The notes under the pieces are model-generated. The model saw only the letters and a program-made list of their open reading frames with translations. It was not told where the DNA came from and searched no databases. A stretch of 64,000 bases of DNA from Gemmobacter serpentinus (GTDB lineage: Bacteria > Pseudomonadota > Alphaproteobacteria > Rhodobacterales > Rhodobacteraceae): the NCBI RefSeq assembly GCF_008973825.1, contig NZ_WCHR01000016.1, forward strand, positions 248,001-312,000, written 5' to 3'. Shown here piece by piece: positions 1-64,000 of this stretch. Both the position numbers and the translations under genes were made by a program. Numbering within the stretch: the first letter of the stretch is position 1; every line of letters begins with the position of its first letter.

Positions 1-10
1 TCCCGGGCGG

Positions 11-1000
11 TTATCTGATGAAACGATGGGCCAGCATGGCGAGGATGATGATTACCCCCTGCACGGCGGCGACGAGGTATTCGGAGACGAAGTTGGACAT
101 CACCATGAGGTTGGCGATGACCTCGAGGATCAGGGCACCCGCAACGGTCCCCCAGATCCGGGCCTTGCCGCCGCGCAACAAGGTGCCGCCGATGACGACT
201 GCGGTGATGACTTGAAGTTCCCACAGGGCTCCGGTGGTGGGTGTCGCCGCGCCGAGGCGGGGGATGTAGCAGATGGCGGCGATGGCCACGCAAAGCCCTT
301 GGATCACATAGGCCAGCGTTCGCACCCAAGCGACAGAGACCCCGGAGAACCGCGCGACGTCGGAGTTCGATCCCGCTGCCATGCAGCGCCGACCGTATTT
401 GGTGCGATAGAGGATGAATGCGCCGGCCAGCACCACGATCAGGGTGATGACAACAGGTAGCGGCACACCGAACAGATTGCCGAAATAGACCGGACGGTAG
501 GGGTCGCGCAGCTCGCGCGCGATGGGGATGGAGCCCCCATCCGACAGCCAGGTGATCAGCGCACGGAAGATGCCCATCGTGCCGAGCGTGACGATAAAGG
601 GCTCTATCTTGCCCAAGGTCACGATCAACCCGTTCAAAAGCCCGCAAGCGGCACCGACGACAAGCCCGACAGCTGCACCCACAAGGATCGCATTGGCACC
701 CATCGATGGTTCCAGCCGGTTCATGGTCAGGATCATGATGCCGGTCACAAAGGCCATCATCGAGCCGACCGACAGGTCAAGGCAGCCTGAAGAGATCACG
801 AAGGTCGCGCCGACCGCGATGATCGCGATGAAGGCCGACCGCGTCACGACATTGGCGATATTGGTGCCCGAGACGAAGTTCGAATTGATCAGCGTGCCGA
901 TCACGATGACCAGCGCAAGCGCCAGAAACGGACCCATATCGGCCCAGCGGATGCGCCGCCCGGGCTCTGGCGTCGCGCGTGTGGACGTCGCACTTGTCAT
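11..1000 (-). CDS. CUT2-type sugar ABC transporter permease
   Basis: Inner-membrane permease of the ribose/xylose (RbsC-like) ABC family. The 329-residue protein has about eight to ten hydrophobic segments, the usual CUT2 length, and the family's ISSGCLDLSVGS stretch near residues 69-80. It starts directly after the stop of the ATPase gene (TAAATG junction), so the two are translationally linked. The operon continues past the left edge, where a periplasmic binding protein would be expected. The substrate cannot be read from the permease. The divergent dehydrogenase genes suggest a small polyol, sugar or hydroxy-acid-like compound, which is inference. Confidence 0.9.
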   Translation of the reverse strand: MTSATSTRATPEPGRRIRWADMGPFLALALVIVIGTLINSNFVSGTNIANVVTRSAFIAIIAVGATFVISSGCLDLSVGSMMAFVTGIMILTMNRLEPSMGANAILVGAAVGLVVGAACGLLNGLIVTLGKIEPFIVTLGTMGIFRALITWLSDGGSIPIARELRDPYRPVYFGNLFGVPLPVVITLIVVLAGAFILYRTKYGRRCMAAGSNSDVARFSGVSVAWVRTLAYVIQGLCVAIAAICYIPRLGAATPTTGALWELQVITAVVIGGTLLRGGKARIWGTVAGALILEVIANLMVMSNFVSEYLVAAVQGVIIILAMLAHRFIR

Positions 1001-2581
1001 TTATGGCTCCTCCTGCCTGGTTTGATTTGCGACGGTCTCGCGCTGATCGCCCGCCTCTGTGCTGGTTGCGGCAAAGACGACATTCTGTTCGGTGATCCGG
1101 TCGCCATGTAGTTCCGCGACGATGCGGCCCATGCGCATCACCAGAACGCGGTCCGAAAGTCCGACCAGCTCCGGCAGTTCGGAAGACACCACGATCACCG
1201 CTTTGCCCGCCCGCACGAGACTGTCGATAAAATCGTAGATCTGGCTCTTGTTGCCGATATCGATGCCGCGTGTCGGCTCATCGATGATGATGACCTGCGG
1301 GTCCACCAGCATGACCTTGGCGAGCAGCAGCTTCTGCTGGTTTCCACCAGACAGCTGCCCGGCCTCCAGCCCGAGGGAACGCACGCGAATGTCATATTCG
1401 GCCACGCTGCGTTCCAGCAGCGCCATCTCGTTGCGGGCCTTGGTGACGAAGCCCGGATGAACGTTATCGAGCGCCTGAAGGGTCAGGTTCCGGGCCATCG
1501 GCTCATCGAGCAAAAGCCCTTTTCCCTTACGGTCTTCGGTCAGATAGACCAGCCCCGCCGCCATCCAGTCGCGCACCGAACGGCGGGTGATGTCCTGACC
1601 CGCCATGGTGATCCGTCCCGCATGTGCGGGGCGCAGACCCATCAGCCCCTCGAACAGTTCGGTCCGACCAGACCCGATCATGCCGCCAATGCCCAGAACT
1701 TCGCCCGGGTGCAGGGTAAGGCCCGCATGGACCGCGCCGTGATCCACCTCCAGATCGCTGACCACCAGAATGGGGGCGGCTGTGACCGGCGGGCGTTTCG
1801 GCGGGTAAAGCATCTCCAGCTCGCGCCCGACCATCAGCTCGGCCATCTGGCGTTGGCTCAGATCGTGGCCAGCCCATGTGCCGATCATCCGCCCGTCGCG
1901 CAGCACCGTCACGCGATCGGCCAGCGCCTCGACCTCATCCAGCCGGTGCGAGATATAAAGCACCGCGACCCCGCGATCGCGCAGACCCCGCACCACATCC
2001 AGCAGGGCCGCCACCTCGTCATTGGCAAGAACGGCGGTTGGCTCGTCAAAGATCACGACCTTGCGGTCATCCAGCAGCGCCCGCGCGATCTGCACCAGTT
2101 GGCGCTGCGCCAGTGGCAGATCGGAAACCCGGTCACGCGGGCCACAATGCGCGCCGATCGAGGCCAGCACCTCGGTCGTGCGGGCGTCCATCCGGTGATC
2201 ATCCACGCCAAGCCAGCCACCCAGTTCACGCCCAAGGTATAGATTTTGCGCGACGGTCAGATCCGGGGCCAGCAAGATCTCCTGATGGACCAGCACAACG
2301 CCGGCCTCTTCGGCCGCGACCGCATCGGGGAAATCGACGCGTTGGCCCGCCATGCTCAGATGGCCCAGACTGGGCTGCACATGGGCGGATAGCAGCTTCA
2401 TCAGCGTCGACTTGCCTGCGCCATTCTCGCCGATGATGGCATGGACCTCGCCGGCAACGATATCGAGCGTGATGTCCGAGAGGACGGTAATCGGCCCATA
2501 GGCCTTTCCCAGCCCTTCGGCGCGGAGCGCGACCGGGGCGGCAGGGTCACCTGTCAAGGTTTTGGGAAGGGGCGCGGTCAT
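1001..2581 (-). CDS. CUT2-type sugar ABC transporter ATP-binding protein (two ATPase domains)
   Basis: A 526-residue tandem ATPase of the RbsA/XylG type that powers the neighbouring permease. The N-terminal domain has a canonical Walker A (GENGAGKST, residues 51-58). The second domain has the degenerate nucleotide loop (GMIGSGRTE, about residue 297) and an intact signature (LSGGNQQK), the standard CUT2 asymmetry. Its ATG overlaps the stop of the upstream GntR gene by 4 bases, so regulator, ATPase and permease form one operon. Confidence 0.93.
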   Translation of the reverse strand: MTAPLPKTLTGDPAAPVALRAEGLGKAYGPITVLSDITLDIVAGEVHAIIGENGAGKSTLMKLLSAHVQPSLGHLSMAGQRVDFPDAVAAEEAGVVLVHQEILLAPDLTVAQNLYLGRELGGWLGVDDHRMDARTTEVLASIGAHCGPRDRVSDLPLAQRQLVQIARALLDDRKVVIFDEPTAVLANDEVAALLDVVRGLRDRGVAVLYISHRLDEVEALADRVTVLRDGRMIGTWAGHDLSQRQMAELMVGRELEMLYPPKRPPVTAAPILVVSDLEVDHGAVHAGLTLHPGEVLGIGGMIGSGRTELFEGLMGLRPAHAGRITMAGQDITRRSVRDWMAAGLVYLTEDRKGKGLLLDEPMARNLTLQALDNVHPGFVTKARNEMALLERSVAEYDIRVRSLGLEAGQLSGGNQQKLLLAKVMLVDPQVIIIDEPTRGIDIGNKSQIYDFIDSLVRAGKAVIVVSSELPELVGLSDRVLVMRMGRIVAELHGDRITEQNVVFAATSTEAGDQRETVANQTRQEEP

Positions 2582-3264
2582 TCGAAGGCCGCGAGCAGGC
2601 GATCCCGCGATCGCTCGATATGAACCGCCATCGCTGCCCGCGCGGCGTCGGCATCGCCTGCGCGGAAGGCGGAAAGCAACGTTTCGTGTTCGCCAAGCGC
2701 CTCTTGGGTGACGCGGGTGTGAAACATCAGGCGGAAGATGTGCAGATGGATGTGCTGATCGGCCAGCGCGTGACGGATCACCTCATTTCCGGCGATGCGA
2801 ACGATTTCGTCGTGGAAATGTGCATCTGTCCGGGCAAAGCGGGAATAGCGGCTGTTGCGATCCATCGGCGGTTCGCCATGGCCCATATCTGCGGCGGCCT
2901 CTTCCAGCACCGCCAGCAGTTCCGGTGTCAGATTGCGGGTGGCAATGGCGGCCGCCTCGGGCTCCAGCAGCAGCCGAAAAGCATAGAGGTCATCGAATTG
3001 CTTGCGCGTCAGCTGCGGGGCCGCTGAATATCCGATCAGATGCGCCTTCCGCACCAGGCCCTCGCGCTCCAGCCGGCTCATGGCTTCGCGGACGGGGGTC
3101 TGGGAGACGCCCATGTCGCGCGCCAAGGCGTCGATGGTGATGCGGGCACCCGGCGGGATCTCCAGCGACATCAGCCGTTCATAGATTCCGTCATAGACGC
3201 CATCCACGATGCTGGAAGGGCGGATACCGGCAGTCTTCTCAGACCGTTCCGCTGTTGCCGCCAT
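2578..3264 (-). CDS. GntR-family (FCD domain) transcriptional regulator
   Basis: A 228-residue regulator with an N-terminal winged helix-turn-helix (about residues 43-72, with VSQTPVREAMSRLEREGL) and a C-terminal all-helical FCD ligand domain. The start at 3264 was chosen because a strong AGGAGAGG ribosome site lies just upstream; in-frame starts at 3285 and 3303 lack one. It is the first gene of the sugar transporter operon and faces the alcohol dehydrogenase gene across a region holding a duplicated palindrome (3314-3359). It therefore probably represses itself, the transporter and possibly the divergent catabolic genes until the substrate binds. Confidence 0.9.
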   Translation of the reverse strand: MAATAERSEKTAGIRPSSIVDGVYDGIYERLMSLEIPPGARITIDALARDMGVSQTPVREAMSRLEREGLVRKAHLIGYSAAPQLTRKQFDDLYAFRLLLEPEAAAIATRNLTPELLAVLEEAAADMGHGEPPMDRNSRYSRFARTDAHFHDEIVRIAGNEVIRHALADQHIHLHIFRLMFHTRVTQEALGEHETLLSAFRAGDADAARAAMAVHIERSRDRLLAAFE

Positions 3265-3313
3265 GGACCTCTCCTCCCCGATCATTCGACTTGACACAGG
3301 CAAAACTCATACC

Positions 3314-3359
3314 GATAGGATATCGTATGTCAAACACTATATCCTATAGGATACGATAT
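3314..3359. promoter_or_regulatory. Duplicated GntR operator in the divergent promoter region
   Basis: A perfect 14-bp palindrome, TATCCTATAGGATA, lies at 3340-3353. The core ATAGGATA occurs again at 3315-3322, 31 bp away or about three helical turns. ATATCGTAT (3320-3328) and ATACGATAT (3351-3359) form inverted arms. This is the only AT-rich stretch between the divergent GntR and dehydrogenase genes and suits binding by two dimers. The rest of the gene-free stretch 3265-3649 shows no convincing gene; the frame of the downstream dehydrogenase stays open back to 3545 but without a ribosome site. Confidence 0.7.
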
Positions 3360-3649
3360 TTTGAAACCGAGATCGGCGCGCCCTTCTGTCAGAACCTTGC
3401 AGGATCGACTGCAAAGTAAAGCAATAACAACAGCTTGCGGCATCCTAGCGGAATGGCGGTGGCAAGGCCGAATGATCGCGTGGACGACGCCCAGTCGTTC
3501 CAGCTGGGCAGAGATTGCCCTGAAGGGCCGACACGCAACGAAAGGTGGATGGTATGTTCATACGGATGCCGTGCAGCGAACCGCCTGACTTGGCACAGAC
3601 AGAACGCGCGGCGCATCGCGCCGCAGAGGGAACAGGGAAGGGACGAGGG

Positions 3650-4849
3650 ATGGAGCAGTTTGGAACGATCAGGGCCCCACAGGAATTGGTCTTCGGCACC
3701 GGCCAGCGGGCGGCGATTGGGCGAATTGCAGCACGGCTGGGCAAGCGCGCGCTGATCGTGACGGATGCGCGGCTGGCGGCGGATGCGCAGTTTGGCGATA
3801 TGGTGGCTCGAATTAAAGTCGCCGGGCTTGAAACCCGGATCGAGCCCGGGACGCTGCCCGATGTGCCGGTCGAGTCGGCGATTGCCGCCGCTGCGGCTGC
3901 CGGTGATTTTGCCCCTGATCTGGTGATCGGTATCGGTGGCGGTTCCTGCCTTGATATGGCGAAATGCCTGGCCTTGCTGCTGACCCATGGCGGCAGGCCA
4001 CAGGATTATTATGGCGAATATCTGGTGCCCGGCCCGGTCATGCCGTTGATCGCGGTCCCGACCACGGCCGGCACCGGGTCTGAGGTCACGCCGGTTGCAG
4101 TGCTGTCCGACAGTGCGCGCAGCCTGAAGGTGGGGATATCATCGCCCAGGTTGATCCCGACGGCGGCCATCTGTGATCCCGATCTGACGATGACTTGCCC
4201 CCCCGGCCTGACCGCCATTGCAGGTGCCGATGCACTGACCCATGCGCTTGAGGCCTTTACGGCCATCCGTCGCGACCCTGTGCCGGGGCTGGCGCAGGAC
4301 CGGGTTTTTGTCGGCAAGAACGCCCTGTCCGACCATTTCGCGTTGCAGGCAATTTCATTGCTTTGGCAGGGATTGGAGACGGCCTGCACCGACGGCAACA
4401 ATGCCGAGGCACGCGCCCGGGTGATGATGGGGGCCACGCTTGCCGGGCTGGCCTTTGGCGTTGCCGGAACCGCTGCCGCCCATGCGATCCAGTATCCGGT
4501 CGGCGCGCTGACACATACCGCACATGGCGCAGGTGTTGCTTGTATGATGCCCTATGTGATGGCCTGGAACGCCCCTGTCATCGCCTCAGAGCTGGACCAG
4601 ATCGCTGGCGTGACGGGCTTGGCCAGCGGCGCCGCGGTGATCCCGGCCATCGCGGCGCTGTTCGCCCGGATCGGCATCCCCGTCACGCTGCGTGACCTTG
4701 GCCTGACGGAAGACCGTATCGACGAGGTGGCCGAGCAAAGCATCGGTATCGCCCGGTTGATCCAGAACAACCCCCGCCCACTGCCGCTTGAGGATATGCG
4801 CCGCCTGATCGGTGCCGCGTTCACCGGCGATCTTGCTGCGCTTGCCTGA
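3650..4849 (+). CDS. Iron-containing alcohol dehydrogenase (group III)
   Basis: NAD(P)-dependent oxidation of an alcohol to an aldehyde or ketone. The 399-residue protein has the nucleotide motif GIGGGSCLD (about 94-102), the conserved TTAGTGSEVT (138-147) and candidate metal ligands D194, H198, H278 and H292 with the family's 14-residue spacing between the last two. The start at 3650 follows a GGGACGAGGG ribosome site; the frame is open further upstream but the earlier ATG has no support. The next gene, an aldehyde dehydrogenase, begins 16 bases after the stop, so product and substrate are probably coupled. 4-hydroxybutyrate is a reasonable but unproven substrate. Confidence 0.92.
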   Translation: MEQFGTIRAPQELVFGTGQRAAIGRIAARLGKRALIVTDARLAADAQFGDMVARIKVAGLETRIEPGTLPDVPVESAIAAAAAAGDFAPDLVIGIGGGSCLDMAKCLALLLTHGGRPQDYYGEYLVPGPVMPLIAVPTTAGTGSEVTPVAVLSDSARSLKVGISSPRLIPTAAICDPDLTMTCPPGLTAIAGADALTHALEAFTAIRRDPVPGLAQDRVFVGKNALSDHFALQAISLLWQGLETACTDGNNAEARARVMMGATLAGLAFGVAGTAAAHAIQYPVGALTHTAHGAGVACMMPYVMAWNAPVIASELDQIAGVTGLASGAAVIPAIAALFARIGIPVTLRDLGLTEDRIDEVAEQSIGIARLIQNNPRPLPLEDMRRLIGAAFTGDLAALA

Positions 4850-4865
4850 CACAAGGATTCTGACC

Positions 4866-6317
4866 ATGATACCGACCGGCTATGCCGACCCCGCCCTTCA
4901 CGCCCACGGGCTTTTCATCAATGGCCAATGGATTGGCGGCTCTGGCATCCCCGTCATCAACCCCTCGACCGGGTCGGTGCTGGCCGAGGTGCCGGATGCT
5001 TCTGTCGCGGATGCCATGGCCGCGGTCGAGGCTGCCCATGCCGCTGCCGCCAACTGGCGCAAGACCCCCGCCCGCCAGCGGGCCGAGATCTTGCGTCGCT
5101 GGTTCGTGCTGATGACAGATCATGCCGAAGAACTTGCGACGCTGATTGCCTTGGAAAATGGCAAGGCGTTGCCGGATGCGCGGGGGGAGGTCAGCTATGC
5201 GGCGGAATTCTTCCGCTGGTATGCCGAAGAGGCGGTGCGCATCCCGGGCGAGTTCCGTCCGACACCGTCAGGTTCACACAAGATCCTTGTGGATCATGAG
5301 CCAATTGGGGTTTCGGTGCTCATCACGCCGTGGAACTTTCCTGCCGCGATGGCCACCCGCAAGATCGGCCCCGCCCTGGCGGCTGGGTGCACCGTGATCC
5401 TCAAGCCCGCGTCCGAGACGCCGCTGACCGCCTATGCCATGGCGCGACTTGGGGCCGAGGCGGGGGTTCCTGCGGGTGTGGTCAATGTGCTGACCACCCG
5501 CCAGCCTGGCCAGGTGACCAATGCAATGCTGGCCGATCCGCGCGTGCGCAAACTTTCCTTCACCGGCTCGACGGGCGTTGGGCGTGGGCTTCTGGCCGAA
5601 GCCGCGAAGACTGTCGTCTCCTGTTCGATGGAATTGGGCGGAAATGCGCCTTTCGTGGTGATGGATGACGCCGATCTGAATGCTGCACTTGATGGCGCGA
5701 TGGTCGCAAAGATGCGCAATGCCGGTGAGGCCTGCACGGCCGCGAACCGCTTCTATGTGCAGGCGGGCATCCATGACGCCTTCGTCAAGGGGCTGACCGA
5801 ACGCATGGCTGCGCTGAAGATCGGTTCGGGCTATGAGGCGGGCGTGCAATGTGGCCCGATGATCACCGCGAAAGCCGTCTCCAAGATCGACGCACTGGTC
5901 ACGGACGCAATCAAGCGCGGTGCCCGCGCCACAACCGGCGGCGCACCCCTGGAACGCGAGGGCTTTTTCTACCCGCCGACGGTGCTTGAACATGTCGATC
6001 CGGCGGCGGATATCGCCCATGACGAGATCTTCGGCCCGGTCGCTCCGATCTATCGGTTCGAGACCGAGGAAGAGGCGATCCGCATGGCCAATGATACCGA
6101 ATATGGCCTTGCGGCCTATGTCTATTCGCGCGACCTTTCCCGCGCGATGCGGGTCGCGGGCGGGATCGAGACGGGCATGGTGGGGATCAACCGCGGATTG
6201 ATGTCGGACCCCGCCGCGCCTTTCGGCGGCGTCAAGCAAAGCGGCCTTGGTCGCGAGGGTGGTGTTCACGGTATTCTGGAGTTCACCGAGCCGAAATACT
6301 ACGCCGTCGAACTCTGA
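4866..6317 (+). CDS. NAD(P)-dependent aldehyde dehydrogenase, succinate-semialdehyde dehydrogenase type
   Basis: Oxidises an aldehyde to the acid. The 483-residue protein is full length for the GabD/SSADH class. It shows the NAD-binding TPWNFPAAM (N157), the general base in MELGGNAPF (E256) and the catalytic cysteine in NAGEACTAANR (C290). The start at 4866 (MIPTGY) is preferred over an earlier in-frame ATG inside the upstream gene. The partner dehydrogenase immediately upstream would supply the aldehyde. A 4-hydroxybutyrate to succinate semialdehyde to succinate route fits the pair, but other semialdehydes are possible. Confidence 0.93.
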   Translation: MIPTGYADPALHAHGLFINGQWIGGSGIPVINPSTGSVLAEVPDASVADAMAAVEAAHAAAANWRKTPARQRAEILRRWFVLMTDHAEELATLIALENGKALPDARGEVSYAAEFFRWYAEEAVRIPGEFRPTPSGSHKILVDHEPIGVSVLITPWNFPAAMATRKIGPALAAGCTVILKPASETPLTAYAMARLGAEAGVPAGVVNVLTTRQPGQVTNAMLADPRVRKLSFTGSTGVGRGLLAEAAKTVVSCSMELGGNAPFVVMDDADLNAALDGAMVAKMRNAGEACTAANRFYVQAGIHDAFVKGLTERMAALKIGSGYEAGVQCGPMITAKAVSKIDALVTDAIKRGARATTGGAPLEREGFFYPPTVLEHVDPAADIAHDEIFGPVAPIYRFETEEEAIRMANDTEYGLAAYVYSRDLSRAMRVAGGIETGMVGINRGLMSDPAAPFGGVKQSGLGREGGVHGILEFTEPKYYAVEL

Positions 6318-6344
6318 ACCGGCGTTTTCAAAGGGGGGCGGGCC

Positions 6345-7169
6345 ATGACCGATCTTTATTACAACCGGGCCTTCATCCCCGATTTTGATGCCATCATGGC
6401 TGAAACCGCTGCCCGCAGCCGTGCCTTTGTCAAAGGGCGCGATCTGCGGGCGGACATTGCCTATGGTCCGACGCCGCGGCAGACCTATGACCTGATCTTG
6501 CCGGACCGCCCAAGGCAAGGCGCGCCGATCCATATGTTCATCCATGGCGGTTATTGGCGGGCGGGCGAAAAGGATGTGCATCACCTTGTCGCCGCCCCGG
6601 TTCTGGCCGCAGGCGGCATCGCGGCAATCGTCACCTATGATTTGATGCCTGCGACCAGACTGGGCGCGATTGTGGCCCAACTGCGCCGCGCGGCGCTGCA
6701 GATTCAGGCGCAGGCGGCTGCCTTCGGTGCGGATCCGGCGCGTTTTACCGCGTCGGGCCATTCGGCGGGGGCCCATCTTGCCAGCTTGCTTGCGGCCCGG
6801 GCCCGGGGCGATCTCCAGCCCCCCTCCTTGCCGGATTTGCGCGGCCTGCTGCTGGCCAGCGGGATCTATGACCTTGGCGGCATTCCCGGCAGCTTCCTGA
6901 AAAACGAGGCGGCAATGACCACAGAAGAAGCCGCCCTCTGGGCACCGCGCGACGCTGTGCATCGGCCTGACCTGCCCCGCATTCTGACCCGTGGCGAGGC
7001 CGAGACCGCCCCTTTTCACGATCAGGCCCATGAATTGGCCAGCCTGCTGCCAGCCCCATGCGTGCTGCGGGTGGAACCCGGCCTGAACCATCTGAGCCTT
7101 GTTCTGGATCTTGCTGATCCCATGCGCCCGCTTGGTGCCGCGCTGGCCGATCTTGTCGCCAACAGCTAG
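6345..7169 (+). CDS. Alpha/beta hydrolase, arylformamidase-like
   Basis: A 274-residue serine hydrolase. The oxyanion-hole motif HGGYW is at residues 67-71, the nucleophile elbow GHSAG at 138-142 (S140), and a C-terminal GLNH supplies the likely catalytic histidine. This arrangement is seen in kynurenine-formamidase-like and carboxylesterase-like enzymes. It lies 27 bases after the aldehyde dehydrogenase, in the same direction and presumably in the same transcript. No other tryptophan-catabolic gene is present, so an ester, lactone or amide that yields the dehydrogenase substrate is as likely as N-formylkynurenine. Confidence 0.85.
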   Translation: MTDLYYNRAFIPDFDAIMAETAARSRAFVKGRDLRADIAYGPTPRQTYDLILPDRPRQGAPIHMFIHGGYWRAGEKDVHHLVAAPVLAAGGIAAIVTYDLMPATRLGAIVAQLRRAALQIQAQAAAFGADPARFTASGHSAGAHLASLLAARARGDLQPPSLPDLRGLLLASGIYDLGGIPGSFLKNEAAMTTEEAALWAPRDAVHRPDLPRILTRGEAETAPFHDQAHELASLLPAPCVLRVEPGLNHLSLVLDLADPMRPLGAALADLVANS

Positions 7170-7708
7170 ATGTTCAGGTCCGGCAGCGGGGTGGACCGTG
7201 CGGGACCCGGCGCTGACATTCAGGGTTTTCCGATGTCTTAACAGGGCATGAGGCGCATGAAACTTGGCCCGTTAACGAGAATTCGTGCCGCCGTTTGACG
7301 CACCAGATATGCCCCGACGGGGATCACGGCACGGCTCATGGCCGCGTTTGCTGTGGCTGCCGGGGGTCTCATACTTGCCCGCGTGGCCCGACCCATGGTC
7401 GAGGGCGGGTTGGGTTTGGCCGATTGCGACACGTCCCCTGCGACGACCAGAAGGCGTTGCCGCCATGGTGCAACTTTTGGGGTCCATGGGCCTCAAAGCC
7501 CCGTCTCACCGCGCGCATCGCCATAATGCGCATTTCGGGGGATGAGAGCCCACATGGGTTTCGCGGAAATTCTTCTGCCATCCCGGCATGGCACAGCAAA
7601 AATGGTCCTTAATGGCCGATTGTCGATCATCGATCATTGACTCAAGATTACAGTTCCATGACGTATGGCCGAACGATCAAAAGCCGCTGTCATGCCGAGA
7701 CTTGCAAG
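7170..7708. other. Gene-free stretch with a tandem CGATCAT element
   Basis: About 540 bases between the hydrolase and the amidohydrolase operon. Several short open frames exist, but none has a ribosome site or a recognisable product. Near its right end, two abutting copies of CGATCAT (7624-7637), with TGTCGATCATCGATCATTGA around them, stand out. They lie about 70 bases before the amidohydrolase start and could be an operator for that operon's GntR protein. No tRNA, intrinsic terminator or mobile-element end was recognised. Confidence 0.4.
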
Positions 7709-8896
7709 ATGAACGACCGACCCAACGACCCCGCTACCCTGATCGAACACCTTGTGCGTGAGGTGGAGCCGCGGTTGATCGAGATCCGCCGGGATCTGCA
7801 CGCCCATCCCGAAGTGGGGTTTGAGACGGTGCGCACCGCCGGGATCGTTGCGAATGAGCTGACCGCAATGGGCCTGCAGCCGCAGACCGGCGTCGGCCGC
7901 ACCGGCGTTGTGGCGGAAATCAAGGGCGGGCGGCCCGGTCCCTGTCTGATCCTGCGCGCCGATATGGATGCCCTGCCCATCCATGAGGAAACCGGCCTGC
8001 CCTTTGCGTCGACCATTGCGGGCAAGATGCACGCCTGTGGCCATGACCTGCATACATCGGCCCTGCTGGGCGCGGCCGGTGCGTTGGTGCAGATCGCGCC
8101 GCAGCTGGCGGGCACGGTGCGGCTGATCTTCCAACCCGCAGAAGAAACGCAGGAAAGCGGGGCTGCCGCCATGGTTGCCGATGGGGCGGCGGATGGGGTG
8201 GACATGGCCATCGCCTTTCACAACCGTCCCGAACATCCCGCAGGTGCGATTTCGCTGAACCGGGGGGCCAGCACCGCCTCCAGTGATGAATTCAAGGTGG
8301 TGGTGCATGGCAAATCCGGCCATGCCGCCCGCCCCCATGCCGCCATAGACCCGATCGTCGCAGCGGCGCATATGATCACCCAATTGCAAACCGTCATCTC
8401 GCGCGAGATGGACCCGTCGCTCTCGGCCGTGTTGACGGTGGGTCATATCGCGGGCGGTGCCACGCAGAACATCATCCCTGACACCTGCATGTTCGAGGGC
8501 ACGGTGCGCTGCCGCTCGCCGCAGTCGCGCGATCTGGCCGAGGCCTCGTTCCGCCGGATCTGTGAGGGCGCGGCCCTGGCGCTGAACGTCCGGGCCGAGG
8601 TGGAATATGTGCGTGGCGCGCCGCCCCTGATGAATGACGATGCCATGATCGACCGCACCGCCGCGGCGCTTGGTCTGCAATTCGGGGTGCCGGTTCAGGT
8701 CGAACCCGGCAGCACCTTTGGGGCCGAGGATTTCTCCTATTTCTCGGAACGCATTCCTTCGGTCCAGATCTTCATTGGCTCGGGCCAGCCGGGCCGCGAT
8801 GACCGCGTCCACAATTCCGATTACCAGCCCGATGAAGCCTGTATCGCGCAAAGCGCCATTGCCCTGACCCGCATGGCCGTTGAACTCCTGTCCTGA
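7709..8896 (+). CDS. M20-family amidohydrolase (hippurate hydrolase / N-acyl-amino-acid deacylase type)
   Basis: A cytoplasmic metallo-amidohydrolase that would release the amino acid from an N-acyl conjugate. The 395-residue protein has RADMDALP (D87), the metal-binding HACGHDLHT (C110, H112) and the QPAEE motif (E145/E146), in family order and spacing. The start MNDRPN at 7709 is chosen because the RRDLHAHPE region then sits at the usual distance from the N terminus; in-frame upstream codons are possible. It is the first gene of a run with an amino acid ABC transporter, which points to imported acyl-amino-acid-like substrates. Confidence 0.92.
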   Translation: MNDRPNDPATLIEHLVREVEPRLIEIRRDLHAHPEVGFETVRTAGIVANELTAMGLQPQTGVGRTGVVAEIKGGRPGPCLILRADMDALPIHEETGLPFASTIAGKMHACGHDLHTSALLGAAGALVQIAPQLAGTVRLIFQPAEETQESGAAAMVADGAADGVDMAIAFHNRPEHPAGAISLNRGASTASSDEFKVVVHGKSGHAARPHAAIDPIVAAAHMITQLQTVISREMDPSLSAVLTVGHIAGGATQNIIPDTCMFEGTVRCRSPQSRDLAEASFRRICEGAALALNVRAEVEYVRGAPPLMNDDAMIDRTAAALGLQFGVPVQVEPGSTFGAEDFSYFSERIPSVQIFIGSGQPGRDDRVHNSDYQPDEACIAQSAIALTRMAVELLS

Positions 8897-8913
8897 CGAA
8901 ACCGAGGATCACC

Positions 8914-9765
8914 ATGAACATCACCCGCAGCACCTTTCTGCGCGCCGGTCTTGCCGCCGCCGCGACCCTTGCCTCTGGCGTGCCCCTGTTTGCGCAGGGC
9001 AAGAAGCTGGTCTTCGCGACCGAGGGGGCCTTCCCGCCCTTCAACATGACCAAGCCCGACGGCACGCTTTACGGCTTTGAGATGGATATGCTGGCCGAGA
9101 TCGCGAAACGCGCGGGCTTTGAATATGAGCTGATCAGCCAGGCTTGGGACGGCATGATCCAGGGGTTGATCGATGGCAAATATGATGCCGTGATCGATTC
9201 CGTCACCATCACCGAAAAGCGGCTGGAGGTGGTCGATTTCGCGCTGCCCTATACCACGGGCGGGTCTACCTTCGCGGTGCTGAAGGAAAGCGGGGTTGAG
9301 CTGCCCGGCGGCGGCACTTCGGTCGATCTGGATGACGAGGCCGCGACCGAAGCGGCGATTGCCGCGATCGCCGCGGTGCTGGAAGGCAAGACGGTGGGCG
9401 TCCATGTCTCGACCATCCAGGCGGATTTCCTTGAGAAATACCTCGCGCCGCGCGGCGTCACCATCCGCACCTATCCCAACGGCCCCGATGTCTATCAGGA
9501 TCTGACCAATGGGCGGCTGGATGCGGCCATGGCTTCGGTCACCAATATCTCGGCCTTCCTTGAAAAGAATGCTGAAACCGCTGCAACCACCGGGCCTGCC
9601 TTCGCAGGCGGGGTGATGGGGCGCGGCGCGGCCATCGTGGTGCAAAAGGGCAATGCCGAGCTGGCCGACAAGATCAGCGCGGCGATGAAATCCATGTCGG
9701 ATGACGGCACGCTTGAGGCCATGTCGCAGCAATGGTTCGGCATCAACGTCACACCCAAGCTCTGA
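8914..9765 (+). CDS. Polar amino acid ABC transporter, periplasmic substrate-binding protein
   Basis: A 283-residue family 3 binding protein (HisJ/LAO-like). Residues 1-28 form a signal peptide ending near PLFAQG, with an RSTFLRAG start that resembles an imperfect twin-arginine signal. The mature part begins LVFATEGAFPPFN and contains GFEMDMLAEIAKRAG and the VIDSVTITEKR motif typical of the family. About 20 acidic and alanine-rich residues near 130-150 form a loop larger than usual. It sits 17 bases after the amidohydrolase and 3 bases before the first permease. Ligand unknown. Confidence 0.92.
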   Translation: MNITRSTFLRAGLAAAATLASGVPLFAQGKKLVFATEGAFPPFNMTKPDGTLYGFEMDMLAEIAKRAGFEYELISQAWDGMIQGLIDGKYDAVIDSVTITEKRLEVVDFALPYTTGGSTFAVLKESGVELPGGGTSVDLDDEAATEAAIAAIAAVLEGKTVGVHVSTIQADFLEKYLAPRGVTIRTYPNGPDVYQDLTNGRLDAAMASVTNISAFLEKNAETAATTGPAFAGGVMGRGAAIVVQKGNAELADKISAAMKSMSDDGTLEAMSQQWFGINVTPKL

Positions 9766-9768
9766 CGC

Positions 9769-10485
9769 ATGGGGGATATCGGACTTCTGGGCTTCGGCCC
9801 TGATGGCTGGGGCCTCGTCCTGTTCAGGGCGGGGCTCATGACGCTTGCCGTATCGGTTGCGGCCTTTCTGTGCGGGCTGATGCTGGGCACGCTGGTCGCC
9901 TGGGGCCGTGTTGCGGGCAACGGCCCGGTTCGTGCGCTGGCCGAGGGCTATACCGTTGTGCTGCGCGGCGTGCCCGATATCCTTGTGATCTATCTGTTCT
10001 ATTTCGGCGGCCGCCAGGTGGTGGCGGCCATCGGAACCGCCTTGGGTTTCCCGGGGCCTTTCGACATTTCGGGCTTTGTCGCCGGGATGCTGGCCATCGG
10101 CCTGATCTCGGGAGCGGGCCAGTCCGAGGTGTTGCGCGGAGCCTATCAGGCGGTGCCCAAGGGCACGATCGAGGCGGGCCGCGTGGTCGGCATGGGGCGC
10201 CTCACCCTGTTCCGCCGGGTGATCGCCCCGCAGGCGATGACCACCGCGCTGCCCGGAATGGGCAATCAATGGCAATCCGTCATCAAGGAATCTGCACTGG
10301 TTTCCGTGACGGGTCTGGTTGAGACCATGCGCCAGGTCTCGGTGGCCGCCGGCACCACGCAGGAGCATTTCCTCTTCTATGCTGCGGGTGCCGTGATCTA
10401 TCTGATCATCACCACCCTGTCAGACCAGTTGTTCCGGCTTGCGGAGAAACGCAGCCTGCGCGGCCATCATGGGGCGGGGTTCTGA
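9769..10485 (+). CDS. Polar amino acid ABC transporter permease (HisQ type)
   Basis: A 238-residue inner-membrane permease with about five hydrophobic segments. The EAA loop reads EAGRVVGMGRLTLFRRVIAPQA at roughly residues 136-157, the docking site for the ATPase. LRGVPDILVIYLFYFGG is the HisQ/M-type segment ahead of it. It starts 3 bases after the binding-protein stop and ends one base before the next permease, so the transporter genes are co-translated. Confidence 0.93.
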   Translation: MGDIGLLGFGPDGWGLVLFRAGLMTLAVSVAAFLCGLMLGTLVAWGRVAGNGPVRALAEGYTVVLRGVPDILVIYLFYFGGRQVVAAIGTALGFPGPFDISGFVAGMLAIGLISGAGQSEVLRGAYQAVPKGTIEAGRVVGMGRLTLFRRVIAPQAMTTALPGMGNQWQSVIKESALVSVTGLVETMRQVSVAAGTTQEHFLFYAAGAVIYLIITTLSDQLFRLAEKRSLRGHHGAGF

Positions 10486-10486
10486 A

Positions 10487-11176
10487 ATGGATCTGACGTT
10501 CCTGTCTTCGATGTTTCAAAGCATCCTCAAAGGCTTGCCGCTGACATTGAACCTTTGGGTTCTGTCCTTGCTGGGGGGCGGCTGTCTTGCGCTTTTGCTG
10601 AATCTGATGCGACAAAGCCGGATCGGCGCGGCGGTCGCGGGCAGCTATGTGTTCCTGTTCCGGGGCACGCCGCTGCTGATCCAGATCTTCATGATCTATT
10701 ATGGGTTGGCGGGCTTTGGTTTCATCCGGCAGAGCTTTCTCTGGCCCTTCCTGCGCGAGCCCTATTGGTGCGGGCTGCTGGCGCTGATCCTGAACGATGC
10801 GGCATATACCTCGGAAATCCTGCGCGGCGGCCTGCGTGCGGTGCCGAAAGGCGCGGTTGAGGCCGGGCGGGTTTCCGGCATGTCGCGTGTCGCGATCCTG
10901 CGCCGGATCACCCTGCCACTGGCAATCCGTCAAGCCCTGCCCGCCTATTCAAACGAGATCATCTCCATGCTCAAGGCCACGGCGCTGGTCTCGACCATCA
11001 CGCTGATGGATATGACCGGCATCGCCCGTGCGGCCATTTCGGAAACATGGCGGGCGGTGGAAATCCTGCTCTGCGCGGCGGTGATCTATCTTGCAATCTC
11101 GATGCTGGTGACGCGGGCGAGCGCCTGGGCCGAGGCCCGCCTGTCGCCCTGGCAATTCGGAAGGACGACCCCGTGA
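10487..11176 (+). CDS. Polar amino acid ABC transporter permease (HisM type)
   Basis: The second, 229-residue permease of the pair. It carries [16 protein letters not shown] and the EAA loop [20 protein letters not shown] that contacts the ATPase. The start MDLTF at 10487 immediately follows the preceding stop. Its own stop overlaps the GTG of the ATPase gene (GTGA). With the HisQ-type protein it would form the heterodimeric channel. Confidence 0.93.
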
Positions 11177-11961
11177 CAGCTCTGACTCCGGGCCAGACCC
11201 CGGCCCTTTCCGTCACCGGATTGCGCAAGAACTTTGGTGCGAACGACGTGCTGCGCGGCATCGATCTCGCCGCGCATGACGGGGATGTCATCTCGATCAT
11301 CGGCGCGTCCGGCTCGGGCAAGAGCACGCTGCTGCGCTGCATTCCGATGCTGGAGATCCCCGGCAGCGGCACTGTCTCGGTCGGGGCTGACAGCCTTAGC
11401 CCCAAGGGTGGGCGGCTGACCCGCGCCGAAGAGGCCAGGGCAAGACGGATGCGCGGGCATCTTGGCTTTGTGTTCCAGAACTTCAATCTCTGGCCGCATC
11501 GCACCGTCTTGCAAAATGTGATCGAGGCCCCCTTGTTCGTGCAGGGGCGCTCCCGCGCCGAGGCAACCGATGAAGCCATGGCGCTGTTGGAGAAAGTGGG
11601 GCTTACGGACAAGCGTGACGCCTGGCCCGCGCATCTGTCGGGTGGCCAGCAGCAACGGGTGGCCATTGCGCGCGCCCTGGCCCAACATCCGCGCGCGATC
11701 CTGTTCGACGAGCCGACATCCGCCCTTGATCCCGAACTTGTCGGTGAGGTGCTGAAGGTGATCCGGGCGCTGGCAGACGAGGGGCGCACCATGCTGATCG
11801 TCACGCATGAGATGGGCTTTGCGCGCGAGGTTTCCTCGCGGGTGGTGTTCCTGCATCACGGACAGATCGAAGAGGATGGAACGCCTGCCGAGGTGTTCGG
11901 TGCCCCGAAATCCGATCGCGCACGCGCTTTCCTGTCCAGCCATTTCGATCGTAACCGTTGA
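11173..11961 (+). CDS. Polar amino acid ABC transporter ATP-binding protein
   Basis: A 262-residue ATPase of the HisP/GlnQ type. It has Walker [10 protein letters not shown] (about residues 42-50), Q-loop [11 protein letters not shown], signature [15 protein letters not shown] and Walker [14 protein letters not shown], followed by the switch histidine in IVTHEMGF. The start is GTG at 11173, in a GTGA overlap with the permease stop; upstream in-frame codons would lie inside the permease gene. Energises import through the two permeases. Confidence 0.94.
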
Positions 11962-11974
11962 AGGAGCCCGCGCG

Positions 11975-12643
11975 ATGCGCCAGCCGATCGAGAGGAAAAG
12001 TCTGCAGGATCAGGCGACCGACTGGCTGCGCGAGGCGGTGATCCGCGGCGATCTGCCCCCCGGGGCCACTTTGACCGAACTCGCGCTGACCGAACAGATC
12101 GGCACCGGGCGCGGCACGGTGCGTTCGGCCCTGTTCACGCTTGAGGCGCAGGAACTGGTAACCCGCACACCCTATTCAAGCTGGAAGGTTGCGGTGCTTG
12201 ATGCGCAGGCGATCTGGGAGATCTACAGTCTGCGATCGGCCTATGAAGGGTTGGCCGCGCGCATATTGGCCGAAAAGCGCGATGACCTCGGCACCGATCT
12301 GATCCAGACGGCCTTTGCTGCGCTGGATCGTGCCAATGACGCAGGCACAGATGCGCGCGTGGCGGCGGATCTGGGGTTCCATGCCAGCTTTGTGGCCCAG
12401 ACCGGGCATCAACATTTGATCCGCCGCCATGCGCTTCTGGCCGACAAGATGGAATGGCTTTACCGCTGGTCGGAAAGCCATTGGCCCTGCCGCAATCCCC
12501 TTGTCGCAGAGCATCAGCCGCTGTTTGAGGCATTGCTGACCGGCAGCGCCGATCAGGCAGAGGCGGCCGTGCGCAATCATATCGATTATTCGATCACTCA
12601 GGACGTCGCGGGCTTTCACAGCCTTGCGGCAGGAAAGGCCTAA
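11975..12643 (+). CDS. GntR-family (FCD domain) transcriptional regulator
   Basis: A 222-residue regulator. The helix-turn-helix lies near residues 34-62 (LTEQIGTGRGTVRSALFTLEAQELV), and the C-terminal part is helical FCD-like with scattered histidines and acidic residues. The start at 11975 follows an AAGGAG site 10 bases after the ATPase gene. It is embedded in the transport operon, between transporter and methyltransferase, and so probably controls this operon in response to the imported compound or a product. Confidence 0.88.
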   Translation: MRQPIERKSLQDQATDWLREAVIRGDLPPGATLTELALTEQIGTGRGTVRSALFTLEAQELVTRTPYSSWKVAVLDAQAIWEIYSLRSAYEGLAARILAEKRDDLGTDLIQTAFAALDRANDAGTDARVAADLGFHASFVAQTGHQHLIRRHALLADKMEWLYRWSESHWPCRNPLVAEHQPLFEALLTGSADQAEAAVRNHIDYSITQDVAGFHSLAAGKA

Positions 12644-12648
12644 ACACC

Positions 12649-13545
12649 ATGATCACCATCCTTGACGGCGGCATGGGCCGCGAACTGGAACGCAGCGGTG
12701 CCCCCTTCCGCCAGCCCGAATGGTCGGCGCTTGCGCTGATCGAGGCACCGGAAACCGTGGCTCGTGTGCATGAGGGTTATATTCGCGCGGGTGCGCAGGT
12801 GATTACCACCAACTCCTATGCCCTGGTGCCCTTCCATATCGGCGAAGAGCGTTTCCACAGCGACGGGGCGCGTCTGGCCGATCTGGCAGGGCGGATGGCG
12901 CGGCAGGCAGTGGGTGAAAGCACGGGCGTGCGGGTTGCAGGTTCACTTCCGCCGGTCTTCGGGTCCTATCAGCCGGAACTGCTCCGGCCCGAGCTGGCAG
13001 CGGAATATCTGGGTGTGCTGGTCGATGGGCTGACACCGCATGTCGACCTTTGGCTGGCTGAAACTCAAAGCAGCCTTGCCGAAGCCCGCGCCGCCGCCGC
13101 CGCCGTGGCCCAGACCGGCAAACCGCTCTGGCTGTCCTTCACCCTGCGCGATGATGTGGAGCCGGCTGAAATGCCTGCGCCGCAACTGCGGTCCGGCGAA
13201 ACCGTCGCCGAAGCTGCGCTTGTTGCGCAGCAACTGGGGGCGGAGGCGATGCTGTTCAACTGCTCGCGCCCCGAAGTGATGGGCGCGGCCCTTGTCGCCG
13301 CCCGTGCTGCGGCACCGGATCTGGCGCTTGGTGTCTATGCCAATGCCTTTGATGAATCGCAGGACGATGACGGCGCCGCGAATGAGACGGTCTCATCCAT
13401 CCGGGCCGATCTTGATCCGCCGCATTACTGCGGCTGGGCGAAAGGCTGGGCCGCGCAGGGAGCCAGCATCATCGGCGGTTGCTGCGGCATCGGCACCGAA
13501 CATATCCACCATCTGGCCGCCCATCTGACGGATCAGCCCGGCTAA
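12649..13545 (+). CDS. Homocysteine S-methyltransferase
   Basis: Transfers a methyl group from an S-methyl donor (S-methylmethionine or S-adenosylmethionine in characterised relatives such as MmuM) to homocysteine, giving methionine. The 298-residue protein has the zinc ligands in LFNCSRP (C205) and in the C-terminal GGCCGIG (C278, C279), and an N-terminal LDGGMGRELER. It is the last gene of the operon, 5 bases after the GntR gene, and is followed by an intrinsic terminator. The transporter and amidohydrolase upstream suggest that the methyl donor is imported, possibly as an acylated derivative. Confidence 0.9.
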   Translation: MITILDGGMGRELERSGAPFRQPEWSALALIEAPETVARVHEGYIRAGAQVITTNSYALVPFHIGEERFHSDGARLADLAGRMARQAVGESTGVRVAGSLPPVFGSYQPELLRPELAAEYLGVLVDGLTPHVDLWLAETQSSLAEARAAAAAVAQTGKPLWLSFTLRDDVEPAEMPAPQLRSGETVAEAALVAQQLGAEAMLFNCSRPEVMGAALVAARAAAPDLALGVYANAFDESQDDDGAANETVSSIRADLDPPHYCGWAKGWAAQGASIIGGCCGIGTEHIHHLAAHLTDQPG

Positions 13546-13626
13546 ACCGACGCAAGGGCGCGTGCTCCAGATGATCCGGTAGCGCCGCCGCTGACTCATG
13601 GTTGGGCGCGGATGTGCCAGCCCCGG

Positions 13627-13660
13627 TCCGGCGCGGTTTTTCGCGCCGGATTCCTGTTTT
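13627..13660 (+). terminator. Intrinsic terminator after the methyltransferase operon
   Basis: TCCGGCGCG (13627-13635) pairs perfectly with CGCGCCGGA (13642-13650) around a GTTTTT loop, followed by TTCCTGTTTT. It closes the plus-strand operon and separates it from the convergent flavoprotein gene. Confidence 0.8.
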
Positions 13661-13692
13661 GGGCGGCCGAATATGGCCTGCGGTATCGGTCC

Positions 13693-14577
13693 TTAGTCCG
13701 GCCAAACCAGCGCACGATGCAATTGCGCCCCTGCCCAAGCCCCGTCGCCCACCGCAAGCGATAGCGAATGCGGCACGCGCGCCGCATCGCCACAGGCGAA
13801 AATGCCGGGGACGCTGGTTTCCTTGCTGTCATCGGTGCGAATCTGCACGCCCAGCGGAGTCTCCATCAGGTCACAACCAATGGCTTCGGCCAGCGGGCCA
13901 GCGGGCCGGGTGCGAGTCGCCGTAAACAGCCCGGCAAAAGCCAGCACCCTGCCATCCGCCAGCTCCACATCCGCAAGGCCGCTGATCCGGGTGATCGGGG
14001 TCTCCTCGATCCGCACGCCGCGCCGGTCCAGATCCGCGCGCTGATTGGTATCCGGTTGCAGGGCGGCATTGGTCAGAAGCGTGATCTCGCCCCATTCCGG
14101 CAGCAGTTGCGCCTGATGCAGCGACATCGGCCCGGTGGCGATGACGCCGATCCGGCCCTGATCCAACTCATATCCATGGCAATAGGGGCAATGGAACACG
14201 CTTTGCCCCCAACGTTCGGCAAGGCCCGGCACATCTGGCAGTTCGTCGACCACGCCGGTCGCCAGCAGGATGCGCCGCCCCTGCGCCGAACCGCCCTCGG
14301 CCAGATCGACATGGAAATCATCCTTGCCGCCCCGAATGGTCAGGGCGCTGCCCGACTGCCAGCCGATGGTCGGATAGGCCAGAAGCTGCGCCTGTGCCTG
14401 TTCCCAGATCCGGGCGGGCGGCACGCCATCCTGCCCCAGAAAGCCATGGGCATGGCTGGCGAAACGGTTGCGGCGTTGGCCAGCATCGATCAGCAACACC
14501 TTGCGGCGCGCACGCGCCAGTTGCAGGGCGGCTGCCATTCCGGCGTAGCTGCCCCCGATCACGATCACATCCTGCAT
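13693..14577 (-). CDS. Thioredoxin-reductase-like FAD/NAD(P)H oxidoreductase
   Basis: A 294-residue flavoprotein with an N-terminal FAD fold (VIVIGGSYAGMAAALQLA), a redox motif CPYC at residues 130-133 and the C-terminal FAD motif FACGDAA. The length and single CxxC are those of small TrxB-like enzymes, but no thioredoxin gene is nearby. The start MQDV at 14577 lies 4 bases after the Rrf2 regulator stop, so the two are an operon. The partner could be a thiol protein or a diffusible disulfide. Confidence 0.88.
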   Translation of the reverse strand: MQDVIVIGGSYAGMAAALQLARARRKVLLIDAGQRRNRFASHAHGFLGQDGVPPARIWEQAQAQLLAYPTIGWQSGSALTIRGGKDDFHVDLAEGGSAQGRRILLATGVVDELPDVPGLAERWGQSVFHCPYCHGYELDQGRIGVIATGPMSLHQAQLLPEWGEITLLTNAALQPDTNQRADLDRRGVRIEETPITRISGLADVELADGRVLAFAGLFTATRTRPAGPLAEAIGCDLMETPLGVQIRTDDSKETSVPGIFACGDAARVPHSLSLAVGDGAWAGAQLHRALVWPD

Positions 14578-14581
14578 GGTC

Positions 14582-15025
14582 CTACTCCTGTCTGGTCCGC
14601 CTCTCGGCATGACGGCGGGCAAAATCGCGGGCCAGATCGGCCAGCGTCACATCGGCAAACCGGGCCATAAGCAGGGCCTCCGCTTCCGCAAAGGTGCCCT
14701 CAAGCGCCGCATTCACCGCCTGTTCCACCAGACATTCCGGTGCCTCGTTGCGATGGCCGACCGCGAAAAGCGCGGGCTCGCCGAGCACGATATGCAACTG
14801 GCGCAGGCTGACGGTTTCCAGATCCGCAGCGATACGCCAGCCGCCGTTATGGCCCCGCTCGGCCGAGACCAGGCCTGCCTCTCGCAAAAGGCCCATGGTG
14901 CGGCGCACGACGACGGGATGGGCACCCAGGCATTGCCCGAGCGCCTCGGAGGTCATCGGTCCGTCCTGCTCTGCCATATGCAGCAAGGCGTGAAGGACCG
15001 AGGAAAGGCGGCTGTCCTGTCTCAT
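14582..15025 (-). CDS. Rrf2-family transcriptional regulator
   Basis: A 147-residue winged-helix regulator with MTSEALGQCLGAHPVVVRRTMGLLREAGLV (about 24-53) and GHNGGWRIA in the wing. It has only two cysteines (in LGQCLG and APECLV), so the three-cysteine Fe-S ligand set of IscR/NsrR is absent; it is more like the redox- or ligand-sensing Rrf2 proteins. It precedes the flavoprotein gene, which it presumably controls. No ribosome site lies ahead of the ATG; see the promoter entry. Confidence 0.88.
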   Translation of the reverse strand: MRQDSRLSSVLHALLHMAEQDGPMTSEALGQCLGAHPVVVRRTMGLLREAGLVSAERGHNGGWRIAADLETVSLRQLHIVLGEPALFAVGHRNEAPECLVEQAVNAALEGTFAEAEALLMARFADVTLADLARDFARRHAERRTRQE

Positions 15026-15061
15026 GTAATTCTATATGTTACGAATAGGGGTGAAGGTCAA
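15026..15061 (-). promoter_or_regulatory. Promoter and operator of the Rrf2-flavoprotein operon; likely leaderless mRNA
   Basis: On the minus strand, TTGACC (15061-15056) and CATATA (15038-15033) are separated by 17 bp, a good sigma-70 arrangement. A start 6-7 bases downstream would fall at the ATG itself (15025), and no Shine-Dalgarno sequence exists. GTAA/TTAC arms (15026-15029 and 15039-15042) form an inverted repeat covering the -10 region, suited to autorepression by the Rrf2 protein. Confidence 0.55.
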
Positions 15062-15072
15062 GGTGGTGCCAA

Positions 15073-15100
15073 CATCCCGCATCCCGCATCCCGCATCCCG
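15073..15100. repeat. Four tandem copies of CATCCCG
   Basis: A perfect heptamer repeat (4 x CATCCCG) upstream of the Rrf2 promoter. It is a short simple-sequence tract in non-coding DNA that could vary in copy number. No function is evident. Confidence 0.8.
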
Positions 15101-15162
15101 GGGCAGGGGGCAGGAGACGGCAAGGGCTGCTCACCAGCCAGTTTGACGACCAGGGCGGAAAC

Positions 15163-15190
15163 GCAAAAAGCCGCCCCGAAGGGCGGCCAT
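15163..15190 (-). terminator. Intrinsic terminator after tRNA-Thr
   Basis: On the minus strand, GCCGCCC and GGGCGGC (15170-15187 in plus coordinates) form a 7-bp stem with a TTCG-type loop followed by TTTTTGCGTTT. It lies about 25 bases past the tRNA 3' end. Confidence 0.85.
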
Positions 15191-15214
15191 TTTGAGTTCG
15201 CTCCAAAAAGGAAC

Positions 15215-15290
15215 TGGTGCCGCTGAAGGGACTCGAACCCCCGACCCCATCATTACGAATGACGTGCTCTACCAGCTGAGCTACAGCGGC
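15215..15290 (-). tRNA. tRNA-Thr, anticodon CGT
   Basis: A 76-base cloverleaf with the CCA end encoded. The acceptor stem begins GCCGCTG and pairs with CAGCGGC. The D arm is GCTC/GAGC, the anticodon stem CGTCA/TGATG encloses TTCGTAA with anticodon CGT, and the T arm contains GGTTCGAGTCC. It reads ACG threonine codons. A promoter-like pair lies upstream and a strong terminator downstream, so it is a single-gene unit between hemY and the Rrf2 operon. Confidence 0.96.
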
Positions 15291-15318
15291 CCATATGCGC
15301 GCCGGGCAGGCCCGATTG

Positions 15319-15346
15319 CGAATATGGGTGCGCTGATAGCATCCAA
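15319..15346 (-). promoter_or_regulatory. Putative promoter of tRNA-Thr
   Basis: On the minus strand, TTGGAT (15346-15341) and TATTCG (15324-15319) are separated by 16 bp. They lie about 30 bases upstream of the mature tRNA 5' end and just after the hemY stop. Confidence 0.4.
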
Positions 15347-15364
15347 GTTGCGGCTTGTGTAGCC

Positions 15365-16825
15365 CTAATTTGCGCGCCGGGCGATGGCGGCGAGGTCGAT
15401 CGGTTCCTCCTCCTCGACCACCTCGGGCGGGGGCGCGGGGTGTGGTGTCGGCGGGTTGACCAGCAGGGGCAGCATCTCGGTGCCGGTCGGGCTCAGGGTT
15501 TCGACCGCCGGGGGCTCGCGCCAGCTCAGCGTGTCGAAGCCGCCGCAATTGTCACAGATCGGCCCCCAATGCGCATGGATGGCGTGGCACTTGTCGCAGC
15601 ACCATTGCGGACCGCGCGGTGCGGTCAGGGCGCGGGCCAGCCAGGCGCGGACCTCGGATTCCTCGGCACCTTCGCCACGGGCGATGGCGGCGCGAAGCGC
15701 CATGATGCGGCCGGTCGGATGCTTTTCCGCCAGATCGCCAAGCGCGCGGCGCGCAGCGGGGAAATTCTCGTCGGCGATCTGCAGCTCGGCTTCCAGCATC
15801 CGGGTTTCCGGGTTTTCCGGGTGGATGCTGGTCAGCACACGAAAGCGTTTCAGCCGGTCAGTCGGGCTTTCCTCGGGTTCGATATCGGCGAAGGCTGCTG
15901 CCAGATCGGGATGCGGTTGCGCCTCCCACGCCTTGCGCAGCACGCGGGTTGCGCCTTTCGTATCGCCCGAGGTTGCAAGCGCGCGCGCCGCCATCGCGGC
16001 GGCGGGCACCAGATCAGGCGACAGCTTGTTGGCGGCAATCGCGGCCTCACGGGCTTCGATGCTTGCGCCATCTTCCATCACCTGCCGGGCCTCTTGCAGC
16101 GCCAATACCGCGTCGCGGCGGCGGAACACATCCTTGGTCAGCCCACCGGCGCGGCGTTTCGCATCCAGCGTGCTGCGCGCGCCCTTCCAATCCTGCGATT
16201 CGGCCTGCAGTTTCAGCAGCACATCTTGCAGATCGCCATGGCGCGGCTTCATCGCAAAGGCCTTTTCGGCCAGCTTAAGCGCAGTCTCGCGATCGCCTTC
16301 GGCGATCTTTTGGCTTAGCAGCCCGCGAATGGCGACAAAGCGCGTCTGTTCATGATCGAGCAGCGCCTTATAGGCCTGTTCGGCGCGTTTGGTATCGCCC
16401 GAAGCCTCGGCTGCCTGGGCCACCATCAGATTGGTCAGATCGGGCCGCCCCAGCAGCTTTTCGGCCTTCAAGGCCCGCGACAAAGCGATGCGGTTTTCGC
16501 CACTGGCCAGCGCCACCATGCCGTCTGCCAGCGCAGCATAGCCCTTGCGTTCGCGGTTGCGGTCGAAATAGCGCGAGATCGCGGTCTCGTCGCCCGCCGC
16601 AAAGCGCAGGATGGCAAGCAGCAGCCCAACGATCTTCATCAAAAGCAACAGGGCGATCACCAGCAGGATCGCGCCGATCACCGCCTGCAACGGGCCAAGG
16701 GTGAATTCATAACCCGCCGCCGTGATGCGCAACCCGTCGCCGGTTTCCAGCAGAAGCGTGGCACCCCAGGTGGCCGCCGCCACCAGCGTCACGAAGAGCA
16801 GGACCTTGATCAATGTCCAGACCAT
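15365..16825 (-). CDS. hemY: HemY-like TPR membrane protein with C-terminal zinc ribbon
   Basis: A 486-residue inner-membrane protein of the HemY (heme-biosynthesis-associated) family. Two N-terminal hydrophobic segments (about 5-25 and 46-72) are followed by tetratricopeptide-like repeats to about residue 400. A zinc-ribbon-like module then has C409, C410 and C413 followed by C424 and C427, and a proline/glutamate-rich tail follows. The exact function of HemY proteins is not settled. It follows the mitofilin-like gene by 10 bases and hemD lies just upstream, so it is part of the hemD operon. The cysteine module recalls the rubredoxin-like end of the TPR protein LapB. Confidence 0.9.
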   Translation of the reverse strand: MVWTLIKVLLFVTLVAAATWGATLLLETGDGLRITAAGYEFTLGPLQAVIGAILLVIALLLLMKIVGLLLAILRFAAGDETAISRYFDRNRERKGYAALADGMVALASGENRIALSRALKAEKLLGRPDLTNLMVAQAAEASGDTKRAEQAYKALLDHEQTRFVAIRGLLSQKIAEGDRETALKLAEKAFAMKPRHGDLQDVLLKLQAESQDWKGARSTLDAKRRAGGLTKDVFRRRDAVLALQEARQVMEDGASIEAREAAIAANKLSPDLVPAAAMAARALATSGDTKGATRVLRKAWEAQPHPDLAAAFADIEPEESPTDRLKRFRVLTSIHPENPETRMLEAELQIADENFPAARRALGDLAEKHPTGRIMALRAAIARGEGAEESEVRAWLARALTAPRGPQWCCDKCHAIHAHWGPICDNCGGFDTLSWREPPAVETLSPTGTEMLPLLVNPPTPHPAPPPEVVEEEEPIDLAAIARRAN

Positions 16826-16835
16826 CTCAGTCTCC

Positions 16836-17954
16836 TCAATCCGCGGATGTCAGTTGCGCCAACGCGGCCTGCGCGGCAATCAGACGCCCGGCCTGAGCCT
16901 GCCAGTCTGCAAGGGCGGGTTGTGCGGCCTCGGGCAGACCGGACAGCAGCGGCATTACGGCCGCCAGGTCGCCCGCAGCCAGCGCTGCCTCGGCGCGCGA
17001 CAGCACGGCATCGGGGTCATCGCCCTCACGCGGGGTCGCGGATCGGGCGCCGGTCTGGTTCAGCAGGAACACCGCCATCCGGTCGGTCACGCTGCCATCC
17101 GCGCGCGCGGCGCTGCGCGCATCGGCAAGGGCCGCGCGCGCGGCATCGGGGAAGCTGGCTTGCAAACCGGCAAGCGAGACGGGGTCGGCCAGATAGGCGG
17201 TGACGGGTTCGGGCAGCGGGATGCCTGTGGCCTCCAGCGCGGCCTGCGCCTCGGTCACGCCATGACCGCTGGTCAGCGCGGCTTGCAGTCCGATCACGGC
17301 GGCGCGGCGTTCGGCCTCGGCGGTCAGCGCTCCAGCCTCGGCCTTGACCGCGTCCATCCGGCTGGCAATCTGCGCCGCAATCTCGGATTGAATGGCTGCA
17401 TCATCAGTGGGTTGCAGGTTTGAAACTTCGGCCTCCAGCGCATTCAGGCGCTGCTGCAGGGGCGCAAGATCAACGGCGGGGCCAGCCTCCGTTACGGGCC
17501 GGGCCTCCAGCGCGGCGATACGATCCTCCAGCGGGGTCAGATCGGGCGCGGCGGCGGGGGCCGGGGCTGGGCGGGCCTCCAGCTCGGTCAGACGGGCCGT
17601 CAGGGTTTCAACCTGTTGGTGCAGCGCAGACAGTTCAGCCGCAGAGGCGGGCTTTTGCAGCATTGGCAGGGTCCAGCCCTGCTGGGTGCCATAGACGGCC
17701 AGACCATAGCCGAGCCCGGCCACGGCCACGCCACCCAGCAAGATGCCTAAAAAGCGGCCAAACCCGCCGGAACGGCTTTTTGCTGGCGGTGTGGTGTCAG
17801 CATCCATGACGGACGATTCGGGGCGTTCCATCCCGCTGCGATCAGGCTCCTGCGCGATGACAGGGGGCGTTTCAGTGTCTGGTATCGGGGGAAGCGGCTG
17901 ATCCGGCTCGGGTTGCAGCACGGGCTCCACGTCTTTGGATTCGTTTTCTGCCAT
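16836..17954 (-). CDS. Mitofilin/Mic60-like inner-membrane protein
   Basis: A 372-residue protein with an acidic, proline-rich cytoplasmic N terminus, one membrane segment (about residues 48-70, GRFLGILLGGVAVAGLGYGLAV preceded by basic residues), a long coiled-coil region (about 85-195) and a C-terminal mitofilin-like helical domain. Alphaproteobacterial homologues sit beside hem genes and are proposed to shape intracytoplasmic membranes. An AAGGAAGG ribosome site supports the start at 17954 over 17984. It lies between hemD and hemY. Confidence 0.85.
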   Translation of the reverse strand: MAENESKDVEPVLQPEPDQPLPPIPDTETPPVIAQEPDRSGMERPESSVMDADTTPPAKSRSGGFGRFLGILLGGVAVAGLGYGLAVYGTQQGWTLPMLQKPASAAELSALHQQVETLTARLTELEARPAPAPAAAPDLTPLEDRIAALEARPVTEAGPAVDLAPLQQRLNALEAEVSNLQPTDDAAIQSEIAAQIASRMDAVKAEAGALTAEAERRAAVIGLQAALTSGHGVTEAQAALEATGIPLPEPVTAYLADPVSLAGLQASFPDAARAALADARSAARADGSVTDRMAVFLLNQTGARSATPREGDDPDAVLSRAEAALAAGDLAAVMPLLSGLPEAAQPALADWQAQAGRLIAAQAALAQLTSAD

Positions 17955-18035
17955 ACCGCTATCCTTCCTTGCACTTGTCATCACAGCTAATCACTCCACC
18001 CCCCGGCGTTCAACCCGACTGAGGGGCCAGTGCCC

Positions 18036-18770
18036 TCAGGCAATCCGCGCCAGCAGCGCCGCAAGCAGATCCTTGCCATTGGGCTGTGCTGCGATCGTCA
18101 GCGAATCCAGAGGGAAACCCGCAAAACCGACTGCGGTTGCTTGCGAAAGCGCGACAATGTGCAGCGGCGCACGGGCAGGTTGTGTCTGCAAGGCGGCGGC
18201 GAGCAAGGCGGCGGAACGTGGCGAAAAAACCGGCAGCACAACCGGGGCAACACCGGCAAGCATGTATCGTGCGGCGTCTGACAGCGGCTGCGCGTTCTGG
18301 CGATAGATCACACGGCTCAGGGTCTCGATCCCCGCATCGGTCAGGCGTCGGGCCAGATCGCCGCGCGTCTCTTCGCCATGCAGATGCAAGAGCTGCGGGG
18401 GGGGGCGGTGATGCAGGATCAGGTCCAGCAGCGCCTCGGCATCGCCATCGGCCGAGATCGCCTGCAAGCCGAAGGCGCGGGCGGCGTCCGCCGTGCGCGG
18501 GCCGACACAGAAGGCGTGGCGAGCCCGGGGCGGGCCGAGATGCCGCAAGGCCTCTACCGCCGTCGCAGATGTCAGGACCAGCGCCGAAAAGGCGCGATCT
18601 GGCAGGGACGGGCACAGGAATTCCGGCGCGAGCAGCGGTGAGATCAGGATATCCGGCGCAGGCGCCGGGCTGCTGGCGCGGATCAGATCGGCAAAGCGTT
18701 CTGCCTCCGCCAAGGGGCGGGTCAGCAGGATCTGCGCGGGCAGCGGACCGGGACGGGATTGCCTGACCAT
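18036..18770 (-). CDS. hemD: Uroporphyrinogen-III synthase
   Basis: Cyclises hydroxymethylbilane to uroporphyrinogen III, the branch-point tetrapyrrole. The 244-residue protein has the loosely conserved HemD pattern: [13 protein letters not shown] at the start, [31 protein letters not shown] and a C-terminal [12 protein letters not shown] with [10 protein letters not shown]. Sequence conservation in this family is low; the string with the mitofilin-like gene and hemY supports the call. It diverges from tsaD. hemC, often nearby in relatives, is not in the window. Confidence 0.85.
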
Positions 18771-18815
18771 GTGTCAGGTGTTACCTCCACCATGCCCCCG
18801 TTACAACCGCGAGCC

Positions 18816-19898
18816 ATGTCACAGAGCCTTACCTTCCTCGGAATCGAAAGCAGTTGCGACGATACCGCCGCCGCGCTGGTGCAGCGGGGGCCGGATGGTG
18901 TGGCGGTCATCCTTTCTTCCGTGGTGCAGGGACAAACAGCCCTTCATGCCGATTTTGGCGGTGTCGTGCCGGAGATTGCTGCCCGCGCCCATGCCGAACG
19001 GGTGGATATCTGCGTGCGCGAGGCCTTGGCGGCTTCTGGCAAGACATTGGCCGATCTGGACGGCATCGCGGTCACCGCCGGGCCGGGGCTGATTGGCGGC
19101 GTGCTGTCAGGGGTGATGTGTGCCAAGGGCCTGTCGGCCGCGACCGGCTTGCCACTGGTCGGCGTGAACCATCTGGCGGGCCATGCCCTGACGCCGCGCC
19201 TGACCGACGGCATTGCATTTCCCTACCTGATGTTGCTGGTTTCGGGCGGGCATTGTCAGTTTCTGCGCGTGGACGGGCCGGAAGATTATACCCGTCTTGG
19301 TGGCTCCATCGACGATGCGCCGGGCGAGGCGTTTGACAAGGTTGCCAAGATCCTGGGCCTGCCGCAGCCAGGTGGCCCCGCCGTGCAGGCCGAGGCCGAG
19401 GCGGGCGATGCCAAACGCATCCCGTTGCCGCGTCCGTTGCTGGATCGGCCGGGCTATGACCTGAGCTTTTCTGGCCTGAAAACCGCCGTGCTGCGCGCGC
19501 GGGACGGGTTGATGGCTGGCCTGGGGGGGCTGCGCCGTCAGGATCGTGCCGATCTTTGCGCGGCCTTCCAGCGTGCCGTGGCCGATGTGCTGGCCGAGAA
19601 AACCCGGCGTGCCTTGCGCGATCATCCGGTTTCCGTGCTGGCGGTCGCCGGGGGCGTTGCCGCCAATCGCGAGATCCGCGCCCGGCTGGAGGTGGTTTGT
19701 GCCGAACAGGGCGTGCGCTTCCTTGCGCCGCCCTTGCCGCTTTGCACCGACAATGCCGCGATGATCGCTTGGGCCGGGATCGAGCGGTTCCAGCAATCGG
19801 GGGCCGATGATCTGACCCTGTCGGCACGCCCGCGCTGGCCTTTGGACCAGACCAGCCCCGCCTTGCTGGGATCGGGCAAGAAGGGGGCTAAGGCATGA
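18816..19898 (+). CDS. tsaD: tRNA N6-adenosine threonylcarbamoyltransferase
   Basis: Transfers the threonylcarbamoyl group to A37 of ANN-decoding tRNAs (t6A). The 360-residue ASKHA-fold protein begins [15 protein letters not shown] and has the [14 protein letters not shown] metal-site region, [27 protein letters not shown] and [12 protein letters not shown]. The start MSQSL at 18816 places the motif at the normal N-terminal distance. Its stop overlaps gpsA by 4 bases, a common pairing in this group. Confidence 0.96.
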
Positions 19899-20830
19899 CG
19901 ATTGCAGTGCTGGGCTCCGGGGCATTTGGCGCAGCACTGGCCGCCACCTTGGGGCGTGAGGGGCCGGTGGTGCTGTGGGGGCGATCGCAGACCGATCGCA
20001 CCATCCGCAAGCTGCCAGATCTGATCTTGCCGCAGGCGGTGCAGGTGACAAACGATCTGGATGCGACCGATGTGGCCAAGATCGTGCTTCTGGCCCTGCC
20101 GATGCAGCAACTGGCGTCATTCATCGATGCACAGGGCGCGCGCCTGCGCCACCGCCCGTTGGTGGCCTGCTGCAAGGGGGTTGATCTGCGCAGCGGCCTT
20201 GGCCCGGTGGAGATTCTGGCGCGCCTTGCCGGGCCATCGCCCGCCGTGCTGACGGGGCCAAGTTTTGCCACCGATATCGCGCGCGGCTTGCCCACCGCGT
20301 TGACGCTGGCCTGCGAAGATGAGGTGCTGGGCCAGCAGTTGCAGGAAAACCTGTCGACCTCGGTCCTGCGGCTGTATCGGTCATGCGATGTGATCGGGGC
20401 AGAGCTGGGTGGCGCGCTGAAGAATGTGATCGCCATCGCCGCGGGTGCGGTGATCGGGGCGGGCTTGGGGGATAGTTCTCGGGCGGCGCTGATGACGCGC
20501 GGCTATGCCGAGATGCTGCGCTTTGCGCTGGCGCGCGGCGCCCGGGCCGAGACCTTGGCGGGGCTGTCGGGCTTTGGCGATCTGGTGCTGACCTGCACCT
20601 CGCAGCAATCGCGCAACTTCTGCTATGGCCTCGCGCTGGGCGCGGGGCAGGCGTTCGATCTGTCCACCACGGTGGAAGGTGCCGCGACCGCCCGCGCGGT
20701 GGCGCAGATCGCCCGATCGGATGGGCTGGATATGCCGATCTCCACCATGGTGGCCGCGCTTGCCGACGGCAAGATCAGCGTGGCTGATGCCATGCAGAAC
20801 CTTTTGAACCGCCCTCTGAAACAGGAGTAG
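19895..20830 (+). CDS. gpsA: Glycerol-3-phosphate dehydrogenase [NAD(P)+]
   Basis: Makes sn-glycerol 3-phosphate from dihydroxyacetone phosphate for phospholipid synthesis. The 311-residue protein has the Rossmann motif [12 protein letters not shown], the substrate-site [18 protein letters not shown], catalytic K within [13 protein letters not shown] and [12 protein letters not shown]. It overlaps tsaD (ATGA) and is followed within 3 bases by the YciI gene. It is biosynthetic, unlike the catabolic glpD further right. Confidence 0.96.
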
Positions 20831-20833
20831 CCC

Positions 20834-21106
20834 ATGCGCGTCGCGCTTATATGCAAGGACAAGGCCGAATCTCTGCCGATCCGGCTGGAAAACCGTGCCG
20901 CCCATCTGGATCACATCAAGGCCTCCGGCGTGGTGGAAATGGCCGGGCCCTTCCTGAACGAAGCGGGCGAGATGTGCGGCTCGCTTGTCGTGCTGGAGGT
21001 CGAGACACTGGATCAGGCCCGCGACTGGGCGGCGAATGACCCCTATGCCAAGGCAGGTCTGTTCGAGCATGTGCAGATCACCGAATGGAAAAAGGTCATC
21101 GGATGA
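20834..21106 (+). CDS. YciI-family protein
   Basis: A 90-residue ferredoxin-like alpha/beta protein of the YciI (dimeric alpha-beta barrel) family. It carries the conserved DKAESLPIRLENRAAHLDHI and a late segment with the usual aspartates. The ribosome site is AGGAG. It is translationally coupled to the EVE-domain gene and follows gpsA directly. The biochemical role of the family is mostly unknown. Confidence 0.88.
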   Translation: MRVALICKDKAESLPIRLENRAAHLDHIKASGVVEMAGPFLNEAGEMCGSLVVLEVETLDQARDWAANDPYAKAGLFEHVQITEWKKVIG

Positions 21107-21522
21107 ACTACTGGCTGTTCAAATCCGAGCCGGACAGCTGGAGCTGGGAGCAGCAGGTCGCCAAGGGTGCTGCGGGCGAGGAATGGGGCGGCGTGCGCAA
21201 CTATCAGGCCCGCAACAATATGCGGGCCATGCGGATCGGCGATCTGGGCTTTTTCTACCATTCCAATATCGGCAAAGAGATTGTCGGGGTGGTCGAGGTC
21301 AGCGCGGAATCGGCACCAGACAGCACCACCGACGATCCGCGTTGGGATTGCGTGCATATCCGCGCCGTGCGGCCGCTTTTGCGGCCCGTGACCCTGGAAA
21401 CCTGCAAGGTTGAGCCGGGATTGGAGAATATGGCGCTGGTGAAATCCATGCGCCTGTCGGTCCAGCCGGTGACGCGCGCAGAATGGGAGATCGTTTGCCG
21501 TTTGGGTGGGATCGAACCGTAA
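21103..21522 (+). CDS. EVE domain-containing protein
   Basis: A 139-residue single-domain EVE (PUA-like) protein with the typical start MNYWLFKSEPDSWSW, GVRNYQARNNMRAM, GDLGFFYHS and IVGVVEV. EVE domains bind modified bases in DNA or RNA. The start overlaps the YciI stop (ATGA). The linkage to tsaD, a tRNA-modifying enzyme, may be meaningful or only the conserved gene order of this group. Confidence 0.92.
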   Translation: MNYWLFKSEPDSWSWEQQVAKGAAGEEWGGVRNYQARNNMRAMRIGDLGFFYHSNIGKEIVGVVEVSAESAPDSTTDDPRWDCVHIRAVRPLLRPVTLETCKVEPGLENMALVKSMRLSVQPVTRAEWEIVCRLGGIEP

Positions 21523-21537
21523 GGTGCGACGTAGAAA

Positions 21538-21572
21538 ATGAAGGGCCCCGACCCCATAGCGGGACCCTTCAT
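21538..21572. repeat. Inverted repeat after the EVE gene
   Basis: Arms ATGAAGGGCCCCG (21538-21550) and CGGGACCCTTCAT (21560-21572) match at 12 of 13 positions. On the plus strand no U tract follows; on the minus strand ATTTTC follows. It may be a weak bidirectional terminator between the converging EVE and DUF2853 genes. Confidence 0.5.
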
Positions 21573-21758
21573 CCACCCCACATGCTCCCCAAGCACCGCA
21601 TGTGTTCTGAAAAAGGTCCCCGGCGTCCTGCCGTTGATCTAGGTCTAGCGCGGAACGATGATTCCGCCAAATCTTCAATTCGTTGCATTTTACGACAATG
21701 CTGCACGACAATGCTGCAGGGGGCGACACCTGCTTGCTCAGGTCAGGCTTCGCGCATG

Positions 21759-21786
21759 AAAACGCCCGCCGTTTCCGGCGGGCGCT
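21759..21786 (-). terminator. Intrinsic terminator of the DUF2853 gene
   Basis: CGCCCGCCG (21763-21771) pairs perfectly with CGGCGGGCG (21776-21784) around a 4-base loop. The minus-strand transcript continues with a TTTT tract. It lies about 25 bases after the stop. Confidence 0.85.
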
Positions 21787-21808
21787 TTGCCTTGCGGGCA
21801 AATCCCGA

Positions 21809-22150
21809 TCAGGCGTAGACGGCTTCTTTTCCGAAATGCTTGGTCAGAAGATAGTAGACCACGGCGCGATACTTGTTGCGCTCCGACCGGCCATAGATGT
21901 CGATCACCGCATTGATCGCCTCAAGCAGTTCCGGGCCATCGGCCAGGCCCAGCTTCTTGATCAGGAAGTTGCGCTTGACCGTCTCGATCTCGCTTTCCTG
22001 GCTGGCCGCCACGGTTTCGGCATCGGCGTCATAAATTGCGGGACCACATCCGATGGTCACCTTGGTCAACAGGGCCATATCCGGTTCCACCTTGCACTTG
22101 TCGCGCAGATCGCCCGCATATTTCTCGATCAGAGCCTGACGTTTGCTCAT
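21809..22150 (-). CDS. DUF2853 family protein
   Basis: A 113-residue, mainly helical, highly charged soluble protein with the conserved block KYRAVVYYLLTKHFGK at the C terminus and NFLIKKLGL in the middle. It matches the DUF2853 family, for which no function is established. The start at 22150 (MSKRQ) has GCGAGGGA upstream. It is a single-gene unit with its own terminator. Confidence 0.85.
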   Translation of the reverse strand: MSKRQALIEKYAGDLRDKCKVEPDMALLTKVTIGCGPAIYDADAETVAASQESEIETVKRNFLIKKLGLADGPELLEAINAVIDIYGRSERNKYRAVVYYLLTKHFGKEAVYA

Positions 22151-22258
22151 CTGCAAATCCCTCGCTTTTATCGTTAATGTTCTGGCTGGCGTGCTGCCGC
22201 TATCACGGCGGCAACACTAGGCCATGCGTTGCAATGGACAAAGGGAATAATCGTCGCG

Positions 22259-22287
22259 CCTTCCCCCCAACAAAATATGGGGGAAGG
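22259..22287. repeat. Hairpin between the methyltransferase and DUF2853 genes
   Basis: CCTTCCCCC (22259-22267) and GGGGGAAGG (22279-22287) form a perfect 9-bp stem 16 bases after the methyltransferase stop. It lacks a U tract on the minus strand, so it may stabilise the 3' end or terminate weakly. Confidence 0.5.
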
Positions 22288-22303
22288 CTGTCGCCAGCGG
22301 GTC

Positions 22304-22885
22304 TCAGGGTGCCGGGCGGTTCAGCTTCACGATCCACTGATTGGCCATCAGGGTCAGGGTCGCCTGATCGCCAAGTTTCGCGACCATCTCCTCGACCGCG
22401 CGTTTCACCGGCGCACCCGAGGCATCTGCCATCCAGTTGAAATCGTCGCCAGTGATGATGCCGTCATGCTTCACCTTCAGCAGCGCCTGGGCGATGTCAT
22501 TGTCGATGAAGGGGGCATTGTGGTTGCCATCGAGATAGACCCAGTCCAGCGAGGCATCGGGCAGCGCCGCCAATGCCACATCCGACATTGCGCGGTGGAT
22601 CTTCACCCGGGGATCATCCTTGAAGGCGTTGCAGACGTCCTGATATTTCACTTCCATCAGGTCTTCGTTCTTCTTGCGGCCAAAGCCGGTATTGGCAAAT
22701 TCCGGCTGATAAAGCCAAGGGTCGATCAGGTGCAGCTCGACCGGCTCGCAGATTTCCAGAATGCGTTTGGAGAAGGCCCCTTCCCAGACGCCGACCTCGG
22801 CCACGCGGGCACCTTTCGGCAGGCTCGCCAGCAGGCGGCCCCGGAGTTTGTCGCGTTTGCTTTCTTCCTGAACTTGCTCGGTCAT
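22304..22885 (-). CDS. Class I SAM-dependent methyltransferase (Methyltransf_24-like)
   Basis: A 193-residue protein with the SAM-binding motif I VAEVGVWEGAFSKRI (about 28-42), the acidic turn LHLIDPW and the YLDGNHNAPF motif near residue 115, features of the Methyltransf_24/CmcI-like group. The target is unknown. The start at 22885 is favoured by GAGGG just upstream; 22897 is an alternative. It lies downstream of ahcY on the same strand, separated by a hairpin. AhcY removes the S-adenosylhomocysteine that such enzymes make. Confidence 0.82.
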   Translation of the reverse strand: MTEQVQEESKRDKLRGRLLASLPKGARVAEVGVWEGAFSKRILEICEPVELHLIDPWLYQPEFANTGFGRKKNEDLMEVKYQDVCNAFKDDPRVKIHRAMSDVALAALPDASLDWVYLDGNHNAPFIDNDIAQALLKVKHDGIITGDDFNWMADASGAPVKRAVEEMVAKLGDQATLTLMANQWIVKLNRPAP

Positions 22886-22967
22886 GGTTTCCCTCATTGC
22901 CCCTGTTGCGCTCTGCGGCGCGATAATCACTCAACACTAGCTGAAAATGCGCTAGTTACAAAGCGCA

Positions 22968-22990
22968 GGGGCCGCATCTGATGCGGCCCC
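22968..22990 (-). terminator. Hairpin terminator after ahcY
   Basis: GGGGCCGCAT (22968-22977) and ATGCGGCCCC (22981-22990) form a perfect 10-bp stem with a 3-base loop 20 bases after the ahcY stop. The following U tract is poor, so termination may be partial. Confidence 0.65.
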
Positions 22991-23009
22991 CGGCGGTCAA
23001 AGTGTCACA

Positions 23010-24398
<1,389 letters not shown>

Positions 24399-24486
24399 TC
24401 GCCGCACTCCTTGCCTTTTTTCTTTGGCGCTGAAATAGCACTCTGATGCTCTTGCGGCAATCTATCGGGTGCGTTTGGTCCAAATT

Positions 24487-25107
24487 ATGGCGGTTTTGGG
24501 AAACAATCGGGGAGCGGCCCCCCGGGCATGGCAAAGGATGCTGTCGGGGCGGCGGCTGGATCTGCTGGACCCTTCTCCCCTGGATATCGAGATTGACGAT
24601 ATCGCGCATGGGCTTGCCTTCGTCGCGCGCTGGAATGGCCAGACCAAGGGTGATTTTCCCTATTCGGTGGCAGAACATTCGCTGCTGGTCGAGCGTATCT
24701 TCGCGCTGCAAAATCCGGGCATCGCGGCGCGCTGGCGGCTGGCGGCCCTGCTGCATGACGGGCCGGAATATGTGATCGGCGATATGATCAGCCCGGTGAA
24801 ATCCGCCGTTGGCCCCGCCTATGGTGAAATGGATGCCCGGTTGATGGCGGCGATCCATCTGCGCTTCGGTCTGCCTGCCACGCTGCCTGCGGCGATCAAG
24901 AAGGCGATCAAGGCCGCCGACAATGTTTCCGCCTGGCTGGAAGCCGTGCAGATCGCGGGGTTCGAGGCGGCAGAGGCCACGCGGCTGTTTGGCCGCCAGA
25001 AGCCCGATCTGATCCGCGCGCTGGCGATCGAGTTGCGCGCGCCGGTTCTGGTGCGCGCCGACTATACTGCGCGCCATGCGGCCCTGCTGGCCGAGATGGA
25101 CGCCTGA
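24487..25107 (+). CDS. HD-domain hydrolase, YfbR/5'-deoxynucleotidase-like
   Basis: A 206-residue HD-superfamily phosphohydrolase. Metal-binding elements are VAEHSLLVER (H about 61), ALLHDGPEYVIGD (HD pair about 88-89) and AADNVSAWLEAVQ near residue 140. It resembles the YfbR group acting on 5'-nucleotides, but the substrate is not known. The start is uncertain: ATG at 24487 is used, GTG at 24469 and ATG at 24538 are alternatives. It is divergent from ahcY and convergent with glpR (12-base gap). Confidence 0.82.
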   Translation: MAVLGNNRGAAPRAWQRMLSGRRLDLLDPSPLDIEIDDIAHGLAFVARWNGQTKGDFPYSVAEHSLLVERIFALQNPGIAARWRLAALLHDGPEYVIGDMISPVKSAVGPAYGEMDARLMAAIHLRFGLPATLPAAIKKAIKAADNVSAWLEAVQIAGFEAAEATRLFGRQKPDLIRALAIELRAPVLVRADYTARHAALLAEMDA

Positions 25108-25119
25108 CGACGGCCCCGG

Positions 25120-25881
25120 CTAACGACAGATCGTGATGCCGGTGCCCCAGGTGGTGCAGCGCCGCGTCAGATCGTCCGAAAGCGGCCGGTCGGTGAAGAC
25201 GCGGGTCACATCTGACAGGCTGCAGATCCGCGCCGGGGCCCGGCGTCCGATCTTCGAATGATCGGTCACCAGAAACGCCTCGCGCGCCTGTCGCAAGATC
25301 GCCCGGCTGACCCGCACCTCGGCCAGATCGAAATCCAGCAGATCGCCATCGGCATCCAGTGCCGAGGCCCCGATGATCGCGTAATCGACCTTGAACTGCT
25401 CGAAGAACTGGGTGGTCAACTCGCCCACCAGCCCGCCATCTGATCGGCGCAAGGCCCCGCCCGCCACCATGATCTCGCAGCCCGGATTGGCCAGCAGGAT
25501 ATTGGCAACATTCATGTTGTTGGTGACCACGGTGATATTGGAATGGTGCAGCAGGGCTTGTGCCACCGCCTCGGTCGTGGTGCCAAGGTTCAGGATCAGG
25601 CTGGAATTATCGGGGATCATCGCGGCGCAGGCGGCCCCGATTGCGGCCTTGGCCTCGGCATTCATCCGGCGCCGCGCCTCATATCCCAGATTGACCATCC
25701 CGGTGCGGGCCACCGCGCCGCCATGCACCCGGTCCAGAAGCCCGGCTTCGGCCAGATCGCCCAGATCGCGGCGGATGGTTTGCAGCGTCACGTCGAAACG
25801 CAGCGCCAGATCCTCTACCAGCACGCGGCCCTCGCTGCGGGCAAGTTCGAGGATTTCATTTTGACGGATGCTGAGCGCCAC
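25120..25881 (-). CDS. glpR: DeoR-family regulator of glycerol metabolism
   Basis: A 253-residue DeoR-type repressor. The winged helix (about 6-57, with FDVTLQTIRRDLGDLAEAGLLDRVHGGA) precedes a sugar-phosphate-binding domain with LILNLGTTTEAVAQAL, VVTNNMNVA and AIIGASALD. It is divergent from glpD, with a direct-repeat operator between them. By family knowledge glycerol 3-phosphate is the inducer. Confidence 0.92.
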   Translation of the reverse strand: MALSIRQNEILELARSEGRVLVEDLALRFDVTLQTIRRDLGDLAEAGLLDRVHGGAVARTGMVNLGYEARRRMNAEAKAAIGAACAAMIPDNSSLILNLGTTTEAVAQALLHHSNITVVTNNMNVANILLANPGCEIMVAGGALRRSDGGLVGELTTQFFEQFKVDYAIIGASALDADGDLLDFDLAEVRVSRAILRQAREAFLVTDHSKIGRRAPARICSLSDVTRVFTDRPLSDDLTRRCTTWGTGITICR

Positions 25882-26035
25882 CGGAAAAGCCTCGCGGGTT
25901 CATTGTGGATCGCGCCACGGCGCGCCTGGCCAGAGTTTACGAAGGACCCCGCCTGACGCAAGGGCCGGACTGCATGACCCTGCCCACAGGCAGCGGCTTA
26001 CCCCGCCATCTATGCGCGTTTTTGTTACATATTTG

Positions 26036-26058
26036 TGAAAATCGAAGTGAAACGAAAA
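26036..26058. promoter_or_regulatory. Putative GlpR operator
   Basis: Two direct copies, GAAAATCGAA (26037-26046) and GAAACGAAAA (26049-26058), spaced 12 bp apart, lie in the 251-base gap between glpR and glpD. DeoR-type repressors often bind such repeated A-rich/CGAA half-sites. The rest of the gap shows no gene. Confidence 0.5.
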
Positions 26059-26132
26059 TTGGCTTTGATCGGTGCCCCGAAGTTGCTAACCGTGAAGCCT
26101 CAGGACAGACAGAAAACGGGCGGGAGGTCAGG

Positions 26133-27710
26133 GTGTCAGAAGCGGCTCCGGCAGGGGTGATCGACCTCTTTGTCATCGGCGGTGGCATCAATGGCTGCGG
26201 CATCGCGCGGGACGCCGCCGGGCGCGGGCTGTCGGTCCTCTTGGCCGAACAGGGCGATCTGGCGCAGGGTACCTCTTCGGCCTCGACCAAGCTGTTTCAT
26301 GGCGGCTTGCGCTATCTGGAATATTTCGAGTTCCACCTTGTGCGCGAGGCACTGGCCGAGCGCGAGACCCTGCTGCGTGCCATGCCGCATATCAGCTGGC
26401 CCATGCGTTTCGTGCTGCCCTATGACCCGGCGATGCGGTTCGAGAATGACACGCCCACCTCGCGCCTGCTGGGGCTTGTGATGCCCTGGATGCGCGGGCG
26501 GCGGCCTGCCTGGCTGATCCGACTAGGGCTGTTCCTTTACGACAATCTCGGCGGTCGCAAGATCCTGCCCGGCACGGCCAAGCTGGATCTGGCCGATGAT
26601 CCGGCCGGGCGGCCGCTGCGTCCGGGCTTCCGGCTGGCCTATGAATACAGCGATTGCTGGGTGCAGGATTCGCGCCTTGTCGTGCTGAATGCCCGCGATG
26701 CCGCGGCGCGGGGCGCGCGTATCCTGACCCGGAGCCGCGTGGTGGAGGCCGCGCGCCAGGGCGATCTTTGGCAGATCACTGTCGAGGGGCCAGAGGGTCG
26801 CGCGCAGTATCAGGCGCGGGCGCTGGTGAATGCCGGCGGGCCATGGGTCGAGGATGTGATCCGCAATGTCACGCATATCCGCAGCCGTGAAGGCGTGCGG
26901 CTGGTGCGCGGCAGCCATATCGTGGTGCCGAAACTTTACGATCACGAGCGCTGCTATTTCTTCCAGGGCAGCGATGGCCGTATCATCTTTGCCATTCCCT
27001 ATGAAGATGACTTCACCCTGATCGGCACCACCGACAAGGACCATCAGGGCAGCCCGCTGGATGCCCGCTGTTCGGATGAGGAGCGCGATTATCTGTGCGC
27101 CTTCGCCAGCCAGTATTTCGCGAAACCCGTCACCCCCGATCAGGTGGTCTGGACCTATTCTGGCGTGCGCCCCTTGTATAATGACGGGGCAAGTTCGGCG
27201 ACCGCCGCCACCCGCGAATATGTGCTGAGCCTAGATGAAGGCGGGGCACCCCTGCTGAATGTCTTTGGCGGCAAGATCACCACCTATCGCCGTCTGGCGG
27301 AACATGCGCTGGAAAAGCTGGCACGCTTCTTTCCAGCGGCGGGCGGCGACTGGACGGCGGGCGTTGCGCTGCCCGGCGGCGACTTTCCGGTCGATGGTGT
27401 GGCCGATCTGCGGGCGCGTCTGGGCGCCAGTTTCCCGTTCCTGACGCCCGCCCATGCCGCGCGGCTGGTGCGGACCTATGGCACCGACAGTTTTGCCCTG
27501 CTGCAAGGCGCCGAGGTGATGGAGGATCTGGGTGAGGATTTCGGTGCCACTCTGACCGGGGCGGAGGTCGACTGGCTGATGCGGCACGAATATGCCCGCA
27601 CGGCCGAAGACATCCTGTGGCGCCGCACCAAGCTGGGCCTGCATCTGGATGAGGCACAGCGCGCGCGGCTGGCCGCCCATATCGACCAGTTGGCGGCGCG
27701 CGCGGCCTGA
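26133..27710 (+). CDS. glpD: Aerobic glycerol-3-phosphate dehydrogenase
   Basis: A membrane-associated FAD enzyme that oxidises glycerol 3-phosphate to dihydroxyacetone phosphate and feeds electrons to quinone. The 525-residue protein has the FAD motif VIGGGINGCGIARDAAGRG at the N terminus, GTSSASTKLFHGGLRYLE, IGTTDKDHQG and VFGGKITTYRRLAE. The start is GTG at 26133, preceded by GGGAGG; the frame is open upstream without a ribosome site. It is followed by glpK after 104 bases. Confidence 0.96.
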   Translation: MSEAAPAGVIDLFVIGGGINGCGIARDAAGRGLSVLLAEQGDLAQGTSSASTKLFHGGLRYLEYFEFHLVREALAERETLLRAMPHISWPMRFVLPYDPAMRFENDTPTSRLLGLVMPWMRGRRPAWLIRLGLFLYDNLGGRKILPGTAKLDLADDPAGRPLRPGFRLAYEYSDCWVQDSRLVVLNARDAAARGARILTRSRVVEAARQGDLWQITVEGPEGRAQYQARALVNAGGPWVEDVIRNVTHIRSREGVRLVRGSHIVVPKLYDHERCYFFQGSDGRIIFAIPYEDDFTLIGTTDKDHQGSPLDARCSDEERDYLCAFASQYFAKPVTPDQVVWTYSGVRPLYNDGASSATAATREYVLSLDEGGAPLLNVFGGKITTYRRLAEHALEKLARFFPAAGGDWTAGVALPGGDFPVDGVADLRARLGASFPFLTPAHAARLVRTYGTDSFALLQGAEVMEDLGEDFGATLTGAEVDWLMRHEYARTAEDILWRRTKLGLHLDEAQRARLAAHIDQLAARAA

Positions 27711-27814
27711 ATGCGCGCGGCCGGACGGTTGCGGCCTGACGGTTTCCGGCGCGCCCTTCCATCGCTAAGCTGTGGACGGGCACCGACAGGAGGCCCCGAT
27801 AAAGAAGGCATCGC

Positions 27815-29308
27815 ATGACCCGCCATATCCTTGCCATCGATCAGGGCACGACCTCGTCCCGGGCGATCCTGTTCGACCAGACCTTGCGCCCGATCGCCTC
27901 GGCCCAGCAGGAATTTGCACAGCATTTCCCCGCCTCGGGCTGGGTGGAGCATGATCCGGGCGATTTGTGGTCATCCGTGGTGCAGACGGTGCGCCAGACG
28001 CTGGACCGCGCCGGGATCGGCGCGGCGCAGGTCGCGGGCCTTGGCATCACCAACCAGCGCGAAACCACCCTGCTTTGGGATCGGGCCACCGGCCAGCCGC
28101 TGCACCGTGCCATTGTCTGGCAGGACCGGCGCAGCGCGGGGATCTGCGATGACCTGCGCGCAGGTGGGCATGAGGCCTTGATTGCGGCGCGCACCGGGCT
28201 GCTACTGGACCCCTATTTCTCGGGCACCAAGCTGAAATGGCTGCTGGATCACATCCCCGATGCCCGCGCCCGCGCGGCGCGGGGCGAGCTGGCCTTTGGC
28301 ACGGTCGACAGCTGGCTGATCTGGAACCTGACCGGCGGCAAGGTCCATGCAACCGACGCCACCAACGCCGCGCGGACACTGATCTTCGATATCAGCCGCA
28401 ACGCATGGGACGCAGAGATCTGCGCCTTGCTGGACATTCCGATGGCGCTGCTGCCGCAAGTGCGTGACAGCGCCGATGAATTCGGCGTGACGGAACCCGA
28501 TCTTTTCGGCGCGGCGATCCCGATCCGGGGTGTGGCGGGCGATCAGCAGGCCGCGACGGTCGGGCAGGCCTGCTTCCGCCCAGGCATGATGAAATCGACC
28601 TATGGCACCGGCTGTTTCGCGCTGCTGAATACCGGGGCCGCGCGGGTGGCCTCTAGCAACCGGCTGCTGACGACGGTTGCCTATCGCCTGAACGGGCAAA
28701 GCACCTATGCGCTGGAGGGCTCGATCTTCGTGGCGGGCGCGGTGGTGCAATGGCTGCGTGACGGGCTGGGGGTGATCGACAATGCGGGGGGCACACAGGC
28801 GCTGGCCGAAAGCGCCGACCCGGCGCAGGCGCTGGTGATGGTGCCCGCCTTTACCGGCCTTGGCGCGCCCTATTGGCGGCCCGATTGTCGGGGCGCAATC
28901 TATGGTCTGACCCGCAATTCCGGTCCGGCGGAATTTGCCCGCGCGGCGCTGGAAAGCGTGGGCCATCAGACCCGCGATCTGCTGGAGGCCATGCAGGCCG
29001 ACTGGCCGGGGGGCGCGGCCACGGCGCTGCGCGTCGATGGCGGCATGGCCAGAAGCGACTGGACGATGCAATATCTGGCCGACATCCTGGGCGCGCCGGT
29101 GGATCGCCCGCAGGTGAACGAGACCACGGCGCTGGGCGCGGCCTATCTGGCCGGGCTTCAGGCCGGGCTTTGCCCCGATCCCGACACCTTCGCCCGCGAA
29201 TGGGCGCTGGAGCGGCGGTTTGACCCTGCCATGCCTGCGGCGACACGCGATAGTCGCCATGCGCGCTGGCAGCGGGCGGTGCAGGCCACCATGCTGATGG
29301 GCGGTTAA
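27815..29308 (+). CDS. glpK: Glycerol kinase
   Basis: Phosphorylates glycerol to glycerol 3-phosphate. The 497-residue FGGY kinase has the N-terminal ATP loop [51 protein letters not shown] and [14 protein letters not shown]. No glycerol facilitator or ABC transporter lies beside it, so uptake genes must be elsewhere. Its stop codon shares a TTAA with the stop of the convergent amidohydrolase gene. Confidence 0.97.
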
Positions 29309-30783
29309 TCCAGCTTTTTGAATGTCGGGGGGAACAGGCTTTGCGCTGAGGGATGGCCCCAGGTCCGGTCGGGATATTTGGCCAGCAGCCCGTCAAACTG
29401 CGCCTGCGCGCGCGCCCTGGCCGCCGCCATATCCAGCCCCGGCACCGCGCCATCGCGCATCGACAGCCGCCCGTCGACAAAGACCGCCTTTGTCACCCGA
29501 CCCGAGGCGCCGAAGATCAGGCTTTGCACCGGATCGATGCGGGGGGCGAAATGGCTGTCAGCCATGTCGAAGATCGCGATATCGGCCTTGGCCCCGGCTT
29601 GCAGGCGGCCCAGATCGGGGCGGCGCAGCGCATCGGCCCCGCCGATGGTGGCGGCATTGAACACCTCGGCCGTGGTCAGCCCCTCTGATCCGCCCGCTGC
29701 CGCGCGGCCCATCATCAGCGCAACCGCCATGTTCAGCACCATGTCGGGTGGGGCGGTATCGGTGCCCATGCCGATATTGATACCCATATCATGGCAGCGC
29801 CGGAACGAGCGCAGCATCTCGCCATCGCGGGCATAGACCAGCGGGCAATGCGCGATGGTAACGCCGTGATCGGCATAAAGCGCCAGATCCGCCGCAGTGG
29901 CCTCGACCGCGTGGGGGGCAATCAGCCGATCATTTAGCAAGCCATGGGCGGCCAGCCATTGCGGCGCGGTGGTGCCATGCAGCTTTTGCACCGTTGCCCG
30001 TTCCATCCTGCCTTGCGCCATATGCAGGCGCACCGGCAGATCGGCCTCACGCGCGGCAGCCATGGTGCGGCGCAGCAGCTCCAGCGTGCATGTCTCCACC
30101 CGGTCAGGGGCCAGCATCGGCTGGATCAAGCCGCCATGCGCGCCCTTGATTCGTGCCGCGAAATCCAGCGCGGCCTCCAGCCCCGCCATGCCGCGCGCGG
30201 CGTCAAATTGCGGCTCCAGCACGCCGGGCGCGGTGCAGACCATTCCACCGGCCCGGTAGGCCGGGCCAAGATAGACCCGCAGGCCCAGATCGCCCGCAGC
30301 CTCGGCTGCCGCTTCGAACTCCGCCACCGTTTCGGCCCATTCCCGATAGAACAGCGAGGCGATGGGAAGGGCGGTGGTGATGCCATGGCGCAGCAATTGC
30401 GCAAAGGCATAGCGTTTCTGGAATGCCAGCTCATCCGGCGTATACATCTCATAGGGGCCGGCATCGACATAGCTTTGCGGCCAGACCCGGCCCTTGGCCC
30501 AGCCGGGCCCGTAATCCACCGTCAGCAGCGTGGTATCCAGATCCGACAGCGCATCCAGATCAATGAAACCGGGCGAGATCAGCACCTCGCCCAGATCGAT
30601 GCGCCGCGCCACCTCGCCTTCAAAGCGGGGGCCGGTGTAAAGGATGCTGTTGCCTTCAAACACGATCTCGCCATCTTCCAGCAGGCGGTGCTGGCCCGCC
30701 TCATGCGCGATGATCCAGCGGGCGGTCAGCGCCGTGCGACCCGCCGGGCGCTGGCCAAGAACAAGATCATCCAGCCGCATCAT
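29305..30783 (-). CDS. Amidohydrolase-superfamily protein lacking the usual HxH metal motif
   Basis: A 492-residue amidohydrolase of the cytosine-deaminase/chlorohydrolase type. Later metal and catalytic positions are visible: H253 (RLHMAQ), H290 (APHAVEA), H311 ([11 protein letters not shown]) and D341 ([10 protein letters not shown]). At the end of the first strand, where GFIDxHxH is expected, the sequence is [13 protein letters not shown] (71-83), so both histidines are replaced. Either an aspartate-rich site binds the metal or the enzyme is mononuclear. The start at 30783 overlaps the racemase stop (ATGA); it is the last gene of the ABC-transporter operon. Confidence 0.85.
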
Positions 30784-31511
30784 GCGGCCCCTGCATGGGC
30801 GGCCAGATCGCCGGATTTGTCGCGTGGCCAGGCATAGGCCCCGGATTTGGAGGTGCGGTAGCCCGCGCCCGCCAAAGCCTCCGCGAGCCTGATCGCGGCG
30901 GTGACCCCGTCGATCACCGGCAGCCCCGCCTGATCCGACAGCCATTGGCACAGATCGGCCATGCCGGCACAGCCCAGCACGATGGCCTCGGCCCCGTCCT
31001 GTGTCATGGCGGCGCGGGTTTCGGCCAGCAGCCGCGCGCGGGCGGTCGCGGGATCGGCCTCCAGCGCCAGAACCGGCAGATCCACCGCGCGCACCCGGCG
31101 GCAGCGGCCCGCCGCGCCATAGGCCGTCACCAGATCCTCGATCACCGGGACCGAGCGGGGCAGGGTGGTGATGACGGAAAACCGCGCCGATAGTGTGGTT
31201 GCGACCTGCACTGCCGCCTGACAGATGCCGATCACCGGCGCGCCCGCCACCTCGCGCGCGGCGGCAAGGCCCGGATCGTCGAAACAGGCGATGACATGGG
31301 CGCCCGCGCCTGAACGATCGGCCTCGCGAATGGCGGCCAGCATCGCGGGCACCGCCATGGCCTCATCATGATAGCCCTCGATCGAGACCGGGGCGCCGGC
31401 ACCCGTGCGGGCATCAATCACCGTGCCGGGACTGGCGGCGGCCCGTGCGGCGGCGGCAATCGTCGCGGTCATGGCCGTTGTGGAATTGGGGTTGATGACA
31501 TGGATGCGCAT
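30780..31511 (-). CDS. Asp/Glu (hydantoin) racemase-family protein
   Basis: A 243-residue protein with the two-cysteine active site of the aspartate/glutamate/hydantoin racemase superfamily: C76 in ACFDDPG and C181 in LGCAGMADL. It begins INPNSTTAMT, typical of hydantoin and Asp/Glu racemases. It could interconvert stereoisomers of a cyclic amide, or act like a maleate-isomerase-type relative. Start and stop overlap its neighbours (TGATG before, ATGA after), so it is tightly coupled in the operon. Confidence 0.85.
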   Translation of the reverse strand: MRIHVINPNSTTAMTATIAAAARAAASPGTVIDARTGAGAPVSIEGYHDEAMAVPAMLAAIREADRSGAGAHVIACFDDPGLAAAREVAGAPVIGICQAAVQVATTLSARFSVITTLPRSVPVIEDLVTAYGAAGRCRRVRAVDLPVLALEADPATARARLLAETRAAMTQDGAEAIVLGCAGMADLCQWLSDQAGLPVIDGVTAAIRLAEALAGAGYRTSKSGAYAWPRDKSGDLAAHAGAA

Positions 31512-32164
31512 CAGGCGGTGACCTTTTCCGGCGGGGTGATCTGCGCCAATTCATGCGGGATCAGCGCCTCGGGCTTCTTCAGCTCGAACTGTCGGTCCGA
31601 GGTGATGTAATTGTCGGCATGTAGCCGGGCGATGGGTTGATAGGTTTCGGGGTTCACATAGCGACCGCTGGCATCAAGGCAGCGATCATCGACATGCATC
31701 TGCACCACCTCGCCGATGATCAGCACCCGGCGCGGGTAATCCAGGATCCGCTCCACCCGGCACTCAAAGGCGCAGGGGCTTTCGGCAATGCGGGCGGCCT
31801 TGATCTGCTGGCAGGGCACCGGGGTCAGCCCGGCAAAGGCGAGTTCATCCACATCCGTGGCAAAGTTGACGCCGCAAACGATCATCGCATCGGCCAGCGC
31901 CATATCGACCATGTTCACAACAAATTCGCCACTGCGGCGGATATTGGCGACCGTATCCTTTTCCTCGCCATTGCCGCGATTCTGGATGCCCAGCACCACC
32001 AAAGGCGGCTCATGGGAGAAGACGTTGAAAAAGCTCATCGGGGCCGCGTTGTTATGTCCTGCCTCCGACCGGGTGCCGACCAGCGCAATCGGACGCGGGC
32101 CGATAAAGTTGGTCAGCAGGCGATAGCGATCGGGCGCCGGAAGGGCGGTAAAGTCGTAATCCAT
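31511..32164 (-). CDS. Flavin-reductase-like FMN-binding split-barrel protein
   Basis: A 217-residue protein with the flavin-reductase-like fold: PRPIALVGTRSEAGHNNAAPMSFF near residues 23-46, PPLVVLGIQNR and DTVANIRRSGEFVVNM. Members bind FMN and either reduce flavin for a partner oxygenase or act on their own. No oxygenase gene lies in this operon. The start at 32164 has AGGAG upstream and sits 14 bases after the CodA-like gene. Confidence 0.85.
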   Translation of the reverse strand: MDYDFTALPAPDRYRLLTNFIGPRPIALVGTRSEAGHNNAAPMSFFNVFSHEPPLVVLGIQNRGNGEEKDTVANIRRSGEFVVNMVDMALADAMIVCGVNFATDVDELAFAGLTPVPCQQIKAARIAESPCAFECRVERILDYPRRVLIIGEVVQMHVDDRCLDASGRYVNPETYQPIARLHADNYITSDRQFELKKPEALIPHELAQITPPEKVTA

Positions 32165-32178
32165 CTGAATGGCTCCTG

Positions 32179-33339
32179 TCAGGCGGCGGGCAGCAACTGG
32201 CCGCGCCGCACCACGCGCCGGTCCGCAGGGCGGCGGCACAGCGCATCCCCGGGGCCGTCGCAGGCGATCATCACGAAATCGGCGCGCCCGCCGGGATGCA
32301 GCCCGTAATCGGCCAGCCCGATGGCGCGGGCGGCCTGATGGGTGGCGCAGCCAAGCGCGCGGCGGAGATCCTCATCGGTGTTCCAATCAAAGCGGTAGGC
32401 GGTCAGGAAGGCGCGTTCCAGCATGTCGCCATTGCCCAAGGGTGACCAGGCATCGCGGATCCCGTCCGACCCGCAGCAGACCGTGACGCCCATCGCGGTC
32501 AACGCCTCGACCGGCGGCACGGCGGTATCGGCGGGGGCCGAGGTCATCAGCGAAATGCCCAGATCGGCCAGCCTGCGCCCGATCCGCGCCAGCCGCGCCT
32601 CGGGGATCATGCCAAGGCAATAGGCGTGGCTGATCATCACGCGGCCCGCCAGGCCCGAGGCTTCCGTATAGTCGGCGATGCGTTCCACCTGCCAGGCCCC
32701 CAGATCGCCCTTGTCATGCAGGTGGATATCGACGCCCACGCCCTTTTCCACCGCCAGATCAAAGACAAAGCGCAGTTGCCCGTCAGGGTCGCCATCAATG
32801 CCAGCGGGATCAAGCCCGCCCACGGTTTCCACCCCCATCTCGATCGCGGCGCGGACCAGGTCAGTGGTGCCGGGGCGGCAGAGCAGCCCCTGCTGCGGAA
32901 AGGCCACGAATTGCAGGTCGATCCGGTCGGCCCAGGTCTCGCGCAGCCGGAACATCGCCTCGACATGCGTGAGACCCATATCGGGGGCCACATCGATATG
33001 CGATCGGATGGCGGTGGTGCCATAGGCCAACATCCGGGCCAGCAGCCGCCCGGCGCGGTCTTCGGGCGGGGTGGTGTTGGCGGTCAGCACCCGACGTTCA
33101 TTCTCGATATAGTCGCGCAGTTTGCCCGCGCGGTAACCGGGCTGCCAGCCCTCGCCCCAGAGAGTCTTGTCCAGATGGACATGCGGCTCCACAAAGGCCG
33201 GCAGCACCAGCCGCCCCGCGCCATCAAAGGCATCGGGGGCAGTTACATCCGGGCCGAGCGCCTCGATCCGCCCGCCCGCGCAACGAATGCCGATGGCGTT
33301 GCCGTCGATGTCGCGCAGATTGGTAAAGGTGGTGGTCAT
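32179..33339 (-). CDS. CodA-like amidohydrolase (cytosine deaminase family)
   Basis: A 386-residue metal-dependent hydrolase resembling cytosine deaminase. It has the full ligand set: HVHLDK (H53, H55), HLHDKGDLGAW (H206, H208), ISHAYCLGM (H238) and CCGSDGIRDAWSP (D292). In this family the metal is Fe or Zn and substrates are cyclic amidines, cyclic amides or triazine-like compounds. It is the first enzyme gene after the binding protein of the transporter, so it probably acts first on the imported compound. Confidence 0.9.
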   Translation of the reverse strand: MTTTFTNLRDIDGNAIGIRCAGGRIEALGPDVTAPDAFDGAGRLVLPAFVEPHVHLDKTLWGEGWQPGYRAGKLRDYIENERRVLTANTTPPEDRAGRLLARMLAYGTTAIRSHIDVAPDMGLTHVEAMFRLRETWADRIDLQFVAFPQQGLLCRPGTTDLVRAAIEMGVETVGGLDPAGIDGDPDGQLRFVFDLAVEKGVGVDIHLHDKGDLGAWQVERIADYTEASGLAGRVMISHAYCLGMIPEARLARIGRRLADLGISLMTSAPADTAVPPVEALTAMGVTVCCGSDGIRDAWSPLGNGDMLERAFLTAYRFDWNTDEDLRRALGCATHQAARAIGLADYGLHPGGRADFVMIACDGPGDALCRRPADRRVVRRGQLLPAA

Positions 33340-33366
33340 GGTCGCTCTCCTCCCGGTTCGGTCATC

Positions 33367-33390
33367 CCGGCCCCATGATGACAGGGCCGG
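33367..33390 (-). terminator. Hairpin between binding-protein gene and CodA-like gene
   Basis: CCGGCCC (33367-33373) and GGGCCGG (33384-33390) form a perfect 7-bp stem just after the binding-protein stop, without a U tract. Such hairpins often protect the binding-protein message and lower downstream expression. Confidence 0.5.
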
Positions 33391-33412
33391 ATCATTTCTG
33401 CGGACGGGCGGA

Positions 33413-34453
33413 TCAGCCCTTCAGGCGGGTCCAGATCCGGTCGCGCAATTCGCGCGCGGCGGGGCCGCAATCCTGCGTCGGAACCAGCCGAGATGCGTAT
33501 TCCTCGGGCATGTTGATCGCATCCATCTTGCGCCATTTTTCATCCAGAAACGCGTCCGATTTCATCGCATTGCCATAGGCGATGGAATTGGAAACGGTTG
33601 CCGCGATTTCCGGCGTCATCATCCAGTTGATGAAGATCTTGGCGTTTTCCGGGTGGGGCGCATTGGCTGGCACCGCGAAATTGTCGCGGAACATCGGCGT
33701 GCCCTCTTTGGGATAGATGAAGCGGATGGTGTCGCGTTGCAGCGTGGCGCGGGCGGTGGCACCGTTCCAGACGTGGAACATCGACACCTCGCCCGAGGCC
33801 ATGCGGTCAACCGTGCTGTCAGAGGTATACATTTTCAGATTGGGCTTGGCGGATTCCAGCAGTTCCAGAATGCGCTTGGCGTCGTCATTGCTTTCGGTGC
33901 ATTGCGGAATGCCAAGATAAAGCGATGCTGCCAGCACCGCATCGCTTGCGGTATCCAGCTCGGCGATCTTGCCGACAAATTCGGGGCGCGGCTCGAAAAA
34001 CTCTTTCCAGCTATGCTCGATCTCGCCGCCGCCAAGGACTGCGCTGTCATAGGCAAGCCCGGTCACCCCCCAAAGGTAAGGCGCGCTGTATTCATGCTTG
34101 GGGTCGAAGTTCGGGTTCTTGAACGCGTCCTTCATATGGGCATAGTTCGGCATCGCATGGGTGTCGATCTTCAGCAAAAGACCGTCTTGGATCAGGCCGG
34201 GGATCACATAATCCGAGGGCACGATCACGTCATAGGCAGCCCCGCCCGATTGCAGCTTGGCCAGCAGCGTATCGTTGCTGTCAAAGCCGTCCAGGATGAC
34301 CTTGATCCCGGTTTCCTTTTCAAAACGCGCCAGCAACTCCACCGGATAGTAATCGGTCCAGTTGTAGAAATAGAGCGTCTTTTCAGAGTCTTGTGCCATC
34401 ACCGGCAGCGCAGTCAGCGCCGATAGGGCGAGGCCCAGCAGGGTCTTTTTCAT
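33413..34453 (-). CDS. Spermidine/putrescine-type ABC transporter substrate-binding protein
   Basis: A 346-residue PotD/PotF-like periplasmic protein. A signal peptide spans residues 1-20 (cleavage after PVMA), followed by KTLYFYNWTDYYP, the family's opening, and DVIVPSDYVIPGLIQ and TGLAYDS. The acidic pocket that holds polyamines in PotD is not obvious by eye. The enzymes downstream suggest a nitrogen heterocycle or other cationic compound rather than a simple polyamine. The start at 34453 has GAGGAAG upstream. Confidence 0.9.
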   Translation of the reverse strand: MKKTLLGLALSALTALPVMAQDSEKTLYFYNWTDYYPVELLARFEKETGIKVILDGFDSNDTLLAKLQSGGAAYDVIVPSDYVIPGLIQDGLLLKIDTHAMPNYAHMKDAFKNPNFDPKHEYSAPYLWGVTGLAYDSAVLGGGEIEHSWKEFFEPRPEFVGKIAELDTASDAVLAASLYLGIPQCTESNDDAKRILELLESAKPNLKMYTSDSTVDRMASGEVSMFHVWNGATARATLQRDTIRFIYPKEGTPMFRDNFAVPANAPHPENAKIFINWMMTPEIAATVSNSIAYGNAMKSDAFLDEKWRKMDAINMPEEYASRLVPTQDCGPAARELRDRIWTRLKG

Positions 34454-34487
34454 CGGGGTCTTCCTCTCTGTTGGTATGTTTATTGCC

Positions 34488-35261
34488 TCAGCGCCGCAGG
34501 CGGCTGAGGAAGAAGGAAAGCGAGACAAGCAGGACCGAGATCACCAGCATGACGGTGGAGATCGCGTTGATTTCCGGCGTGATCCCGGCGCGGATGGCCG
34601 AGAAGATATAGACCGGCAGCGTGGTGGTGCCTGGCCCCGACAGGAAGAACGAGGTCAGGAAATCATCCAGTGAGGTGACGAAGGCCAGCGTGAACCCGGC
34701 CAGAATCCCGGGCCACAGGAGCGGCAGCGTGACGCGCCGGAAGGTGCGGAAGCGATTGGCGTAAAGATCCTGCGCGGCCTCTTCATAGCTGCGCGACATG
34801 CCCTCCAGGCGGGCACGGATCGGCAGATAGGCAAAGGGGATGCAGAAGGCGGTGTGGGCAAGGATCATCGCGCCAAGCCCCAGCTGCACCCCGAGCGCCA
34901 CGAAGAGCATGAGCGTCGCCACCGCCACCACGATCTCGGGCAGGATCAGCGGCATGTTCAGCACCGCCTCCACCGCGCCACGCCGCGGAAAGGCGCGCGA
35001 AGTTGCAAGGGCTGCCAGCAGCGCAAATGTCGTGGCACCGATGGCCGCGGCAAAGGCCAGGATCAATGAATTGACCGTGGCTGCCTGGATTGACGGGTTT
35101 GTCAGGATGCGGCCATACCAATCCAGCGAGGCATGTGACCAGATCGTCGCGGTGCGATTGGCGTTGAAGCTGTAGACCACCAACACCAGCACCGGCACAT
35201 AGAGATAGGCCAGCACCAGCAGCGAGACCTCGCGCGTCATCGGGAAGCGGCGGATGTTCAT
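34488..35261 (-). CDS. Spermidine/putrescine-type ABC transporter permease (PotC-like)
   Basis: A 257-residue inner-membrane permease with six hydrophobic segments and the EAA loop EEAAQDLYANRFRTFRRVTLP near residues 160-180. It overlaps the PotB-like gene by 4 bases and precedes the binding-protein gene. Confidence 0.92.
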   Translation of the reverse strand: MNIRRFPMTREVSLLVLAYLYVPVLVLVVYSFNANRTATIWSHASLDWYGRILTNPSIQAATVNSLILAFAAAIGATTFALLAALATSRAFPRRGAVEAVLNMPLILPEIVVAVATLMLFVALGVQLGLGAMILAHTAFCIPFAYLPIRARLEGMSRSYEEAAQDLYANRFRTFRRVTLPLLWPGILAGFTLAFVTSLDDFLTSFFLSGPGTTTLPVYIFSAIRAGITPEINAISTVMLVISVLLVSLSFFLSRLRR

Positions 35262-36139
35262 TTGGCCCTCCGGTTGCGCAGCAGGGCCACGCTTGTCATC
35301 ACGATCAGCATCAGGGCCAGCAGCACGACCGAAAGCGCCGCGCCAAAGGGCCAGTTGCGCGAGGCGCCGAACTGCATCTGGATGATATTGCCCAGCATCA
35401 GGGTCTTGCCGCCGCCCAGCAGGGCCGGTGTCACGAAAGCCCCAAGGCAGGGGATGAAGACCAAGAGCGATCCGGCCAGGATGCCCGGCCCCGCAATCGG
35501 CAGCACCACCCGGCGCAGCGCCCGCGCTCGCGTGGCGCCCAGATCGTGCGCGGCTTCCAGCAGGCGCCAGTCGAATTTCTCGAACACGGTGTAAAGTGGC
35601 AGGATCATGAAGGGCAGGAAGGAATAGGTCAGCCCGATCGCCACCGCCAGATCATTGTAAAGCAGTTGCACCGGGCCAAAGGGCGAGACGGCATTGACCG
35701 TCTGGGCCACGAGCCCGTCTTCGCGCAGGATGATGAGCCAGGCGTAGTTGCGCACCAGAAGGTTGGTCCAGAACGGGATGGTGATCAGCAGCAGCATGAT
35801 GTCGCGCTGCGTGCGCCCCAAGCCTGCCATCCATAATGCAACGGGCAGGCCGAACAGCAGGCAAAGCCCGGTGGTCAGCGCCGCCTGCAGCACCGAGCGC
35901 AGCAGGATCAGCAGATAGCTGGTATTCACGATCATCGTGCCGTCAAAGTCTTCTTCCCAGACCAGACGCAGGTAATTCGCGCCGGACGGGACCGAGGCCC
36001 AGTCGACCCCGCTGGTGCCGCCCTTTTGCAGCAGCGAGATCCAGAACATCAAAAGCAGCGGCACGCCGACCAGCAGGCCGATGGTGGCAAGCGCCGGGGT
36101 CAGCAGGCCAAGGCGGCGCAGGGTGGGGCTGGCGCTCAT
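35258..36139 (-). CDS. Spermidine/putrescine-type ABC transporter permease (PotB-like)
   Basis: A 293-residue permease with six hydrophobic segments and the EAA loop [20 protein letters not shown] near residues 200-220. It overlaps both neighbours by 4 bases (ATGA), so the ATPase and both permeases are made in balance. Confidence 0.92.
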
Positions 36140-37194
36140 TGGTCCAGCACCCGCAAGGCATCTGCGGGCAGGGCAAGGCCCACGCGGCTGCCGGATTCGA
36201 GCGGGGTTTGCGCCACCTCGGATTGGCGCAGCAGGAAGGTGCCGCCGCCGGGCAGTTCCAGCTTGTGCAGAAGCGCCGTGCCCAGATAGGCAGAATGGAT
36301 CAGTGTTGCATCCAGCGTGCCGGCCCCCGGCGCTGTCAGCCTTGCCCGCTCTGGCCGGATCGCCAGCGTCACGGCACCGGCCTTGCCATGCGCCATGGGC
36401 AGCGTCACGCCTTGGCCGATGCGCAACTGGTCACCGGGCAGGGCCTCGGCTTCCAGCAGATTGATGTCACCGATGAAGTCGGCAACAAACCGATGCGTCG
36501 GGGCCTCGTAAATCTCGCGCGGGGGGCCCATTTGCAGGATATGCCCGCCCTGCATCACCGCGACCCGGTCGGAGAGCGTCAGCGCCTCTTCCTGGTCATG
36601 GGTCACGAACAGGAAGGTGATGCCAGCCTCGGCCTGCAACTGCTTCAACTCGATCTGCATTTCCTTGCGCAGCTTCAGGTCCAGCGCGGAAAGCGGCTCA
36701 TCCAGCAGCAGCACCTGTGGGCGCGGTGCGAGCGCGCGGGCCAGCGCCACGCGCTGTTGTTGGCCGCCGGACAGTTCCGATGGACGGCGGCGCGCAAAGC
36801 TGTGCATCCGCACCATCTCCAGCGCCTCGCCGACGCGGGAGCGGATCTTGTCGCGCGCCATGCCCTGTTCTTCCAGTGCGAAGCCCACATTCTGCTCCAC
36901 CGTCAGATGCGGAAACAGGGCATAGCTTTGGAACACGGTGTTCACCGGGCGGCGGAAGGGCGGGGTCTGGGTCAGATCCTGCCCGCCGATGGCGATCACG
37001 CCGCGATCCGCCAGTTCAAACCCGGCGATCAGCCGCAAGAGCGTGGTCTTGCCGCAACCCGAGGGGCCAAGCAGGGTAAAGAACTCCCGCTCCCCGATCT
37101 CGACCGAGACATCGTCGAGCACGCGCACCGCCGATGCGCCCCGGCCGAAGCTCTTGCTGATATTGCGGATGGAGACTGCGGAAGACCCGGACAT
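36136..37194 (-). CDS. Spermidine/putrescine-type ABC transporter ATP-binding protein (PotA-like)
   Basis: A 352-residue ATPase with Walker [10 protein letters not shown] (about 41-49), Q-loop [10 protein letters not shown], signature [15 protein letters not shown], Walker [12 protein letters not shown] and a C-terminal TOBE/OB domain (from about residue 270). It is the first gene of the eight-gene operon. ATG at 37194 is preferred to the GTG at 37200 because AGGTGG lies just before it. It is divergent from the GntR gene across a region with five operator half-sites. Confidence 0.93.
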
Positions 37195-37233
37195 TGCCAC
37201 CTCATGTCGTTGATGGGGGCATCGTTCTGCATC

Positions 37234-37472
37234 GCATACGATTCTGTCAATATCGTATGCAATACTTAAGTGAAAATTGTATGCACTAACGCGCGTCGCC
37301 TGATCCGCGATCCTTCGTCGGAAGATCTGCCTATCTGTGCAGCAGATCGCAAAAGCTCAGGTTATCTGGTGAAGTCCATGCACAGAAATTCATGCCTGGC
37401 ACCGCAAGCGCGACATATCGGAAAGCGATTGACTGTTTCGTGGCATACGATGATCTTGCAAATTGCATACAA
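37234..37472. promoter_or_regulatory. Five GntR operator half-sites between the ABC operon and its regulator
   Basis: GCATACGAT (37234-37242) and ATCGTATGC (37252-37260) form an inverted pair. TTGTATGC (37277-37284), GGCATACGAT (37442-37451) and TTGCATACAA (37463-37472) repeat the same core. One cluster lies before the PotA-like gene, the other just before the GntR start, so both divergent promoters can be controlled. The remaining sequence of this 288-base gap shows no gene. Confidence 0.7.
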
Positions 37473-37482
37473 GCGAGAGATC

Positions 37483-38229
37483 ATGATGAGTGATGACGCC
37501 CCCGTTCCGCGCAAACCGGCCCGCCCGCGCAAGGCCCGTATTGCGGAGAAAATGCCAAGCCGCACCGAAAAGGTGCATGAGGCGCTTCGGCAGGCGATCA
37601 TCGAGCAGCGCCTTGCCCCCGGTGCCCGGCTGCCCGAAGATACGATTGGTGAATCCTTCGGCACCAGCCGCACCATCGCGCGTGAGGCGCTGTTGCGGCT
37701 TTCGGTTGAAGGGCTGGTTGATCTGCTGCCCAATCGCGGTGCCTTTGTCGCCAACCCCTCGCTGGATGAGGGGCGCGATGTGTTTGTCGTGCGGCGCGGG
37801 CTGGAGCGGATGGTGGTCAAGCAACTGGCGGGCCAGCTGAGCGCGAGCCAGATCGAAGAACTGGGCCGGATGCTGGAACAGGAGGAATTGGCCGGGGCCA
37901 GCAACGAGTCCGAGGCGATCCGGCTGGCGGGCGAGTTCCACTTGCGGCTGGCCGAAATGACCGGCAATCGCCTGCTGATCCGCTATCTGACCGAGACGGT
38001 CTCGCGCTGTTCGCTGGTGCTGACCATTTATGGCCGCCCGCATTCGGTGGATTGTGGCATCGATGAACACCGCCAGATCATCGAGGCGCTGATTGCGGGG
38101 GATGAGAACCGCGCCGCCGATCTGATGGAGACGCATCTGAGCAAGGTGGCGGGCCGCGCCCTGCTGGAATGCCGCAAGACCGAAAGCCTGCAGGATGTGC
38201 TGACGGCCTTTGCGCGGCGCATCGACTGA
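37483..38229 (+). CDS. GntR-family (FCD domain) transcriptional regulator
   Basis: A 248-residue regulator with a basic N-terminal tail (PRKPARPRKAR), a winged helix (about 50-78, GESFGTSRTIAREALLRLSVEGLV) and an FCD domain with the metal-ligand pattern LRLAEMTGN and DEHRQIIEALIAGDE (histidines about 151 and 204). The start is ATG at 37483 or 37486. Divergent from the polyamine-type ABC and amidohydrolase operon, it is the probable specific regulator, binding the GCATACGAT elements on both sides. Confidence 0.9.
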   Translation: MMSDDAPVPRKPARPRKARIAEKMPSRTEKVHEALRQAIIEQRLAPGARLPEDTIGESFGTSRTIAREALLRLSVEGLVDLLPNRGAFVANPSLDEGRDVFVVRRGLERMVVKQLAGQLSASQIEELGRMLEQEELAGASNESEAIRLAGEFHLRLAEMTGNRLLIRYLTETVSRCSLVLTIYGRPHSVDCGIDEHRQIIEALIAGDENRAADLMETHLSKVAGRALLECRKTESLQDVLTAFARRID

Positions 38230-38248
38230 CGCGCCGCGCAAGGCATCG

Positions 38249-38848
38249 TTACAGGTTCATCAGCTTGCGCAGCTTGGGCAAGACCTTCTCGGGCAGTTCC
38301 TGATAGGTGATGACCTGATCGAAACGCCCATTGGCGTCGAACAGCATGACATAGGCGGTGTGATCCATGCTGTAATCGCCGTTTTCACCCGGCACCTTGC
38401 GGGCATAGATCTTGAAGGCTTTCAACGCCTTGTCGACCTCGGCCCTTGTGCCGGTCACCCCCACCACGCCCGGAGCCCAGGAGACGTAATCGCCCAGCGT
38501 CTGCGCGGTATCACGCTCGGGATCGACCGAAATGAAGAAAACCCGCAGCGTCGCATTGTCCTTGGCCAGATCTTCCTGCCAGATCGATATATCGCCCAAA
38601 GTGGTCGGGCAGACATCGGGGCAATGGGTGAAGCCGAAGAACACCGCCGAGGGCTCGCCCTTCAGGCTGGCCGCAGTAAAGCTGCTGCCGTCAGTGGTTT
38701 CCAGCTTGTAATCCCCGATGCCGATTTCGGCGGTGATCTCTTGATTGAGGCGCGGCGACAGCACCTGAAACCAGAGGGTTGCCAGCAATGCGGCCCCGAC
38801 CAGAGCCCAAAGGGCCAGCCGGATCAGGCGAAATGCGTTGCCGTTCAT
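38249..38848 (-). CDS. SCO1/SenC-family copper chaperone
   Basis: A 199-residue membrane-anchored thioredoxin-fold protein that delivers copper to the CuA centre of cytochrome oxidase in characterised relatives. The anchor is residues 9-28. The copper ligands CPDVC (C76, C80) and H163 (SMDHTAY) are all present. It is the third gene of a run with the PCuAC protein (12-base gap) and the small secreted protein, which together make a copper-delivery operon. Confidence 0.93.
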   Translation of the reverse strand: MNGNAFRLIRLALWALVGAALLATLWFQVLSPRLNQEITAEIGIGDYKLETTDGSSFTAASLKGEPSAVFFGFTHCPDVCPTTLGDISIWQEDLAKDNATLRVFFISVDPERDTAQTLGDYVSWAPGVVGVTGTRAEVDKALKAFKIYARKVPGENGDYSMDHTAYVMLFDANGRFDQVITYQELPEKVLPKLRKLMNL

Positions 38849-38860
38849 TCCCGAACCCCC

Positions 38861-39382
38861 TCAATGCGCCGAATGGTCGGCGGATTTCGCGCCCGGGCCC
38901 ATCACCGCCAGCGGCAGCGTCACGGTCCCGGCCTTTTCAAAGGTCAGGTCGACGGTGACCGTCTCGCCCTCGGTCAGCGGCTGTTTCAGCCCCATGAACA
39001 TCAGGTGGAAGCTGCCGGGTTTCAGGTCGATGCTGCTGCCCGCCGGGATCGGCAGACCATCCGGCAGATGGCGCATCTTCATCACATCGCCTTCCATCGC
39101 CATTTCATGCACCTGCACTTCAGCCGCGAAAGTGGCTTGGCCTCCGGTTAGCACGTCATCGGCGTTCCCCGCATTGGTGATGGTGACAAAGCCCCCTGCC
39201 ACCGGCGCGCCGGGCAGGGTGGCGCGGGTGAAGCCGCCGGTCAGGGTCAGATCACCCTGGGTGACAGAGGCTGCCTCATGCGCGGGCATCGTGTGATCGG
39301 GGCTGTGGCCCGCTTGTTCGGCAAGGGCGGGGGCTGCGGCAAGGCCCAGCAGGGCGACAGTCAGAATGGGAGTAAGTTTCAT
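38861..39382 (-). CDS. Periplasmic copper chaperone PCu(A)C
   Basis: A 173-residue secreted protein with a signal peptide (1-21, ALA-E) and the PCuAC copper site H92, M101/M103, H126 and M128, matching the H-x10-M-x21-H-x-M pattern within one residue. Extra histidines occur at both ends (GHSPDHTMPAH and ADHSAH), likely further metal ligands. A strong AGGAGGA site lies upstream. It passes Cu(I) to SCO or directly to the oxidase in known systems. Confidence 0.92.
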   Translation of the reverse strand: MKLTPILTVALLGLAAAPALAEQAGHSPDHTMPAHEAASVTQGDLTLTGGFTRATLPGAPVAGGFVTITNAGNADDVLTGGQATFAAEVQVHEMAMEGDVMKMRHLPDGLPIPAGSSIDLKPGSFHLMFMGLKQPLTEGETVTVDLTFEKAGTVTLPLAVMGPGAKSADHSAH

Positions 39383-39490
39383 CGGATCCTCCTTCGGGAT
39401 CGGGAAAGGCGGTGCGCGGGCCTTGGGCATATGTCGCCGGGATGCCTGCGGGATTGGAAAAGGGGCCTGTCACGACAGGCGGGCATCGCA

Positions 39491-39859
39491 TTAGGCCAGC
39501 GGCGGGCCACGCGAGGCGCGGGCGGGGTCAAAGACCGGCTGGACGCGCAGATTTTCCATGGGGGCGGTAATCGTTGCAACAAGGCGCTGATCGGCGTCGC
39601 GCAGCGCCACGATCTGCGGCGGAAGCAGCGTTGCATCGACCAGACGGCAAGCCGGGCAATGTTCATCCGGCAAGCCGTCGCCATTATTGTCGCCGCAGAA
39701 ATCCGCCATGGTGACGCCGGCCATGGCAAAGACGGCCATAGCTTGTTGTTGGGCCTGTTCCTGCGCGGATGGCACCTTATGCGCATAGCCCAATCCCGCC
39801 ATCGAGACGGCAAGGATCATCACCAGCGTGATCCCGATATGGCGCAGCGTGGATTTCAT
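39491..39859 (-). CDS. Small secreted protein with an EF-hand-like loop and CxxC, unknown function
   Basis: A 122-residue protein with a signal peptide (1-26). Residues 55-71 hold CGDNNGDGLPDEHCPAC: a D57-x-N59-x-D61-G-x-x-D65-E calcium-loop-like segment flowing directly into H67-C68-P-A-C71. The C-terminal part is unremarkable and ends RGPPLA. It is the first gene of the copper-delivery run, 108 bases before PCuAC. Resemblance to DUF2946-like secreted proteins is possible but not certain; a metal-binding role is inference. Confidence 0.65.
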   Translation of the reverse strand: MKSTLRHIGITLVMILAVSMAGLGYAHKVPSAQEQAQQQAMAVFAMAGVTMADFCGDNNGDGLPDEHCPACRLVDATLLPPQIVALRDADQRLVATITAPMENLRVQPVFDPARASRGPPLA

Positions 39860-39972
39860 GCGCCAGACCTCGCATGACACCCGCCGAGAGGCAACCGCAA
39901 TTGCCTGCGGCTTTATGTCTGCGGCCAGCCCCTGGATGGCGCAGCCCCGAGGGCCTGACCGATCGGTTTGTC

Positions 39973-41313
39973 TCAGAAGGCCGGATGCGGTTGGGTCAGG
40001 CGCGCGGCCAGTTCGGCGCATTGGCTGCGGATATCGGGCACGGCGGTGATTTCCCACAGGGCCGCGCGGGCGGTGGGGCCGACGGCATGAATGATCGGGG
40101 ATGCCAGACCACGGGCATCGACCAGCGCCGCCTGCCGGTCGGTTTCCAGCCCGATTCGCAGCGGATCGATCCGCGCCAGACCATCAGCCAGCAGGTTCTG
40201 CACCAGTGGTGTCGCATGGGCCTCGGGGTCGCGGCGGATGCCCCGGCAATCGATGACAGCAGCCACCTGCAACCCGGCGACAACCTTGGTGCCGCGCGGA
40301 CGATAGCGCAGCGTCACGCCGTCGCCTTCGCGCGTGGCGTCTAGGAAGGCACCACGTTGCAGGATCAACTGCCCGCGCGCCTGTGCCTCTTGCAGTAGGG
40401 CGGCGCTTTCGGGCGGCAGACGGTGGCGATGCACCTCCCACCAAGCGGCACCGTGGCGCAAAAAGCGGCTGCGAGTCGCGACCGGCAGGCTGGACCAAAG
40501 CGCACGGATATAGGGGCGCAACCCGTCCACCGCATCGCGCCAAGTGCCGCCTGCGGCCTCGGCCGCGCGGGCCTCAAGCCGCAGCCAGCGCAGGATTTCG
40601 GAGGCTTGGGCCCCCAGTGGCACCGCAGCCAGTTGGATCGCGCGCGGCTGACCGGCGTGGTGAACCTGCGGCAAAAGTCCGCGCCGCGACATGGCGAGGA
40701 TCTCGCCCTGATGGCCGGATTTCAGCAGGGAAATCACCTGATCCACCATGGACAGCCCGGTGCCCAGAATGGCCACACGTCCCGCGCGCGGCAATTGGCC
40801 GGGCGTTTCCCATGCATCTTCCAGATGGGTGGTCGGGCGCGGACGGGCATGGCCGGTGGCCAGCAGCGCGTGATCGGCGCTGACGCGGCGGCCATCTTCC
40901 AAGTGCAGCGTCACCCGGCGCGGGCGGCTCTCGACCAGCCGGATCGCCTCGCCCTGCAGGATTACCAGCCGGCTGCTGCCGCGCCACGGATCCAGCAAGC
41001 TTTCCAGATAGCGGCCATAGGTCTGGCGCGAGACAAAACAGCCCGGCGTCTTGTCCTGCCCGTCGGCCTGCAACCAATGCAGAAAATGGTCGGGGTCATT
41101 GGGCAGCGCGCTCATATTCACCACTCGCGTGTTCAGCAGATGGTCAGGATCGGGGCTGCCATAGGCGATGCCTGCGCCCAGCCTGTCGCTGCGTTCCACA
41201 AGCGTCACGCGGCTGCGCGGGCTGGCGCGCAGCAGGTGAAAGGCCGCCAGAACACCGCTGGCACCGCCGCCAATGACAAGGGCATGAAGCTGGGCGTGGC
41301 TTTGATCATTCAT
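39973..41313 (-). CDS. FAD/NAD(P)-binding protein (NAD_binding_9-like)
   Basis: A 446-residue flavoprotein with an N-terminal nucleotide motif VIGGGASGVLAAFHLL, followed by GAGIAYGSPDPDHLLNTRV, typical of the NAD_binding_9 group, LATGHARP and a second motif AILGTGLSMVDQVISLL near residue 185. The substrate is unknown; relatives occur with siderophore-type and other hydroxylation systems and as uncharacterised reductases. Its ATG overlaps the stop of a 52-residue gene (ATGA). It is separated from the copper genes by 113 bases. Confidence 0.85.
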   Translation of the reverse strand: MNDQSHAQLHALVIGGGASGVLAAFHLLRASPRSRVTLVERSDRLGAGIAYGSPDPDHLLNTRVVNMSALPNDPDHFLHWLQADGQDKTPGCFVSRQTYGRYLESLLDPWRGSSRLVILQGEAIRLVESRPRRVTLHLEDGRRVSADHALLATGHARPRPTTHLEDAWETPGQLPRAGRVAILGTGLSMVDQVISLLKSGHQGEILAMSRRGLLPQVHHAGQPRAIQLAAVPLGAQASEILRWLRLEARAAEAAGGTWRDAVDGLRPYIRALWSSLPVATRSRFLRHGAAWWEVHRHRLPPESAALLQEAQARGQLILQRGAFLDATREGDGVTLRYRPRGTKVVAGLQVAAVIDCRGIRRDPEAHATPLVQNLLADGLARIDPLRIGLETDRQAALVDARGLASPIIHAVGPTARAALWEITAVPDIRSQCAELAARLTQPHPAF

Positions 41314-41468
41314 GGGCGACACCGCTTCAGCGACTTCAGCGACTTCAGCGACTTCAGGGCGCGGCGCAGCAATGCGATCAGGTCGGGGCCCGGTTCGCGC
41401 GCGCCGACATCAAGGCCGGCCTTGGCGAAGATCTCTGCGAAATCGGAATCAAAGCGTCCGTCGAACAT
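41310..41468 (-). CDS. 52-residue protein with an LKS repeat, unknown
   Basis: A very small frame, start ATG 41468 with GAAAGG upstream, stop overlapping the FAD-protein start by 4 bases. The N-terminal half is acidic (MFDGRFDSDFAEIFAKAGLD). The C-terminal half contains LRRALKSLKSLKSLKRC, an amphipathic basic stretch encoded by a 9-base tandem repeat. Ribosome site, codon use and translational coupling support a real gene. No family is recognised. Confidence 0.55.
   Translation of the reverse strand: MFDGRFDSDFAEIFAKAGLDVGAREPGPDLIALLRRALKSLKSLKSLKRCRP
41326..41357. repeat. Tandem 9-bp repeat (TTCAGCGAC) inside a small gene
   Basis: Three and a half perfect copies of TTCAGCGAC. Read on the minus strand they encode repeated Leu-Lys-Ser. 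Being a multiple of three, copy-number change would lengthen or shorten the protein without a frameshift. Confidence 0.8.
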
Positions 41469-41483
41469 GGTGCGCACCTTTCG

Positions 41484-41657
41484 TCAGAGAAAGCTGGAAG
41501 GAGAGATGACAAGGGCCACGAGCGTGGCATAGGCCGCCGCCGCCAGCGAAAGCGACAGCCAGTCGCGCAGGCGTGGCGGATGACGGAACAGCACCCCGGC
41601 AGGCAGGCGTTTTGCCACGCGGCGGTCGGGGGCAGGGGAAACCTGTGATTCGATCAT
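41484..41657 (-). CDS. 57-residue single-span membrane protein, unknown
   Basis: A small frame from ATG 41657 (AGAAGGTG upstream) to TGA 41484. The first half is basic and proline-containing (SPAPDRRVAKRLPAG). Residues 33-51 (WLSLSLAAAAYATLVALVI) form one hydrophobic span. It lies 15 bases before the 52-residue gene, which is coupled to the FAD protein, so the three form one operon. No family is recognised. Confidence 0.55.
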   Translation of the reverse strand: MIESQVSPAPDRRVAKRLPAGVLFRHPPRLRDWLSLSLAAAAYATLVALVISPSSFL

Positions 41658-41987
41658 GGAGCACCTTCTGAGTCTGCAATTAAACTCTACAATCAGTGTC
41701 GTGATTAAGTGTCCTGTTTTGCCCCCGGTTTGGAGAACGATGTCATCGTTGCAGGCTGCCCCTGTGGAAGACCATTCCGGCCTGGGCAGAAACGGCCCCG
41801 TCGGGCGGTCTTGTCATGTCCGGGCGCATCGGGCCCGGCATTGCGCGTGACGCAACCAGAGGCGGCGGAAAATGCCATTCCGTAGAAGAATATTCTCTTT
41901 CGGGAGAAAAAATTGCTTGTTCCGTTTCCTTGCGGCACCTCCACCCCTCTGTCTATGGTCGCCGCCTGAAGCAATGGGATAGCATCC
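41658..41987. promoter_or_regulatory. Divergent control region between the small-gene/FAD operon and the sulfate transporter
   Basis: About 330 bases without a gene. Two symmetric elements stand out: AATCA-GTGTCG-TGATT (41691-41706), close to the small-gene start, and the perfect palindrome AGAATATTCT (41887-41896), about 90 bases before cysA. An A-rich stretch GGGAGAAAAAATTG follows the latter. Each could be an operator for its neighbouring operon; no regulator gene is adjacent. Confidence 0.4.
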
Positions 41988-43055
41988 ATGTCGATCACGA
42001 TCCGCAATCTGACGCGCCGGTTTGGCCAGACCGAAGTCCTGCGGGGCATTGATCTGGAAATCCGCAGCGGCGAACTGGTCGCGCTGCTCGGGCCTTCGGG
42101 CAGCGGCAAGACCACGCTGTTGAAGATCATCGCGGGACTGGACTGGCCCGATGCCGGACAACTGACCGTATCGAACGAGGATTGGCTGGCGAAAAAGGCG
42201 CAGGAGCGCCGCACGGGCTTCGTGTTCCAGCATTACGCGCTGTTCCCGCATATGAATGTGCGCGAAAACATTGCCTTCGGCCTGCGGGTGCTGCCTGCGG
42301 CGCAACGCCCGGCCGAGGCGGATATTGCCGGACGCGTGGCAAAGCTGCTGCATTTCCTGCAAATCGACGCGCTCGCCTATCGTTTCCCGGCGGAGCTGTC
42401 AGGCGGGCAGCGGCAGCGCGTGGCGCTTGGCCGGGCCTTGGCGATCGATCCCGAGGTGCTGTTGCTGGATGAGCCCTTTGGCGCGCTGGATGCGCAGGTG
42501 CGGCGCGATCTGCGGCGCTGGCTGCGCGAGGTGCATGACGCCACCGGATCGACCACCATCTTCGTGACCCACGATCAGGAGGAGGCGTTCGAGCTTGCCG
42601 ACCGCGTGGTGGTGATGGGTGCGGGCCGGATCGAGCAGATCGGCCGCCCCGACGAGATTTACGACAACCCGGCCACGCCCTTTGTCGCGCGCTTCCTTGG
42701 GTTGACGGTGGAACTGCCGGTTGTCGTGCGCGGCGGACGGATCGAGGCCGAGGGGCTGGACATATCTGCCCTGACGCTGCCCGCGCACCCCGATGGCCCC
42801 GCGACCCTGTTCCTGCGGCCCGCCGATATCGGGCTGGTGCCCGATCCGCGCGGGTCCTACCGCGTGACGGAACTGTCTTCGACCGGCGCGCTGCTCCGGC
42901 TGCGGCTGGAAGGTCCGGCGGATTGTAGCATCGAGGTCGAGACCCCCCGCCGTCTCGGCCAGAACCTTGCCGTGGGACAGACCGTCCTGCTGCGCCCCGA
43001 GGCGGGGCAGATTTTCCAACAGGCCGCACCGCGCGCGATCGCCCACGCCGCCTGA
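41988..43055 (+). CDS. cysA: Sulfate/thiosulfate ABC transporter ATP-binding protein
   Basis: A 355-residue ATPase with Walker A GPSGSGKTT (about 36-44), Q-loop FVFQHYALFPHMNVRENI, signature LSGGQRQRVALGRAL, Walker B VLLLDEPFGALD and a C-terminal regulatory OB domain with LFLRPADIGL. Residues 86-110 and the RRDLRRWLR stretch match CysA. It is the first gene of a four-gene set in the order ATPase, binding protein, two permeases. Confidence 0.93.
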   Translation: MSITIRNLTRRFGQTEVLRGIDLEIRSGELVALLGPSGSGKTTLLKIIAGLDWPDAGQLTVSNEDWLAKKAQERRTGFVFQHYALFPHMNVRENIAFGLRVLPAAQRPAEADIAGRVAKLLHFLQIDALAYRFPAELSGGQRQRVALGRALAIDPEVLLLDEPFGALDAQVRRDLRRWLREVHDATGSTTIFVTHDQEEAFELADRVVVMGAGRIEQIGRPDEIYDNPATPFVARFLGLTVELPVVVRGGRIEAEGLDISALTLPAHPDGPATLFLRPADIGLVPDPRGSYRVTELSSTGALLRLRLEGPADCSIEVETPRRLGQNLAVGQTVLLRPEAGQIFQQAAPRAIAHAA

Positions 43056-43083
43056 TCCCGAATTCGAAGAAGGAGCACTCCTC

Positions 43084-44076
43084 GTGAAAACCTATCTGAT
43101 TGCTGCTGCGCTGGCTTTTGGCCTTGCAGCGCCCGCCGTCGCGCAAGACAAGATCCTGAACGTCTCCTATGACGTGGCGCGTGAGCTGTTTGCCGAGATC
43201 AACCCGGTCTTCGCCGCCAAATGGAAGGCGGAAAGCGGCCATGACGTGGTGATCGACCAGTCGCATGGCGGATCATCCAAGCAGGCGCGCGCCATTCTGG
43301 AAGGCCTGCCAGCCGATGTGGTGACCTTCAATCAGGTGACCGATATCGACGTGCTGGCCGAGGGCGGTCTTGTTGATGCCAATTGGCGCGAGGCCTTTGG
43401 CAACAATGCCTCGCCCTACTACTCGCTGCCTGCCTTCCTGGTCCGCAAGGACAACCCGAAGGGCATCAAGGACTGGGATGATCTGGTGAAAGACGGCGTG
43501 CAGGTCGTCTTCCCGAACCCGAAAACCAGCGGCAATGCGCGCTATACCTATCTGGCGGCCTATGCCTATGCTCTGGACAAGAACGGTGGCGATCAGGCAA
43601 AGGCGCAGGAATTTGTGAAAGACCTGTTTTCGCATGTGCCGGTCTTCGATCAGGGCGGCCGCGCCTCTACCGTCACCTTCGCCGAAAAGGAAATCGGTGA
43701 CGTCCTCATCACCTTTGAGGCCGAAACCGGCGGCATCGCCAAGGAATATGCCGATAAGGGCTTTGTCCGCGTGACGCCGTCGCTGTCGCTGTTCTCGGAA
43801 TTCCCGGTCGCCATCGTGACTGAAAACGCCAAGAAAGCCGGCAGCGAGGCTGTGTCCAAGGCCTATCTCGACTTCCTCTATGCCCCGGAAGGTCAGCAGA
43901 TCCTCGCGAAGCACTTCTACCGCGTCTATGACGAGGCCGCGAAAGCCGCGTTCGCCGCGAACTTCCCCGAAGTGAAGCTGGTCACGGTCGAAGATGTCTT
44001 CGGTGGCTGGGACAAGGTGAAGTCCGAACATTTCGCCGAAGGTGGCATCCTTGATACGGTCTTCGTGAACCAATGA
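43084..44076 (+). CDS. Periplasmic sulfate-binding protein
   Basis: A 330-residue Sbp/CysP-family protein. Signal peptide 1-20 (PAVA-Q), then ILNVSYDVARELFAEIN and the anion-binding SHGGSSKQARAI, followed by DVVTFNQVTDIDVL and NPKTSGNARYTYLAAY, all hallmarks of sulfate-binding proteins. The start is GTG at 43084, preceded by AAGGAG; earlier in-frame codons lie inside cysA. The stop overlaps cysT. Confidence 0.94.
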   Translation: MKTYLIAAALAFGLAAPAVAQDKILNVSYDVARELFAEINPVFAAKWKAESGHDVVIDQSHGGSSKQARAILEGLPADVVTFNQVTDIDVLAEGGLVDANWREAFGNNASPYYSLPAFLVRKDNPKGIKDWDDLVKDGVQVVFPNPKTSGNARYTYLAAYAYALDKNGGDQAKAQEFVKDLFSHVPVFDQGGRASTVTFAEKEIGDVLITFEAETGGIAKEYADKGFVRVTPSLSLFSEFPVAIVTENAKKAGSEAVSKAYLDFLYAPEGQQILAKHFYRVYDEAAKAAFAANFPEVKLVTVEDVFGGWDKVKSEHFAEGGILDTVFVNQ

Positions 44077-44930
44077 CCCCTGTAAACGCGCCCGCTTCGA
44101 CCAGACGGTCGAAGCGGGTTCTTCCCGGTTTTGGCCTGACCATGGGCATGACGCTGACTTACCTCGGCGTCATTGTGCTTTTGCCTGTCATCGCCTTGGT
44201 GCTGAAAGGGGCCGAGATCGGCCCCGCGCGCTTTTTCGCGATTGCCACCGCGCCGCGCACCATGGCGGCCCTGCAGCTGACGCTGACCGCCGCGGCCATG
44301 GCCACGGTGTTCAACGCGGTCTATGGCCTGCTGATGGCCTGGGTGCTGGTGCGCTATGACTTCCCCGGCAAGCGTTTGTTGGATGCGATGGTGGATATCC
44401 CCTTCGCGCTGCCGACCGCCGTTGCGGGTCTGGCGCTTTCGGCGCTGTTTGCCACCAATGGCTGGTATGGTGCCCTGCTGGAGCCTTTGGGCATCAAGGT
44501 CGTCTTCACCATCTGGGGCGTGGCGGTCGCGATGTCCTTCACCTCCATCCCCTTCGTGATCCGCGCTGTGCAGCCGGTGCTGGAGGATCTGGACCCGCAA
44601 TATGAACAGGCCGCCGTCACGCTTGGCGCGCATCCGTTCACGATCTTTTGCCGGGTGATCTTTCCGGCGATCCTGCCCGCCTTCTTGGTCGGCGTCACGC
44701 TGTCCTTCGCCCGATCTTTGGGCGAGTTTGGCGCGGTGGTCTTCATCGCCGGAAACCTGCCGATGGAAACCGAGATCGCCTCGCTTCTCGCGGTAATCCG
44801 GCTGGAGGAATACGACTATAACGGTGCCTCGGTCATTGCGCTGATGCTGTTGCTGATCGCGCTGCTGTTGCTGGCGGTATCCAATCTGATGCAGGCGCAG
44901 GCGCTGCGCTATAAAGGGGGCGGATCATGA
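44073..44930 (+). CDS. cysT: Sulfate ABC transporter permease CysT/CysU
   Basis: A 285-residue inner-membrane permease with about six hydrophobic segments, DIPFALPTAVAGLALSALF and the EAA loop EQAAVTLGAHPFTIFCRVIFP, followed by ARSLGEFGAVVFIAGN, characteristic of CysT. It overlaps both the binding-protein stop and the cysW start (ATGA). Confidence 0.94.
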   Translation: MTPVNAPASTRRSKRVLPGFGLTMGMTLTYLGVIVLLPVIALVLKGAEIGPARFFAIATAPRTMAALQLTLTAAAMATVFNAVYGLLMAWVLVRYDFPGKRLLDAMVDIPFALPTAVAGLALSALFATNGWYGALLEPLGIKVVFTIWGVAVAMSFTSIPFVIRAVQPVLEDLDPQYEQAAVTLGAHPFTIFCRVIFPAILPAFLVGVTLSFARSLGEFGAVVFIAGNLPMETEIASLLAVIRLEEYDYNGASVIALMLLLIALLLLAVSNLMQAQALRYKGGGS

Positions 44931-45760
44931 TGCAGGCCCCGCCCCCCGGCGCGCTGGCCCCGCGTGCCAGCCAGTTTGTGCCGCGCCTCTTGATCGGTGT
45001 CGCGCTGGCGCTGACCGCCATCTTTGTCGTGGTGCCGATGGCCTATATCTTTCACCGCGCCTTCGCCGAGGGCTGGCGGCTGTTTGCCGCGAACGTGCTG
45101 GAGCCCAACACCCTTCATGCAATCGGCCTGACCGCGCTGGTTGCGGTGCTGGTTCTGCCGGTGAACATCGCCTTTGGTATTGCCAGCGCCTGGCTGATCG
45201 CGCGCTTCACCTTTCCCGGGCGCAAGCTGCTGCTGACGCTGATCGAGATCCCGTTTTCAATCTCGCCGATCATCGCGGGCATTTGTTACCTGCTGCTTTA
45301 CGGGCGGCAGGGGCTGATCGGGCCATGGCTGATCGCGCATGACATGCAGATCCTGTTCGCGCTGCCCGGCATCGTGATGGTGACGCTGTTTGTCACCGCG
45401 CCCTTCGTGATGCGCGAGGTGCTGCCCTTGATGCAGGCGCAAGGGTCGGAACAGGAACAGGCGGCGCTGACGCTTGGGGCCTCGGGCTGGCAGGTCTTCC
45501 GCCGGGTGACGCTGCCCAATATCCGCTGGGCGCTGCTTTACGGCGCGGTGCTGTGCGGCGCGCGGGCGGTCGGCGAATTTGGCGGGGTGTCGGTGGTGTC
45601 CGGCAATATCCGGGGCCAGACCAACACGCTGCCCTTGCAGATCGAACTGCTGTTCAACGATCTGAACGTGACCGGGGCCTTTGCCGCAGCGACCATGCTG
45701 ACGCTGATCGCGCTGGTGGTCCTGGTGATGAAGACGCTTATGGAAATGCGGCGGGGTTGA
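44927..45760 (+). CDS. cysW: Sulfate ABC transporter permease CysW
   Basis: A 277-residue permease, partner of CysT. It has IEIPFSISPIIAGICYLLLYG, the EAA loop EQAALTLGASGWQVFRRVTLP and ARAVGEFGGVSVVSGNIRGQTNTLPL. It ends within a strong terminator. The set imports sulfate for cysteine synthesis, but no reductive-assimilation gene lies here. Confidence 0.94.
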   Translation: MMQAPPPGALAPRASQFVPRLLIGVALALTAIFVVVPMAYIFHRAFAEGWRLFAANVLEPNTLHAIGLTALVAVLVLPVNIAFGIASAWLIARFTFPGRKLLLTLIEIPFSISPIIAGICYLLLYGRQGLIGPWLIAHDMQILFALPGIVMVTLFVTAPFVMREVLPLMQAQGSEQEQAALTLGASGWQVFRRVTLPNIRWALLYGAVLCGARAVGEFGGVSVVSGNIRGQTNTLPLQIELLFNDLNVTGAFAAATMLTLIALVVLVMKTLMEMRRG

Positions 45761-45784
45761 TCCCCGCCGCATCCTTTTATTCTA
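45747..45784 (+). terminator. Intrinsic terminator overlapping the cysW stop codon
   Basis: TGCGGCGGGG (45747-45756) pairs with CCCCGCCGCA (45762-45771) around TTGAT, which contains the cysW stop codon. TCCTTTTATTC follows. It separates the sulfate operon from convergent rhaI. Confidence 0.88.
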
Positions 45785-45802
45785 ATATTCTGGGGGACGG
45801 GA

Positions 45803-47083
45803 TCAGACGATCCCGCCGCCACCGCCCTTGACCTTGGGCCGCACCGCCGCGACCGCGGCGCGATAGCCAGATGCGCGATACGCCGCGACCGGATCAATCG
45901 CCGCACCCTTGCGCAGACGCGCCATGGCGAGGATCGGCTCCACATCGGTGCGGAAGCCTGCCCGCAGCGTGGCCGAGGCCATCAGCGCGTCATTGGCATC
46001 CTGATAACCGCCAAGTGCGGTACGGTCGACCAGGCTCGCCTGCACAAAGGCGCGCTCGATCTCGACGGCGGACACGATCAGGCTTTCGATCGGATCGGTC
46101 ACGTTATGCGACTGATCGATCATATGCGCGAGGTTGAGGCCGGGGGTGTTTTCCAGATCTACCAGCTCGTTCCACACGAGAAACAGGCGGTAGGGTTCGA
46201 TGGTGCCTGCATCCAGGTCATCGTCGCCATATTTCGAATCATTGAAGTGGAAACCACCCAGCTTGCCCGCGCGCACCAGACGCGACACGATCATCTCGAT
46301 GTTCACATTCGGGGCGTGGTGGCCGAGATCGACAAGGCAGGCGGCCTTGTCGCCCAGTTCCTGCGCGATCATCAGGCTGGTGCCCCAGTCCTGCACCACG
46401 GTCGAATAGAAGGCGGGCTCGTAGATCTTGTGTTCCGAGAAGATCCGCCAGTCATCGGGCAGTGCCTTGTAGATGGCCTTCATCGACTCCAGATAGCGAT
46501 CGAACTGCTTGGACAGCGAGGTTTGGCCCGGGAAGTTGGAGCCGTCCCCGATCCATACTGTCAGCGCCTTCGATCCCAGCTTGGCGCCGATTTCGATGGT
46601 TTCGATATTGTGGTCGATGGCCTGCTGGCGCGTCGTCGCCTCATTATGGGACAGCGACCCATATTTGAAGCTGAGCGGCATGTCCGCATGATCCTGGAAG
46701 GTGTTGGAGTTCATCGCATCGAACCCCAGACCGTGTTCCGCCGCCTTGGCCAGAAGGTCGGCCGGATCGGCCTTGTCCCACGGGATATGCAGTGAAACCG
46801 TGGGCGTGGCCCCGGTCAGCTTGTGGATCACACCGCAATCATCCAGCTTGTCGAAGATGTTGCGCGGCTCGCCCTCGCCCGGGAAACGGGCAAAGCGGGT
46901 GCCGCCGGTGCCGGTGCCCCAGCTGGGGACCGCCACGCCAAAGGCGCTCGCGCGGGCGGTGATCGCCTCGATATCCACGCCCCGGCGCGCAAGTTGCGCG
47001 CCAAGGGTTTCGTAATCCGCGCGCAGATTGGCCTCGCGGGCGGCGTTTTCCTGTTCGATGAGGGAGGTGTCGATCTTGGTCAT
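45803..47083 (-). CDS. rhaI: L-rhamnose isomerase (alphaproteobacterial type)
   Basis: Converts L-rhamnose to L-rhamnulose. The 426-residue TIM-barrel protein has VSLHIPWD, EIGAKLGSKALTVWIGDGSNFPGQ, FSEHKIYEPAFYSTVVQDWGT (metal-ligand E) and LVDLGHHAPNVNIE. It is the rhizobial RhaI type, not the E. coli RhaA type. The start at 47083 follows GGTAATC 7 bases after the rhaD stop; it is the second gene of rhaDI. Confidence 0.93.
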   Translation of the reverse strand: MTKIDTSLIEQENAAREANLRADYETLGAQLARRGVDIEAITARASAFGVAVPSWGTGTGGTRFARFPGEGEPRNIFDKLDDCGVIHKLTGATPTVSLHIPWDKADPADLLAKAAEHGLGFDAMNSNTFQDHADMPLSFKYGSLSHNEATTRQQAIDHNIETIEIGAKLGSKALTVWIGDGSNFPGQTSLSKQFDRYLESMKAIYKALPDDWRIFSEHKIYEPAFYSTVVQDWGTSLMIAQELGDKAACLVDLGHHAPNVNIEMIVSRLVRAGKLGGFHFNDSKYGDDDLDAGTIEPYRLFLVWNELVDLENTPGLNLAHMIDQSHNVTDPIESLIVSAVEIERAFVQASLVDRTALGGYQDANDALMASATLRAGFRTDVEPILAMARLRKGAAIDPVAAYRASGYRAAVAAVRPKVKGGGGGIV

Positions 47084-47090
47084 GAGATGA

Positions 47091-49193
47091 TTACCGCGTG
47101 AAGGCCTGAACGTTGCCCGCATCGACATTGAGGATATTCCCCGTCGATTTCGCGGCCAGATCGGAGGCGAAGAAATAGATGCCTTCGGCGATGTCTTCCG
47201 GCAGGACCGACCGCTTCAGCATGGAGCGGTTGCGATACATCTCCTCAAGGCCTTCCTTGTCGGTCTTGTAGGTGGAGGCGCGCTGATCCAGCCATTCGCC
47301 CGACCAGATCTTGCTGCCGCGCAAGACCGCATCGGGGTTCACCACATTCACGCGGATGCCCGCATCGGCCCCTTCCAGCGCGAGGCAGCGCGCCAGATGG
47401 ATTTCAGCCGCCTTGGCGGTGCAATAGGCCGAGGCATTGGGCGAGGCCGCCAGACCGTTCTTGGAGGCCACGAAGACCACAGACCCACCGATGCCCTGGG
47501 CGCGCAGAACCTTGAACGCCTCGCGCGAGACCAGGAAATATCCGGTCGACAGGATATCCATGTTCTTGTTCCACAGCGCGAGGCTGGTTTCCTCGACCGG
47601 GGCGGAAGAGGCGATCCCGGCATTCGACACCAGGATGTCGACGCCGCCCAGTTCGACCGCCGCATGGGCATAGGCACCGATCACATCATCTTCACTGGTC
47701 ACGTTCATCGCAACCGAACGCACCACATCGGCACCAAAGACCTTGGCCATGCCCGCCGCGACATCCGCCGCCGCCTTGCCGTCGATATCGGCCAGCACGA
47801 CGCAGGCCCCTTCTTTCAGCAGGCGTTCGGCGGTGGCTGATCCGATGCCACCCGCCCCGCCGGTGACCAGCGCAATGCGACCGGCCAACGCCTTGGGCTT
47901 TGGCATCCGGGCCAGTTTGGCTTCTTCAAGCAGCCAGTATTCGATATCGAAGGCCTCTTGCTCCGGCAGGCCCTGATAGGTGCTGACAGCACTTGCGCCG
48001 CGCATCACATTGATCGCGTTCACATAGAACTCGCCCGAGATGCGGGCGGTGGCCTTGTCCAGCGCGAAGGTGATCATGCCGACGCCCGGCACCAGCCAGA
48101 CCACGGCATTCGGGTCACGCAGGGCGGGGGAGTTGTCGTGCTTGCAGCGGTCGTAATAGGCGGCGTAATCCTGACGGTAAGCCTCGGCTGCGGCCGGAAG
48201 GCTGGCAAGCGTGGCCTCCAGATCCGGGTTGGCCGGATCGAAGGCGACGACCAGCGGGCGGATCTTGGTGCGCAGGAAGTGATCCGGACAGGAGGTGCCG
48301 AGCGGTGCCAGATCATCCAGCATATGGGAGCCGACGAAATCCAGAACCGCCTGCTGATCGTCGAAATGGCCCACCTTGTAGCGGTCTTTCGAGATCAGGC
48401 CGCGAATCACCGGCATCAGTTTGGCGGCGACGGCCCGGCGTTCGTCTGCCGGCAGGGTCGGCAGTTTGGCACCGCCGAAAGCGGGCTTGCCTGCGGTCCT
48501 GGCTTCCAGCCAGCCCGCCGCCTTGTTGATGATTTCCAGCGTGGTCAGATAGCAATCCTTGGCGTCATCGGCCCAGGTGAACAGACCATGGCTTTCCAGC
48601 ACCGCGCCACGCATTCCCGGGTTTTCGGTCGCCAGCTTTTCCAGCCAGAGGCCAAGCTCGTAGCCCGGCTTTTTCCACGGCAGCCAGCCGATTTCTGTGC
48701 CGAAAATCTCTTCGGTCAGTTCTTTGGAATTGACCGAAGCGGCGATGGCGATGATTGCATCGGAATGGACGTGATCGACATGTTTCTTCGGCACATAGGC
48801 ATGAAGCGGCGTGTCGATGGAGGCGGCCCGCGGATTGAGGTTGAAGGTGCAATGCGGCAGGTAGCCCACCATTTCATCCTCAAAGGCCAGACCGCGATAC
48901 TTGCCTTTCAGGGCGCGCAGCTTGTCCATGTAAAGCGTGGAAAAGCCGTCCATTTTCATGGAGCCGATATCACCGCCCGAGCCCTTGACCCAAAGCACTT
49001 CGGCCATTTCGCCGGTCAGCGGGTCCCGTTCCATCACCTTGGCCGAGGTATTGCCGCCGCCATAATTGGTGACGCGCTTGTCCGACCCCAGCAGGTTGGA
49101 CCGATAGAGCAGCTTCTCGGATTCGGTCATCGACGCGGCCTTGGCGTCATCCCACAGGTTTTCAAGCCGGCTCGCGGCGGGGCTCGTGGTCAT
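47091..49193 (-). CDS. rhaD: Bifunctional rhamnulose-1-phosphate aldolase / short-chain dehydrogenase
   Basis: A 700-residue two-domain fusion. The N-terminal class II aldolase part (about 1-390) has TNYGGGNTSAKV, VDHVHSDAIIAIAA with HxH zinc ligands and ESHGLFTW. The C-terminal short-chain dehydrogenase (about 430-700) has VTGGAGGIGSATAERL, SNAGIASSAP and the catalytic S and YCTAK. Together they would cleave L-rhamnulose 1-phosphate to DHAP and L-lactaldehyde, then oxidise the latter to L-lactate. A GGAGGA site precedes ATG 49193. It is the first gene of rhaDI, under the shared operator. Confidence 0.94.
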   Translation of the reverse strand: MTTSPAASRLENLWDDAKAASMTESEKLLYRSNLLGSDKRVTNYGGGNTSAKVMERDPLTGEMAEVLWVKGSGGDIGSMKMDGFSTLYMDKLRALKGKYRGLAFEDEMVGYLPHCTFNLNPRAASIDTPLHAYVPKKHVDHVHSDAIIAIAASVNSKELTEEIFGTEIGWLPWKKPGYELGLWLEKLATENPGMRGAVLESHGLFTWADDAKDCYLTTLEIINKAAGWLEARTAGKPAFGGAKLPTLPADERRAVAAKLMPVIRGLISKDRYKVGHFDDQQAVLDFVGSHMLDDLAPLGTSCPDHFLRTKIRPLVVAFDPANPDLEATLASLPAAAEAYRQDYAAYYDRCKHDNSPALRDPNAVVWLVPGVGMITFALDKATARISGEFYVNAINVMRGASAVSTYQGLPEQEAFDIEYWLLEEAKLARMPKPKALAGRIALVTGGAGGIGSATAERLLKEGACVVLADIDGKAAADVAAGMAKVFGADVVRSVAMNVTSEDDVIGAYAHAAVELGGVDILVSNAGIASSAPVEETSLALWNKNMDILSTGYFLVSREAFKVLRAQGIGGSVVFVASKNGLAASPNASAYCTAKAAEIHLARCLALEGADAGIRVNVVNPDAVLRGSKIWSGEWLDQRASTYKTDKEGLEEMYRNRSMLKRSVLPEDIAEGIYFFASDLAAKSTGNILNVDAGNVQAFTR

Positions 49194-49269
49194 GGTGTCC
49201 TCCAGTCTCGCGCGGGACGGGATTGCCGCGCCTCCTTGCTGCGAAATCATGCGGCCCCGCGACGGAATG

Positions 49270-49349
49270 TCAATCAGTTTCGATCAATATCAATCATTAT
49301 GCAGGCGCAGAATGAGTTTCTGCGATTGAAAATGATTGACAATGATCGA
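49270..49349. promoter_or_regulatory. Six-heptamer symmetric operator of the rhamnose locus
   Basis: TCAATCA (49270), TCGATCA (49280) and TCAATCA (49290) repeat every 10 bp. CGATTGA (49323), TGATTGA (49333) and TGATCGA (49343) repeat every 10 bp in the opposite sense. All three pairs are symmetric about one centre near 49309.5, giving an 80-bp palindromic array between rhaD and rhaR. This fits binding of an oligomeric DeoR-type regulator on one DNA face, most simply RhaR, controlling both promoters. Confidence 0.85.
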
Positions 49350-49383
49350 ATCCCCACACAATCTTCATCCCAGGGAGGACCAG

Positions 49384-50193
49384 ATGCACGAAACTGAACG
49401 CCACAGGATCATTCTGTCCGCAGTGCAAGAGCGGCCCGTCGTCACGGTGCCCGATCTGTGCCAGCTGACCGGCGCCTCGGAGGCGACGATCCGGCGTGAT
49501 ATCGCGCAACTCCATGTTCAGAAAAAGTTGCGCCGGGTGCGCGGTGGTGCCGAAGCCATCGCCCCGCCCAGCTTTGTCGGCATCAATGCCCGGCCCTTTG
49601 CGGTGCAGGAAAGCATCCATGCGGTCGAAAAGCGCGCGATTGCCCGCGCGGCGGTCGATCTGTGTCAGGATGGCGATGCGATCATCATCAATGGCGGCAC
49701 GACGACCTTCCAGATGGTGCATCCGCTGACCACCAAGCGCGTGCAGGTCTTCACAAACAGCTTCCCGATTGCCGAACATCTGCTGAAGCATTCGAAGAAC
49801 ACCGTGATGCTGCCTGCAGGCGCGCTGTATCGTGAGCAGAACATCATCCTGTCGCCCTTTGACGAGGATGGCAGCAAGCATTTCTACGCCAAGCGCATGT
49901 TCATGGGCTGCCGGGGTCTTGGCCCGCTTGGCCTGATGGAAGGCGATCCGCTGCTGATCCAGGCCGAACAAAAGCTGATCGGTCAGGCCGATGAACTGGT
50001 CGTTCTGGCCGACAGTTCCAAATTCGCCCAACGGTCGAGCCTGCTGCTCTGCCCGCTGACGCGGATCCATACCGTGATTACCGATGATCGCATCGACGAC
50101 CGTGCGGCCAATATGCTGGCGGCGGCGGAGGTGCGGCTGATCGTGGCCGAGGTTGCCGCCTCGGACCGCAAGACCCGCGCGCAGCAAGACTGA
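49384..50193 (+). CDS. rhaR: DeoR-family regulator of rhamnose catabolism
   Basis: A 269-residue DeoR-type regulator. The winged helix lies near 5-57 (VTVPDLCQLTGASEATIRRDIAQLHVQKKLRRVRGGAE), followed by a sugar-phosphate-binding domain with IIINGGTTTFQMVHPL and VFTNSFPIAEHLL. It is the first gene of the plus-strand rha operon. The start at 49384 follows GGGAGGA and lies 34 bases after the last operator heptamer. Confidence 0.92.
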   Translation: MHETERHRIILSAVQERPVVTVPDLCQLTGASEATIRRDIAQLHVQKKLRRVRGGAEAIAPPSFVGINARPFAVQESIHAVEKRAIARAAVDLCQDGDAIIINGGTTTFQMVHPLTTKRVQVFTNSFPIAEHLLKHSKNTVMLPAGALYREQNIILSPFDEDGSKHFYAKRMFMGCRGLGPLGLMEGDPLLIQAEQKLIGQADELVVLADSSKFAQRSSLLLCPLTRIHTVITDDRIDDRAANMLAAAEVRLIVAEVAASDRKTRAQQD

Positions 50194-50247
50194 CGCGGCA
50201 CCACACCGCACCCCGCGAGGAACGGGGTAACGCTCAGGGAGGAATAC

Positions 50248-51240
50248 ATGGGCATTCTGACGAAGGCACTGACCACGGCGGCAATCGCCACGGCGCTGAT
50301 GACGGGCGGCGCACATGCCGAAACCAAACGCATCGCGCTGGTCGTGAAGGCGCTTGGAATCGGCTTCTTCGAGGCCGCCAACAAGGGCGCGCAGGAGGCC
50401 GCCAAGGAACTGGGCGATGTCGAGATCATCTATACCGGCCCGACCGACACCACCGCCGAAGGCCAGATCGAGGTGATCAACAGCCTGATCGCGCAGAAGG
50501 TCGATGCGATTGCGGTTTCCGCCAATGACACCGATGCGCTGGTGCCGACGCTGAAAAAGGCGATGGATCGCGGCATCACCGTGATTTCCTGGGATTCGGG
50601 CGTGGCCAAGGAAGGCCGCCTGATGCAGCTGAACCCGTCTTCGTCGTCGCTGATCGGCAATACCATCGTCAAGCTGGCCGCCGATCACCTGCCCGAAGGC
50701 GGTGATGTGGCCTTCCTGTCGGCCACCACCACCTCCACCAACCAGAATGTCTGGATGGCAGAGGCCACCAAGGTGCTGCCGAACTATCCGGGCATCAATG
50801 TCGTGGCAACCGTCTATGGCGATGATCTTGCAGATAAATCCTATCGCGAGACCCAAGGCCTGCTGCAGACCTATCCGAACCTGAAAGCCATCATCGCGCC
50901 GACCTCGGTCGGGATCGTGGCCGCCGCACAGGCGGTGACCGACGCGGGCAAGATCGGTGAAGTGAATGTCACCGGCCTTGGCCTTCCGTCGGAAATGGCG
51001 GGCCATGTGAAATCGGGCGCGTCCAAATCCTTCGCGATCTGGAACCCGATCGATCTGGGCTATTCGGCCACGATGATCGCCTATCACCTGTCGAATGGTG
51101 ACGCCAAGGCCGAACCAGGTGCCGAAATTTCGATGGGCCGCATGGGCACCGTGAAGCTGGACGAAAACACCGAAGGCGCCATGGCAGACCCCTTCACCTA
51201 TGATGCTTCGAACATCGACGCGTTCTCTTCGATCTTCTGA
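50248..51240 (+). CDS. rhaS: Rhamnose ABC transporter substrate-binding protein
   Basis: A 330-residue periplasmic binding protein of the ribose/rhamnose group. Signal peptide 1-24 (AHA-E), then IALVVKALGIGFFEAANKGAQEAAKEL and VDAIAVSANDTDALVPTLKKA, ITVISWDSGV and IAPTSVGIVAAAQ. It is 54 bases after rhaR with GGGAGGA as ribosome site. A hairpin follows it and separates it from rhaT. Confidence 0.93.
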   Translation: MGILTKALTTAAIATALMTGGAHAETKRIALVVKALGIGFFEAANKGAQEAAKELGDVEIIYTGPTDTTAEGQIEVINSLIAQKVDAIAVSANDTDALVPTLKKAMDRGITVISWDSGVAKEGRLMQLNPSSSSLIGNTIVKLAADHLPEGGDVAFLSATTTSTNQNVWMAEATKVLPNYPGINVVATVYGDDLADKSYRETQGLLQTYPNLKAIIAPTSVGIVAAAQAVTDAGKIGEVNVTGLGLPSEMAGHVKSGASKSFAIWNPIDLGYSATMIAYHLSNGDAKAEPGAEISMGRMGTVKLDENTEGAMADPFTYDASNIDAFSSIF

Positions 51241-51261
51241 TCGGCGGACCCGTTGCGTTCT

Positions 51262-51287
51262 GGCCCGGCCGCCTTTCCGGCCGGGCC
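51262..51287 (+). terminator. Hairpin between rhaS and rhaT
   Basis: GGCCCGGCC (51262-51270) and GGCCGGGCC (51279-51287) form a perfect 9-bp stem followed by TTCCCCTTCTC. It is a likely partial terminator or stabiliser, keeping the binding protein in excess over the membrane parts. Confidence 0.7.
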
Positions 51288-51316
51288 TTCCCCTTCTCAA
51301 ATCGCAGGGCTGACCC

Positions 51317-52837
51317 ATGCAGGCGCAATCCGCTTCCGGCACGACCCCGGTGCTGAGCCTTCGCGGCATCTCCAAAAGTTTTCCCGGTGTGCGCGCGCTC
51401 AATGGCGTGCAACTGGATCTTTACCCCGGACAGGTCACCGCCCTGATCGGCGAGAATGGCGCGGGCAAATCCACCATCGTGAAGATCCTGACCGGCATCT
51501 ATCAGCCCGATGAGGGCACGATCACCGTGGGCGGGCAGGATCTGCGCTTTCCGACCGCGCAGGCGGCCAGCGATGCGGGTGTGACCGCGATCCATCAGGA
51601 AACCGTGCTGTTCGATGAGCTGACGGTGGCCGAGAATATCTTTATCGGCCATGCCCCGCGCGGGCGCTTTGGCCTGATCGACACCCGCCGGATGGAGGCC
51701 GAGGCTGCGCGCCTTCTGGCCTCCATCGGGGCGGATCTGTCGCCCAAAGCGCGGCTGCGCGATCTTGGCATCGCCTCGCGCCACCTTGTCGCCATTGCAC
51801 GGGCGCTGTCGGTCGATGCGCGCGTCGTCATCATGGACGAGCCGACCGCCGCCCTGTCGCATAAGGAAATCCATGAGCTTTACGAACTGGTCGAGACGCT
51901 GAAGGCGCAGGGCAAGGCGATCCTGTTCATCAGCCACAAGTTCGACGAGATCTTCCGCATCGCCGATCGCTGGACCGTGTTCCGCGATGGCCAGTTCATC
52001 GAAGACGGCACCATGGCCGAGGTGAACGAGGCCCGGCTGGTGCAATTGATGGTGGGCCGTTCGGTCGACCAGATCTATCCCAAGCGCCCGTCGCAGATCG
52101 GCAAGCCAGTGCTGACGGTTGCGGGCTACAGCCACCCGACCGAGTTCGAGGATATCGGTTTCACCCTGCATGAAGGTGAGATCCTGGGTTTTTACGGTCT
52201 GGTCGGTGCCGGCCGATCCGAGGTGATGCAGGCGCTGTTCGGCATCACCAAACCTTCACGCGGGGCCTGCCGGATCGCCGGTCAGGTTCAGGTGATCCGC
52301 ACCACCGCCGAAGCGGTCGAGGCGGGCATCGTCTATGTCCCCGAGGATCGCGGCCGTCAGGGCGCGGTGAAGGGGATGCCGATCTTCCAGAACGTCACGC
52401 TGCCCTCGCTCCATCGCACTTCGCGCGCGGGGTTCCTGCGCCTGTCCGAAGAATTTGCGCTGGCGCGTGACTATACCCAGCGGCTGGACCTGCGGGCGGC
52501 AAGTCTGGATCAGGATGTGGGGCTCTTGTCGGGCGGCAATCAGCAAAAGGTGGTCATCGCCAAATGGCTGGCCACCCGCCCGCGCGTCATCATCCTGGAC
52601 GAACCCACCAAGGGCATCGACATCGGATCGAAGGCGGCCGTGCATGACTTCATGTCGGAACTGGCTGCCCAAGGCTTGGCTGTCATCATGGTCAGTTCGG
52701 AAATCCCCGAGGTTCTGGGCATGTCCGACCGGGTGATCGTGATGCGCGAAGGCAGGATCGCCGCCGAATTTGCAGGTGACGACATGACCCCTGAAAATCT
52801 GGTCCGCGCCGCCGTGGGCATCGAGGAGGCCGCATAA
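51317..52837 (+). CDS. rhaT: Rhamnose ABC transporter ATP-binding protein
   Basis: A 506-residue tandem CUT2 ATPase. The N-terminal Walker A is GENGAGKST (about 49-57). The second domain has GLVGAGRSE and LSGGNQQKVVIAKWL with VIILDEPTKGIDIGSK. It takes part in the RhaSTPQ importer of the rhizobial type. This is not the E. coli RhaT symporter, which only shares the name. Confidence 0.93.
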   Translation: MQAQSASGTTPVLSLRGISKSFPGVRALNGVQLDLYPGQVTALIGENGAGKSTIVKILTGIYQPDEGTITVGGQDLRFPTAQAASDAGVTAIHQETVLFDELTVAENIFIGHAPRGRFGLIDTRRMEAEAARLLASIGADLSPKARLRDLGIASRHLVAIARALSVDARVVIMDEPTAALSHKEIHELYELVETLKAQGKAILFISHKFDEIFRIADRWTVFRDGQFIEDGTMAEVNEARLVQLMVGRSVDQIYPKRPSQIGKPVLTVAGYSHPTEFEDIGFTLHEGEILGFYGLVGAGRSEVMQALFGITKPSRGACRIAGQVQVIRTTAEAVEAGIVYVPEDRGRQGAVKGMPIFQNVTLPSLHRTSRAGFLRLSEEFALARDYTQRLDLRAASLDQDVGLLSGGNQQKVVIAKWLATRPRVIILDEPTKGIDIGSKAAVHDFMSELAAQGLAVIMVSSEIPEVLGMSDRVIVMREGRIAAEFAGDDMTPENLVRAAVGIEEAA

Positions 52838-52838
52838 G

Positions 52839-53804
52839 ATGTGGAAATCGCGTGAGGCCATTCTGGCCCTGGCCGTTCTGGCGCTGCTGGCGGTGATTGC
52901 CAGCCGCTTTCCGGCCTTCATCCTGCCGGGCAATCTGGCCCGGGTCTTTACCGATACTTCACCGCTCATCATTCTGGCGCTTGGCCAGATGGTGGTGATC
53001 CTGACCAAATGTATCGATCTGTCGGTCGCGGCCAATCTGGCGCTGTGCGGCATGATCGCCGCTATGCTGAACGGCATGGGTGTGCCGCTGCCGCTGATCC
53101 TGCTGATCGTGTTGGCGCTTGGTGCTGCCCTTGGCGCGGTGAATGGTTTGCTGGTCTGGAAGGTCAATATCCCCTCCATCGTGGTGACCTTGGGCACGAT
53201 GACCATCTATCGCGGCGTGATCTTCCTGTTGACCGATGGCAAATGGATCAATGCCCACCAGATGACCGATGGTTTCAAGGCTTTTCCGCGCACCAGCATT
53301 CTTGGCCTGCCGGTGATGGGGTGGATCGCGATTCTGACTGTGATCGCCGTGGCCGTGCTGGTGAACCGCACGCCGCTTGGCCGCGCCTTCTATGCCGTTG
53401 GTGGCAATCCACATGCGGCCGTCTATACCGGCATTTCGGTCGGGCGGACCCAATTCGTGGCCTTCGTGCTGTCGGGAGCCTTGGCCGGGCTTGCGGGTTA
53501 CCTCTGGGTTGCGCGTTATGCCGTGGCCTATGTCGATATCGCGGGCGGGTTTGAGCTGGATGTGGTTGCGGCCTGTGTGATCGGCGGTATCGCCATTGCA
53601 GGCGGCGCCGGTTCGGTGACCGGCTGCCTGCTGGGCGCGCTGTTTCTTGGCATCGTCAAGAACGCGCTGCCCGTCATCGGCATCTCGCCCTTCTGGCAGA
53701 TGGCGATTTCCGGCACCGCGATCCTGATCGCCATCGCCTTCAATGCGCGCGGGCAGGGCCCGAAGGGGCGCATCATTCTGAAACAGGCGGAGCATCGCGC
53801 ATGA
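52839..53804 (+). CDS. rhaP: Rhamnose ABC transporter permease
   Basis: A 321-residue CUT2 permease with about nine hydrophobic segments, MVVILTKCIDLSVAANLAL, IPSIVVTLGTMTIYRG and the late GGIAIAGGAGSVTGCLLGALF. It starts one base after the rhaT stop and overlaps rhaQ by 4 bases. It pairs with RhaQ in the membrane. Confidence 0.92.
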   Translation: MWKSREAILALAVLALLAVIASRFPAFILPGNLARVFTDTSPLIILALGQMVVILTKCIDLSVAANLALCGMIAAMLNGMGVPLPLILLIVLALGAALGAVNGLLVWKVNIPSIVVTLGTMTIYRGVIFLLTDGKWINAHQMTDGFKAFPRTSILGLPVMGWIAILTVIAVAVLVNRTPLGRAFYAVGGNPHAAVYTGISVGRTQFVAFVLSGALAGLAGYLWVARYAVAYVDIAGGFELDVVAACVIGGIAIAGGAGSVTGCLLGALFLGIVKNALPVIGISPFWQMAISGTAILIAIAFNARGQGPKGRIILKQAEHRA

Positions 53805-54787
53805 GCACCCCGACCCCCCGTCAGATCCCCGACCGCCTTGCCTCGCCGCTGGCGCGCCGCCTGAAAAGCTGGGAAGCCCTGCTGCTTGCGGTGGCGATTG
53901 CGATCTTCATCGCCAATTCCATCGCCTCGCCCTATTTCCTCGATCCGTGGAACCTGTCGGATGCGAGCTTCAACTTCACCGAAAAGGCGATGATCGCCTT
54001 TGCCATGGCCATGCTGATCATCGCGGGCGATATCGACCTGTCGGTCGCCTCGATCATCGCGCTGTGCTCCACCGTGATGGGGGTTGCGATGATGGCGGGC
54101 GCGCCGGTCTGGGTGCTGGTCGGGCTTGGCCTTGGCACCGGGCTGTTGTGTGGTGCCTTCAACGGGCTGCTGGTTGCGGGCATGGGCCTGCCCTCGATCG
54201 TGGTTACCATCGGCACCATGAGCCTGTTCCGCGGCATCAGCTATATCGTGCTGGGCGACGGGGCTTTCACCGGATACCCCAGTGATTTCAGCTGGTTCGG
54301 GCAGGGTTATGTCTGGTGGGTGTTCAGTGTCGAACTGGCGCTGTTTGCCGCCCTCGCCGTGATGTTCGGCCTGCTGCTGCATGGCACCAGCTTTGGCCGC
54401 ACCGTCTATGCCATTGGCAACAACGCGACCGCCGCGCGGTTTTCCGGCATCCGGGTGGACCGTGTCCGCTTCATCCTGTTCCTGCTGACAGGGGTGATGA
54501 GCGGCCTTGCCGCCGTCTGCCTGACGTCGCGTCTGGGATCCACCCGCCCCTCCATCGCGACCGGGTTCGAGCTTGAGGTGGTGACTATGGTGGTGCTGGG
54601 CGGCGTCAATATCCTTGGCGGCTCCGGCTCGATCCCAGGCGTGGTGATCGCGGCGCTGGTCATGGGGCTGGTGACCTTCGGCCTTGGCCTGCTGAATGTG
54701 CCAGGCATCGTGATGTCGATCATCGTGGGCCTGTTGCTGATCGGGGTGATCGCCCTGCCGCGCCTCTGGGCGATGTGGAGGAAATGA
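53801..54787 (+). CDS. rhaQ: Rhamnose ABC transporter permease
   Basis: A 328-residue CUT2 permease similar to RhaP, with [38 protein letters not shown] and [16 protein letters not shown]. It overlaps rhaP (ATGA) and shares TGATG with rhaU. The two permeases presumably form a heterodimer. Confidence 0.92.
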
Positions 54788-55101
54788 TGGAAAAATATGC
54801 CTTCCGCATGACCCTGAATCCCGGGATGGAGGCCGAATATCGCCGCCGCCATGACGAGATCTGGCCGGAGCTGGTGAGCCTGTTGAAAGCGGCCGGGGTT
54901 GAGGATTACTCGATCCACCTTGATCCCGAGACCAATGCGCTGTTCGGCGTGTTGTGGCGGCGCAAGGATCACGGCATGGCGGATCTGCCCGCCCATCCGG
55001 TGATGCAACGCTGGTGGGCGCATATGGCCGATGTCATGGCGGCCCATCCCGACAATGAGCCGGTGGCGGTGCCGCTGGTGCCAATGTTCCACCTGCCATG
55101 A
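54787..55101 (+). CDS. rhaU: L-rhamnose mutarotase
   Basis: A 104-residue dimeric alpha/beta-barrel protein that interconverts alpha- and beta-L-rhamnopyranose. It has [27 protein letters not shown] (catalytic histidine about 20), [18 protein letters not shown] and [18 protein letters not shown] 54787 lies 5 bases after GGAGG; ATG 54784 is possible. It overlaps rhaK by 4 bases. Confidence 0.95.
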
Positions 55102-56450
55102 AGCACATCGCCGTCATCGATATTGGCAAGACCAATGCCAAACTTGCGCTGGTCGGTGCTGATGACCTGCGCGAGATTGCCGTGGTTACCCGCCCCAACC
55201 GCGTGTTGGCCGGTCCGCCCTATCCGCATTTCGATCTGGAAGGGCATTGGGCTTTCTTCCTGCAGCATCTGGCGGCCTTTCATGCGGCCCATGGGATCGA
55301 TGCGATTTCGGTCACGACCCATGGCGCATCCTGTGTGCTGCTGGACGCGGCGGGCGATCTGGCCGCGCCGATGCTGGATTATGAGCATACCGGTCCGGAT
55401 GACCTGACCGCAGACTATGATGCGATCCGCCCGGCCTTCGCCGAGACCGGGTCGGCGCGCCTGCCGATGGGCCTGAATGTGGGCGCGCAGCTGCATTGGT
55501 TCTTGCAAACCCAGCCCGGGCTTGACGCGCGGCTGGCCCATGTCCTGACCTATCCGCAATATTGGGGTTTTCGCCTGACCGGGCAGATGGCGACGGATGT
55601 GACCTCACTTGGCTGCCATACCGACCTCTGGAATCCGTGGGAGAAGCGGTTTTCCGGTCTGGTGGATCAGCTTGGGCTGGCGGGGCGTATCGCCCCAGCC
55701 CGCCGTTCTGCCGAAGTGATCGGGCAGCTGCGCCCGGAACTGGCGCTGCAAACCGGGCTGCCCGCCGATACGCCGGTGACCGTCGGCATCCATGATTCCA
55801 ATGCCTCGCTCTATCCCTATGTGTTGGGCCGTGATGTGCCGTTTGCGGTGGTCTCCACCGGCACATGGGTGGTGGCCATGGCGGTAGGGGGCGACGCTGT
55901 GGCGCTGGATCCGACCCGGGATGTGCTGGTGAATGTGAACGCGCTTGGTGATGCCGTGCCATCGGCCCGCTTCATGGGGGGGCGCGAGTTCGAGCTGATC
56001 CGTGCGGGCAGCGATGCGGTGGCGGTCGAGGCCGACCGCGCCGCCGTGCTTGCCGCAGGCAGCATGATCCTGCCTGCGGTGGAGCCAGCCTCGGGGCCCT
56101 TCCCTGGCCGCAAGATGCGCTGGCTGGCCGAGCCTGCGGGTGCAGGCGCGCGCATGGTCGCGTTGTCCTGGTATCTGGCCCTTATGACCGACACCTGCCT
56201 GCGTCTGATTGGTGCGCGCGGGGCCACGATCATCGAGGGCCCTTTTGCCCGCAATCCGGATTATCTGGCGATGCTGACGGCGCTGCGTCCCGAAGGGGTG
56301 GAGATCGCGGCCTCTGCCACCGGGACCTCTGTCGGGGCGGCGCTGCTTTGCCTTGAGGCGGCAGCGACTGTGCCGACGGCGACCATTGCCGCACCACCAG
56401 AGGTGGATGCGCTGCGCGCCTATGCCGCCCGCTGGCAGGCACAGATCTAG
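55098..56450 (+). CDS. rhaK: L-rhamnulose kinase (FGGY family)
   Basis: Phosphorylates L-rhamnulose to the 1-phosphate. The 450-residue FGGY kinase begins [15 protein letters not shown] (phosphate loop) and has [41 protein letters not shown] and a later [17 protein letters not shown] in place of the typical GG motif. It resembles the rhizobial RhaK rather than E. coli RhaB. It is the last gene of the operon, with only 11 bases to the convergent flgD stop. Confidence 0.92.
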
Positions 56451-56461
56451 GCGGGGGATCG

Positions 56462-57121
56462 TCATCCCCCGCGCAACGCGGTGATCGCGGTGGAGGCCAC
56501 CTTTCGCCCGCCCTCCATCACCAGAACCATCTCACCCTCCAGCCCCTGCACCTCGGTGATGCGGCCGTAAAGTTCGACCCCGGTCGGGTCGATCTCTACC
56601 CCGTCGGCGTGGTTTTCCAGGCTGAGACTATACATGCCATCGGGCAGCGGATTGCCGGTGGCGTCCTTCGGCTCCCATTCAAACTCGGTGGCATTGACCG
56701 CGATATCGACCCGGCTGACCAGCTTTCCGTCACCATCGCGCACCAGCAGTACCGACTGATCGGCCTTGACCGGGATCTGCGGATAAAGCGTGACCGCCCC
56801 GCCATCCTCGACCATCGCGGGCATCTGCGCCCGCGCCTCGCTGCCGACCCAGGAGGCAATCTGGGCCATGCCGAACATGTTGAAGCTGGATTGCATCGCA
56901 GTCAGGATCTTGTTGGTGCGGGTCTGCTGTTCCACCGCGGAAAAGCTGGCCAGTTGTGACAGATATTCGGTGCTGTCCACAGGGTTCAGCGGATCCTGAA
57001 ATTCCAGCTGCGTGGTCATCAATCGCAGAAAGGTTTCAAAATCCGTGGTCAGGGCCGCGCTGCCCTGCGCCGTGGCGGAAGGGCCGCCGCCAAGCGGGCT
57101 GGTCGTTTGCGTCACGTCCAT
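56462..57121 (-). CDS. flgD: Flagellar hook-assembly (capping) protein
   Basis: Scaffold that caps the growing flagellar hook. The 219-residue protein has the conserved block FLRLMTTQLEFQDPLNPVDSTEYLSQLASFSAVEQQ near residues 31-66 and a C-terminal beta-rich part with PDGMYSLSL. It follows fliK by 10 bases on the same strand, so hook-length control and capping are co-transcribed. Confidence 0.93.
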   Translation of the reverse strand: MDVTQTTSPLGGGPSATAQGSAALTTDFETFLRLMTTQLEFQDPLNPVDSTEYLSQLASFSAVEQQTRTNKILTAMQSSFNMFGMAQIASWVGSEARAQMPAMVEDGGAVTLYPQIPVKADQSVLLVRDGDGKLVSRVDIAVNATEFEWEPKDATGNPLPDGMYSLSLENHADGVEIDPTGVELYGRITEVQGLEGEMVLVMEGGRKVASTAITALRGG

Positions 57122-57131
57122 CGCAGACCTT

Positions 57132-58175
57132 TCACATCAGAAGGTTGAGCCCGCTGACCAGGGCTGCGGCCCCGGCCAGCGGCGTTGCGGCGTTCTGGTC
57201 TGTGGGCGGGGCATCAAAAACTTGGCCTTCCGGCGCGTCTTGTTTCTGCCCGCCTGAGAAATCAAGCTGCGCCCCTTTGAAACCTGAATCCTGCAAGGAT
57301 TGCGCCAGAATATCGGCGTGGCGGCGCAGCAGATCGAGGGTTTCAGGCCGGTCCACCGTGATCATGAGGCGCAGCGAATCGCCCTCGGTCTCAAGGGTGA
57401 TCTGGACCCGCCCGAGCTCCTGCGGATCAAGCCGGATCTCAACCCGATCAGGCTCAGCGGCGATGACTGCCATCGTATCGGGCCGGGCCGGAGGCGGGAT
57501 CTGACCGGCAAGCACCGCAAGATGCGGGCGCAGAGCCGCCAGGATCTGGTCCGAGACCAGTCTGGGTGTCATCGCCGTAAGGGTCGCCGGATCGATACCG
57601 CCCGGACTGTTCACATCAGGCGCGATGCGCGCCACCACCTCCTGCGCGCCCCCTTCCAGCGCAGGCAGGTCCATCGAAGGCGTGTCGGCCGGCGCTGGGT
57701 TCTGCTGCGTCTGCGGCAACACTTGCGGGGCATCGCGCGCGGTTGCCCGCAGGTTCTGCACCATGCGCCAAAGCTCTGCGGTCTCGTCATGGTGGGGTGC
57801 TTGCGGCCCGCCATCACAGGATATTGCAGTCTGGGTCTTTGCAGCTGGATCGGGGGGGCGATCGACCTTCGGCTCGGGGGGGGCGTCCGGCGCGGGGGGC
57901 TGCATCCGGCCTGTCGCTTCGGGTTTTGCTTTGCCGGTGACGTCATCAGCTGTGTCGCCATCGGTGGTTTGTGACGCCACGGCCAAAATATACAAAGGCG
58001 TCTCGGGCGCGCCTTGCGCGGGGTCTTGCGGGATGTCCTCCGCCTCCGGGACGAAGGCAGAGAAATCGATCATCTCCTCCTCGCCCTCCTCCGGCTTCGA
58101 CGGAGGGGGGGCGGATACCGGCTGGGGGCGGGCAAGCGTCAGGCCTTCAAGCATGGCACACCGAAAATCTGTCAT
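57132..58175 (-). CDS. fliK: Flagellar hook-length control protein
   Basis: A 347-residue protein with a long, proline- and acid-rich N-terminal part (ruler-like, low complexity) and the conserved C-terminal FliK domain: DRVEIRLDPQELGRVQITLETEGDSLRLMI near residues 250-280. It measures hook length and triggers the export switch. The start is uncertain: 58175 is used, 58154 is an alternative. It is divergent from the rod-binding gene. Confidence 0.88.
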   Translation of the reverse strand: MTDFRCAMLEGLTLARPQPVSAPPPSKPEEGEEEMIDFSAFVPEAEDIPQDPAQGAPETPLYILAVASQTTDGDTADDVTGKAKPEATGRMQPPAPDAPPEPKVDRPPDPAAKTQTAISCDGGPQAPHHDETAELWRMVQNLRATARDAPQVLPQTQQNPAPADTPSMDLPALEGGAQEVVARIAPDVNSPGGIDPATLTAMTPRLVSDQILAALRPHLAVLAGQIPPPARPDTMAVIAAEPDRVEIRLDPQELGRVQITLETEGDSLRLMITVDRPETLDLLRRHADILAQSLQDSGFKGAQLDFSGGQKQDAPEGQVFDAPPTDQNAATPLAGAAALVSGLNLLM

Positions 58176-58200
58176 CTGACCGTTTTATCCCCCCAAGTGA

Positions 58201-58219
58201 TTACCGATTCTTTACCGAT
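58201..58219. promoter_or_regulatory. Direct repeat TTACCGAT between divergent flagellar genes
   Basis: Two copies of TTACCGAT (58201-58208, 58212-58219), 11 bp apart, lie in the 87-base gap between fliK and the rod-binding gene. They could be a binding site for a flagellar or cell-cycle regulator. No sigma-28 or sigma-54 promoter was clear. Confidence 0.35.
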
Positions 58220-58262
58220 AGCGGGAAAAGATCAGGAAAATGCAGCCAAGCTGGAGGCTTCG

Positions 58263-58553
58263 ATGATCACCGATTCCGCCTCGAGGACAGGCCCCGCCCC
58301 AGGGCCTGATCCTGCGCGCCGTGCGGCCATGCGCGCCCGCGCCGAGGAGTTGGAGGGGGTGTTTCTGGCCGAAATGCTGGCCCATGCCGGGATGAAGCCC
58401 ATGGCAGGTGCCTTTGGCGGTGGCACCGGAGAGGAACAGTTCGCCTCGTTTCTGAGGCAGGAGCAGGCATCAGCGATGGTGAGGCGTGGCGGGATCGGGC
58501 TGGCCGAGCAGCTCTTCAAAGCCATGCTGCGCAGCGAGGCGGGCGATGTCTGA
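58263..58553 (+). CDS. Rod-binding protein (FlgJ N-terminal-domain-like)
   Basis: A 96-residue protein with the FlgJ rod-binding pattern AEELEGVFLAEMLAHAGM and GGGTGEEQFASFLRQEQASAMVRRGGIGLAEQ. It has no C-terminal muramidase domain, as usual in alphaproteobacteria, where the muramidase is a separate gene. GGAGG precedes the ATG. It overlaps the next gene by 8 bases. Confidence 0.88.
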   Translation: MITDSASRTGPAPGPDPARRAAMRARAEELEGVFLAEMLAHAGMKPMAGAFGGGTGEEQFASFLRQEQASAMVRRGGIGLAEQLFKAMLRSEAGDV

Positions 58554-58878
58554 AGTGCTGGAGGATCTGGGCCGGGTGCTGGCGCGCATCCGGTCTGCGG
58601 TGCTGGCGGGCGATTTCCACCTTCTGGCCGGGTTGGAGGAGGAGTTGGAGGCGCTGCGACCGGACCTGCGCGGCATGGAACCTGCGCGGCTTGCGCCCTT
58701 GTTGGCGCAGGCCTCGGCCAATCAGCGATTGCTTGCGGCAGCAAGCCGGGGTGTGCGGGCAGCGCAGCGCCGTCTGGCAGAGCTGGCGCGCGCGATGGAG
58801 GGGTTTCAGACCTATGATGCGGCTGGGCATCTGCAACCCGGTGGGGCTAAGGCGATCCGGCTGCGCCGCCGCATTTAG
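58546..58878 (+). CDS. FlgN-like flagellar export chaperone
   Basis: A 110-residue helical, alanine- and leucine-rich protein. Pairs of long amphipathic helices (MSEVLEDLGRVLARIRSAVLAGDF and AAQRRLAELARAMEGF) and the C-terminal FQTYDAAGH motif suggest a FlgN-type chaperone for hook-associated proteins. It is translationally coupled to the rod-binding gene. The identification rests on size, fold and context. Confidence 0.65.
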   Translation: MSEVLEDLGRVLARIRSAVLAGDFHLLAGLEEELEALRPDLRGMEPARLAPLLAQASANQRLLAAASRGVRAAQRRLAELARAMEGFQTYDAAGHLQPGGAKAIRLRRRI

Positions 58879-58997
58879 GGGGCGGGGTATTGGCGGGGGC
58901 GGAGCGGATGAAACAGTTGCGGTGAGGCGGTGATCCCCCGGCCGATCTCGGCCAAGGACATTGCCTCTGATCAAGCCAGGGCCTAACTTGCGCGGCG

Positions 58998-59807
58998 ATG
59001 AAACCGGACCTTTTCCCCTCGCCCGAACTGCGGCAGGCGCTGCGCCCGCTGGTGCCAAAGGATGCGGTCTGGCAGCGCATGGCAGGGGGGCGCAGCAATC
59101 TGGTCTGGCGGGTTGGCGGGCTGGTGGTGAAGCAGTTTCGTCCCGACCGGGCGAGCCCGCTTTTTCCCAATGATCCGCTGGCGGAGCGGGCGGCGCTGAC
59201 GGGCTTGGCGGGCTGCGGCATCGCGCCGCGCATGGCGGGCAGCGGCAGCGACTGGATCGCCTATGACCATCTGCCGGGGCAGGATTGGCGTGACGATCCC
59301 GTGCCTGTTGCCCGGGCCCTGGCTGTGCTGCATCGGCAACCCTTGCTGCCTTCGTTGACGCGGGCACCGATGGGGCACGATCTGCGGCGCGCTGCGCAGG
59401 TCTGGGCACCGCAAGACCTGCCACCCTGCCCGGAATTGAATGCGCCCTTGCCGCAGATCGCGCCAAGGATCATTCACCGTGATCCGGTGCCCGGCAATAT
59501 CGTGATGCAAGACGGGCAGGCGCGGCTGATCGACTGGCAATGCCCGGCGATTGGCGATCCGGCCGAAGATCTGGCGGTCTTTCTGTCGCCCGCGATGCAG
59601 ATGCTCTATCGCGGTGCGGTGCTGAGCGAGACCGAAATCGCGCAGTTTCTGGCAGCCTATCCCGACCGGGAGGTGATCGACCGATACCGGGCGATGCGCG
59701 GGGTGCTGCATTGGCGGATCGCGGCGCATTGCGCCTGGCGGGCCGGACAGGGCTGCGCCGATTACGCGCGGGCGCTACCGTTGGAATGTGCGATGGCGGC
59801 GGCCTGA
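58998..59807 (+). CDS. Aminoglycoside/choline phosphotransferase-family kinase-like protein
   Basis: A 269-residue protein with the APH-type active site: HRDPVPGNIVM (catalytic D, about 156-166) and LIDWQCPAIGDPAEDLA (metal-binding D about 176). The N-terminal lobe has GRSNLVWRVGGLVVKQF with a candidate ATP-binding lysine. Substrates of relatives include choline, thiamine, ethanolamine and aminoglycosides; none is indicated here. It is a lone gene after the flagellar set, preceded by 119 non-coding bases. Confidence 0.8.
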   Translation: MKPDLFPSPELRQALRPLVPKDAVWQRMAGGRSNLVWRVGGLVVKQFRPDRASPLFPNDPLAERAALTGLAGCGIAPRMAGSGSDWIAYDHLPGQDWRDDPVPVARALAVLHRQPLLPSLTRAPMGHDLRRAAQVWAPQDLPPCPELNAPLPQIAPRIIHRDPVPGNIVMQDGQARLIDWQCPAIGDPAEDLAVFLSPAMQMLYRGAVLSETEIAQFLAAYPDREVIDRYRAMRGVLHWRIAAHCAWRAGQGCADYARALPLECAMAAA

Positions 59808-60118
59808 CGCGTTTCCCGGGACGTCAGACGCGCAGTCATCGCAGGGGGAAATCCGGGAAACTCGTTGTATAGGGCCAAGAGCCTTGCGAATGAGGCTTGG
59901 TTGATCGGCCCGCGGTGGGCATTGTTGTTCACAGTCGCCCGCAGCCGTTTTCAGCGGCCTGTTCGCCAGATCACCATCAACCCTTTGTTCCAAAATATTG
60001 AATCTGGCTCGTCCGGGTGCCTTGGGATGCGGATGTTCAGGGCAGGTGGCGGAGCTGAAGCCACCACTGCGCAAGCTCGCATATGCGGGTTGGCTCCCGC
60101 AGGCAATGCGGGATTGGA
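59808..60118. other. Gene-free stretch with several paired hairpins; possible small RNA
   Basis: About 310 bases without a credible gene. CCAAGAGCC pairs with GGCTTGG (59875-59900). GGTTGAT (59899-59905) can pair with ATCAACC (59976-59982), enclosing further hairpins such as GCCG/CGGC near 59944-59957. GGTGGC/GCCACC (60045-60065) and TGCGGG/CCCGCA (60084-60101) follow. TTGTATAG (59865-59872) could be a -10 element. No known RNA family could be assigned. Confidence 0.25.
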
Positions 60119-61642
60119 CTAAAGCAGCGCGCCGAGACCCACGCCCAGCACGACAAGGCTGGCACCGGCCAGCATCCAGAGCAGCGGATGCACCTCGCGG
60201 GCGGGCGGCAGTTGCGGTTGGCTTTGCCGGATCAGCTGCGCCTCGACCAGTGCGGGCAGTTTGGGGCCAAAGCGCCCCAGAACCCGCGCGGTGCGGCCCA
60301 GATCACGCAGCAGGGCCCGCGGACCGACATTGGTCTTGATGTAACCTTCGACCACCGGGCGGGCGACCTGCCAGATGTTGATATGCGGATCCAACCCCCG
60401 CGCCACGCCCTCGACCACGACCATCGTGCGTTGCAGCAAGATCAGCTCTGTCCGGGTTTCCATGCCGAATTTTTCTGTTACTTCAAACAGATAGGCCAGA
60501 AGCCGCGCCATGGAAATTCGGCTGGCATCCATGCCGAAGATCGGCTCGCCCACCACGCGCAGGGCGCGGGCAAACTCGTCGATATCGCGGTCGGGCGGCA
60601 CATAGCCTGCCTCGAAATGCACCTCGGCCACGCGGCGATAATCCTTGCGGATGAAGCCGAACAGGATCTCGGCATAGACGCGGCGGGTATATTCGTCGAG
60701 CCGCCCCATGATGCCGAAATCATAGGCGATGATCGCGCCATCGGGGCCGACCTTCAGATTGCCCTGATGCATGTCGGCATGAAAGAACCCGTCGCGCAGC
60801 GCATGGCTGAGAAACAGTTGCAAGACCCGCGCGCCAAGCGCCACACGGTCATGGCCTGCGGCATCAAGGGCGGCATTGTCGGCCAGTGCCGTGCCCTCGG
60901 CCCAGTCCAGCACCATGACATTGCGCGCGCAAAGGCCCCAATCGGGCTTGGGTACGCGGAAGCCCTCGTCACTTGCCGTATTGGCGGCAAATTCTGAGGC
61001 GGCGGCGGCTTCCAACCGCAGGTCCAGTTCGCCCATCACCACGCCCTCGAAATGGGCGATAACATCCATCGGCTTCAACCGGCGCGAGGCGGGCGACAGA
61101 GTCTCGATGAAACGGGCGGCGAACCAGAAGGCGTCGATATCCTTGCGGAAGGCGCGCTCGATCCCCGGGCGCAGCACCTTCACCGCCACATCCGCCCCGT
61201 TGGAGGCCAGACGCGCGCGATGGACCTGCGCGATGGAGGCGGCGGCCACGGGTTCTGAGAAGCTGGTAAAGATCGTATCGACCGGCACGCCCAGATCGGC
61301 CTCGATCATCTGTTTGGCCTGCTCCACCGGGAAGGGGGGCAGCTTGTCCTGCAGATAGCGCAGCTGTTCGGCCAATTCATCGCCGACAATATCGGGGCGG
61401 GTCGAAAGGATCTGGCCGAATTTGATATAGGCCGGGCCAAGGGCGGTCAGCGCGCGGGTCGTCGGTGGCAGGGATGGATCGCCCTTCAGCCCAAGCCATT
61501 TGAACGGCCAGCCCAAGATGCGCGCAGCCAGACGCAGGCGCGGCGGCGCGTCCACGGCCCCCAGAACCTGCCCGATGGCGCCGGTGCGTTCCAGCGTGGC
61601 CAGCGTCCGCACAAGACGGATGATGTTGTGCGGACCGCGCAT
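60119..61642 (-). CDS. ubiB: UbiB-family kinase-like protein for ubiquinone biosynthesis
   Basis: A 507-residue ABC1/ADCK atypical kinase needed for ubiquinone synthesis. Conserved parts are the KxGQ motif (YIKFGQILSTRPD, about 71-83), AAASIAQVHRARL (alanine-rich loop), VAVKVLRPG (catalytic lysine) and HADMHQGNLKV with IAYDFGIMG. The C-terminal end has two hydrophobic segments, the usual membrane anchor. It overlaps ubiE in TGATG, so the two are coupled. Confidence 0.95.
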   Translation of the reverse strand: MRGPHNIIRLVRTLATLERTGAIGQVLGAVDAPPRLRLAARILGWPFKWLGLKGDPSLPPTTRALTALGPAYIKFGQILSTRPDIVGDELAEQLRYLQDKLPPFPVEQAKQMIEADLGVPVDTIFTSFSEPVAAASIAQVHRARLASNGADVAVKVLRPGIERAFRKDIDAFWFAARFIETLSPASRRLKPMDVIAHFEGVVMGELDLRLEAAAASEFAANTASDEGFRVPKPDWGLCARNVMVLDWAEGTALADNAALDAAGHDRVALGARVLQLFLSHALRDGFFHADMHQGNLKVGPDGAIIAYDFGIMGRLDEYTRRVYAEILFGFIRKDYRRVAEVHFEAGYVPPDRDIDEFARALRVVGEPIFGMDASRISMARLLAYLFEVTEKFGMETRTELILLQRTMVVVEGVARGLDPHINIWQVARPVVEGYIKTNVGPRALLRDLGRTARVLGRFGPKLPALVEAQLIRQSQPQLPPAREVHPLLWMLAGASLVVLGVGLGALL

Positions 61643-62391
61643 CAGATCTTCCAGCCCGAATGCAGCGCCGCAATGCCCATCGAGAGGTTGCGGTATTTCA
61701 CCTGACCAAAGCCGGCCTGCCGGATCATCCCGGCAAAGGTTTCCTGATCGGGGAATTTGCGGATGCTCTCGACCAGATACTGATAGCTGTCGCGATCATT
61801 GGCGATGATCTGGCCCATCACCGGAATCGCGTTGAAGCTGTAAAAATCATAGAGCTTTTGCAGCAGGTCATTCGGGATCTGGCTGAATTCCAGCACCATC
61901 AGCCGCCCACCGGGGCGCAGCACACGGTAAGCCTCGTTCAGTGCATCCTGCACGCGGGTCACGTTGCGGATGCCAAAGCTGATCGTATAGGTATCAAAGC
62001 TGTTGGCGGGGAAGGGCAGCGCCATCGCGTCGCCCACCACCCAGCCCAGCCTGTCGGCCATGCTGTCGGCCTCGGCCCGCAGGCGACCCTCAACCAGCAT
62101 GGATTCGGTCATGTCCAGCACAACCGCCTCGGCCCCCGGCGCGCGTTTGAGGTAACGAAACGAGATATCGCCGGTGCCGCCCGCCACATCCAGCAGCCTT
62201 GTGCCGGGGCGCGGGGCCAGCCAATCCATCATCGCATCCTTCCAGATGCGGTGGATGCCAAGGCTCATCGCGTCGTTCATCACGTCGTATTTGCTGGCCA
62301 CCTTGGTGAAGACGCCATGCACCATGCCCGCCTTCTCGGCCTCGTTCACGGTCTGAAAGCCGAAATGCGTGGTCTTGGGCGCGTCGCTCAT
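61642..62391 (-). CDS. ubiE: Demethylmenaquinone/2-methoxy-6-polyprenyl-benzoquinol methylase
   Basis: C-methyltransferase of ubiquinone synthesis. The 249-residue SAM enzyme has [35 protein letters not shown], motif [22 protein letters not shown] and [12 protein letters not shown], all UbiE hallmarks. The start MSDAP at 62391 is preferred; an in-frame ATG at 62400 is possible. It is divergent from mutM, as in many Rhodobacterales. Confidence 0.96.
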
Positions 62392-62486
62392 CTGTCTCAT
62401 CCGGGGCTTGCCCATCCGGGCTTTGCCACCCCTTATAGGCCGCATCGCGCGCGCTGCAATGCGCCGGAATGTCGGGAGGCGGTGTC

Positions 62487-63338
62487 ATGCCGGAATTGCC
62501 AGAGGTTGAAACCGTCCGTCGCGGGCTTTTGCCGGTGATGGAGGGGCGGGTGATTGCGCAGGCGGCGGTCAATCGGCCGGATCTGCGCTGGCCGTTCCCG
62601 ACCGGCATGGCCGCGCGGCTGACCGGCGCGCGGGTCGAGGCGCTGCGGCGGCGGTCGAAATACATACTGGCGGATCTGTCCACGGGCGAGACGCTGCTGA
62701 TCCATCTGGGCATGTCGGGGCGGATGCTGATCTCCGGCGCGCAACTTGGCGCGTTCCATCACGATCACCCGGCACCCGCCAAACATGATCATGTGGTGTT
62801 CGACATGGAGGGCGGTGCGCGCGTCACCTTCAACGATGCACGGCGCTTTGGCGCGATGGATCTGATGCAGACCGCGGAGGCCGAGGCGCATCCGCTGCTC
62901 TCCGTGCTGGGGCCGGAGCCCTTGGGCAATGACTTCCACGAAGCGCATCTGGCGGCGCGGCTCAAGGGGCGCGCGACACCGATCAAATCGGCGCTGCTGG
63001 ATCAGCATCTGGTCGCGGGTCTGGGCAATATCTATGTCTGCGAAGTGCTGTTTCGCGCAGGCATCCACCCGGCGCGGCTGGCGCGCGATGTGACGGGGGC
63101 GGAGGTGGCGCTTTTGGTGCCGCTGATCCGCGAGGTTCTGGCCGAGGCGATCGAGGCCGGGGGATCATCGCTGAAAGACTATCGTCAGGCCGATGGCGAA
63201 CTGGGCTATTTCCAGCACAGCTTCCGCGTCTATGACCGTGAGGGGCAGGCTTGCACGACGCCCGGTTGCGGGGCATCCCTGCTGCGGATCGTGCAATCGG
63301 GTCGATCCAGCTTTTTTTGCCCGACCTGTCAGCGGTGA
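62487..63338 (+). CDS. mutM: Formamidopyrimidine-DNA glycosylase
   Basis: Removes 8-oxoguanine and formamidopyrimidines and nicks the abasic site. The 283-residue protein begins [14 protein letters not shown], with the catalytic proline at position 2 and E3, which fixes the start at 62487. Other parts are [30 protein letters not shown] and the C-terminal zinc finger (C-x4-C and CPTC) ending in QR. Confidence 0.97.
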
Positions 63339-63443
63339 CGTGCCGTCGCGGCCCTTGCCCCGAACTTCCACTGGGCTTGCACTGTGCGGCAGGGCTGATA
63401 GGTAGGCCCGGATCCATCGGCAGACCAAAGGGGAGCCTCAGGC

Positions 63444-64000
63444 ATGGCCTATGAAACGCTGATCGTCGAGATCGAGGATTATATCGCTCTGATCCGTCTC
63501 AACCGGCCCGATGCGCTGAATGCGCTGAACAGCAAGCTGCTGTCGGAACTGTCGGTGGCGCTGCAGGCGGCGGATCGCGACGATTCGGTGCGCTGCATCA
63601 TCATCACTGGATCGGAAAAGGCCTTTGCCGCCGGTGCCGATATCAAGGAGATGTCGAGCAAGGGCTTTGTCGAGATGTTCGGCGAGGACTTCTTTGCCGC
63701 CGAGGCCGATGCCATCACCCGCGTGCGCAAGCCGATCATCGCGGCGGTTTCGGGCTATGCTCTGGGCGGCGGTTGCGAGCTGGCCATGGCCTGCGATTTC
63801 ATCATCGCGTCGGATACCGCAAAATTCGGCCAGCCAGAGATCAATCTGGGTGTTGTGGCCGGGATCGGTGGCACACAGCGCCTGACCCGCTTTGTCGGCA
63901 AGTCGAAATCCATGGATATGCACCTGACCGGACGCTTCATGGATGCGGCCGAGGCCGAGCGTTGCGGGCTGGTCAGCCGGGTTTTCCCCGCGAAGGACCT
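63444..64000 (+). CDS. Enoyl-CoA hydratase (cut by the window edge)
   Basis: The first 185 residues of a crotonase-family protein. It has [13 protein letters not shown], the oxyanion-hole block [10 protein letters not shown] (about 55-64), [16 protein letters not shown] with the catalytic glutamate region following, and [20 protein letters not shown]. The frame is open to the right edge. In this gene order the next genes are usually rpsT and dnaA, which would place the replication origin nearby. Confidence 0.93.

Follow-up and report, generated by a model that had tools for sequence, protein, structure and literature searches.

At the locus analysed here, eight open reading frames occupy positions 29305-37194 of the window, the term used for the whole 64 kb stretch of DNA that was analysed, and all of them are located on the minus strand as one closely spaced run (Table 1). 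Every frame was recovered in place together with its family, confirming the eight-gene run of importer and enzymes described in an earlier note on this DNA. The tight overlaps reported there hold only in part: the spacing is indeed tight, but only four of the seven junctions overlap (potA/potB, potB/potC and Rac/AH2 by 4 bases and FlvR/Rac by 1), the others being gaps of 34 (potC/potD), 73 (potD/AH1) and 14 bases (AH1/FlvR).

Table 1. Genes and regulatory features of the locus, in window coordinates
Feature	Position	Strand	Remark
potA-like ABC ATPase	36136..37194	-	GTG at 37200 is an alternative start; Pfam, NCBIfam
potB-like permease	35258..36139	-	Pfam, NCBIfam
potC-like permease	34488..35261	-	Pfam, NCBIfam
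potD/potF-like periplasmic binding protein	33413..34453	-	190 of 582 and 170 of 636 bits, under the polyamine equivalog cut-offs
AH1, CodA/AtzC-type amidohydrolase (PRK05985)	32179..33339	-	every metal ligand retained
FlvR, flavin-reductase-like protein	31511..32164	-	Flavin_Reduct
Rac, hydantoin/allantoin racemase-like protein	30780..31511	-	3qvj is the nearest solved relative; C76 and C181 retained
AH2, PRK06151 "chlorohydrolase family" amidohydrolase	29305..30783	-	HxH replaced by a D-L-D-A-L..D-L-D-T stretch
GntR/FCD regulator, divergent	37483..38229 (about)	+	start codon inferred
Operator-like palindrome ATCGCATACGAT	37231..37242	+	motif scan
Operator-like palindrome ATCGTATGCAAT	37252..37263	+	motif scan
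Operator-like site ATTGTATGCACT	37276..37287	+	1 mismatch
Operator-like site ATTGCATACAAG	37462..37473	+	1 mismatch; directly before gntR
TTGACA, putative -35	37245..37250	-	between two operator-like copies

A 12-bp palindrome occurs four times in the gap between gntR and potA, with TTGACA lying between two of the copies; this hexamer is found also in the upstream regions of the seven other Pot-type loci displayed. At up to one mismatch the motif is absent from the rest of the 64 kb window, and this confinement was counted in favor of one regulatory unit. Among relatives, the motif occurs at all 16 loci carrying the regulator type of the window, against 0.49 expected, and 10 of 10 Opp-type loci with this regulator type have it at up to one mismatch (exact in four). 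No exact copy was found at 56 loci carrying the other GntR type, a point against the proposed unit. An extended operator pattern fits without mismatch only at the gntR-potA gap in the genome of the window, where a 2-mismatch match overlaps it; a further 2-mismatch match on contig C52 was judged to be due to chance. Several 2-mismatch matches appeared in other genomes, and since the reversed control gave 0-3 per strand, single weak matches are uninformative.

Importer and enzyme families

The importer is of the polyamine type by Pfam and NCBIfam, as previously proposed, and shares with E. coli PotABCD and PotFGHI both the four-gene ABC organization and the protein families. It differs from them in that every subunit falls below the spermidine/putrescine equivalog cut-off for PotABCD (PotA 371.6 of 482 bits, PotB 201.2 of 348, PotC 223.8 of 326 and PotD 190.1 of 582). 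In an alignment by eye, the binding protein retains part of what we take to be the amine site of PotD, with T and F at the positions of D168 and W255, two residues presumed to belong to that site.

AH1 matches PRK05985 at 496 bits (cut-off 408) and possesses the HxH, H, H, D ligand set of subtype III (H53, H55, H206, H238 and D292), in agreement with its earlier description as a CodA-like amidohydrolase with all metal ligands. All tabulated rows share this set (69 of 69 of the Opp type, 2 of 2 of the Pot type), the table being restricted to AH1 genes within 400 bases of AH2, which admits just two Pot-type rows, and leaving out 7 of 78 rows without an importer label. The nearest characterized relative is AtzC (N-isopropylammelide isopropylaminohydrolase; 2qt3, 4cqb) at 189 bits, followed by cytosine deaminases at 141-153 bits, with the uncharacterized 6nbo being much nearer at 303 bits. 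AtzC and E. coli CodA match AH1 over most of its length, with agreement at the metal ligands and through most of the pocket: by eye, H60, H62, K65, Q160, D188, H217, H219, H249, D303 and W309 of AtzC correspond to H53, H55, K58, Q149, D177, H206, H208, H238, D292 and W298. The operon differs, and the position of AtzC N304 (CodA D314) is glycine in AH1 (G293), a difference shared by locus L118 and by all 69 Opp-type AH1 rows. The retention of the AtzC metal ligands and most of its pocket points to a deaminase or N-dealkylase; ring opening by AH1 was rejected on account of its AtzC/CodA class, its nearest characterized relatives being enzymes that remove exocyclic amines.

The second amidohydrolase was rightly called unusual. 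AH2 matches PRK06151 at 711 bits (cut-off 416), and its model (pLDDT 88.7) has AtzA as the nearest fold (Foldseek E 5.4e-32). Its overall fold is shared with AtzA, TrzN and isocytosine-type deaminases (4v1x, 4lh8, 7ww2), from which it differs by an identity of 19-23% among the ten best matches and by D-x-L in place of the strand-1 HxH. That position, D77-A78-L79, reads D-x-L in every aligned row (87 of 87, a set retrieved mostly with a DLDA motif), within an invariant D-L-D-A-L..D-L-D-T stretch in which D75, D77, D81 and D83 do not vary. In a search made without the motif, HxH was lacking at 26 of 30 places, and the other four (33-34% identity) retain it. Thus the HxH that ends strand 1 in subtype III is missing, whereas the barrel and the ligands of strands 5, 6 and 8 (H254, H291 and D342) are present and, with the pocket residues E261, H312 and R319, identical in all 87 rows. 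The claim of two ring-opening-type hydrolases was consequently not upheld, as ring opening is supported neither for AH1, with its amine-removing relatives, nor for AH2, an AtzA/TrzN fold without HxH.

The two remaining genes yielded the anticipated Pfam matches, to Flavin_Reduct and to the Asp/Glu/hydantoin racemases. Rac matches 3qvj, which we take to be K. pneumoniae HpxA, at 213 bits, and then the allantoin racemase 5lfd, both over nearly full length. In addition to this full-length match, as expected of an HpxA-type racemase (PF01177), C76 and C181 align with cysteines of 3qvj for which entry 3qvk shows Ser, and both occur in 62 of 62 Rac rows of at least 50% identity; 5lfd, in contrast, has no Cys opposite C76. 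Unlike the setting of these two racemases, Rac lies beside amidohydrolases and an importer rather than urate-oxidation genes. For FlvR, no oxygenase partner of a two-component flavin monooxygenase was detected by Pfam or NCBIfam among the eight genes and gntR.

Recurrence of the enzyme set among relatives

All four enzymes occur together at 57 of 80 loci, a recurrence indicating that the grouping is more than chance, although the loci were picked for their resemblance to AH2 by means of two of its motifs, and the co-occurrence counts are biased accordingly. AH1 is present at 78 of the 80 and adjoins AH2 at 69 of these 78, and FlvR adjoins Rac wherever both were found (57 of 57). Among 58 long loci, 14 lack the racemase gene and 9 lack FlvR, some near the locus edge, suggesting that neither protein need act on the main route; the racemase in particular is missing from four of the seven other Pot-type operons (L041, L042, L045 and L046) and is therefore not a fixed step. 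At L042 and L046 a racemase of 53-55% identity is encoded elsewhere in the genome, adjoining a different importer. At L125, FlvR-Rac is accompanied by an M20 hydrolase and an amidohydrolase. AH1-type genes without an adjoining AH2 are found at L118, where AH1 comes after the importer and the 21 kb seen contain no further cassette gene, and at L119, whose plasmid carries AH2 copies elsewhere. A second operator-like pair at L118 precedes an ornithine-cyclodeaminase-family gene.

In most relatives the same enzymes are accompanied by an Opp/Dpp-type importer, and the polyamine type of the window was observed at 7 of 80 loci, all inside one AH2 clade. Judged from this distribution of sequences, the importer type has been swapped, so that it tells little about the ligand; reading the ligand from the importer type was accordingly set aside as not decisive. 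It is also conceivable that the two importer types, Opp and Pot, differ in the ligand they transport.

Proposed pathway and competing explanations

These observations support the earlier suggestion that the genes form a single catabolic unit, equipped with an importer of its own and directed at a small nitrogen compound. With a probability of slightly more than one half (about 0.55), we favor a GntR/FCD-controlled unit in which a cationic N-heterocycle is imported, its amino substituents are removed stepwise and a hydantoin- or ureide-like product is epimerized. Gene content, spacing, conservation, the operator-like sites and the states of the motifs are observed, whereas the chemistry, step order, repression and ligand class are all inferred. 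This reading also draws on the 213-bit match of Rac to 3qvj, on the partly retained amine site of the binding protein and on ureide genes near some relatives, namely the ureidoglycine aminohydrolase at 8 of 86 loci, the allantoinase at L037 and the M20 hydrolase and amidohydrolase at L125. The PotABCD-type importer would take up a small cyclic guanidine or amidine bearing an amino or alkylamino group. AH1, as an AtzC-type metal hydrolase, would replace the exocyclic amine with oxygen, probably as the first step because L118 has the importer and AH1 alone. AH2, with its rewired first metal site, might perform a further C-N (or other) cleavage, leaving a hydantoin- or ureide-like ring with a chiral carbon that the HpxA-like racemase would epimerize, rendering both enantiomers usable. 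The FMN-type protein may act near the racemase, given the adjacency of their genes, and the last ring opening could fall to AH2 or to a housekeeping hydantoinase or allantoinase.

A literature search of open-licence papers found no described pathway with the importer, AH1, FlvR, Rac and AH2, consistent with the earlier statement that no such set is known. The hyu hydantoin-utilization clusters likewise contain hydrolases and, in some strains, a nearby racemase or ABC importer (PMC3546935), but neither a D-hydantoinase/dihydropyrimidinase nor an N-carbamoylase was found by Pfam or NCBIfam among the eight genes and gntR. The caffeine C-8 oxidation cluster was rejected as a match, an allantoin-racemase homologue being reported absent from it (PMC4408171). 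An ectoine-type pathway was considered as well and set aside.

A serious, if unlikely, special case of the N-heterocycle class is a purine-oxidation or ureide variant, in which the ligand would be guanidinohydantoin/iminoallantoin or an N-alkylated purine, AH1 and AH2 would yield an allantoin-like compound, and Rac would be an allantoin racemase feeding the ordinary ureide route. The relatives of Rac favor it, as do AtzB relatives whose native substrate is given as N2,N2-dimethylguanine (PMC13054789), an OHCU-decarboxylase ORF adjoining a ureidoglycine-aminohydrolase-like ORF elsewhere in the genome of the window, and xanthine-dehydrogenase-type genes adjoining a Sulfitobacter cassette; beside AHx in G305 (L158), however, no xanthine dehydrogenase was recognized from the N-terminal 60 residues of the ORFs. 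At 8 of 86 loci the cassette has an (S)-ureidoglycine aminohydrolase cluster in its vicinity, and the four tested pass NCBIfam equivalog cut-offs, but the enzyme was not seen in the DNA examined at the other 78, five of the eight loci are Ensifer/Sinorhizobium, and at L032 some 6 kb separate the enzyme gene from AH2. The allantoinase at L037 exceeds the TIGR03178 cut-off yet falls below two PRK allantoinase cut-offs, and among 10 genomes searched, the 7 others that matched have relatives of 29-35% identity only. Furthermore, the operon contains no urate-oxidation gene by Pfam. The search of open-licence papers found none on bacterial breakdown of guanidinohydantoin.

Compatible with the other readings, AH2 may catalyze no hydrolysis at all, and it is conceivable, though rather improbable, that it is a pseudoenzyme merely supporting AH1. 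Inactive dihydroorotase homologues support some aspartate transcarbamoylases in this manner, and the loss of HxH throughout the aligned family, together with the frequent adjacency of AH1 and AH2, agrees with such a role. The invariant pocket argues for retained catalysis instead, and Pot-type operons have other genes between AH1 and AH2, while the AH1-type genes at L118 and L119 have no neighboring AH2, notwithstanding the copies elsewhere on the L119 plasmid.

A more specific and distinctly improbable proposal is that the pathway is dedicated to hydroimidazolones formed from arginine, for example MG-H1 (glycated arginine). AH1 would then cut the exocyclic C-N bond to give ornithine together with 5-methylhydantoin, a chiral hydantoin of the kind suited to a racemase of the Rac family. 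A cation bearing an amino acid would be in keeping with the exchange between importers of the peptide and polyamine types, and the operator-like pair before the ornithine-cyclodeaminase-family gene was cited in its favor. Should this proposal hold, AH2 would represent a novel type of amidohydrolase center, its first metal site being devoid of histidine.

A xenobiotic pathway resembling AtzA-AtzC, for s-triazines or other compounds, is very unlikely: AtzC is the closest characterized relative of AH1, ahead of the cytosine deaminases, and AtzA is the nearest fold of AH2, but 6nbo is much closer to AH1, AtzC N304 is replaced by glycine, AH2 lacks HxH and shows deep divergence across Rhizobiaceae and Rhodobacterales, no cyanuric acid hydrolase is found among the eight genes (Pfam), and the racemase is left unexplained. 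Just as little credence is given to an ordinary polyamine importer followed by unrelated enzymes, which the PotD/PotF-like sequence of the binding protein would suit, since its scores lie far below the equivalog cut-offs, AH1 comes next after the importer at every other Pot-type locus observed (8 of 8, counting L118), and the same enzymes and operator motif also occur with Opp importers.

Implications

The preferred reading, a regulated unit for a cationic N-heterocycle, describes a regulon in soil, plant-associated and marine Alphaproteobacteria, according to record titles, and the nutrient class is now narrow enough for screening. The presence of AtzC-like and AtzA-fold enzymes in one natural operon bears on the origin of the atrazine enzymes. 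The analysis further brings to light a family of amidohydrolases in which HxH is gone but the rest of the pocket is kept, and whose metal use and chemistry are directly testable.

Operon layout and conservation of the enzyme cassette

The operon is real and conserved, and its feature positions are collected in the table. Downstream of a polyamine-type (Pot) importer, the enzyme cassette is composed of a CodA/AtzC-type amidohydrolase (AH1), a flavin-reductase-like protein (FlvR), a hydantoin/allantoin racemase-like protein (Rac) and an AtzA-fold amidohydrolase (AH2). From potA to AH2 the junctions measure -4, -4, +34, +73, +14, -1 and -4 bases, so that the tight overlaps previously described hold for four junctions, the other three being short gaps. 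Literature searches of open-licence papers found no description of such a gene set, in agreement with the earlier note, which knew of no pathway with exactly this set; within that literature the operon is, as far as seen, uncharacterised. A glycerol-use block at 25905-29308 (glycerol-3-phosphate dehydrogenase-like and glycerol kinase-like genes, names judged from translations) meets the operon at its 3' end, the block's glycerol-kinase-like ORF (27815-29308) being convergent with AH2 and abutting the AH2 end.

Features of the operon and its divergent regulator gene
Feature	Position	Strand	Basis
potA	36136-37194	-	ORF translation and family matches
potB, potC	between potD and potA	-	ORF translation and family matches
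potD	33413-34453	-	ORF translation and family matches
AH1	32179-33339	-	ORF translation and family matches
FlvR	31511-32164	-	ORF translation and family matches
Rac	30780-31511	-	ORF translation and family matches
AH2	29305-30783	-	ORF translation and family matches
GntR/FCD gene	start ~37483, divergent from potA	+	ORF and family matches

A genome scan with an AH2 alignment and two AH2-motif patterns, one of them DLDA, matched at least 589 stretches, of which 501 were confirmed. Among the best 80 of these 501, AH1 (at least 38% identity to a reference) occurs in 78 loci and all four enzymes in 57, with AH1 and AH2 adjacent in 69 of 78 and FlvR and Rac adjacent in every locus having both (57/57). 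When the 58 of these best 80 loci that span at least 21 kb are considered, 41 carry all four enzymes, FlvR being missing from 9 and Rac from 14, some near a locus edge. Rac is present in three Pot-type relatives (L040, L043, L054) and absent from four (L041, L042, L045, L046), and the genomes of L042 and L046 encode a racemase of 53-55% elsewhere, beside other importer genes.

Partial gene sets indicate that the parts of the cassette are modular, with AH1 most likely the first enzyme of the route. Locus L118 has the importer and AH1, with a 33% AH1-like gene 4.6 kb further on and no other cassette gene found within 21 kb; at L119, FlvR (83%) and Rac (75%) accompany an AH1-type gene and a further amidohydrolase gene (AHx), AH2 not being found within 18.7 kb; and at L120 Rac, FlvR and GntR adjoin an Opp/Dpp-type (Opp) importer, the nearest amidohydrolase lying about 6 kb off. 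Of the 244 genomes in the order sample, 26 give an AH2 match at 1e-60, three of them only via HxH-keeping relatives. At 1e-120 the Pot binding protein is found in the window's own genome alone of 61, and in none of ten congeners; this sparse spread points to an accessory trait.

A rhizobial cluster (L033, 8655-20013) encodes four amidohydrolases as well as two binding proteins, among them AH4, SBP2 and a second AH2 paralogue, which suggests that it serves several related ligands. In Rhizobium leguminosarum (L124, 5488-11816), an AH1-like gene (43%) occurs with an FAD oxidoreductase, a questin-oxidase-family gene, an '8-oxoguanine deaminase' and another amidohydrolase.

Active sites and candidate substrates

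The nearest solved relatives of AH1 are 6nbo (303 bits), AtzC (189 bits) and cytosine deaminases (141-153 bits), 6nbo being deposited under the AtzC name, which makes it a putative AtzC-type enzyme. According to the AtzC study, the zinc ligands are H60, H62, H217 and D303, activity is undetectable in H249A, and the contacts to the bound ligand are K65, Q160, H219, N304 and W309, most of them mutable without loss of activity (PMC4577212). Aligned by eye, AH1 keeps all of these residues except N304, bearing out the description of a CodA-like amidohydrolase with all metal ligands; the N304 position is G293 in AH1 and glycine in 69 of 69 Opp-type AH1 rows. On this pattern AH1 looks like an aminohydrolase or N-dealkylase with a different ring contact than AtzC. 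Sterner and co-workers describe conjugate addition on amino-substituted rings by such enzymes (PMC12828455), and AtzB relatives natively hydrolyse N2,N2-dimethylguanine (PMC13054789); in the available parts of these two papers, no AH1-like protein is assigned a native substrate.

The AlphaFold model of AH2 (mean pLDDT 88.7) has AtzA as its nearest structure. AH2 was rightly called unusual, as its HxH position is D77-A-L79, within the run D75-L-D77-A-L79-x-D81-x-D83-T84. Across 87 AH2 rows, most retrieved with the DLDA motif, D75, D77, L79, D81, D83, T84, H254, E261, H291, H312, R319 and D342 are identical. A motif-free search found HxH missing at 26 of 30 places, one of which (L030) has N at 77, and NIHSH kept at the other four (33-34% identity). 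Judged from these alignments, the AH2 pocket is conserved, with a predicted metal site other than the textbook one.

All 62 Rac rows at 50% identity or more keep C76 and C181; both positions are Ser in 3qvk, and no 5lfd Cys lies opposite C76. The closest matches to FlvR are 2-nitrobenzoate nitroreductase and an NtaB-named protein; with no oxygenase partner found among the eight operon genes, the role of FlvR is the least secure element of the model. In the binding protein, aligned by eye with PotD, W34, Y85, W229, D257 and Y293 are kept and E171, D168 and W255 are replaced by D, T and F, respectively, all being residues that we take to have roles in the PotD amine site; the pocket has room for a cationic group, but it is not the spermidine site of PotD.

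Neighbouring genes favour a hydantoin- or ureide-type product, leaving the substrate unfixed. ORFs of one ureidoglycine-aminohydrolase cluster occur in the vicinity of the cassette at 8 of 86 loci (the best 80 of 501 plus six plasmid loci), five of the eight being Ensifer/Sinorhizobium, and all four ORFs tested exceed equivalog cut-offs. The allantoinase of L037 is above the TIGR cut-off and below two PRK cut-offs, and its relatives in seven other genomes reach only 29-35%, two plasmids searched having none. An amidohydrolase gene and an M20 hydrolase gene accompany FlvR-Rac at L125, and three genes of a xanthine-dehydrogenase-type hydroxylase adjoin the cassette in Sulfitobacter sp. W027 (L157, 13721-17396); no such genes were recognised beside AHx in a second genome (G305). 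Outside the operon, an OHCU-decarboxylase ORF of the window's own genome adjoins a ureidoglycine-aminohydrolase-like ORF; a second racemase was not found in this genome at 1e-15. The mechanism class proposed for the operon is likely.

Importer type and operator-like palindromes

All four importer subunits match polyamine families, as the polyamine-type label implied, yet fall under the equivalog cut-offs. A Pot-type importer occurs in 7 of the best 80 of 501 loci; the 86-locus set comprises 70 Opp-type, 7 Pot-type and 9 loci with neither within the sequence at hand, several of the 9 being short contigs. In the AH2 tree (87 rows, midpoint root), a 100/100 clade of eight Pot rows, three importer-less rows and one Opp row (L039) is nested inside the Opp rows; we infer a single importer swap and its direction, the Pot label needing three changes on this tree because of the four non-Pot rows. 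In the same tree, a very short branch places the AH2 of L108 with Pseudochrobactrum; the L108 record bears the title Bacillus subtilis SK6B4, and that assembly is probably mislabelled or contaminated.

A comparison of the potA upstream regions of eight Pot-type loci, the window's among them, revealed a common palindrome, WTYGYATRCRAW, around TTGACA, the latter present in 8 of 8. In the six loci whose regulator gene adjoins the importer, one to three exact copies lie nearby. Across the 64-kb window there are four matches with no more than one mismatch, and these fall within 37231-37473; since shuffled windows average 5.86, their clustering, not their number, is the signal. Since Pot-type loci supplied the motif, ten Opp-type loci with the same regulator type (45-51% identity; sites sought up to 400 bases upstream of the regulator gene) are a fairer test, and the palindrome occurs at up to one mismatch in all ten and exactly in four. 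Over all 16 same-regulator loci (6 Pot, 10 Opp), exact sites occur in 10 (0.04 expected by shuffling) and sites at up to one mismatch in 16 (0.49 expected). Among 56 loci with the other regulator type, exact sites number 0 and near sites 32 (1.59 expected), so that its site is at best a variant. Exact palindromes also lie upstream of the importer at L118, in the gntR-FlvR interval of L119 and, at L039, between AHx and the importer. Within the window's own genome, the extended pattern fits without mismatch only in the operon region. We infer that the GntR protein binds these palindromes, and the operon is probably co-regulated.

At L118, a second operator-like pair (20037-20128) precedes two genes, one of the ornithine-cyclodeaminase family and one annotated as xanthine permease, the latter with no Pfam match at 1e-10; if real, this pair would bring extra members into the regulon.
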